Positions 1 through 28,143 are shown, numbered from the stretch's first letter. The stretch: DNA of 28,143 nucleotides from a virus (IMGVR_UViG_3300028287_000374:1-28143); one strand, 5' to 3'. The notes: generated by a model from the sequence alone, not told the origin. Numbers and translations: made by a program.

Positions 1-232
1 CTTCACCCAACGCATGTTGATTGTCATCCTCCAATAGGCCTCGAATAATCTCTTTCTTTGAGTTTAATGTTAACCTAGATAATATCGCGCTCTGTCTATA
101 TGTGTATTCATTAATATCAGGGCTTTGACCTATTAGCTCGTTGTCACCAAGTAATTTAGCAACCTGCCCAAATATAAAATGACCACCTGCGCCGGGCAAG
201 AATATCAAATCTCTTTTCGGAGTATCAAACAT
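1..232 (-). CDS. Hypothetical protein, 3' end cut off by window edge
   Basis: An open frame of 77 codons starts with ATG at 232 and runs leftward off the window without a stop. The visible N-terminus contains the stretch LIFLPGAGGHFIFGQVAKLL, a hydrophobic strand followed by a Gly-rich turn and helix. This resembles the first beta-turn-alpha unit of small nucleotide- or PAPS-binding proteins, but it is not a proper Walker A motif and I do not assign a family. An AGGA-like ribosome site lies about 9 nt before the ATG, and the start overlaps the stop of the epimerase gene by 8 nt, so it belongs to the yggX operon. No function is proposed. Confidence 0.6.
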   Translation of the reverse strand, partial: MFDTPKRDLIFLPGAGGHFIFGQVAKLLGDNELIGQSPDINEYTYRQSAILSRLTLNSKKEIIRGLLEDDNQHALGE

Positions 233-1139
233 CTGTTATATTCCTATAATAATCTCTTATTCCGTCGGCTTGTACAATTTTAGGTTCCCATCCCAGTAGC
301 TTTTTTGCTTTTGATATGTCTGCAAGTGTTTCGTTTGCATATCCTTTTGGCTTCTCTACATGTTCTACAATTAAATCTGGAACTGTTTCACGCAGGATAT
401 CTACTACGTTGTTTACTGAGATATTAGTTCCAGTACCCAAGTTGAATATTTCACTTTTTACTTTACTTTCCATACTTGCAATAACACCACGTGCAACATC
501 ACTAACGTGAATATAATCACGCTTTAGTTCACCGTCGCCGTGTACTGTTACAGGCTGTCCTTCACGTGCAAGTCTGCCAAACTTAGCAATCATTAATCCT
601 TTATCATCACACCCAGGTTGTTCTGGTCCATAAACTGTAAAGAAACGAACTACTGTATAGTTAACATCAAACATATTCTTATACTGTCTACATAGATGCT
701 CACCAAACAGCTTAGTCATAGCATAGTAGTTAAGTGGATCTGGTTTATGATAAGGTTTATGTGGCGCTGGATTATTTCCGTAAATTGAACTACTACTTGC
801 ATATACAAACTTACGAATACCAACAGCATGTGCAGCTGTTAAAATGTTTCGTGTGCCTGTAACATTATCATCATAATAGTCATCGGGATTAACAAAGCTA
901 TCTGGAATACGAGGCCTTGCTGCTAAATGAACTATAAAGTCTTGCCCAGCAGATGCCATTACACACTTTGCTGCATTCTGTATGTCGCCTTTGATATACT
1001 TGATATTCTTAAAGTCTTCTGGTTTCTCTGCTTTATCTAGAACGGTTATTGCATAACCTTTACGTTGTAATTGCTTGACAACTTCACGCCCCACAAATCC
1101 AGCTCCGCCTGTGACTAAGACTTTACCCTTTAACTGCAT
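225..1139 (-). CDS. NAD-dependent sugar-nucleotide epimerase/dehydratase
   Basis: A 304-aa extended short-chain dehydrogenase of the UDP-glucose 4-epimerase / dTDP-glucose dehydratase type. The N-terminal Rossmann motif GGAGFVG (residues 11-17) binds NAD, GDIQNA follows beta-3, the catalytic region shows SSSSIYG and YAMTK (the YxxxK pair), and VVRFFTVYGP is the usual substrate-side strand. Length is normal for the family. Such enzymes convert nucleotide sugars in the cytoplasm for surface glycans; in a phage it may feed glycosylation of DNA, virion or host envelope, which is inference. The gene overlaps the upstream thioesterase gene by 17 nt, with an AGAGGT ribosome site inside that gene's end. 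The exact sugar cannot be read from the sequence. Confidence 0.92.
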   Translation of the reverse strand: MQLKGKVLVTGGAGFVGREVVKQLQRKGYAITVLDKAEKPEDFKNIKYIKGDIQNAAKCVMASAGQDFIVHLAARPRIPDSFVNPDDYYDDNVTGTRNILTAAHAVGIRKFVYASSSSIYGNNPAPHKPYHKPDPLNYYAMTKLFGEHLCRQYKNMFDVNYTVVRFFTVYGPEQPGCDDKGLMIAKFGRLAREGQPVTVHGDGELKRDYIHVSDVARGVIASMESKVKSEIFNLGTGTNISVNNVVDILRETVPDLIVEHVEKPKGYANETLADISKAKKLLGWEPKIVQADGIRDYYRNITDV

Positions 1140-1518
1140 TAATTACCTCTTTTGGCACTCTGACCACTTTTCTATCTTTGTTTATGAGAGTGAATCTAAC
1201 CGTTCCTGTTAAACAGTTAGTGTATTCTTTACTTTTTGCATCTCTATGTTTTATAGTTACAAGTATACTTATGCTTCCGGATGATATGCTTTCTAACTCA
1301 CCCCATGCTTCAAAGTAGTTATGTGGAAATGCAGGTGATATGAATTTTAAATCCGCACTATTAGTTACAGCAAGAGTATCAGGCATATCGCTCAAAAATA
1401 ACTCATTAATAAATGTCAATGCTGCAACATCGGCTTGTTCAAATACCCATGCACCCCTAACTGACCCATTACCGTTAATAGTATTGCCAGGTATGTAACC
1501 TTTTAATAGTAGCTTCAT
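1123..1518 (-). CDS. YciA-like hotdog-fold acyl-CoA thioesterase
   Basis: A 131-aa single hotdog domain. Residues about 11-30 (NTINGNGSVRGAWVFEQADV) match the YciA/acyl-CoA hydrolase signature N-x-NG-x(3)-GGW-(I/V)-x(2)-Q-x-D, including the Asp (QAD) that acts in catalysis in this family. The later part, ADLKFISPAF through SISILVTIKHR, corresponds to the conserved F-(L/I)-x-P strand and the following sheet. Family members hydrolyse acyl-CoA thioesters to free acid and CoA in the cytoplasm, usually as hexamers. The start shares an ATGA overlap with the yggX stop, implying translational coupling. A lipid- or CoA-directed role during infection is inference; the first Gly of GGW is kept and the second is Ala, a mild divergence. 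Confidence 0.8.
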   Translation of the reverse strand: MKLLLKGYIPGNTINGNGSVRGAWVFEQADVAALTFINELFLSDMPDTLAVTNSADLKFISPAFPHNYFEAWGELESISSGSISILVTIKHRDAKSKEYTNCLTGTVRFTLINKDRKVVRVPKEVINAVKG

Positions 1519-1799
1519 GTTAACTTTGGGATTGCAGGATCAATAAAGTCATCTGGCATTTCAATTTCTTCTCCTTCAAACAAGAACTTGTTACGTTGTT
1601 CTGCTAAGAATTTTCGAGCCCAGTCATCCATTAAGTTTAGCCTGTTTTCATTAATGATCATAGTCTGAATGTTAAGCCATTCGTCCCATGCTGCTGAACT
1701 TACGTTCTCAAATATGTGTTGTCCATCAGCACCAGGAAACGGTGCTTTCTCTAATGCTGTTAATTCTTTGTTGTACTTAGCGCACATAACTTTAGCCAT
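1515..1799 (-). CDS. yggX: YggX-type Fe(II) trafficking / oxidative damage protection protein
   Basis: A 94-aa protein, close to the 91 aa of Escherichia coli YggX. Diagnostic features are the single N-terminal Cys (C6, equivalent to the conserved Cys near the YggX start), the PFPGADGQHIFENVS block (YPGELGKRIYNEIS in YggX), the AWDEWLNIQTMIINENRLNLM block (AWxxWxxxQTMLINExxLNxM) and the FLFEGEEIE tail. YggX protects iron-sulphur clusters from superoxide and is part of the SoxRS response in enteric bacteria. Here it heads a coupled operon with the thioesterase and epimerase, behind its own promoter and a GGAG ribosome site. Identification is firm; the benefit to the phage (protecting host metabolism during infection) is inference. 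Confidence 0.93.
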   Translation of the reverse strand: MAKVMCAKYNKELTALEKAPFPGADGQHIFENVSSAAWDEWLNIQTMIINENRLNLMDDWARKFLAEQRNKFLFEGEEIEMPDDFIDPAIPKLT

Positions 1800-1825
1800 A
1801 GTTATTCTCCATTCAATTTATACTT

Positions 1826-1854
1826 AGTATAACATAAAAATATTATGATTGCAA
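1826..1854 (-). promoter_or_regulatory. Sigma70-type promoter of the yggX operon
   Basis: Read on the minus strand: -35 TTGCAA (1854-1849), a 17-bp spacer and -10 TATACT (1831-1826). Predicted start is near 1819, giving a ~20-nt leader with GGAG before the yggX ATG at 1799. It lies in the divergent region shared with the plus-strand small-gene operon. Confidence 0.6.
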
Positions 1855-1920
1855 GTATTATTTTTCTTGACATTGTGTCACAGTTGCATCAGACGCATAC
1901 CGAGTCTTCGCAGAATGCAG

Positions 1921-1949
1921 TTGTTTTTGGTGTTTTTTAGTGCTATATT
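1921..1949 (+). promoter_or_regulatory. Promoter of the plus-strand small-gene operon
   Basis: TTGTTT (1921-1926), 17-bp spacer and TATATT (1944-1949) fit a sigma70 promoter with a start near 1956. An overlapping TATACT at 1949-1954 is an alternative -10 box. It is the only convincing plus-strand promoter in the window. Confidence 0.5.
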
Positions 1950-1955
1950 ATACTA

Positions 1956-2100
1956 AATAATAGTAGAGAAACACATTATCGTTTCACTATTCGGCACTGG
2001 GAAAGACCAGAGCAGGCGCAGACTGCTTTATCAAACGAATGACGCTGTGAAAAGACACAGGGTATTGCTTTCCTCAAGCATCCTAACATGGAGAAATAAA
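1956..2100 (+). promoter_or_regulatory. Structured 5' leader (candidate cis-regulatory RNA or sRNA)
   Basis: About 145 nt separate the predicted transcription start from the first ATG at 2101, unusually long for this compact genome. By eye it can form an outer helix TCGTTT (1979-1984) with AAACGA (2033-2038) closing two hairpins: CTGG-GAAAGA-CCAG (1997-2010) and GCAG-N7-CTGC (2012-2026). Two further hairpins follow: CTGTG-AAAAGA-CACAG (2045-2060) and TGCTT-TCCTC-AAGCA (2066-2080). The last exposes a UCCUC loop resembling an anti-Shine-Dalgarno sequence, 15 nt before the GGAG (2090-2093) of the first gene. I do not recognise a known riboswitch family. No energy calculation was possible. Confidence 0.4.
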
Positions 2101-2286
2101 ATGACACTAAACGTATTTGGTGCCTTAGCAAATCTTTTTGGCGGACGCAAGATGTCTGCAAGTTACAGAAAAGATTTACTGACTTGGGCGAAAATTGAAT
2201 ATGCAAACGACTGGCAGTTTGCTTACAACTATATGATTGAAAACGATGGGCAAGCGCCTACTAGACACACACGAGGAATAAACTAA
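2101..2286 (+). CDS. Small protein, first gene of the plus-strand operon
   Basis: A 61-aa protein. The ATG at 2101 is chosen because GGAG lies 7 nt before it; an upstream in-frame ATG at 2047 has no ribosome site and lies inside the leader hairpins. The N-terminus (MTLNVFGALANLFGG) is a short amphipathic or hydrophobic helix; the rest (YRKDLLTWAKIEYANDWQFAYNYMIE) is a predicted helix rich in Trp and Tyr. No family recognised. The stop overlaps the next start as TAATG, so it is very likely co-translated with the DUF1127 gene. Confidence 0.7.
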   Translation: MTLNVFGALANLFGGRKMSASYRKDLLTWAKIEYANDWQFAYNYMIENDGQAPTRHTRGIN

Positions 2287-2534
2287 TGCTTAATAGTATT
2301 ATCACATCACTAATTAACTTTAATAAAAATAGAGAGTATAGAGCGGCTGTTCGTACTACTATCAAACAACTTAATGAACTAACTGATTATGAACTAAATG
2401 ATATTGGTATCGCACGTGGCGATATTTGGCATATCGCACATACTTCATACAAGAAACCAGATCAAGTAACATTGTCTGATATTTCAGAAATGACAAATAT
2501 TGAAACAAACGACAACTTGAAAGGTTTTGTATAA
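2286..2534 (+). CDS. DUF1127-domain small protein
   Basis: An 82-aa protein. Residues about 30-55 (KQLNELTDYELNDIGIARGD) match the DUF1127 (YjiS-like) signature L-(S/T)-D-x-E-L-x-D-I-G-(I/L)-x-R-x-D-I. DUF1127 proteins are short proteins common in alpha- and gammaproteobacteria, linked in some species to stress adaptation, small-RNA biology and phosphate or carbon metabolism. The C-terminal extension of about 25 residues after the domain is longer than in the minimal proteins. It is joined to both neighbours by TAATG overlaps. The domain assignment is good; its role in a phage is unknown. Confidence 0.82.
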   Translation: MLNSIITSLINFNKNREYRAAVRTTIKQLNELTDYELNDIGIARGDIWHIAHTSYKKPDQVTLSDISEMTNIETNDNLKGFV

Positions 2535-2716
2535 TGGCTACACTAGTAATGAATAAAACATCTAACTTAGGTAAGATAGTAAGTAGAGGCTTACTTGCAT
2601 TTGCAATGGGCGTATGGGCATTTGGTGAATCAGCAGGTCGTGCAAGAGCGGCTGAAGCACTTTGGAGAGAAGGCTTCCACGAAGAAGCAAAACGTTTAAT
2701 GTTGGAGAACAAATAA
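2534..2716 (+). CDS. Small protein, third gene of the plus-strand operon
   Basis: A 60-aa protein with a hydrophobic middle (IVSRGLLAFAMGVWAFGESA, about residues 16-35) followed by a charged helix containing ALWREGFHEEAKRLM. The hydrophobic part could touch a membrane but is short and broken by Arg and Glu. The C-terminal helix pattern (basic-x-x-G-hydrophobic-x3-A) recurs in the next gene. TAATG overlaps on both sides tie it into the operon. No family recognised. Confidence 0.7.
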   Translation: MATLVMNKTSNLGKIVSRGLLAFAMGVWAFGESAGRARAAEALWREGFHEEAKRLMLENK

Positions 2717-2850
2717 TGTTTAAGAGATTTATGAAAGCAATGGAATACAGAAGTTATTGCATGGCAATTAGAGAATTGAGAAACAAAGGTATGTATAAAC
2801 AAGCTGATGAAATTTCAGAGTTTAAACATAACATGTATCCAACACATTAA
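2716..2850 (+). CDS. Small protein, last gene of the plus-strand operon
   Basis: A 44-aa protein starting at the ATG of a TAATG overlap with the preceding gene; a longer in-frame start at 2662 would bury 18 codons in that gene and is rejected. GGAG lies 8 nt upstream (in gttggagaac). It is highly basic and helical, with IRELRNKGMYKQADEIS matching the spacing of WREGFHEEAKRLM in the 60-aa neighbour, so the two may share an ancestor or a fold. Function unknown. Confidence 0.65.
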   Translation: MFKRFMKAMEYRSYCMAIRELRNKGMYKQADEISEFKHNMYPTH

Positions 2851-2876
2851 TAAAATAAACACATCAATAAAAAGAA

Positions 2877-2898
2877 AAAAGACCCTTTCGGGTCTTTT
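2877..2898. terminator. Bidirectional intrinsic terminator
   Basis: A 9-bp stem, AAAAGACCC / GGGTCTTTT, with a TTTC loop has an A-run on one side and a T-run on the other, so it can stop transcription from both directions. It sits between the stop of the plus-strand operon (2850) and the stop of spoVR (2902), exactly where two convergent units meet. Confidence 0.88.
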
Positions 2899-2901
2899 CC
2901 A

Positions 2902-4401
2902 TTATTTACGTTTACGTTTACATTCATACACATCAAGTGTTTTATCATTATACTCACTGTGTAGTTTTACATCATAACCCCACAATTTTTGTACATGAGT
3001 TAATACTTGTTCTGCATCACCACGATTTAATCGCTTACCATTAAAAGAGTTATGCGTAAGTGTAAGTTCACGTGTCTCTGCAACATCCGCTTCTGTTACT
3101 TGAATGTCTGGTATCATTGCTGCTGTTACATATTGCTGTGACAATGCTTTGCGTACATTCTTGTATCCTCGTTCATTATGAATAGAACTCACATGATAAT
3201 CATCATAATATTCTTCATCATGCAGAACAAACAATTTCCAATCACGAATAACTTTAGGTCCCAAGAACTGTAAGATAGCACTTTCATCACGATAGTTTGC
3301 AACGATGTCTTTAATCGTATCACGCCAGTTAGTACCTACGATATGTGGGAACCATGCTTCGTCTTCTTTGTCTGGAGTTTCACATACACGTTGAATATCT
3401 TTGAGAATAGCAAAGCCAAGTGCATACGGGTTAAATCCGCTGTAGTGCTGTGAGTTAAAGTTCGGTTGATATAGAACTGCACTGTGTAAAGCAAAGAACT
3501 CCATCATTGCGCCATCATCAACTTTTCCTTGGTCATATAATTCATTAAAGATGTAATGGTGTGTGAATGATGCAAAGCCCTCGTTCATAACTTTTGTCTG
3601 ATATTGTGGATAGAAGTATTGTGCAATACGTCTAACAATACGACATAGCTCACGTTGCCATGGTGCAAGAACAGGAGAATGCTTTTCTAAGAAGTATAGC
3701 AAGTTTTCTTCTGGTTCTGGCGGCCAAGTATTTTGCGTAGATTTTTCTTCTTTTGCTTTCTTTGGTACTGTATTCCACAATTCATTAACTTGTGACTGTA
3801 AGTACTCACTACGTGCTTTTTGTTTTTCATACTCACGTCTTGCATTTAATTTTGGTGGACGCTTGTACTTGTTGATAGACTGATACTGAATAGCATGACA
3901 TGCATCAAGTGTTTCTTCTACGATATCTGCACCATAACGTTCTTCGCATTCTCTAATATACTTCTTAGCAAATAACAAATAATCAACAATTGCATCAGGT
4001 GATGTCCACTGTTTAAATAGATAATTGTTCTTAAAGAAGTGATTATGACCAAATGCGGCATGCGCAATCACAAGTGCTTGTGTAGTCATAGAGTTTTCTT
4101 CCATCAAATAGTTAATACACGGATCACTATTGATAACAAGTTCATATGCAAGTCCCATACGACCTGCTTGATATTGTTGCATATTAGAAATGAAACTCTT
4201 ACCGTAACTCCAATGGTCATACATCAATGGCATCCCAACTGAACTGTAAGCATCAAGCATTTGTTCTACTGTAATGATTTCAATCTGATTAGGGAAACAA
4301 TCTAGTCCCATGTCTTCGACTGCAATCTCCTCACAAGCATCCATCACTGAGTATAACTTATTAAAGTCCCAATGTGATCCTGTGTAAAGTAACTTGCTCA
4401 T
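2902..4401 (-). CDS. spoVR: SpoVR family protein (YcgB-like)
   Basis: A 499-aa protein, close to Escherichia coli YcgB (about 510 aa). Recognisable SpoVR features include the N-terminal EEIAVEDMGLDCFPNQIEII, the YDHWSYGKSF motif, the AHAAFGHNHFFKNNYLFKQW metal-site-like His block, the FASFTHHYIFNELYDQG block and NPYALGFAILKDIQRV. SpoVR was named for spore cortex formation in Bacillus, but non-sporulating bacteria carry it next to prkA and yeaH as a starvation or stationary-phase gene; the biochemical activity is not established. The start overlaps the yeaH stop as ATGA. The gene looks full length and intact, and is the last of the three-gene operon before the terminator. Confidence 0.95.
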   Translation of the reverse strand: MSKLLYTGSHWDFNKLYSVMDACEEIAVEDMGLDCFPNQIEIITVEQMLDAYSSVGMPLMYDHWSYGKSFISNMQQYQAGRMGLAYELVINSDPCINYLMEENSMTTQALVIAHAAFGHNHFFKNNYLFKQWTSPDAIVDYLLFAKKYIRECEERYGADIVEETLDACHAIQYQSINKYKRPPKLNARREYEKQKARSEYLQSQVNELWNTVPKKAKEEKSTQNTWPPEPEENLLYFLEKHSPVLAPWQRELCRIVRRIAQYFYPQYQTKVMNEGFASFTHHYIFNELYDQGKVDDGAMMEFFALHSAVLYQPNFNSQHYSGFNPYALGFAILKDIQRVCETPDKEDEAWFPHIVGTNWRDTIKDIVANYRDESAILQFLGPKVIRDWKLFVLHDEEYYDDYHVSSIHNERGYKNVRKALSQQYVTAAMIPDIQVTEADVAETRELTLTHNSFNGKRLNRGDAEQVLTHVQKLWGYDVKLHSEYNDKTLDVYECKRKRK

Positions 4402-5684
4402 GTTTCTTTCCTATCTTTAGCGAAAATCTTTCTGAATATCGGATATACATCTGATGGTTTCTGTACTCGTTCTGCTACCATGTTTTGATTACTACCGACA
4501 ATATTATCATACACTTCCATTAACTGATGTGCAAAGCCGCCAAGCATTCCCATTCCTCTTGGTTCTCCAACTTCAATATAAGAGAAGAACTGAGATACTG
4601 GTAGAATATCATTCTGTAGAATTTCAAGTAATTTACCATTGTCATCGCTCCAGTTATCACCGTCACTTGCTTGTGCAAAATATACATTCCACTCACTCGG
4701 AGAATAACGTTCACTCATAATATCTTTAGCAAGTTCAAATGCACTAGATACAACTGTACCACCACTCTCACGTCCTGTAAAGAATTCTTCTTCATCACAT
4801 TCTTTAGCTTGTGTATGGTGACGAATGAATACTGCATCGACACGTTTGTACTTACGAGAGATAAACAAGTTAAGCATCATAAAGAAACGCTTTGCTAAAT
4901 CTTTATGGCTCTCTGTCATTGATGCTGAAACATCCATAATAAAGAATACAACAGCTTGTGAACTTGGCTTCGGTGATGTTGTGAAGTTATTATAACGTAA
5001 GTCTACTGGATCAATGAACGCTACCGCTCTAGCACGAATGCGAAGACTACTAATTTCTTCTTCAAGTTCTAAACGCTTATCTTCATCTTCTTCTGTTTCT
5101 AGTAGTGCTTCTAGTTCACGTATCTTACGCATCTTAGGCTTCTGTAGAGCGATCCTACGACCCATAGAGTTAATCATTGACTTCTCTAGATTAAGTTGTG
5201 CAGGATTGCCATCATTAGTGAAGCCACTACGATGCATTTCTACTTTCTCTACAACTTTGTTTTCTTTAGAAATCATATGAGGAAGTTCTAAGTCTTCGAA
5301 TAAGATGTTTACAAATTCATCATTAGATAATGCAAATTGAAAATCATCTTCGCCCTCACCGTCTGGTGAACCCTGAGATCCACCTCCGCCTTCGCCACCC
5401 TGCGGCTTCTGTAGTAAATCACCCTCTACAAAGTCTTCATTGCCTGGAAGTACGATATCACGTGAGCCACTGTCTGACTTGTGACCAAATGATGGCTCAC
5501 TGATACCTTTACGATTGATAGTAACGTCTTGGTCATCGCCAGATCCTTTGATAGAGCGACCACCTAATTTTTCGTGAATACTTTTACGTATTTCATCTTT
5601 GGTGCGTTTGAGAAACTTTTGTCTGTTTCCCGAACTCTTACCACCTGGATTTTTGCGTCTGTCAATAATAGTATTGTTTGGCAT
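4398..5684 (-). CDS. yeaH: YeaH/YhbH family (DUF444) VWA-type protein
   Basis: A 428-aa protein, the same size as Escherichia coli YeaH (427 aa). The N-terminus DRRxNPGGKSSGNRQKFLKR is the DUF444 signature; a Gly-rich acidic linker lies at about residues 95-115; the C-terminal half is a von Willebrand A-like domain with the metal-site motif DVSAS (251-255) after a hydrophobic strand, and SGGTVVSSAFELA and ASDGDNWSDD further on. YeaH works with the kinase YeaG (PrkA) in the response to prolonged nitrogen starvation in Escherichia coli. It lies 10 nt after prkA, with AAAGGA as ribosome site, and is coupled to spoVR. Confidence 0.95.
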   Translation of the reverse strand: MPNNTIIDRRKNPGGKSSGNRQKFLKRTKDEIRKSIHEKLGGRSIKGSGDDQDVTINRKGISEPSFGHKSDSGSRDIVLPGNEDFVEGDLLQKPQGGEGGGGSQGSPDGEGEDDFQFALSNDEFVNILFEDLELPHMISKENKVVEKVEMHRSGFTNDGNPAQLNLEKSMINSMGRRIALQKPKMRKIRELEALLETEEDEDKRLELEEEISSLRIRARAVAFIDPVDLRYNNFTTSPKPSSQAVVFFIMDVSASMTESHKDLAKRFFMMLNLFISRKYKRVDAVFIRHHTQAKECDEEEFFTGRESGGTVVSSAFELAKDIMSERYSPSEWNVYFAQASDGDNWSDDNGKLLEILQNDILPVSQFFSYIEVGEPRGMGMLGGFAHQLMEVYDNIVGSNQNMVAERVQKPSDVYPIFRKIFAKDRKET

Positions 5685-5694
5685 TATATGTCCT

Positions 5695-7629
5695 TTAGTT
5701 AGACTTCTGGACTCGCATATACCATTCTACTAGTCGTTTAACTTGACGTTCTGTATAACCCTTTTCAGTCATACGTGAAACGAAATCATCATGCTTGCCT
5801 TGGTCATCTTTTGATTTCTTGCTACCGAATGAAATTACTGGAAGTAGTTCTTCTGTTCCTGCAAACATTTTGTTTTCGATAACTTCTTTCATCTTTTCAT
5901 ATGCTGTCCAAGGAGGGTTACTACCTTCATACTTTGTTCTCGCACGTAGAACCCAATTCACTACTTCATTTCTAAAGTCTTTTGGATTAGCAATACCAGC
6001 TGGCTTTTCAATCTTTTCTAATTCTTCATTAAGAATAGAACGGTCAAATAAGTTGCCAGTATCTGGGTCCTTGTAATCGATGTTCTGAATCCAATGATCT
6101 GCATAATCGATATAACGATCAAACAAGTTCTGTCCGTATTCATTATAGCTTTCTAAGTATGCTTTCTGAATTTCATTACCTACATCTTCTGCGTACTTAG
6201 GAGCGAGATAATCTTTGATATAGCCAATCAAACGTTCTTCTGTTTCTTCTGGAAACTGTTCACGCTTGATAGCATTCTCTAGTACGTGCATAAGATGTAC
6301 AGGATCTGCCGCAACTTCATTTGCATCATGATTGAATGTCTGAGACAAAATCTTAAATGCGAAACGTGTTGACATACCTGCCATACCTTCGTCTACTCCT
6401 GCTACGTCACGATACTCTTGCATCGTCTTTGCTTTAGGATCAACATCATGTAGGTTCTCACCGTTGTATACACGCATCTTTGCAGGAAGATTACTATTTG
6501 TATGTGTCTTTAGACGTGACAAAATAGAGAACTGTGCAAGCATATCTAGTGTATGTGGCGCGCAACGACTGTCATCAAGGCCAGATGATTTAAGCATCTT
6601 GTCATAGATAGATGTTTCTTCTGTAACACGTAGACAGTAAGGGACTTTAACGATGTATACACGATCCAAGAACGCTTCGTTGTTCTTGTTGTTTCTGAAT
6701 GCTTCCCATTCGCTTTCGTTAGAGTGTGCAACTACTACGCCGTTAAATGGGATTGCTGAGATACCCTCAGTACCCATATAGTTACCTTCTTGTGTCGCTG
6801 TTAATAGTGGGTGTAGAACTTTGATTGGTGCTTTAAACATCTCAACAAATTCCATCATGCCCTGGTTACCACGACATAGACCGCCTGAGAACGCATATGA
6901 ATCTGGATCATTCTGTGAGAAATACTCTAGCTTACGAATATCTGTTTTACCAACCAGTGATGAAATATCTTGATTGTTATCATCGCCCGGTTCTGTTTTC
7001 ATAATACCGATTTGTTTCAGTTTCGATGGATACATCTTTACTACTGAGAACTTAGAGATATCACCGTCATATTCTTCCAGGCGTTTGACTGCCCAAGGCG
7101 AAAGAAGACCAGATAAGTAACGCTTTGGAATGCCGTATTCAGTTTCCATATCATCACCAAAATCTTTTGGATCGAAAAGTCCTAGAGGCGTTTCATATAC
7201 TGGAGAGATTTCATCGCCAGCTTTTAGAACATACATAGGATGCTGTTCCATTAATTCTTTTAGTCGTTCTGCAAGAGAAGACTTACCACCACCAACTGGA
7301 CCAAGAAGATAAAGAACTTGCTTACGTTCTTCTAGTCCTTGTGCCGAATGACGAAAGTATGCTACTAGACGTTCTACTGCTTCTTCCATTCCAAAGAAAT
7401 CTTTAAACGCTGGGTAGACTTTGATTGTTCTATTTAAGAAGATACGACTTAGACGTTGGTCTGTGCTTGTATCTACTGTTTCTGGCTCACCGATTGCATT
7501 AAGCATTCGTTCTGGAGCAGTTGCGTATGCTAATTTATCTTTTTTGCACAACTTCAAATAGTCTTCTAACGACATTTCATCTTGTTGCTTACTAGCATAT
7601 ACTTTACTGAATTTTTTTAATACGCCCAT
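5695..7629 (-). CDS. prkA: PrkA family serine protein kinase / AAA+ protein (YeaG-like)
   Basis: A 644-aa protein, the same length as Escherichia coli YeaG. An N-terminal AAA-type PrkA domain carries Walker A GPVGGGKSS (110-118) after a conserved leader, FFGMEEAVERLV; the blocks GNQGMMEFVEMFK, LLTATQEGNY, FLDRVYIVKVPYCLRV and MSTRFAFKILS are typical of the family. The C-terminal PrkA domain, said to resemble protein kinases, is complete. Whether family members act as kinases or as AAA+ proteases is debated, so the reaction is left open. AGAGGAC lies 12 nt before the ATG. It heads the prkA-yeaH-spoVR unit, which has the same gene content as the bacterial stress locus. Nothing suggests decay. 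Confidence 0.95.
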   Translation of the reverse strand: MGVLKKFSKVYASKQQDEMSLEDYLKLCKKDKLAYATAPERMLNAIGEPETVDTSTDQRLSRIFLNRTIKVYPAFKDFFGMEEAVERLVAYFRHSAQGLEERKQVLYLLGPVGGGKSSLAERLKELMEQHPMYVLKAGDEISPVYETPLGLFDPKDFGDDMETEYGIPKRYLSGLLSPWAVKRLEEYDGDISKFSVVKMYPSKLKQIGIMKTEPGDDNNQDISSLVGKTDIRKLEYFSQNDPDSYAFSGGLCRGNQGMMEFVEMFKAPIKVLHPLLTATQEGNYMGTEGISAIPFNGVVVAHSNESEWEAFRNNKNNEAFLDRVYIVKVPYCLRVTEETSIYDKMLKSSGLDDSRCAPHTLDMLAQFSILSRLKTHTNSNLPAKMRVYNGENLHDVDPKAKTMQEYRDVAGVDEGMAGMSTRFAFKILSQTFNHDANEVAADPVHLMHVLENAIKREQFPEETEERLIGYIKDYLAPKYAEDVGNEIQKAYLESYNEYGQNLFDRYIDYADHWIQNIDYKDPDTGNLFDRSILNEELEKIEKPAGIANPKDFRNEVVNWVLRARTKYEGSNPPWTAYEKMKEVIENKMFAGTEELLPVISFGSKKSKDDQGKHDDFVSRMTEKGYTERQVKRLVEWYMRVQKSN

Positions 7630-7669
7630 ATTAATTACTGTCCTCTGTTATTATATTCATATGTAACTA

Positions 7670-7677
7670 TACTTATC
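7670..7677 (-). promoter_or_regulatory. Possible degenerate late promoter before prkA
   Basis: GATAAGTA on the minus strand differs by one base from the GATAAATA late motif seen before structural genes, and lies 40 nt before the prkA ATG. A TATAAT without a good -35 box also occurs in this gap. prkA may equally be read through from the promoter at 8541-8569. Confidence 0.3.
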
Positions 7678-7679
7678 AT

Positions 7680-8522
7680 TTAAGTTGTGGTGAAGATATT
7701 ACCAACACTACCACTGAACGTGAAGTGTCCTATGTGATCTAGATTGATACATGGATCTAACCATACTTCACCACCAATAGCTTGCCAACGTCTACAGAAA
7801 GCATAGTCTTCTGATAGATAACGCTTAGTCTCCTCTTCGTGCATACAATCAAAGAATAGATACGTCCACTTAGCAAATTCTTCATCTAACAATAAATCAT
7901 TGTTGAAGTATAACTCAGGATATGCCGCAATCATTTTCATAATGACTTCGCGTTTAATTAGCATAAATCCTGTTGCAGCATCTTTTAGTTTTACAAGTCC
8001 ATCTTCTGTGCGAATTGTTCCTTGTTCAGACTTATCAAAGTTCCATTCAAAATTTAGAGCATAGTTAGATGCGAGTCGTTGTAGATCATGCATTGTTACA
8101 GAATCATTATCAGATGCGGCTTTAGTCATTTTGTCCCAATTCAAATCTTTCTTTGGGTATGCACCAACAATAATATCTTTGTCATGTTGTAACATATGAA
8201 GAATATCAATAGGATCAAAGTTAATATCAGCATCGATAAACATTAGATGTGTTGCTTGCGGATTTGCCATCATGTAAGCAACCATATGACACCTCGCACG
8301 TGAGATAAGAGACTCGTTTGCTGATGTTGTTACTGAATAGGGAATTTCATGCTTCGTATAAAGCATATGTGCTTTAGACCATGAACGAAAGAATGGCTCT
8401 GTTACCTGTCCGCCGTAGCATGGAGTACAATAATGTACATGTGTTTTTTTGATAAATTCTAAATCAATGTCTTTACGGTGCTTCCGAAGACTTTCAATTA
8501 TGTCACTCAACTGTGTATCCAC
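7680..8522 (-). CDS. GT-A fold glycosyltransferase
   Basis: A 280-aa protein beginning HVHYCTPCYGG, then SVTTSANESLISRARCHMVAYM and HLMFIDADINF, where DAD (97-99) is the metal- and nucleotide-sugar-binding DxD motif of GT-A enzymes. The C-terminal block YLSEDYAFCRRW gives the conserved acidic EDY region expected of the catalytic base. This arrangement is frequent in phage and bacterial glycosyltransferases of the Anp1/GT2-like kind. The start is GTG (8520-8522): no ATG lies upstream in frame before the promoter, and the predicted leader is only 12 nt with no clear ribosome site. It may modify DNA, virion or cell-surface glycans, possibly with the epimerase at 225-1139 (inference). Confidence 0.85.
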   Translation of the reverse strand: MDTQLSDIIESLRKHRKDIDLEFIKKTHVHYCTPCYGGQVTEPFFRSWSKAHMLYTKHEIPYSVTTSANESLISRARCHMVAYMMANPQATHLMFIDADINFDPIDILHMLQHDKDIIVGAYPKKDLNWDKMTKAASDNDSVTMHDLQRLASNYALNFEWNFDKSEQGTIRTEDGLVKLKDAATGFMLIKREVIMKMIAAYPELYFNNDLLLDEEFAKWTYLFFDCMHEEETKRYLSEDYAFCRRWQAIGGEVWLDPCINLDHIGHFTFSGSVGNIFTTT

Positions 8523-8540
8523 TTCTTGTTACTTAGATTT

Positions 8541-8569
8541 ATAATACTATAATTAGGCACCTAAGTCAA
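8541..8569 (-). promoter_or_regulatory. Sigma70-type promoter before the glycosyltransferase gene
   Basis: Minus strand: TTGACT (8569-8564), 17-bp spacer, TATTAT (8546-8541); predicted start near 8534, 12 nt before the GTG codon. It could also drive prkA-yeaH-spoVR downstream, since no terminator is visible between them. Confidence 0.6.
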
Positions 8570-8573
8570 GGAT

Positions 8574-9257
8574 TTATTTTGAAGATTTCTGATCTGCTAT
8601 CCACTTTTTAGCTCTACGGTCGCTTGGTGTAGACATTAAGAATTTGTCAATAGCTCTATCAACTTCTAAGAAGTTTGCTTTGCGGTCTGGATCTTCAAGA
8701 CCACCACTATTATCTACAATGTGAAAGTTTCCTGCACCAAAAAGCTGTTGAAACTTCATAAGATTTTGCTGAACTATTTGCCACATCTTAGTTACTTGCT
8801 CTTTAGGAAGACTTCTAGCTCTTGCTGAATTACGATCCTGTGCTACATCTTCACTTGTATTAACAAATAACATCATAGTTTCATAACCTAATGATTTTAA
8901 TTGTTCACTCGCTTTTTGTACCTTCGCTACGTCTTTTCCGGTACCATCGATAATAAGTCCTAGACGGCCTTCAATATGAGATGCTTCTTTATTTTTTGTA
9001 ATCTGCTTCGCACGATTGCGAATTTCTTGACCTTCATCTGAATAGATATTGTCAGGTGTTAATTCTTTGCCTGCTTTCCCCATCATGTATTCATAGACAT
9101 CATCTGAATTTACTGTACGTAGTCCGGTGCCACGTAGCATCTTATTAGCTACGAATGATTTGCCACTACCTGGACCACCAGCTAAAAATACTGCTTTGAA
9201 GATATGAGGGTCATTGACCCCCTCTTCTACTGGTTTGATGATTTCATTTACATGCAT
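8574..9257 (-). CDS. P-loop kinase, zeta-toxin / polynucleotide-kinase-like
   Basis: A 227-aa protein with Walker A GGPGSGKS (27-34) after the strand AVFLAG, followed by VNSDDVYEYM, where the Asp pair sits at the position of the catalytic base in AAA_33/zeta-type kinases, and LGLIIDGTGKD as second strand. ARARSLPKEQV supplies the Arg-rich lid. Such kinases phosphorylate nucleotide or nucleoside-sugar substrates; close relatives are common in T4-like marine phages with unproven substrates. A late promoter lies 29 nt upstream and GGAG serves as ribosome site, so it is probably expressed late. The substrate cannot be told from the sequence. Confidence 0.82.
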   Translation of the reverse strand: MHVNEIIKPVEEGVNDPHIFKAVFLAGGPGSGKSFVANKMLRGTGLRTVNSDDVYEYMMGKAGKELTPDNIYSDEGQEIRNRAKQITKNKEASHIEGRLGLIIDGTGKDVAKVQKASEQLKSLGYETMMLFVNTSEDVAQDRNSARARSLPKEQVTKMWQIVQQNLMKFQQLFGAGNFHIVDNSGGLEDPDRKANFLEVDRAIDKFLMSTPSDRRAKKWIADQKSSK

Positions 9258-9286
9258 TTATATTCACTCCAAGAATTTATTATATG

Positions 9287-9294
9287 TATTTATC
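9287..9294 (-). promoter_or_regulatory. T4-type late promoter GATAAATA
   Basis: GATAAATAC on the minus strand, 29 nt before the kinase ATG (9257), overlapping the stop codon of the upstream structural gene. It matches seven other copies in the window and resembles the T4 late consensus TATAAATA. Confidence 0.75.
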
Positions 9295-11068
9295 TTGGTC
9301 CGTTATAAATTACTTGAGAACGAATTGAGTTCCAACTTCTTTGTATCGTATCCAACTCTCGTTTAAACTTTTCTCTACGAGTGTGTGATCCATTGAGATA
9401 TCTATCAACATAGATGTCTCTTGCTGTTAGTTCTTTGTCAGGATCTCGACTACCAGTATTGCTCTTATATGACAATGAAACCTTGACAGCGTTCATATGC
9501 GCTTTTGTTCTTCGAATAATTTTTCTTGCATTATCTACTAGATTTTTCGACTCATCTTTTAGTGCTGTATTTGGAAAATGTGCAGTATCTAATACTCTAT
9601 CAATTTCACTTCTGATCATAGCGGTATCTGAACGTAGCTTCAAGAAGTCTGTTAAGTAATTCTTTTTCCATGTTGCAAATACCTCAGATTCAAACTCACG
9701 TGTTGATGTTGGAGTTGGTATTTCATTATCACTTTTAGGTGTAGCTCCCTTACTATCAAGCCTACTACTAGGCGAAGATCCGGTTTCTGGTAATTTAGTT
9801 ACGATGCTGTTCCCACTCTGCGTTTCAGTAGATGTAAACTTTTCATCAGTGTTGAATATACTAGAAAAATCTGGCTCAATATCGTGCAAGTATGAGTCAA
9901 ATGGCGAATATAATTTAGCAGCCGCGGTCATAGGAGACTGTGGGACACCTGCCGCGATTGCCGCTGCATTTTTAGCTTCTTCTACTACGGTATTTACTTC
10001 ATCTGCATTTGCTCTAGGATCTAGTTCAGTTGCAATATTAGAAACTACGTTAGTTACTGGAGAAATCATGTTCTGTGCGGCTGATTTAAGTTCAGGAGAT
10101 CCGGTGTTTAACAGCACTGCTAGTTTGCATGGATCTAATGTTGCAGCTGCTAGTGCAAGAGCCGCTAACTTTGCAGCGATACTGGCTGCCATACTTGTCA
10201 GGTTTGCTATTTCACTTGTTATCTGATTTGCCAATGCGGCGATGCCATTCATCATAGACTTTGCAATATTACCAATCTGATTGAATACATCTTTGATACT
10301 CTGTGGTATCATATCTGATATTGCGTCAACGATTGAGGAAATACCACCCGTAATTGCGCCGATGATACCTGCTGTAATATCATTTATTGCACCAATTACC
10401 GGACCTAATAACTCTTTCACTTTATCTAGACCAGCATCCATGAAGTCCATTATACCGTCAAATGCGCCTGACATAATTCCCATCAGTTCATTAAACAAAC
10501 TACAACTATCCGCCTGTTCGCCGAACTGCTGGTTCATATCAGCTAGTGAACTCGCTTGTTCTAATGTCTGTGGCAAGTTAGTAATCTGAGAATTTGTATG
10601 ATTTTGTAAACTACTATACATAGGTATTGCTGCACCTGATAACCCGGCGACGAGTAGCATATTACTGAAATCGACACCCAATGCAGATGACAATCCTGCT
10701 AGTAGCAATGATGTTTCAGTTGAGGATAATCCTGCATTTGAAAATGCACTTGACAATGCTGCCATCGCTAATACACCTGGACTTGTTGCGAAATTTGTAA
10801 AAGCATTTATACTTGATGTAGAACGTGCATCGTATGGATTAGTGAAGTTGTTTGCACTAATTTCACTACTAAAAACTTGTAATGCTTGCGTTCTATTATA
10901 ATGTGATTGACGTGCTTGTAATTCTGCAAGTTGTTCAGGCGTCAAATCTGTAGAACTTACACCATCATAATATTCAGCAGGAGTATTAGTTTCTGCTAAT
11001 GTTACAGCGCCGCCGCCATTTCTAATCCATTCTTGGTATAATCTTTCGAATTCTGCTTCACTTGACAT
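9290..11068 (-). CDS. Large baseplate/tail-associated structural protein (inferred)
   Basis: A 592-aa protein directly after the PAAR tip gene in a late operon. The N-terminal 30 residues are helical and acidic; residues about 95-170 are Ala/Ser/Leu-rich; residues about 195-315 are a long low-complexity run of Gly/Ala/Ile helices (GPVIGAINDITAGIIGAITG and onward) that looks like glycine-zipper or tape-measure-like packing; the C-terminal 150 residues are charged and helical with many Arg. I recognise no named domain. Position 4 nt after PAAR suggests a baseplate, spike-associated or membrane-penetrating component. A lysis or effector role is possible but unsupported. The start has a GGATAAGAG ribosome site. 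Confidence 0.7.
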   Translation of the reverse strand: MSSEAEFERLYQEWIRNGGGAVTLAETNTPAEYYDGVSSTDLTPEQLAELQARQSHYNRTQALQVFSSEISANNFTNPYDARSTSSINAFTNFATSPGVLAMAALSSAFSNAGLSSTETSLLLAGLSSALGVDFSNMLLVAGLSGAAIPMYSSLQNHTNSQITNLPQTLEQASSLADMNQQFGEQADSCSLFNELMGIMSGAFDGIMDFMDAGLDKVKELLGPVIGAINDITAGIIGAITGGISSIVDAISDMIPQSIKDVFNQIGNIAKSMMNGIAALANQITSEIANLTSMAASIAAKLAALALAAATLDPCKLAVLLNTGSPELKSAAQNMISPVTNVVSNIATELDPRANADEVNTVVEEAKNAAAIAAGVPQSPMTAAAKLYSPFDSYLHDIEPDFSSIFNTDEKFTSTETQSGNSIVTKLPETGSSPSSRLDSKGATPKSDNEIPTPTSTREFESEVFATWKKNYLTDFLKLRSDTAMIRSEIDRVLDTAHFPNTALKDESKNLVDNARKIIRRTKAHMNAVKVSLSYKSNTGSRDPDKELTARDIYVDRYLNGSHTRREKFKRELDTIQRSWNSIRSQVIYNGPR

Positions 11069-11072
11069 ACTC

Positions 11073-11378
11073 TTATCCGTTCACTATCACATTACTACTA
11101 CCAGATGCTACTCTGATGCCACAAGAAAACGCATCGCCCACTCTACCAAGAGGTTTACCATTGACTAATACGTTAGGCGAACCTTGTCGTAGTGGCGTAA
11201 CATGTGGCACACAAGATGGCGGAGAACCTCGCGGAATGCCATGTGGGGTATCACTATCTCCAACTCTGAATGCTTGTAATCCATTAATGATTACATTGCT
11301 TGAGCCGCTGGAACATTTGCCCGGTCCACATGGTGGGTGATTAGTTGTACTATCTGTTGTTCTAGCGGCGCTTGGCAT
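11073..11378 (-). CDS. PAAR-domain tail-spike tip protein
   Basis: A 101-aa protein made of PAAR-type repeats: PSAARTTDSTTNHPPCGPGKC at the N-terminus, SSNVIINGLQAFRVGDSDTPHG, a PPSCVPHVTPLRQGSPNVLVNGKPLGRVGDAFSCGI middle and a final SSNVIVNG. The spaced His and Cys residues are those that bind metal at the sharpened tip in PAAR proteins. In contractile tails the protein caps the spike trimer and pierces the outer membrane (T4 gp5.4 is the counterpart). The start overlaps the stop of the Sm-like gene as TAATG. Length and repeats are normal for a stand-alone PAAR protein. Confidence 0.92.
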   Translation of the reverse strand: MPSAARTTDSTTNHPPCGPGKCSSGSSNVIINGLQAFRVGDSDTPHGIPRGSPPSCVPHVTPLRQGSPNVLVNGKPLGRVGDAFSCGIRVASGSSNVIVNG

Positions 11379-11689
11379 TATGTAATTAATCCTGATTTTT
11401 CTGGGACGACAAGACCAGATGTTGCTGCTCTATATGCGTCTGATGTTTCTTTATTCGTTTTTAACACTGCAACAACTTTAGTTGCTTTGATATTGACTTC
11501 GCCTTCACTATCTCCGGTAATAGTAAAGTTCTGAAATGCGGCGCCTTGAGGTCCAATTGCAATAGTAAGTGGGCGGGCAAGTGTAATGTACGCATCATCT
11601 TCTTTTACTAGTTTGCCTAATACTTCTTGTCCACTCATTAATGAAAGTGTTACGATATCGTTTGTGTTATATTTCTTTTCAATTAGCAT
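11378..11689 (-). CDS. Sm/LSm-like small protein
   Basis: A 103-aa protein whose N-terminal half (NDIVTLSLMSGQEVLGKLVK, then DDAYITLARPLTI) follows the Sm1 pattern of a bent beta-sheet: V-x-L-x-L-x-(S/N)-G-x-(E/V)-(V/L)-x-G-x-(L/V), then a strand with an aliphatic-x-L-x-(N/R)-P-L. Similar proteins occur in T4-like marine phages as conserved genes of unknown function. The C-terminal part is Thr/Lys rich. It starts 11 nt inside the radical SAM gene and is coupled to PAAR. RNA binding is a family possibility, not shown; a structural role is equally possible given the operon. Confidence 0.55.
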   Translation of the reverse strand: MLIEKKYNTNDIVTLSLMSGQEVLGKLVKEDDAYITLARPLTIAIGPQGAAFQNFTITGDSEGEVNIKATKVVAVLKTNKETSDAYRAATSGLVVPEKSGLIT

Positions 11690-12971
11690 TTTTGCCCTCT
11701 GTTAATAATTTCCACCATTCCGGTTCTATTTTTTTATAATTCATCATCTTCTTGTTTGCAAGAAAATAATTTCGTTCTTGTAGTTTAAGTCTATCAACGA
11801 ACTTACCATTTTCATGTATTACTTCTTTATCATTGAGTACAGTGTCCATAGAGTTAATAATAAGATTTAGATTACTATATGCCCTTTCACTTATATCACT
11901 TGTATTTATTACTTTATTAAGTCTGTGCTTAATTATCGGCTTAATATCCGTCGGAATATTAGCAACTGAAAGCCATTTAGGTGATGTTACCATATTTACT
12001 GCCCATGTATCTAATATATTTGGATCATTAAATGATTTTAAATAGTCAATCATAAGTCCCATACTGTAAACATTTAATATACTAACTGTAGTAGCTATAC
12101 TACACCTGTTACTAATACCTGGTAATTCATTTCTCTCATTGAAATAATCAATATATTCTCTTATATTACGTTGCTGTTCTTCCCATACTGATCCAGTTCG
12201 CATGTATTCGCCAAGTTCACCAATAGCATCAATACTGAATGATATGTTAATTGATGGGAATTCATTCCATAACTGTCTAATCTCATCAGTAAGTCTTATA
12301 GTTGCATTAGTTACATATGATATAGACGGTCTAATATTATTTTTTATTAACCATCTTAGATAGTCATAGTGTTCTTGTATTAATAATGGTTCACCGCCCG
12401 TAAACTGTATATATTCTAAATCATGTGATACATCATGTAGTCCGTTCCAAAACGTTTCATCGTGTATCCAGTCTGATCCTAACTGTCGTTTTCTTATCCA
12501 ATCTTTATCTAAAGTTTCAAACATCAATAAAGAATCTTCTTTAAGTAATTTGTTTGAACTCTGAGAAGAGCAACTTCTACATGCAAGATTACACTTTGCT
12601 CCCAATTTAAGTTCAAAAGACTTCAATGTGTGATTATCTTTAGTAACTTTTATATCTTTAAAGTGTTCATTGGCCCACATCCGATGTGAGAAGGCACTAT
12701 TCTTCTCATACATGTAGCAGTTTTTGCAACCAGGAGATGGAATATTATTTAATGAGTTATATCGAAGTTGTTTCCATTCTTCGTGTTCATTAAAAATTTC
12801 TGTTATAGGCAAGTCTTGATGTTTTGGCACCAATGAACCGTCTATCTCTTTGCCCAGTACAGGAGACGTTCGCCAATTGTAATTACAACATGCAATTGTA
12901 TGCCCACGTGCAGTTAAATTCAAATGAGAGTGTGGTAAAATACAAAAATATTTGCCACTCTTATCAGCCAT
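11679..12971 (-). CDS. Radical SAM enzyme with N-terminal Cys-rich twitch/SPASM-like region
   Basis: A 430-aa protein. The radical SAM motif CNLACRSC (C127, C131, C134, CX3CX2C) binds the 4Fe-4S cluster and GGEP (192-195) contacts SAM. The N-terminal region carries C10, C28, C29 and the pair C82/C85 in GCKNCYMYEK, as in twitch/SPASM-type proteins that hold a second cluster, here before the core rather than after it. These enzymes do radical chemistry, often on peptides or proteins. It overlaps the 149-aa gene by 8 nt and the Sm-like gene by 11 nt, so it is made together with fibre and spike proteins. The substrate is unknown; a virion protein or the 149-aa neighbour is a guess. Confidence 0.88.
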   Translation of the reverse strand: MADKSGKYFCILPHSHLNLTARGHTIACCNYNWRTSPVLGKEIDGSLVPKHQDLPITEIFNEHEEWKQLRYNSLNNIPSPGCKNCYMYEKNSAFSHRMWANEHFKDIKVTKDNHTLKSFELKLGAKCNLACRSCSSQSSNKLLKEDSLLMFETLDKDWIRKRQLGSDWIHDETFWNGLHDVSHDLEYIQFTGGEPLLIQEHYDYLRWLIKNNIRPSISYVTNATIRLTDEIRQLWNEFPSINISFSIDAIGELGEYMRTGSVWEEQQRNIREYIDYFNERNELPGISNRCSIATTVSILNVYSMGLMIDYLKSFNDPNILDTWAVNMVTSPKWLSVANIPTDIKPIIKHRLNKVINTSDISERAYSNLNLIINSMDTVLNDKEVIHENGKFVDRLKLQERNYFLANKKMMNYKKIEPEWWKLLTEGKNAN

Positions 12972-13413
12972 TTGAATTTCTTTCTTTTACCAAACTAATA
13001 ATTTTATTGGCATCATGTCTTGTTAATATATCTAAATCATCTTTTATAAGTTCAAACTTATCTAGTTTACCAGTTATTCTGTTTAAAATATAACCATCTA
13101 CATAGCATACTAGATACATATCGCCTTCCGATAGGTCATGTATTAACCATACTTCTGGATTCAAATCAGGACGGGCATGATGGATAGTATAAAAACATCC
13201 CAATCCATTGCCGCTGTTTGTGTAAAATTCTTCTGTGATATATTCCCAAACATCTGGCCACGATGCAGGTCTATCATAATCAAAGCCATGCCGACTGTAA
13301 TCTAATTTCTTCCAGAAGTCCATTGCTTTTTGCAAATTCTTTTCAGAAAAGTCTTCTTTTAGATTTAGTCTTGTTTGTCGCCATTCATATAAAAGATTAG
13401 CTGTGTCTGTCAT
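12964..13413 (-). CDS. Hypothetical protein coupled to the radical SAM gene
   Basis: A 149-aa soluble, acidic and aromatic protein with no signal peptide. Notable stretches are ASWPDVWEYITEEFY, GLGCFYTIHHARPD and GDMYLVCYVDGYILNRITGK, reading as an alpha-beta fold with a conserved-looking Cys-Phe-Tyr and His-His centre. I recognise no family. Its start is 1 nt after the fibre gene and its end overlaps the radical SAM start by 8 nt. It could be a partner, carrier or substrate-recognition subunit for that enzyme, or simply a tail chaperone; none is shown. Confidence 0.65.
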   Translation of the reverse strand: MTDTANLLYEWRQTRLNLKEDFSEKNLQKAMDFWKKLDYSRHGFDYDRPASWPDVWEYITEEFYTNSGNGLGCFYTIHHARPDLNPEVWLIHDLSEGDMYLVCYVDGYILNRITGKLDKFELIKDDLDILTRHDANKIISLVKERNSNG

Positions 13414-13414
13414 A

Positions 13415-14197
13415 TTACATAGACCAACGTTTGACTGTGTAACTTACCTCTGTTGTGAAGCCTGTATCTTGCGTGAAATTAATTTCTAGATTGTCGCCGT
13501 TGATAGTAGTAGAGAATTCGATGTTTGAGAATTCATCAACTTCTGCAATACCGTCGCTATCGTCTTGCCAAATTTCAGTATTGTCATCTGTTAGCTTTGC
13601 TTGTGCAACACCTAATGGATAACCGTTAACTATTTTAAGTTGTCCAACACGAATATACGTTACATTACCATCGTATTGTTTTAGGGAATAATCAACAAAG
13701 AATGATGTACACACATCACGTTGGTATTTTAAGAATACACCGTTTGTATCTGTAAATGTTTTTCTATATAGACTTGGACGTAAACCAGTAACTGCATCTA
13801 ACGAACTTAGGTGTTGATCTGCAAATAGTTGATTGAATGAATTTTCCGTAATTACTTCGACTTGTTTTCTTGGGCGACCGTATTCTGCTACGTTGAATGC
13901 AGCAGTGTTATTCATTGCAGTAAGTAATGCTTCTACATCTACCACATGACGAATTACAAGGTCTTCATCTATGATTAATCCAGGCTCTGGGTTGTCTACA
14001 CTATCTAACCATGACTGTATTACCGCATGTGCATTTGCAAATGGATCAAACTGTATCTCATTAATTGCATCATCGATGCCAACAAACAATTGATTGGTGT
14101 CTGTAGTAAACCCCATTTCACCTGTTTCAAGTGTGGCAGATGTGATTTCATCGCGGAAACCGCGTCTTAATAAAATTTTTACGTTCTCTGTAGACAT
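13415..14197 (-). CDS. Tail-fibre / receptor-binding-type protein with Mtd_N-like N-terminus
   Basis: A 260-aa protein. The first 45 residues, NVKILLRRGFRDEITSATL then ETGEMGFTTDTNQLFVGIDD, match the Mtd_N pattern (Arg-Arg-G at the start, L-x-x-GE-x-G-F-x-TDT-x-x-(L/V)-x-(I/V)-G) found at the base of phage fibres and receptor-binding proteins. The rest is beta-rich (Asp/Thr/Asn rich), ending in FTTEVSYTVKRW. It is the first gene of the late operon, 24 nt after a late promoter, with an AGGAG ribosome site. It may be a full short fibre or only an adaptor; the size is small for a whole fibre. Confidence 0.7.
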   Translation of the reverse strand: MSTENVKILLRRGFRDEITSATLETGEMGFTTDTNQLFVGIDDAINEIQFDPFANAHAVIQSWLDSVDNPEPGLIIDEDLVIRHVVDVEALLTAMNNTAAFNVAEYGRPRKQVEVITENSFNQLFADQHLSSLDAVTGLRPSLYRKTFTDTNGVFLKYQRDVCTSFFVDYSLKQYDGNVTYIRVGQLKIVNGYPLGVAQAKLTDDNTEIWQDDSDGIAEVDEFSNIEFSTTINGDNLEINFTQDTGFTTEVSYTVKRWSM

Positions 14198-14214
14198 AAT
14201 GTAACTCCTAGTCG

Positions 14215-14904
14215 TTACATGTATTTATCAAAATACTCTTGAACCTTTAATGCCCATTGCATTGCATACTTGTCGAACTCTTCACCTTCGACTACAAATT
14301 CTTGATAATTACCAAGATTGTCTGCTTCAGCATCCCAACCAATCATCATAATAACGATAGTACGAATATCAGTTCCGTATAGTTCATTGTGGGCTGATGC
14401 GTATGCTGCACCTTGTAGGAAGTAATCTTCAATCCACTCACGCTTCTTAGGCTTGCGAGTAGTTTTGAAATCTACCATTGCAGGCTTACCGTTCCATACA
14501 CCAATGCAATCTGCTGTTCCAGCATAAAGACCTGGGTAGTATAGAGGTACTTCCGTCCCCCAACATTCGTTTAGATTGCTGAGTCCTTTATCAATTACAA
14601 TGTCTGAAAGTTCTTTAGCCATCTGATGAATAAGATTAGTACCTGTAGGTCTATCTTCTTCAAGAATAAACTTTTCTAAGTGTAAGTGTACTTGTGTACC
14701 AATACCAGTAGCAAGGTTCATAATGCGGTTAGCTTCTTCATTTCCGACACGCTTGCGCCATTCATGCATCGCTGTTTTATCAGCAAGCGCAGATAGTACT
14801 GTCGTTACGCTTGGTAATGGTTTCCCCCCTGGCGTTTGATAGTGACGGGATCCATCAACATTCACGCGCGACAAGGGGGTATATGTATAAGTTTCTTTTA
14901 GCAT
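14215..14904 (-). CDS. PD-(D/E)XK exonuclease (RecB/Cas4-like)
   Basis: A 229-aa nuclease. The N-terminus (RHYQTPGGKPLPSVTTVLSA) is the conserved entry of this phage family. Nuclease core: H74 in QVHLHLE, E118 in WGTEVPLYY, D132 in AGTADCIG, the D145-F-K147 pair in MVDFKTTR, and QGAAYASA as the QxxxY motif. These enzymes process DNA ends in replication and recombination. The gene has its own strong promoter, whose -10 box lies only 6 bp before the ATG, so the mRNA should be leaderless. The start fits family length, as no earlier in-frame start is needed. It stands alone between two late units. Confidence 0.88.
   Translation of the reverse strand: MLKETYTYTPLSRVNVDGSRHYQTPGGKPLPSVTTVLSALADKTAMHEWRKRVGNEEANRIMNLATGIGTQVHLHLEKFILEEDRPTGTNLIHQMAKELSDIVIDKGLSNLNECWGTEVPLYYPGLYAGTADCIGVWNGKPAMVDFKTTRKPKKREWIEDYFLQGAAYASAHNELYGTDIRTIVIMMIGWDAEADNLGNYQEFVVEGEEFDKYAMQWALKVQEYFDKYM
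14222..14229 (-). promoter_or_regulatory. T4-type late promoter GATAAATA
   Basis: GATAAATAC on the minus strand, 24 nt before the ATG of the fibre gene, embedded in the last codons of the nuclease gene. It should drive the fibre, radical SAM, Sm-like, PAAR and baseplate genes as one late unit. Confidence 0.75.
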
Positions 14905-14910
14905 ACGTAT

Positions 14911-14939
14911 AGTATACTATGATTCGAAAAGAATTACAA
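14911..14939 (-). promoter_or_regulatory. Early-type promoter giving a leaderless nuclease mRNA
   Basis: Minus strand: TTGTAA (14939-14934), spacer of exactly 17 bp, TATACT (14916-14911), then 6 bp to the ATG at 14904. The expected +1 is the A of the start codon. The same spacing occurs before the helicase and primase genes. Confidence 0.7.
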
Positions 14940-15401
14940 GCTCTTTTTTATGATTTCGATCATATCCGCTTTCTTTTTTCTGCGGTCAAGTGCTAGTCCA
15001 AGTGTTTCTTCTGCCCATTCGTCTAACTCTTTTTTAGTCATTGCTTCGAAGTCTGGCGTTTCTGCTTTCACATCTTCAGCCGGACTTACTTTAACTACAT
15101 CATCGTGTTTAATAACAATTGGGTCTGAACCAGTTTCAACTACAAGTTCATTTGTAACTTCTACAGATACTTCTTTTAGTTTACGCATTGCTTCTTCTTC
15201 AGTACGTGCTACTTTTGCCATAAACTCTCTATGACGTTTTGCGTCTAAGATTTCGCGTCTACGTTCAGCTACTTCCTTAGGTAGTTTAGAAAGTGCTAAT
15301 TCTTCTGCATTTAGCTCTTCACGTTCTGCATGAATTTTTTCATTCATTTCTTTTTTAGAAATAATTTTTAATTCTTTATCACCTTTAATAATTAATGGCA
15401 T
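14934..15401 (-). CDS. Charged protein with C-terminal SAP/HeH-like domain
   Basis: A 155-aa protein, Lys/Glu-rich and mostly helical (KKEMNEKIHAEREELNAEEL, RRREILDAKRHREFM), probably a coiled coil. The last 35 residues, AMTKKELDEWAEETLGLALD then RRKKKADMIEIIKKSL, fit a SAP/HeH helix-extension-helix: M-(T/K)-K-x-E-L-x-x-(W/L)-A then a second L-D-x-R-x-K-K-x-x-(M/L). Such domains commonly bind nucleic acid or act as small protein adaptors. It overlaps its upstream neighbour as TAATG and its end lies under the nuclease promoter. Role unknown; possibly virion assembly from its late transcription. Confidence 0.65.
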   Translation of the reverse strand: MPLIIKGDKELKIISKKEMNEKIHAEREELNAEELALSKLPKEVAERRREILDAKRHREFMAKVARTEEEAMRKLKEVSVEVTNELVVETGSDPIVIKHDDVVKVSPAEDVKAETPDFEAMTKKELDEWAEETLGLALDRRKKKADMIEIIKKSL

Positions 15402-15721
15402 TATCCAATCCTCTTATCAGTTGCTTTGTTAGCAAGTTTTTTAACTGTTTCTCTATCACTGTTTTCCTCACCTTGAGTTGGGGCTCCGACGAGTGTGATA
15501 GCGTCTACTGTTACTTTACTAGTATACTTGCTATTGCGCATTAAGTCAACAATTGATTCAGGTGTCACAGTGTGACCCATGTCATTTAACTCTCTAGCTA
15601 AAATATCAGTACCAATAGTGAAAATTGAATTCGCTTTTAAACGAACTAGATACGCATTGATATCATTAATCAATTGCGCATGTGAATTTGCATCTTCATT
15701 TAAAAGTGTTGAAATTTTCAT
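15401..15721 (-). CDS. Hypothetical small late protein
   Basis: A 106-aa soluble protein. The middle (IGTDILARELNDMGHTVTPES then IVDLMRNSKY) reads as helix-turn-helix-like alpha structure; the tail is polar and basic. No family recognised. It sits 5 nt after the scaffold-like gene and overlaps the SAP-domain gene, so it shares the late promoter at 16923-16930. Confidence 0.6.
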   Translation of the reverse strand: MKISTLLNEDANSHAQLINDINAYLVRLKANSIFTIGTDILARELNDMGHTVTPESIVDLMRNSKYTSKVTVDAITLVGAPTQGEENSDRETVKKLANKATDKRIG

Positions 15722-15726
15722 CTATT

Positions 15727-16887
15727 TTATCTCTTTGCACGACCTAGTGGTTCATCTTCTGGACCTGACATTGATTCATCGCCACCTGAAAATTCCATAT
15801 CCATCGAGATATCATCTTCCATATCTGCACCAATGTCGCCGCCAAGTTCTGCACCTGTCGCTGCCATGTCTGATGCTGGTTGCTGACCAGTTAGTACTAG
15901 TACTGCATCGTTAACTGCATCTTTAGTTGAACGTGCTTGGCCTAATAGACCTGCAATTGCTGAATCAGTTGCTTGCTTGAATGATGCAGATTGTTCTGGA
16001 CCATGTGAGTAAGCCATTTCATCTGCTAGTGGACCTAGTTGGTCATTTTGAATTTTACCTAGCTTTTCAATCATGTCTTGTAGTTCGTCTACAATACCAC
16101 GAGCCGCCATTGTGATTTCTGCATCAGCAGCGTCTGCTTCAAGTAGAGCATTAAGTTGAGCCATAAGGCCTTCTTCTAACTTTTCTTTTTTCATTGTGTA
16201 TTCCTTTGGTGCTTCGTAAGTATTGCTATACTTTTTCATTGTATCAAACTTTGGTGTTTCACCTTCATTTGCTTTTTCTGCTTTTGCTGCGTGTACTGCT
16301 TTACGCTGTGCATCTGATTTATATTTGCCTTCAGTTGCTACTTTTTCTTCAATGACTTCGTAATCGCCGCCTGATGATGCAGATTTCATTACTGCAGCGT
16401 CTTGTGCTTCTTTACGGGTTTTATATGTTTTATCTGATACGCCATATCCACGTGACTTGTCACGGATTTTAAAGCCCTCTGATACTGATTCATCTTTCTT
16501 TAGGAAAGCTGGCTTATCATCTTTTGTGCCCATCTTGCCGTCTTTGCCGGCATCCATTGGCATTTTATCTGACTTTGCTTTATCCTTCTTAGGAGCTTTG
16601 CCTTTTTTCTTATCTTGATATGCTTTAAGACCTGGAGGAAGTTCGCCTTCTGCTACATGTGCTTTAAGCAATGATTTAATTGTTTCTAACATAAGCATGT
16701 TCTCAACGTATGTACGATCCTGATGATCTGCACGTAGTTCACGCTTCTGTGCTTCTAGTGCTACTTTTGCTTCACGTAATGAAGCTAAGTCGCTTTCAAC
16801 TGAATATCCAAAGTTCGACTTCATATACTCGTTTAAACGAGTAGAAATCGCAACTGGATTTGTGTTATAAAAGATTGTTTTTTTCAT
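15727..16887 (-). CDS. Scaffold / prohead-core-like structural protein
   Basis: A 386-aa, strongly charged protein. The N-terminal 90 residues are helical (YSVESDLASLREAKVALEAQ); residues about 95-235 are Lys/Asp/Gly-rich and disordered; residues about 240-345 form a helical block (LLEADAADAEITMAARGIVD, ASFKQATDSAIAGLLGQARS); the tail is very acidic (GGDIGADMEDDISMDMEFSG). This resembles prohead-core and scaffold-type virion proteins of marine T4-like phages, but I name no exact homologue. The ATG at 16887 is preferred; a TTG 15 nt upstream has no better ribosome site. Late transcription supports a virion role. Confidence 0.6.
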   Translation of the reverse strand: MKKTIFYNTNPVAISTRLNEYMKSNFGYSVESDLASLREAKVALEAQKRELRADHQDRTYVENMLMLETIKSLLKAHVAEGELPPGLKAYQDKKKGKAPKKDKAKSDKMPMDAGKDGKMGTKDDKPAFLKKDESVSEGFKIRDKSRGYGVSDKTYKTRKEAQDAAVMKSASSGGDYEVIEEKVATEGKYKSDAQRKAVHAAKAEKANEGETPKFDTMKKYSNTYEAPKEYTMKKEKLEEGLMAQLNALLEADAADAEITMAARGIVDELQDMIEKLGKIQNDQLGPLADEMAYSHGPEQSASFKQATDSAIAGLLGQARSTKDAVNDAVLVLTGQQPASDMAATGAELGGDIGADMEDDISMDMEFSGGDESMSGPEDEPLGRAKR

Positions 16888-16922
16888 GGTAATGTACCCC
16901 AATACATAATTGTTATATTATG

Positions 16923-16930
16923 TATTTATC
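16923..16930 (-). promoter_or_regulatory. T4-type late promoter GATAAATA
   Basis: GATAAATAC on the minus strand, 35 nt before the scaffold-like ATG (16887), in the gap after the 209-aa gene. Confidence 0.7.
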
Positions 16931-16963
16931 ATTTAAGATCATATTTAATTTGTAAGGAAGTGC

Positions 16964-17593
16964 TTATTTGTTAATAGACTCGTAAATAGACTTAATTTTC
17001 TTCTTAGCTTGATTTGCATCGCCTTTTGCTCTTGAAAAACGTGCTTCTGCAATGTCCATTTTATTAAAATCGTTGCGTTTCTTTGCTACTTTGAATGAAT
17101 TCTTATGCAAAAGTGCATCTTCATAGCTTTGTTCAAATAGTGCATTGGTAGCCATTACTCTAGTAATCTCAGTTGAGTTTACTTTTTTGCCTTCATTAAG
17201 ATGCTTTGAAATAACGAATGCAGTTTCGTAAATATATAAGCCTTCGAATAACGTATCGTGTGTACGATTATCACGTATGTCGTAGTATCCATCGTCATTT
17301 TTCTCCACTGAGTAAAGTCCGATATCAACGCCAGTTGTTGTCTTTTTTGATTCATTGATAGTAGTTGCTACTTTCTTTGAAACATTATTTGATGCATTAT
17401 GAAAGCCTTTAAGGATGTTTTCCATAGCTTTAATGTCTGCTGTTTTTACACCAGGTGCAGTATCAATGATGCCAGCATCTTCACGTGCTTGTGCTTCTTG
17501 TTGTGCTTGTTGTTTAACCCCACTCTTGTCACCGTTTAGTGCTTTCATAAGGTTGCTCATTGCATCTACATCTTTTCTTGTTGGTGCTGTCAT
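16964..17593 (-). CDS. Hypothetical late protein, possibly virion-associated
   Basis: A 209-aa protein. The first 75 residues are polar helix with Gln/Ala-rich stretches (GVKQQAQQEAQAREDAGIID) and look disordered or scaffold-like; the middle GLYSVEKNDDGYYDIRDNRT is a beta strand pair; the C-terminal 80 residues are basic coiled-coil-like helix (FNKMDIAEARFSRAKGDANQ). No domain recognised. An AGAGGC ribosome site precedes it, 15 nt after the previous gene. It ends the late unit that begins at the tandem promoters near 18900. Confidence 0.6.
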   Translation of the reverse strand: MTAPTRKDVDAMSNLMKALNGDKSGVKQQAQQEAQAREDAGIIDTAPGVKTADIKAMENILKGFHNASNNVSKKVATTINESKKTTTGVDIGLYSVEKNDDGYYDIRDNRTHDTLFEGLYIYETAFVISKHLNEGKKVNSTEITRVMATNALFEQSYEDALLHKNSFKVAKKRNDFNKMDIAEARFSRAKGDANQAKKKIKSIYESINK

Positions 17594-17608
17594 TTTTGCC
17601 TCTTTCTA

Positions 17609-17803
17609 TTATACAGTTCTATAACCACGTAGTGTTGGTACCAACACACCTTTGTGTGTTAGCTTATCAGCTATCAATCCTTCACGGTCTGATAACTGAG
17701 ATTCATTAACATATTCATTCTCTGTGAAGAATTTCATAATTAAATCATTTTCTTCTTCTGTGATCATCACATATAGACCACCTAGAACTTCTGTAAGTCT
17801 CAT
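17609..17803 (-). CDS. Hypothetical small late protein
   Basis: A 64-aa protein with a clear AAGGAG ribosome site. DREGLIADKLTHKGVLV followed by a basic RGYRTV end gives the impression of a small winged-helix-like recognition helix and wing, but the match is too weak to name. It lies 9 nt after the 168-aa gene. Confidence 0.55.
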   Translation of the reverse strand: MRLTEVLGGLYVMITEEENDLIMKFFTENEYVNESQLSDREGLIADKLTHKGVLVPTLRGYRTV

Positions 17804-17812
17804 AGAAACTCC

Positions 17813-18319
17813 TTACTTATTAATCTTATTCAAAAGATTTCTAAATTGTGTTGCTGTCCTTGGATCGCTTGCTAGTTTATCAACTGACGATGCTTGTGCC
17901 GCCATTGCTTTGCGCTGTATCGGTGATAATGTCTTACCTTGACTTGCTTTGTCTACTGCATCTGCCGCTTGTTGTCCTGTTGCACCACCCAAGTTTTGTT
18001 TACCTAGACGTTGCATAGATTGTGCTTTTTGTGCTGATGGAGCTGATGTTTTATTTGCTCTCATCTCACTTGGAGATACAGTGCCGCCAGCTGAATATGC
18101 TTCTCGCACAAGACCTAATAATTCTTTGATTGCTTGTTCGTCACGGTCACGTAATGAACGCATTAAATTGACATAATCAGGAAAGTCAAGTGATTTCATG
18201 CGCTCACGCACATCATCCTCAGACGCGCCTGCCATATCTGCAATGTTCGCTAAACGTGTATTATATGGTGTTGCTGTTTCACTTAGCATTGCTTTTTCTA
18301 TGTCTTTTCTTAATGTCAT
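17813..18319 (-). CDS. Hypothetical late protein
   Basis: A 168-aa protein, helical throughout. The N-terminal 65 residues (NIADMAGASEDDVRERMKSL, DEQAIKELLGLVREAYS) form an ordered part; from about residue 75 it is Gln/Ser/Ala-rich with repeated QKAQSMQRL, QQAADAVDKA-type segments, suggesting a flexible or coiled-coil region, and ends in a basic helix. No family recognised. GAGAG is the likely ribosome site. Confidence 0.58.
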   Translation of the reverse strand: MTLRKDIEKAMLSETATPYNTRLANIADMAGASEDDVRERMKSLDFPDYVNLMRSLRDRDEQAIKELLGLVREAYSAGGTVSPSEMRANKTSAPSAQKAQSMQRLGKQNLGGATGQQAADAVDKASQGKTLSPIQRKAMAAQASSVDKLASDPRTATQFRNLLNKINK

Positions 18320-18326
18320 TTTCTCT

Positions 18327-18611
18327 CTACCTATTTAGTGACTTCAATCTACGTGAAGCTGGATTCATACGTTTTGTCATCTTTGACTTTCTAGCCATTC
18401 TAGAACCCATTTTAGCTTTAGTACGTGCTAATGTAAAACGCTTTTTAATATCTACTGGTTTGAAACATGATGTTGGGTTAGCGACTGTTTTGCCCTTTAG
18501 TCTACCACTTGAACAACGATACTTACGAACAACTGATTTACCTTTACGGGCATATACAAGTTTCGCTTCGTCTAGTTCTTCTTCTGTTCCAATAATTTCT
18601 TCAATAAGCAT
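18327..18611 (-). CDS. Basic small late protein, probably nucleic-acid binding or virion
   Basis: A 94-aa protein with a short acidic start (LIEEIIGTEEELDEAKL) and a very basic remainder, including RKYRCSSGRLKGKTVANPTS with two Cys 18 residues apart and TKAKMGSRMARKSKMTKRMN. The charge split suggests DNA or RNA contact or a capsid-internal protein, which is inference. The start overlaps the stop of the upstream membrane-protein gene by one base. Confidence 0.6.
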   Translation of the reverse strand: MLIEEIIGTEEELDEAKLVYARKGKSVVRKYRCSSGRLKGKTVANPTSCFKPVDIKKRFTLARTKAKMGSRMARKSKMTKRMNPASRRLKSLNR

Positions 18612-18862
18612 TAAAACGTTACCTTAAATACAGAAGTTAGTAGTGCGATTAACATAGTACCAAATAATGTTGATATTGCCCATACTACTACTTTCTTTAG
18701 TTCACTAATATCTTCTTTGATATCAGTATGATTCTTTTCTATCTGTGTTTCGACTCGTGCAATTGACTGGTCGATGTTTTTAAATCTTTCATGATTAGCA
18801 GCAACATGTACATCAAGTTTTTCTGCTTCGACACGTGCTAGTTTAGCTTCTATTTCAGACAT
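18611..18862 (-). CDS. Coiled coil plus C-terminal membrane anchor (XhlA/holin-like)
   Basis: An 83-aa protein: residues about 1-57 are a heptad-like helix with conserved-looking I/V/L spacing (NIDQSIARVETQIEKNHTDI), and residues about 58-79 are one hydrophobic segment (VVVWAISTLFGTMLIALLTS). This order, coiled coil then a single membrane helix at the end, is that of hemolysin XhlA and related lysis accessory proteins. A role in lysis or in anchoring a virion or host factor to the inner membrane is therefore likely but not proven; no endolysin is seen nearby. Two late promoters and GGAG precede it. Confidence 0.6.
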   Translation of the reverse strand: MSEIEAKLARVEAEKLDVHVAANHERFKNIDQSIARVETQIEKNHTDIKEDISELKKVVVWAISTLFGTMLIALLTSVFKVTF

Positions 18863-18892
18863 TGTAGGGCTCCAATGATTAATTGTTTCTTG

Positions 18893-18900
18893 TATTTATC
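18893..18900 (-). promoter_or_regulatory. T4-type late promoter GATAAATA, proximal of a tandem pair
   Basis: GATAAATAC on the minus strand, 30 nt before the ATG at 18862. It is the copy with the usual spacing to the gene. Confidence 0.72.
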
Positions 18901-18914
18901 ATTGTTGTCACCTT

Positions 18915-18922
18915 TATTTATC
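18915..18922 (-). promoter_or_regulatory. T4-type late promoter GATAAATA, distal of a tandem pair
   Basis: A second GATAAATA 22 bp upstream of the proximal copy and just downstream of a terminator. Two turns of helix apart, the two sites could both be used, raising expression of the long unit at 16964-18862. Confidence 0.55.
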
Positions 18923-18929
18923 TACGAAT

Positions 18930-18960
18930 AAAAAAACCCGACACAATAAATGTATCGGGT
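18930..18960 (-). terminator. Intrinsic terminator
   Basis: On the minus strand the stem ACCCGATAC / GTGTCGGGT (one mismatch) is followed by six U. It ends transcription from the 131-aa gene and insulates the tandem late promoters downstream. Confidence 0.8.
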
Positions 18961-18962
18961 CT

Positions 18963-19066
18963 AACATCTCTTGCTTAATGTGTGTCCATATACTGTACGA
19001 TACTGTAACTATGTACATGTGACCCCAAGACCATCAGATGAGTGGGTGCGTACCAAAGAGAATTAT
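18963..19066 (-). other. Non-coding 3' region between the 131-aa gene and its terminator
   Basis: About 104 nt with no usable gene; the longest minus-strand frame is 18 codons and has no ribosome site. It contains a direct repeat of ACAGTAT spaced by 3 bases and an ATGTACAT palindrome. No tRNA-like T-arm is present. It may be a 3' untranslated region or a small RNA processed from it. Confidence 0.4.
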
Positions 19067-19462
19067 TTACAGTAGGTCTGACATTGCAAATTCGATATTC
19101 GCCGGTGATGATAATATCACACTATCAATTACTACACCTTCAAAAATCTCTTTTAGAATAGCAACAGTGTCACCATTTCTTTCGAATATTCTGCCGTGTT
19201 CAACGGCAAATTTAAAGATGAAACCTGCACCTGTTAGTGTTGGTGCACCAACTTGATCCAGTGTTACTGAGATAGGGTTGTTCATGATGACTGGTTGTGC
19301 TACTAGATTGATTAAGTTGCATACGTCATCAAAGTTTTGTTGTGTTTGGTCAGCTACGTCACCTGTAGTTGTAATATCTAAACCTGAAACATATAATGTG
19401 TAAAAGTTAATATTGCCTGATAGATTTTCGCCTGCTCTTGCGGCGCCGTGAATTCTTGCCAT
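19067..19462 (-). CDS. Hypothetical virion-type protein in its own late unit
   Basis: A 131-aa beta-rich protein without Cys in the mature core except one (DDVCNLINLV). The start MARIHGAARAGENLSGNINF resembles that of the 82-aa gene (MAKAHESYDAGQFLTGSLTH), suggesting a shared N-terminal attachment motif M-A-(K/R)-x-H-x(3)-A-G-x-(F/N)-L-(T/S)-G. It has its own late promoter, GGAG and terminator, typical of a product needed in a set amount, such as a decoration or fibre protein. Function is inferred from context only. Confidence 0.6.
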   Translation of the reverse strand: MARIHGAARAGENLSGNINFYTLYVSGLDITTTGDVADQTQQNFDDVCNLINLVAQPVIMNNPISVTLDQVGAPTLTGAGFIFKFAVEHGRIFERNGDTVAILKEIFEGVVIDSVILSSPANIEFAMSDLL

Positions 19463-19490
19463 TGTTAATCTCCAATGTTAATTATAGTAG

Positions 19491-19498
19491 TATTTATC
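19491..19498 (-). promoter_or_regulatory. T4-type late promoter GATAAATA
   Basis: GATAAATAC on the minus strand, 28 nt before the ATG at 19462, placed directly after a terminator. Confidence 0.75.
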
Positions 19499-19507
19499 TT
19501 GTGGCAA

Positions 19508-19546
19508 TAAAAAAGACCCAGTAAATTAATACTGAGTCTTTTTGTT
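19508..19546. terminator. Intrinsic terminator, likely bidirectional
   Basis: A long stem AAAAGACCCAGTA / TACTGAGTCTTTT (one mismatch, loop about 6 nt) has A- and T-runs on opposite sides. On the minus strand it ends the 82-aa gene, 18 nt after its stop. Confidence 0.85.
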
Positions 19547-19564
19547 TTAACCTGGGGTTAGAAC

Positions 19565-19813
19565 TTAGTAGTCGAAATCTGCTACTGTGTAACCTGCACC
19601 TAGAGCTGCCTCTAGTGTTACTGCTGTCCATGCGCCGTTGTTTTCAACCGCAATGCGGCCGCCGTCTGCGCCTAGGATTACTACTGTTGCACGTGTTGAA
19701 GCTGTTTCAACAAGTACTTTCATGTCTACTGCTGATGTGTGTGTTACAGTAAAGTGTGTTAGTGAACCTGTTAGGAATTGACCTGCGTCATATGATTCGT
19801 GTGCTTTTGCCAT
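19565..19813 (-). CDS. Small, probably abundant virion protein
   Basis: An 82-aa, Ala/Thr/Val-rich beta protein (TRATVVILGADGGRIAVENN, AVTLEAALGAGYTVADF) with no Cys. Codon use is visibly more GC-rich and uniform than in neighbouring genes, with a strong GGAG site, its own late promoter and a strong terminator, all pointing to high expression. The N-terminus resembles that of the 131-aa gene. A decoration or head-fibre protein is plausible; not shown. Confidence 0.62.
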   Translation of the reverse strand: MAKAHESYDAGQFLTGSLTHFTVTHTSAVDMKVLVETASTRATVVILGADGGRIAVENNGAWTAVTLEAALGAGYTVADFDY

Positions 19814-19860
19814 TTTATTTCTCCATTAAATGTTTGCGAGACTATGTGTCTCTATACTAT

Positions 19861-19868
19861 TATTTATC
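19861..19868 (-). promoter_or_regulatory. T4-type late promoter GATAAATA
   Basis: GATAAATAA on the minus strand, 47 nt before the ATG at 19813, the longest spacing among the late sites. It would give a ~40-nt leader able to form a small hairpin (GAGACACATAGTCTC). Confidence 0.65.
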
Positions 19869-19880
19869 TTTTTTGTTCAG

Positions 19881-20717
19881 TTATTTGTCCCTAGATTGGA
19901 ACTTTCCGCCAAGTTTTCTACCTGTCTGATATGATGTTTTACCTAGATATGAACCCAGTTTGCCCGCACCATAGATTGCACCGACTGCCGCAGCCGCTTT
20001 AACAATTGGCTTGTCCCAAATCTTTTTCTTTTTGTCTTTTTTGTCATCAATGATGAAGTTCCCACGCTTTTGAAACTTTAGAAGTGCAGGTGTCAATTCA
20101 CTGCGCATTGCTGATGAACGCATATACTGTGCCATACGTGTTACTACTAGCGCACGTTGATTTTGATTTAGATTATCCCAATCGCCCACCAATCTACGCA
20201 TAGACTTTAGCATACCATCTTGTACATTTAATTGTCTTTCTAAACGCATTAGCATAGATTTCTCAAAACTAGCATTAGACTTGTTTGTACCGATGTGATT
20301 TAAGTAACGCATTACATCTGCTTTTTTTACACCAATGCGTGACATAGCAACTTTATCTTTGTCACTAGAATAGTCTTGGTCTTTACCCATAAGTCTGTTA
20401 AGCGCAATGTACAAGTCTGTACCACTTGTTCTAAAGTAATCAAAACTTTTGAATGCTCCTGTACGACTAGCATACTCACTAGCTAGTGGCGCAAAGTCAT
20501 AATCTTTGTTAAACACATTTAGCATCATCATTTGTACAAATGCTAGATTTGCCGCATCATCGATATTGACACTACTTGCAATCTTTTTGTTTCTGAACAA
20601 ACGACTTTCGGTAAGTTCGTGTACGAGTTGTAACTTACTATCATTATTTTCTTCGAATGTGTGACCACCTTCAATTTGAGCCCACTCATTTGCTGTATAT
20701 TTTTTCTTACTCATCAT
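19881..20717 (-). CDS. Hypothetical late protein with C-terminal hydrophobic segment
   Basis: A 278-aa, largely helical protein. The N-terminal 230 residues contain blocks such as VNIDDAANLAFVQMMMLNVF and MLKSMRRLVGDWDNLNQNQR; a Lys/Asp-rich hinge (IIDDKKDKKKKIWDKP) precedes a Gly/Ala-rich hydrophobic stretch (IVKAAAAVGAIYGAGKLGSY) and a basic tail. The stretch could insert in a membrane. No family recognised. The start is a double ATG overlapping the end of the 69-aa gene. LVGDW plus a Gln/Asn region also occurs near the C-terminus of the 728-aa protein (LVGDWGQWL), perhaps by chance. Confidence 0.6.
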   Translation of the reverse strand: MMSKKKYTANEWAQIEGGHTFEENNDSKLQLVHELTESRLFRNKKIASSVNIDDAANLAFVQMMMLNVFNKDYDFAPLASEYASRTGAFKSFDYFRTSGTDLYIALNRLMGKDQDYSSDKDKVAMSRIGVKKADVMRYLNHIGTNKSNASFEKSMLMRLERQLNVQDGMLKSMRRLVGDWDNLNQNQRALVVTRMAQYMRSSAMRSELTPALLKFQKRGNFIIDDKKDKKKKIWDKPIVKAAAAVGAIYGAGKLGSYLGKTSYQTGRKLGGKFQSRDK

Positions 20718-20916
20718 TCATCTCTTTAAATCTATCAGCAAGTTCTTTAATCTTATCACTTGCATATGTTTTACAGCATCTAGGAATAAATGAGTGCAAA
20801 GTAATTGCAATCACCGCAATTTGAAGCTCTAACGCAATACCCATTGCAAATCGTGCATGTTGTAGGGGACCCATTTCTGCTTCTTTCAGGTGTGCTTTAC
20901 ATTCTTTACTAAACAT
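20707..20916 (-). CDS. DUF6356-like small protein
   Basis: A 69-aa protein: FSKECKAHLKEAEMGPLQHA followed by a hydrophobic helix (ALELQIAVIAITLHSFIPR), CCKTYAS and a charged helical tail. The order F-x-K-E-C-x-x-H-L-x-E-A then a hydrophobic segment and a second Cys near A-S fits the DUF6356 pattern as I remember it; function unknown. It starts 1 nt after the large fusion gene, with GGAAAG inside that gene as ribosome site. Confidence 0.6.
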   Translation of the reverse strand: MFSKECKAHLKEAEMGPLQHARFAMGIALELQIAVIAITLHSFIPRCCKTYASDKIKELADRFKEMNDE

Positions 20917-20917
20917 T

Positions 20918-23104
20918 TTATCTTTCCTTACTCATATTTGCGGCACTAAAGCCGCTACGATTTACTAATTTACTGTCACCTTGTCCGATAACATATCCCT
21001 CGCCGCCACGTTCTCCAGCTGTATATGCTTCTACATCTGCTTCTGCTGAGTCTAGCTGACCGATAATATCATTCTTTACAGCCATTAAATTTGTGATAAC
21101 TGTGAATAGTGCTTTCATTCCGTCTGCGTTATTGTTAACATGGTTTGCCATACGTTCACGCATCTGCTCTGACATTTTTTCATTTGCTAACCATTGGCCC
21201 CAATCACCTACTAGGTTATCTAGCTTACGTGCTTTTGTCATGTTGTTAACATATTTGTATAGTGCTTGCTTAAATGACCCTAGTTTATTAGACTTTAAGA
21301 AGTTATCTTCTAGCAAAGAATCAATCTTTGATGCATTTTGTCTTGCAAATGCTGTTACTTTGTCTAAGTTGTCTGCTTCTACTTTAGGCGCTTGTGTGAC
21401 TGTTACAGGCGGCATGATAAGCAATCTACCAGCGTTTAGTTCTGATGCATCTACTTTAGATTTAGAACCGTCAAGTTCAATCTTAGCATGTAGAACTACA
21501 CCTGACTGACTTTGTGCAATCTGCTTACCAATGTCACTCTTTTGTTTAACACGATATGTAACAATGTTTGGGGTAAACTCATAGTGACCATCATCAATGC
21601 CTGGAGTTGTAAAGTATAACAAATCACCATGTACATAGCCTCTAAAGTTCTCTGGAGTGGCTTGCTCATAGATGTCCCAAATGTTTACCATCTTCTTAAC
21701 AAATGCTTTACGATTAGCATCTGGTGCTTCTTTGCCTCTACGTAAGAACATAGATGACATTTCTTCTTTGCTTGTTACTTTCCCATCGTAGCCCTTTGCA
21801 CCGAACCCTGATTTATCAGTTAGTACAAACTCTCCATTTTCATTACGACCAAAGATAACTGCAGGTGAACCATCCCATTTAACAGTAATATTATCTGGTG
21901 ACGTTTCTAAATCTTTTAGCGTTTTAATAGATTTTGCAATACCCTGAGAACCATGCCATATAGCAAAGTCTTCTACGTGTTGAATACGTGCATCTGATTC
22001 TTTAAGATTGTGTTTTTTTCTAAAATCATCTAAATCTTTTTGTCCATCTTTACTTCTTTTCTTTGCGTCTTCTGCATCTTTAACATTGTTTGAATGCATC
22101 TTATCTACATCAATGCCTTTTCTTTTTAACTGTTTGTTAAAGTTTGCTCTACCGAATGACTCGCCTAGTTCAGTTGGGACACCTGCTTTTTGAATAGCAT
22201 CATTTTTCTTATAGTCGTTGAAAATCTTTTGTGCTAATTCAGCAGGATAGTTTTTCTTAATTGCATCATACAGTGTTTCAAAACTATATAAGTCATCTGC
22301 ACTATCTAGTTTTAAAATCTTAGCCCAATCATTAGGATTTTTGAATGGCCCTTTAATGATTTCGTTTTTATTTGCTTTTGTATGACCAACACCGTTCTTT
22401 TTCTCTACTGGTCTACGAATTACTCGTACCATGCCGTCTGTAGGAGAGAACATCCAACGTTCTAGTTCTAGCGGACGGCCATCACTTGTAGTTTCTTCGC
22501 TTGCTTTTGTATCTAGGTTGGCTACCATAGTGGCAACCATAATATTACGATGAATGCCTTTATATTCACTATGTCTACCGTCTTGACTCATGCTTTTTGA
22601 GTGAGGAGAATGATAATAGTTCTTCATAAACTTTACATCACCCGGCATAAAGTCAATTTGTACTTTACCTGTGCGCTCTTTATCGTCTGCTTGTTTCTTT
22701 GGATCGTAACCTACGATATCTGCACTAGTGATAAACACACTTGTCTTTCTTATAAAGTCAAGACCCTGTGTTTGTTCTAGTTTCTTTTGAAATTCGTCTT
22801 GTTGGTCTTTGTCTAACTGTACTGCGATATCAATATCACCACTAAACTCTTTTTTACCTACAGAACCTAGTGCATTTTTTAGTAGAGGAATACCAAGTTG
22901 CTTTTCAAGTCTTTGTAGTGTAGGAGCAATCTCACTGTGATGAATTGCACCAACGCCCGGTGCTGATCCACTCTCTGATACTTGCTCACCATCAAATAAA
23001 CCAGACATACGTTTATGGAATGACTTTTGCTTTAGACGAGGTTTACGTGGACCTCTAAATCTACGTTCAATACCCTGACTTAAAATAATCTCACTAATCT
23101 TCAT
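20918..23104 (-). CDS. Fusion of a pol-beta-type nucleotidyltransferase and a ligase-like (KWDG) domain
   Basis: A 728-aa protein. Residues about 55-195 hold a polymerase-beta-type nucleotidyltransferase signature: GS (80-81), D90-x-D92 in FSGDIDIAV and a third Asp (D151) in KVQIDFM. Residues about 400-728 contain K409-W-D-G (motif I of the DNA/RNA ligase superfamily, the adenylated Lys), LTDKSGFGAKG, and EGYV (702-705) followed by K712 near the C-terminus, as in motifs IV and V. This second half resembles DUF6267-type proteins of marine T4-like phages. The ATG at 23104 is chosen for its ATGA overlap and GGAAAG site; a frame start at 23158 has neither. Nucleic-acid end repair or tRNA repair is inference. 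Confidence 0.72.
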   Translation of the reverse strand: MKISEIILSQGIERRFRGPRKPRLKQKSFHKRMSGLFDGEQVSESGSAPGVGAIHHSEIAPTLQRLEKQLGIPLLKNALGSVGKKEFSGDIDIAVQLDKDQQDEFQKKLEQTQGLDFIRKTSVFITSADIVGYDPKKQADDKERTGKVQIDFMPGDVKFMKNYYHSPHSKSMSQDGRHSEYKGIHRNIMVATMVANLDTKASEETTSDGRPLELERWMFSPTDGMVRVIRRPVEKKNGVGHTKANKNEIIKGPFKNPNDWAKILKLDSADDLYSFETLYDAIKKNYPAELAQKIFNDYKKNDAIQKAGVPTELGESFGRANFNKQLKRKGIDVDKMHSNNVKDAEDAKKRSKDGQKDLDDFRKKHNLKESDARIQHVEDFAIWHGSQGIAKSIKTLKDLETSPDNITVKWDGSPAVIFGRNENGEFVLTDKSGFGAKGYDGKVTSKEEMSSMFLRRGKEAPDANRKAFVKKMVNIWDIYEQATPENFRGYVHGDLLYFTTPGIDDGHYEFTPNIVTYRVKQKSDIGKQIAQSQSGVVLHAKIELDGSKSKVDASELNAGRLLIMPPVTVTQAPKVEADNLDKVTAFARQNASKIDSLLEDNFLKSNKLGSFKQALYKYVNNMTKARKLDNLVGDWGQWLANEKMSEQMRERMANHVNNNADGMKALFTVITNLMAVKNDIIGQLDSAEADVEAYTAGERGGEGYVIGQGDSKLVNRSGFSAANMSKER

Positions 23105-23322
23105 AATTGTCTCTTTCCGAATGGGCTTTCTCCAGTCAACTGAGGACGAGAAAACCATAATTTAAACCATTCAGGAGTGCCGGGCTGAATATCATTCTTA
23201 CGTTGATATTCGCCTTTTTCCGTGCCAGTATGAGAGATATTCTCCTGATGTTGTGAAACATCATAAGGCTTGTATATCCCAGCAAGAACTTTTAATTGTT
23301 GTAGTTGTGTTTCTAAATCCAC
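23101..23322 (-). CDS. Hypothetical conserved-type phage protein
   Basis: A 73-aa soluble protein. A leucine-rich start (LETQLQQLKVLAGIY) is followed by DIQPGTPEWFKLWFSRPQLT, a Trp/Phe/Pro motif that I associate with small conserved genes of marine T4-like phages, without known function. It directly follows the 78-aa gene and its stop overlaps the next start as ATGA. Confidence 0.62.
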   Translation of the reverse strand: MDLETQLQQLKVLAGIYKPYDVSQHQENISHTGTEKGEYQRKNDIQPGTPEWFKLWFSRPQLTGESPFGKRQL

Positions 23323-23559
23323 TTACTTCTTCTTTGCACTAGTCATGCCTCTCTTAAACTTACGAGGGTCTTTGGCACGGATACTGTTGACTAAACGCTT
23401 AGTCAAATCAGACGCAACGTCTTCGTCAAAAGTACGTTCAATGTACTCCATTAGATTAATTGCGCCGGCAATAATGTGTTCACCCTTTTGTTCAACAAGG
23501 CGTTCTTTTTCTAGTGAAAGAGAATTAAGTTCTTCGAACAGGCTTTTGCGCTTAGTCAT
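23323..23559 (-). CDS. Small basic late protein
   Basis: A 78-aa helical protein (SLFEELNSLSLEKERLVEQK, INLMEYIERTFDEDVASDLT) with a strongly basic tail (RAKDPRKFKRGMTSAKKK). No family recognised. It is first in its late unit, 21 nt after a late promoter, with GGAG. The basic tail could contact nucleic acid. Confidence 0.6.
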   Translation of the reverse strand: MTKRKSLFEELNSLSLEKERLVEQKGEHIIAGAINLMEYIERTFDEDVASDLTKRLVNSIRAKDPRKFKRGMTSAKKK

Positions 23560-23580
23560 GATAAAATCTCCGTTATAGTG

Positions 23581-23588
23581 TATTTATC
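23581..23588 (-). promoter_or_regulatory. T4-type late promoter GATAAATA
   Basis: GATAAATAC on the minus strand, 21 nt before the ATG at 23559, overlapping the helicase stop codon. It drives the unit from the 78-aa gene through the 278-aa gene. Confidence 0.75.
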
Positions 23589-25002
23589 AAGTTTCGTCAA
23601 AAGCTGAACGAGACTTTGTTTTGAGCATTGCTCTTAGAGAAGATGCGGCTTGACCTTTATCCATTACTGGAGTATCGTCTTCGTCTTCTTTACTTACTGT
23701 AGTTTTCTTGCGCAATGTATCCATTACACTTGAAGTATTTCCAGATGGAGTACCAGTACCGTTTTCATCTGGATTATCATCATCTGTGATACGCAAGCTG
23801 TCTCTATTGAATAATAGACTTACCTTACTACCTACACCAGATGATGAACGTGTTTTTAGAAGTTGTAATTGATATTGACCACGTTCACGCATTGCATTAG
23901 ATGTAAAGATACCAATCACGTTATCTGCTGTTTGAATTTTAGAGATACCACCAGCGATGTGACTGTGATCGAACTCTACTTCTTCAACTGCTGAACGGTT
24001 CAACTGTGATGCTGTAACAAGAACTGTTTGTGACTCCATTGCAAAGTTACGAATTTCTTCTGTTACGTATTTGTCTTTAATGAACAAATCACTTGCTGAA
24101 ATTTTAACAGCCGCAGGAGTAAGAAGGTCGAGATAATCAATGCACAAGCAATCGACCTTCTTACCTGTTTGGATTTGTAACTCTTTCAGATATGACCTAA
24201 TGTCATTTACAGTTGACCCAGAGGGGAGATATTTTATTCTAAGCTGTCCGGACTTCTTGCCTTTTGCTTTTACCTGTAGTTCAACTTCATCTAAGTTCTT
24301 GAAAATGCCTTTTGTACTTCTGTCCGTCTGCATTGCATACATACGCATTGACGAGAGTGCTTCTGAAAGTTCCAAAGTGATGTAGACACAATTTAGACCA
24401 GCCTCTGCCCAATTCAGACTCATATTTTGCATGAAAAGAGATTTGCCTGCGCCAGAGCCTCCCGCAAAAATCGTGATCTCCCCACGATTAATGCCACCAT
24501 ATAGCTTATCATCAAGGGCTTTCCAGCCTGTAGTCATTTGGCCGTTATTATCTTTCAGTCCTTCCAGCACACTTCTAGGGTCAGCATAATAATCTGTACC
24601 CAAAGAACGTGCAAGTCCAGTTTGAACTGCTTCCTTGATTCTAAGTTCTACTTCACCGTATTTGCCAGTTTCCAACAAATCAGCACTATCGATAATAGCC
24701 TTCTCAATAGCCTTATGTCGGCAGAAAGTTTCAAATTCATCAACAAACCAATCGATATGCTGGTCTATGTTATCCAGTCGTTCAACAGTCACTCCCGTTT
24801 CTGCCTTGACCATTTCAAGACTTGGGATAGATGAATATTCATCACTGTGTTCGATCAACTGCTTCACTACAGGACGGACGCTGCGGTCGAAGTATTCAGG
24901 CTTAATGATACTACGAACTCTTGAATAAAGTTCTGGATCAGTAAACATGAACTGCACGAATAGTTGCTGTAAATCTGAGCTATAGTTTTTTACTTCTGAC
25001 AT
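23587..25002 (-). CDS. 41: Replicative DNA helicase, DnaB/T4 gp41 type
   Basis: A 471-aa protein, close to T4 gp41 (475 aa). An N-terminal helical domain (about 1-130) precedes the RecA-like motor: Walker A GGSGAGKS (181-188), the CVYITLELSE block with the catalytic Glu, Walker B DCLCIDYLDLL, and SQLNRSAVEEV with sensor Gln/Asn. The C-terminal 60 residues are acidic and disordered (DDDNPDENGTGTPSGNTSS). It unwinds the lagging-strand template at the fork as a hexamer and works with the primase at 25740-26738. It has its own TTGACA promoter and appears leaderless. Family assignment is firm. Confidence 0.93.
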   Translation of the reverse strand: MSEVKNYSSDLQQLFVQFMFTDPELYSRVRSIIKPEYFDRSVRPVVKQLIEHSDEYSSIPSLEMVKAETGVTVERLDNIDQHIDWFVDEFETFCRHKAIEKAIIDSADLLETGKYGEVELRIKEAVQTGLARSLGTDYYADPRSVLEGLKDNNGQMTTGWKALDDKLYGGINRGEITIFAGGSGAGKSLFMQNMSLNWAEAGLNCVYITLELSEALSSMRMYAMQTDRSTKGIFKNLDEVELQVKAKGKKSGQLRIKYLPSGSTVNDIRSYLKELQIQTGKKVDCLCIDYLDLLTPAAVKISASDLFIKDKYVTEEIRNFAMESQTVLVTASQLNRSAVEEVEFDHSHIAGGISKIQTADNVIGIFTSNAMRERGQYQLQLLKTRSSSGVGSKVSLLFNRDSLRITDDDNPDENGTGTPSGNTSSVMDTLRKKTTVSKEDEDDTPVMDKGQAASSLRAMLKTKSRSAFDET

Positions 25003-25008
25003 AGTATT

Positions 25009-25037
25009 AATATATCACTTTTGTAGTTGAATGTCAA
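25009..25037 (-). promoter_or_regulatory. Early-type promoter giving a leaderless helicase mRNA
   Basis: Minus strand: perfect TTGACA (25037-25032), 17-bp spacer, TATATT (25014-25009), then 6 bp to the ATG at 25002. The expected start is the A of ATG and no ribosome site exists between them. Confidence 0.78.
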
Positions 25038-25040
25038 GGG

Positions 25041-25727
25041 TTAATATGTTGTGATGATGTGATCTGCGATACCATGTTTTAGTGTCTCCTCTGGATTTAA
25101 CCAACAATCACTTTCTGGAAGTAGCCATTTACGAATGTATGCTTCATTCTTACCAGTGCATTTCTTGTAGTGATCCATCATACGTTCTGTTGACAGTTCG
25201 AACTCTTTGACAATAGACATTAGTTCGTGTTCTTTACCACGTGAACCCCAAGAGTATTGGTGTGACATTACGCTAGTGTTCTGTGTAATATAACGATGTC
25301 CTTTTTCACCTGCCATCATTAGCAATACGCCGCAACTTGCAATCATGCCCATACCATATGTATATACAGGAATGTCACTCTGCTTAATTACGTCAATCAG
25401 ATGGAATGCACTGTTCACTGCTCCGCCAGGAGAGTTGATGTACAGATGAATTACTTCTGGTCTTGTTTCTGCTGGCATCATATTGTATTCCATAATCATC
25501 TTGACTAATGGCATACAGTTTTCTTGGTTAAATTCTTTGTCCATAAAAAGAACGCCTGAGTCATATAGCATTTCACCGGGCTTCTTTGGTGGTTGAGGCG
25601 GTTGCGGCAGAGGCATTGGTGGGGGCGCTGGTGCCACTTTTGGTGTTGGAATTACCTTTGTTGTCTCTACTGGCTTTTTAGCCGGAGCTTTTTTTGTTAC
25701 TTTTTTCTTTTTAGGTTCTTTAGCCAT
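25041..25727 (-). CDS. ClpP-like serine protease with Pro/Lys-rich N-terminal extension
   Basis: A 228-aa protein. Residues about 52-228 are a ClpP fold: LYINSPGGAVNSA (95-107), the nucleophile S131 in MIASCGVLLMMAG, H156 in VMSHQYS and D207 in PESDCWLNPEE complete the triad. The first 50 residues are Lys-rich then Pro-rich (APAPPPMPLPQPPQPPKKPG), an extension absent from bacterial ClpP. The protease may act on phage or host proteins with a host Clp ATPase, or in virion maturation; the position between primase and helicase favours an early or regulatory role (inference). An AGGA site precedes it, 12 nt after primase. Confidence 0.87.
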   Translation of the reverse strand: MAKEPKKKKVTKKAPAKKPVETTKVIPTPKVAPAPPPMPLPQPPQPPKKPGEMLYDSGVLFMDKEFNQENCMPLVKMIMEYNMMPAETRPEVIHLYINSPGGAVNSAFHLIDVIKQSDIPVYTYGMGMIASCGVLLMMAGEKGHRYITQNTSVMSHQYSWGSRGKEHELMSIVKEFELSTERMMDHYKKCTGKNEAYIRKWLLPESDCWLNPEETLKHGIADHIITTY

Positions 25728-25739
25728 TTATATTTGTTC

Positions 25740-26738
25740 CTATTTTAAACGCATCTTTACGTTAATCTTTGTACTATTACTTATGCTTCCGTCGATTATA
25801 CTTTTGAGAGTATAAAGTTTCCCATATCGTTGTATTGCATCACCTGCATCTGTTAAATCATCTTCCCATCTTGGGAAAGATACGCTCCATCCATTTTCGA
25901 TAGCTTGCTTGATTAATTTCTCGCCTGGTTTATCTCTATCAGGACAGACAATCACTTCGCCTTTAAACTGATTGATATAGTCTATTTGTGTATCACTTGC
26001 TTCATTACTCATAATCGCTACTGCATCTAAACATGCCGCATCTATTGTGCCTTCTGTAACGATAAGATATCTTCTATTTCGTTTTATAGCATCTATATTA
26101 TATAAGAAGTCCTTAGGGGTCTTGCTCATATACTTTGCTTCATTCTTATCAGTAAAGTCTCTGCCACTATATCCAACAATTCTATCACCTTGATAAAAAG
26201 GAAAGATAACTCGCTGTCTGAATACAGGATGCGGAGACCAATAAGTTTCTACAAAATCGTATATGCCCCTATCTAATAGATATTTAGCGGCTGAGATAGC
26301 ACGTACATCTGGTTCATCATCACGTAGTATATCTTCTAATAGTCTTGCGCCTTCGGGAAGTTCACAATCTTTGAATGATGGTATACGTGTTGTTTGTGTC
26401 CTACTGATGAATAATGTTGGACCATCAGCTAATTCTTTTTGTCTAATAGCATCAAGTTGTAATCGTTTGATATCACTTTCTGGCATTCCCAGATTGCGTA
26501 GTAATACTAGCATCTTTTTATTCAGAACTCTACCTGATTTATGTGACGCAGTGAAACCACAGTTAAAGCAATGATAACTTACGCTACCATCATCACTTCT
26601 GATGCCACCACGTTGACGTGTATCATTACGTGCTTCACCATTGTCTACACAACATGGACAGTTAAAAGACAACCACCCACCTGATGATTGTCTTCGCTGA
26701 TGCGGAAGATGTGAATATATTGCTTGTTGTAATTCCAT
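25740..26738 (-). CDS. 61: DNA primase, T4 gp61 type
   Basis: A 332-aa protein, close to T4 gp61 (342 aa). An N-terminal zinc ribbon uses C27/C30 and C57/C60 (NCPCC and YHCFNC), a middle linker domain follows, and the TOPRIM catalytic core has E229 in LIVTEGTID and D267-x-D269 in VIVCPDRDKPG. It makes RNA primers for the lagging strand and should pair with the gp41-like helicase. It starts at a leaderless-type promoter and is followed closely by the ClpP-like gene, with which it probably shares a transcript. No break or insertion is seen. Confidence 0.92.
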   Translation of the reverse strand: MELQQAIYSHLPHQRRQSSGGWLSFNCPCCVDNGEARNDTRQRGGIRSDDGSVSYHCFNCGFTASHKSGRVLNKKMLVLLRNLGMPESDIKRLQLDAIRQKELADGPTLFISRTQTTRIPSFKDCELPEGARLLEDILRDDEPDVRAISAAKYLLDRGIYDFVETYWSPHPVFRQRVIFPFYQGDRIVGYSGRDFTDKNEAKYMSKTPKDFLYNIDAIKRNRRYLIVTEGTIDAACLDAVAIMSNEASDTQIDYINQFKGEVIVCPDRDKPGEKLIKQAIENGWSVSFPRWEDDLTDAGDAIQRYGKLYTLKSIIDGSISNSTKINVKMRLK

Positions 26739-26744
26739 AATTAT

Positions 26745-26773
26745 ACTATAACAGATTTAGTATCTGTTGTCAA
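26745..26773 (-). promoter_or_regulatory. Early-type promoter giving a leaderless primase mRNA, with spacer palindrome
   Basis: Minus strand: TTGACA (26773-26768), 17-bp spacer, TATAGT (26750-26745), then 6 bp to the ATG at 26738. The spacer ACAGATACTAAATCTGT is itself a perfect 6-bp inverted repeat around ACTAA, a possible repressor or activator site. Confidence 0.78.
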
Positions 26774-26799
26774 TCATCATCTAACCCAATTTGTTTTCA

Positions 26800-28143
26800 T
26801 TATGCTGCCTTTAGTAACTTTGCGACTTCACGTGCCTTTTCACGTGATAGACCCGGGTGTGCTTTCATAACAGATTGAAGTTCTTTTTCTTCGTCTGTCA
26901 TTTCAACTGAGTCTAAGTACATCACATAACTATTAAACTCGCCACATTCGGTAATGTTTTTTTCTGTAAACCCAAATGTTGACTGCTTGAATGAAAGTTC
27001 TGCTTTGATATCGTTGCCATCTGTAACAGTTTTAAAATGAGAGATATCATAATTTATTGATGGCGTCAACGAATTCAGTAATCCCAAATCTACGAGTGCC
27101 ATAGCGTATAGAGTTAGATATGCCATACGCCAATCATCTTTACTCGAAAATGCATCCGCTGAAACAGTAGTAAAATATGTCTGTTTCCACATATCTTTAC
27201 AGTAACTATGAGGCTCTTTATTGTTTGGTGTTTCTCCCCACAACAACGAAAGTGAACGCAACATCAAATCTCGCAACTGTGGATACAATTCATGTTCGAT
27301 AATGTTTCCAGATTCTGGACGATACATATTTTCTAGTTCCGTCAACACATTCAAAATTGTCATGACAGACGGAGCAGAAATCTTTGTATTCAAGAAAACT
27401 TGTTTGGCAATTTTATATGCTTCTACCATAATAGGCTCGGGATAACCTTTTAATACGATGTTTTCGATATGCTTATCAGGATTAACAAACTGATTTTTAA
27501 GCATCGCTTTAGACATTTTCTCACTAACAAATTCTACGCCCGCCTTATCCATAACAGACTGCATCAATGCATAACGAATTTTGTCTGCTTCGCTTTCGCT
27601 CATTGGCATTGCTTTATATTCTGTGAACTTACTTAGACTCTGGCCGGCACGTTGCTCATTAAAGATGTTATATGTCAACATATTCATTTCATCAATATCA
27701 TCTGCAATTGTTAATAATCCAGTTACTGGAATATGTTTCAAGATATCAGCCCATGGCGTTCCAGCATTGTATAGATACAATCCACGTAACAGGCAATATG
27801 CAGTAGTACGTTGAAATCCGTCTGCTAGACTGTAGTATACACTTCCTTTAGTTTCAAAACGAACCAGTTTAACTTTTGGCTGTCCGCCATCCCAGCGAAC
27901 CATTTCATTCTTAAACACTTGACCGTTATTAAGAAACGAATCAATATTCACACCCATGTTAACTGTAGAATGCCGTGAAAGCCATCCACGCTGTGCGCCT
28001 CTGGCGCCACCATTAATAATCAACTTTTCAGATGTGTCAATTGTATATGATTGGTCTGGGGAAACATACCCCATATCACCAAGTAAACTTTCATGTTTTG
28101 ATACCATATCAGTTACTGGTTTTGAGGTTCCAGCAGAAACTAA
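26800..28143 (-). CDS. Phage protein with DGxQR motif, N-terminus beyond the window
   Basis: At least 447 residues are visible. The frame is open to the window edge, and the first ATG inside (28107) has no ribosome site, so the real start probably lies beyond. Near residue 95 (from that ATG) the segment YYSLADGFQRTTAYCLLRGL resembles the DG-x-(Q/H)-R-x-x-(A/T) signature of ParB/DUF262-type nuclease or NTPase folds. The rest is helical with no further landmark; the tail KAHPGLSREKAREVAKLLKA is a small helical module. A ParB-like DNA-associated role is only a possibility. It ends 27 nt before the primase promoter. Confidence 0.6.
   Translation of the reverse strand, partial: LVSAGTSKPVTDMVSKHESLLGDMGYVSPDQSYTIDTSEKLIINGGARGAQRGWLSRHSTVNMGVNIDSFLNNGQVFKNEMVRWDGGQPKVKLVRFETKGSVYYSLADGFQRTTAYCLLRGLYLYNAGTPWADILKHIPVTGLLTIADDIDEMNMLTYNIFNEQRAGQSLSKFTEYKAMPMSESEADKIRYALMQSVMDKAGVEFVSEKMSKAMLKNQFVNPDKHIENIVLKGYPEPIMVEAYKIAKQVFLNTKISAPSVMTILNVLTELENMYRPESGNIIEHELYPQLRDLMLRSLSLLWGETPNNKEPHSYCKDMWKQTYFTTVSADAFSSKDDWRMAYLTLYAMALVDLGLLNSLTPSINYDISHFKTVTDGNDIKAELSFKQSTFGFTEKNITECGEFNSYVMYLDSVEMTDEEKELQSVMKAHPGLSREKAREVAKLLKAA

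Follow-up and report, generated by a model that had tools for sequence, protein, structure and literature searches.

Among the closest described relatives of the gene set reported here is the chromosomal prkA-yeaH-spoVR operon of Pseudomonadota (yeaG-yeaH in Escherichia coli, with ycgB elsewhere), together with its counterpart in Thermomicrobium (T. roseum), in which the gene order is the same. In nitrogen-starved E. coli, YeaG and YeaH cooperate to quiesce metabolism, in the manner of a metabolic brake (PMC10954441). Expression of yeaG and yeaH depends on RpoS- or RpoN-dependent promoters, and the mutants survive nitrogen starvation less well and restart faster (PMC10954441, PMC4664914), with like phenotypes in the yeaG and yeaH deletion strains and in the double mutant (PMC4664914). 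The usual label of PrkA, that of a Ser/Thr protein kinase, is doubtful. The purified protein of Bacillus anthracis formed ATP-dependent oligomers, kinase and protease activity were not detected, and PrkA has been assigned to Clade III of the AAA+ proteins, not to MoxR (PMC13001217). A relative of PrkA has been solved as a multi-chain assembly (9xip, 9xiq and 9xir; 30 chains), and SpoVR has been found to bind RNA in Bacillus subtilis (PMC12456014). A further point of comparison is offered by the MoxR pairs NorQ-NorD and RavA-ViaA, in which an AAA+ ring and a VWA partner bearing a metal-binding MIDAS motif work on a target protein (PMC9976466, PMC13036017).

Parts of the set are already known from phages, PrkA and SpoVR having been annotated one by one in phiYS40, phiLo and RsoM2USA. 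In the Thermus phages phiYS40, phiLo, MN1 and Lalka8/27, the PrkA, SpoVR and VWA genes are adjacent, again with individual annotations. The Ralstonia jumbo phage RsoM2USA, which is lytic and has a genome of 344 kb, has its SpoVR (ORF28) and PrkA (ORF30) genes on the same strand, separated by a YeaH-sized space of 1,355 nt, the genes being listed singly by its authors and not as a module (PMC8504454). Three genomes of huge uncultured phages (LR745206, LR756502 and LR756504; ~635-642 kb) are represented by unannotated records. Within the open-access full-text literature, we found no paper treating the trio as a phage module, and in PHROGs each of the three proteins falls into one existing family labelled function unknown.

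The gene trio in the window

The sequence analysed, hereafter the window, is the entire 28,143-base IMG/VR virus record IMGVR_UViG_3300028287_000374. It encodes PrkA, YeaH and SpoVR contiguously, on one strand and in that order (Table 1), with a 10-nt gap between prkA and yeaH and a 4-nt ATGA overlap between yeaH and spoVR. Pfam assigned PrkA to AAA_PrkA (7e-175) and the PrkA C-terminal domain (5e-68), YeaH to DUF444 (2e-154), and SpoVR to SpoVR (1.5e-159) and SpoVR_C. All three proteins also exceeded the cut-offs of the NCBIfam equivalog models, with 1191 bits for PrkA (PRK15455; cut-off 576), 549 bits for YeaH (PRK05325; cut-off 396) and 752 bits for SpoVR (PRK11767; cut-off 679). The Walker A motif of PrkA (GPVGGGKSS) and the MIDAS of YeaH (DVSAS) are intact. 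The observation is thus real, chance is ruled out, and the description of three complete genes given by a first-pass annotation of the sequence holds in its order, spacing and motifs; of the E. coli-like sizes that it reported, those of PrkA and YeaH stand, whereas SpoVR is 499 aa long and not about 510. The G+C content of the three genes (0.37-0.40) is like that of the remainder of the contig.

Table 1. Coordinates of the trio, its flanking signals and the cassette within the window.
Feature	Position	Strand	Details
Intrinsic terminator	2875..2900	-	Immediately 3' of spoVR; same stem-loop 3' of the upstream gene in L304, a relative with an empty site
SpoVR/YcgB	2902..4401	-	499 aa; Pfam, NCBIfam, invariant H114, H119, E274, H281
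YeaH/DUF444, VWA-fold protein with complete MIDAS	4398..5684	-	428 aa; Pfam, AlphaFold2, Foldseek
PrkA/YeaG, AAA+ ATPase with PrkA C-terminal domain	5695..7629	-	644 aa; Pfam, NCBIfam, invariant residues
All-or-none cassette limits	2906..7689	-	~4.8 kb, ends +/- ~10 nt; in the window but not in L304
Sigma-70-like promoter match	7650..7679	-	ATGATA-18-TATAAT, 10/12, in the 50-nt gap 5' of prkA; weak, similar matches abundant in the region
Upstream flanking gene, PHROG 1574 (unknown function)	7680..8522	-	Its stop codon is the cassette start

The terminator that follows spoVR is strong in the window and in the related contig L007; as a general feature it was discarded, a terminator-like structure being present in only 8 of the 62 phages. 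No T4 late promoter (TATAAATA) occurs within the window.

Phage identity and relatives

The genes flanking the trio include those for a primase, a DnaB-like helicase, an exonuclease, an Mtd-like protein and, two genes upstream of the trio, a tape-measure-like protein, and the contig is that of a genuine phage. A sister contig of 342 kb (L008), whose PrkA is 88% identical to that of the window, and another of 246 kb (L038) encode the T4-type gp23 capsid protein, the gp20 portal and the large terminase, the hallmark genes of T4-superfamily jumbo phages, which are absent from the 28-kb window itself. The nearest cultured kin of the window helicase (53% identity) and primase (36%) are the PA5oct-like Pseudomonas jumbo phages, including Paride, and the same holds for the portal (53%) and terminase (55%) of L008. 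Given the head genes of the sister contigs and these matches to cultured phages, the window is better labelled a T4-superfamily jumbo phage near PA5oct; the first-pass annotation had called it a lytic T4-like phage, which is correct as to the superfamily but has to be narrowed, the classical T4 phages not being its nearest relatives. Kin recovered by DUF6267 and the helicase are for a large part aquatic phages, and the lineage of the window is presumably marine.

Co-occurrence of the three genes in phages

Except for the Thermus phages, the contigs compared are metagenomic, and the virus sets were gathered through PrkA or SpoVR queries, save for searches by neighbouring gene and by portal; YeaH never served as a query. 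PrkA is encoded in 16 of 50,697 cultured or deposited phage records, namely eleven of Thermus phages, four of huge uncultured phages and that of Enterobacter phage LAU1, in which yeaGH lie at the very edge of the record and resemble a host flank. No trio match was obtained in XacN1 or Atu_ph07, which are both in this collection, and the PA5oct-like jumbo phages, Paride included, all lack a match to PrkA or SpoVR. Relatives are encoded by no fewer than 262 stretches in IMG/VR. Ninety distinct viral PrkA proteins were fetched, and all 66 loci with at least 5.5 kb of sequence downstream of prkA continue on the same strand with yeaH and then spoVR, the median gaps being 12 and -4 nt. The contigs are up to 578 kb long. 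Conversely, none of the viral loci found through SpoVR and with room upstream lacks the partner genes.

No fourth conserved partner was detected: any other gene near the trio recurs in at most 10 of the 62 representative loci and none beyond a subclade, which identifies the trio as a unit in variable surroundings. A gene of the YggX family (YggX-like oxidative damage protein), which adjoins the trio in the window, recurs in eight relatives. Physical linkage is not always retained. In the huge phage LR756502, SpoVR is encoded ~245 kb away from PrkA-YeaH, and the Thermus phages keep all three genes in a different order; the joint retention of the genes therefore goes beyond mere hitch-hiking within an operon. 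The trio travels jointly in phages and is inherited as a unit.

The phages known to carry these genes differ from the window to varying degrees. In LR745206, LR756502 and LR756504, the proteins are 57-62% (full-length PrkA), 37-42% (YeaH) and 48-52% (SpoVR) identical to those of the window, and SpoVR of LR756504 contains an intein. The Thermus phage proteins are shorter and much more distant (PrkA and SpoVR, 23-29% identity; YeaH, 28-36% in the matched part), and their genes are arranged as VWA-SpoVR-PrkA, close to head and terminase genes; the trio of the Thermus phages is a separate acquisition.

Evolutionary history and selection

Among bacteria, the best relatives belong to the Alpha-, Beta- and Gammaproteobacteria, with PrkA identities of at most 70%, and nearly all of them have the same three-gene operon (all three genes in 76 of the 80 best bacterial loci). 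Relative to this operon, with which it shares the equivalog families, gene order and key residues, the phage set stands out by its own protein clades, its phage context and its gain and loss as a cassette. In both single-protein and joined trees, the phage copies fall into several deep clades with bacterial clades in between (4-5 label changes), and the window is placed within a large phage-only clade. The three gene trees are concordant, with Mantel r values of 0.80-0.87, 40 of the 47 strong splits in common and 1-2 conflicts for each pair of trees, and point to long-standing possession and co-inheritance of the trio. Because of the great length of the outgroup branches and the choice of bacterial sequences by their similarity to the window, we draw no direction of transfer between phages and bacteria.

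Between lineages, dN/dS is ~0.02-0.14 for all three genes. Residues G110, K116 and S117 (Walker A), E263, R323 and K426 of PrkA do not vary across 62 phage and 48 bacterial representatives. The MIDAS residues D251, S253, S255, T310 and D341 of YeaH and the four SpoVR residues listed in Table 1 are likewise invariant among the 62 phage representatives. PrkA K426 carries the identical residue number in E. coli YeaG, where the K426A substitution abolishes the effect on growth recovery (PMC10954441). Judged from the substitution patterns, the phage trio is kept under purifying selection, with the nucleotide-, metal- and signature-site residues that were checked all retained, and this selection may be taken as an indirect sign of benefit to the phage. 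The intact state of all 66 trios, with no inactivating changes in relatives, and the low dN/dS bear out the earlier proposal that the whole set is under joint selection.

An all-or-none cassette

Searching for kin by a neighbouring gene (positions 8574-9257) and not by the trio yielded 26 loci, several of which have the gene order of the window and lack the trio. The sharpest case is L304, with flanks 86% (over 1.6 kb) and 90% (over 1.2 kb) identical to those of the window. Its upstream gene ends in a stop codon with, immediately behind it, the terminator that in the window lies 3' of spoVR, and this arrangement sets the limits of the cassette (Table 1). Other trio-minus kin have small unrelated genes at this site. 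A minimum of three switches in the presence of the trio is required on a tree of four backbone proteins (5%-95% bootstrap range, 3-3), and no partial trio was found among the neighbour-gene kin. PrkA is absent from 27 records of trio-minus or portal-related kin, among them contigs of 328, 192, 168 and 146 kb, although incomplete contigs could hide a copy. From the empty site, the presence switches and the absence of partial trios, it follows that the set is accessory and gained or lost whole. The new finding is that the trio forms a 4.8-kb all-or-none cassette, which in the lineage of the window has been gained or lost whole at a single site; a ready-made machine for quieting the host seems to be acquired and discarded by phages.

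Structural features of the three proteins

The AlphaFold2 model of YeaH (pLDDT 81) shows a VWA domain with a helical insertion, and its Foldseek matches are VWA domains, including the MIDAS domain of Rea1/MDN1 and NorD of the NorQ-NorD machine. As modelled, YeaH would qualify as the MIDAS-bearing VWA partner of a MoxR-type pair. PrkA differs from the motor of such pairs, as only AAA_PrkA and weak AAA_22/AAA_16 matches, and no MoxR model, were obtained in Pfam, and a PrkA-YeaH complex is putative. The SpoVR model (pLDDT 86) has no significant match among the solved folds in the PDB, where no sequence match exists either; its sole viral structural match with E < 0.001 is A0A3Q8HYQ4, a protein of 617 aa, equal in length to phiLo SpoVR. 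These absences dispose of SpoVR as a known metallopeptidase and reduce the zinc-enzyme idea to a motif impression; together with the RNA binding reported in B. subtilis, the lack of a solved fold suggests that SpoVR may not be a metal enzyme. Three phages have an intein in SpoVR, two at the NEG motif and one, like a bacterial contig, at NEGWA, and the position of these inteins likely marks this motif, the most conserved of the protein, as a working site.

Possible roles during infection

We tentatively favour, at somewhat below an even chance, the interpretation that the trio constitutes an AAA+/VWA/SpoVR machine that lets the phage bring about an RpoS-type quiescent state or profit from an existing one, the biochemistry behind it being inferred. 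PrkA would be an ATP-driven AAA+ ring, YeaH its VWA/MIDAS adaptor, gripping the target, and SpoVR, with its invariant His/Glu site, the third component in action, either as client or as effector. Such a design, with an AAA+ motor, a MIDAS adaptor and a third component, can be likened to the AAA+/VWA target remodellers, even though PrkA is not a MoxR protein. By analogy with the bacterial copies, from the literature on which an RpoS/NtrC-type stress function in vivo is borrowed, the machine would, in an infected cell just as in a starved bacterium, be a metabolic brake inside the RpoS programme, and the phage might thereby keep its host quiescent and stress-tolerant, or replicate in an already quiescent host, during a long infection. 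RsoM2USA, with at least two of the trio genes, has a latent period of 270 min (PMC8504454). The first-pass suggestion that the genes keep starved cells productive runs contrary to the role of YeaG and YeaH as a metabolic brake (PMC10954441).

In favour of the quiescence interpretation we counted the equivalog matches, the 66 intact trios, the concordant trees, low dN/dS, invariant sites and the empty site, as well as the unlinked yet retained set, the VWA fold of YeaH and the brake role of YeaG and YeaH. Counted against it were the close kin that manage without the set, the Clade III placement and the lack of kinase or protease activity of B. anthracis PrkA (PMC13001217), and the missing fold match of SpoVR. 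So was the variation of prkA effects between hosts, evident from the increased stress tolerance of a Mesorhizobium prkA deletion mutant (PMC5041497).

Several other roles were weighed. The trio might act in counter-defence, preventing toxin-antitoxin or dormancy-type abortive responses from aborting the infection, given that YeaG represses mqsRA and dinJ-yafQ transcription in nitrogen-starved E. coli (PMC4664914) and that presence is patchy among close kin, as is typical of anti-defence genes. The influence of YeaG on toxin-antitoxin genes is, however, indirect, no further known anti-defence gene was noted at the locus, and the PADLOC models, which describe defence and not anti-defence and hence bear weakly on the matter, yielded only a marginal match of PrkA to the IetA AAA protein (E 0.0009), so that we regard counter-defence as improbable; the idea that the trio is itself a catalogued defence system was dropped as unsupported. 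Similarly improbable is general protection of the infected cell against osmotic, oxidative or envelope stress, rather than quiescence, jointly with the neighbouring YggX-like protein. Osmotic, salt or oxidant tolerance is altered in prkA mutants of several bacteria (PMC13001217, PMC5041497) and the YggX-family gene is adjacent, but the direction of the effect varies between species, and L304 and L320 keep YggX without the trio, which shows that the two are not tied.

A chaperone-like AAA+/VWA set remodelling head or tail proteins could be imagined from the location of the trio between minor head protein and terminase genes in Lalka8, near the terminase in phiYS40 and close to the tape-measure-like gene in the window. 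Yet in the 342-kb L008, PrkA (~196-198 kb) is far from the terminase (240 kb) and portal (279 kb), the trio is missing from sister phages whose neighbouring genes are the same, and the bacterial homologues function without virions; a role in virion assembly is accordingly very improbable in our estimation. There is next to no probability that the genes are misassembled or carried-over bacterial DNA or passive cargo. The location of yeaGH in LAU1 and the placement of two short viral contigs (L220 and L225) inside bacterial clades would fit such an origin, but in the case of the window it is countered by syntenic phage genes on both sides of the trio in many independent contigs, the limited identity of PrkA to any bacterium found, the surrounding phage-only clade and the strong purifying selection. 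Misassembly at contig joins, which the first-pass annotation had named as a possible refutation, and host contamination are eliminated by this synteny, the phage-only clade and the empty-site kin.

Implications

Going beyond the quiescence interpretation, the cassette could be a portable dormancy-access device, providing that part of the RpoS programme which a jumbo phage requires for replication in growth-arrested hosts, in contrast to the host-reliant Paride, an idea we put forward as speculative and on balance unlikely. Pseudomonas aeruginosa PAO1 presumably carries the prkA-yeaH-spoVR operon itself. Paride replicates in dormant cells and requires host RpoS and (p)ppGpp (PMC10761892). As part of the same speculation, jumbo phages may have passed the operon between proteobacterial lineages, since much of its deep diversity is theirs.

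Most marine bacteria are slow-growing or starved, and phage reproduction in such cells is poorly understood. A quiescence operon that is kept whole, selected and swapped as a cassette by jumbo phages would provide a genetic handle on phage growth in starved cells. The phage copies also offer fresh leverage on a bacterial system whose biochemistry, including the question of whether PrkA is a kinase and what SpoVR does, has been unsolved for decades, in the form of three co-travelling proteins, a VWA adaptor whose MIDAS is intact, and inteins in the most conserved motif of SpoVR.

Inteins, structures and distant versions of the trio

Inteins interrupt SpoVR in three phages and one bacterial contig, in every case inside or adjoining the conserved NEG motif: the insertion point is NEG^C in two of the three phages, and NEGWA^C in the third phage and in the bacterial contig. 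Because the inteins sit in or beside this motif, the sequences suggest that NEG is the active site of SpoVR. Three PDB entries (9xip, 9xiq and 9xir), for which no paper was found in the open literature, give the structure of a 692-aa PrkA relative titled 'Serine protein kinase', with 30 chains.

In Enterobacter phage LAU1 (MN688132 1-3308; L059), yeaG-yeaH lies at the extreme edge of a record labelled 'complete', within a stretch that matches Klebsiella at 85% identity, looks like enterobacterial chromosomal DNA and is probably the host flank of a prophage. The distant trio of Thermus phage Lalka8 is flanked by the minor head protein gene on one side and TerL on the other, an unexpected location for a stress module.

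Coordinates of the features discussed
Feature	Locus	Position	Strand
YggX-like Fe(2+) trafficking/oxidative damage protein, phage-coded	window	1515-1799	-
Trio site, upstream gene to spoVR terminator	window	2870-7690	
Radical SAM protein, 430 aa	window	11679-12971	-
ClpP-like serine protease	window	25041-25727	-
SpoVR with intein, phage	L051	11283-14051	
SpoVR with intein, phage	L052	11020-13431	
SpoVR with intein, phage	L062	18516-20420	
SpoVR with intein, bacterial contig	L107	4406-7186	
Distant trio, VWA-SpoVR-PrkA, Thermus phage Lalka8	L064	5651-9866	

Other genes of the window and the trio site

The YggX-like protein, which had no match among PHROG families, is encoded by 8 of the 62 trio-bearing representatives and also by L304 and L320, two contigs without the trio. 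The radical SAM gene is surrounded by tail-like genes, and the close kin L304 and L305 carry a 36%-identical version in its place. The ClpP-like protein may serve as a prohead protease or correspond to a host-type ClpP; it has a low-complexity N-terminal extension, and primase and helicase genes adjoin its gene.

Three trio-minus kin (L306, L312 and L313) carry unrelated small genes at the trio site, one such gene encoding a 73-aa protein with the Cys/His motif CDCPAFKKCKH, and the site may therefore be an accessory-gene hotspot.
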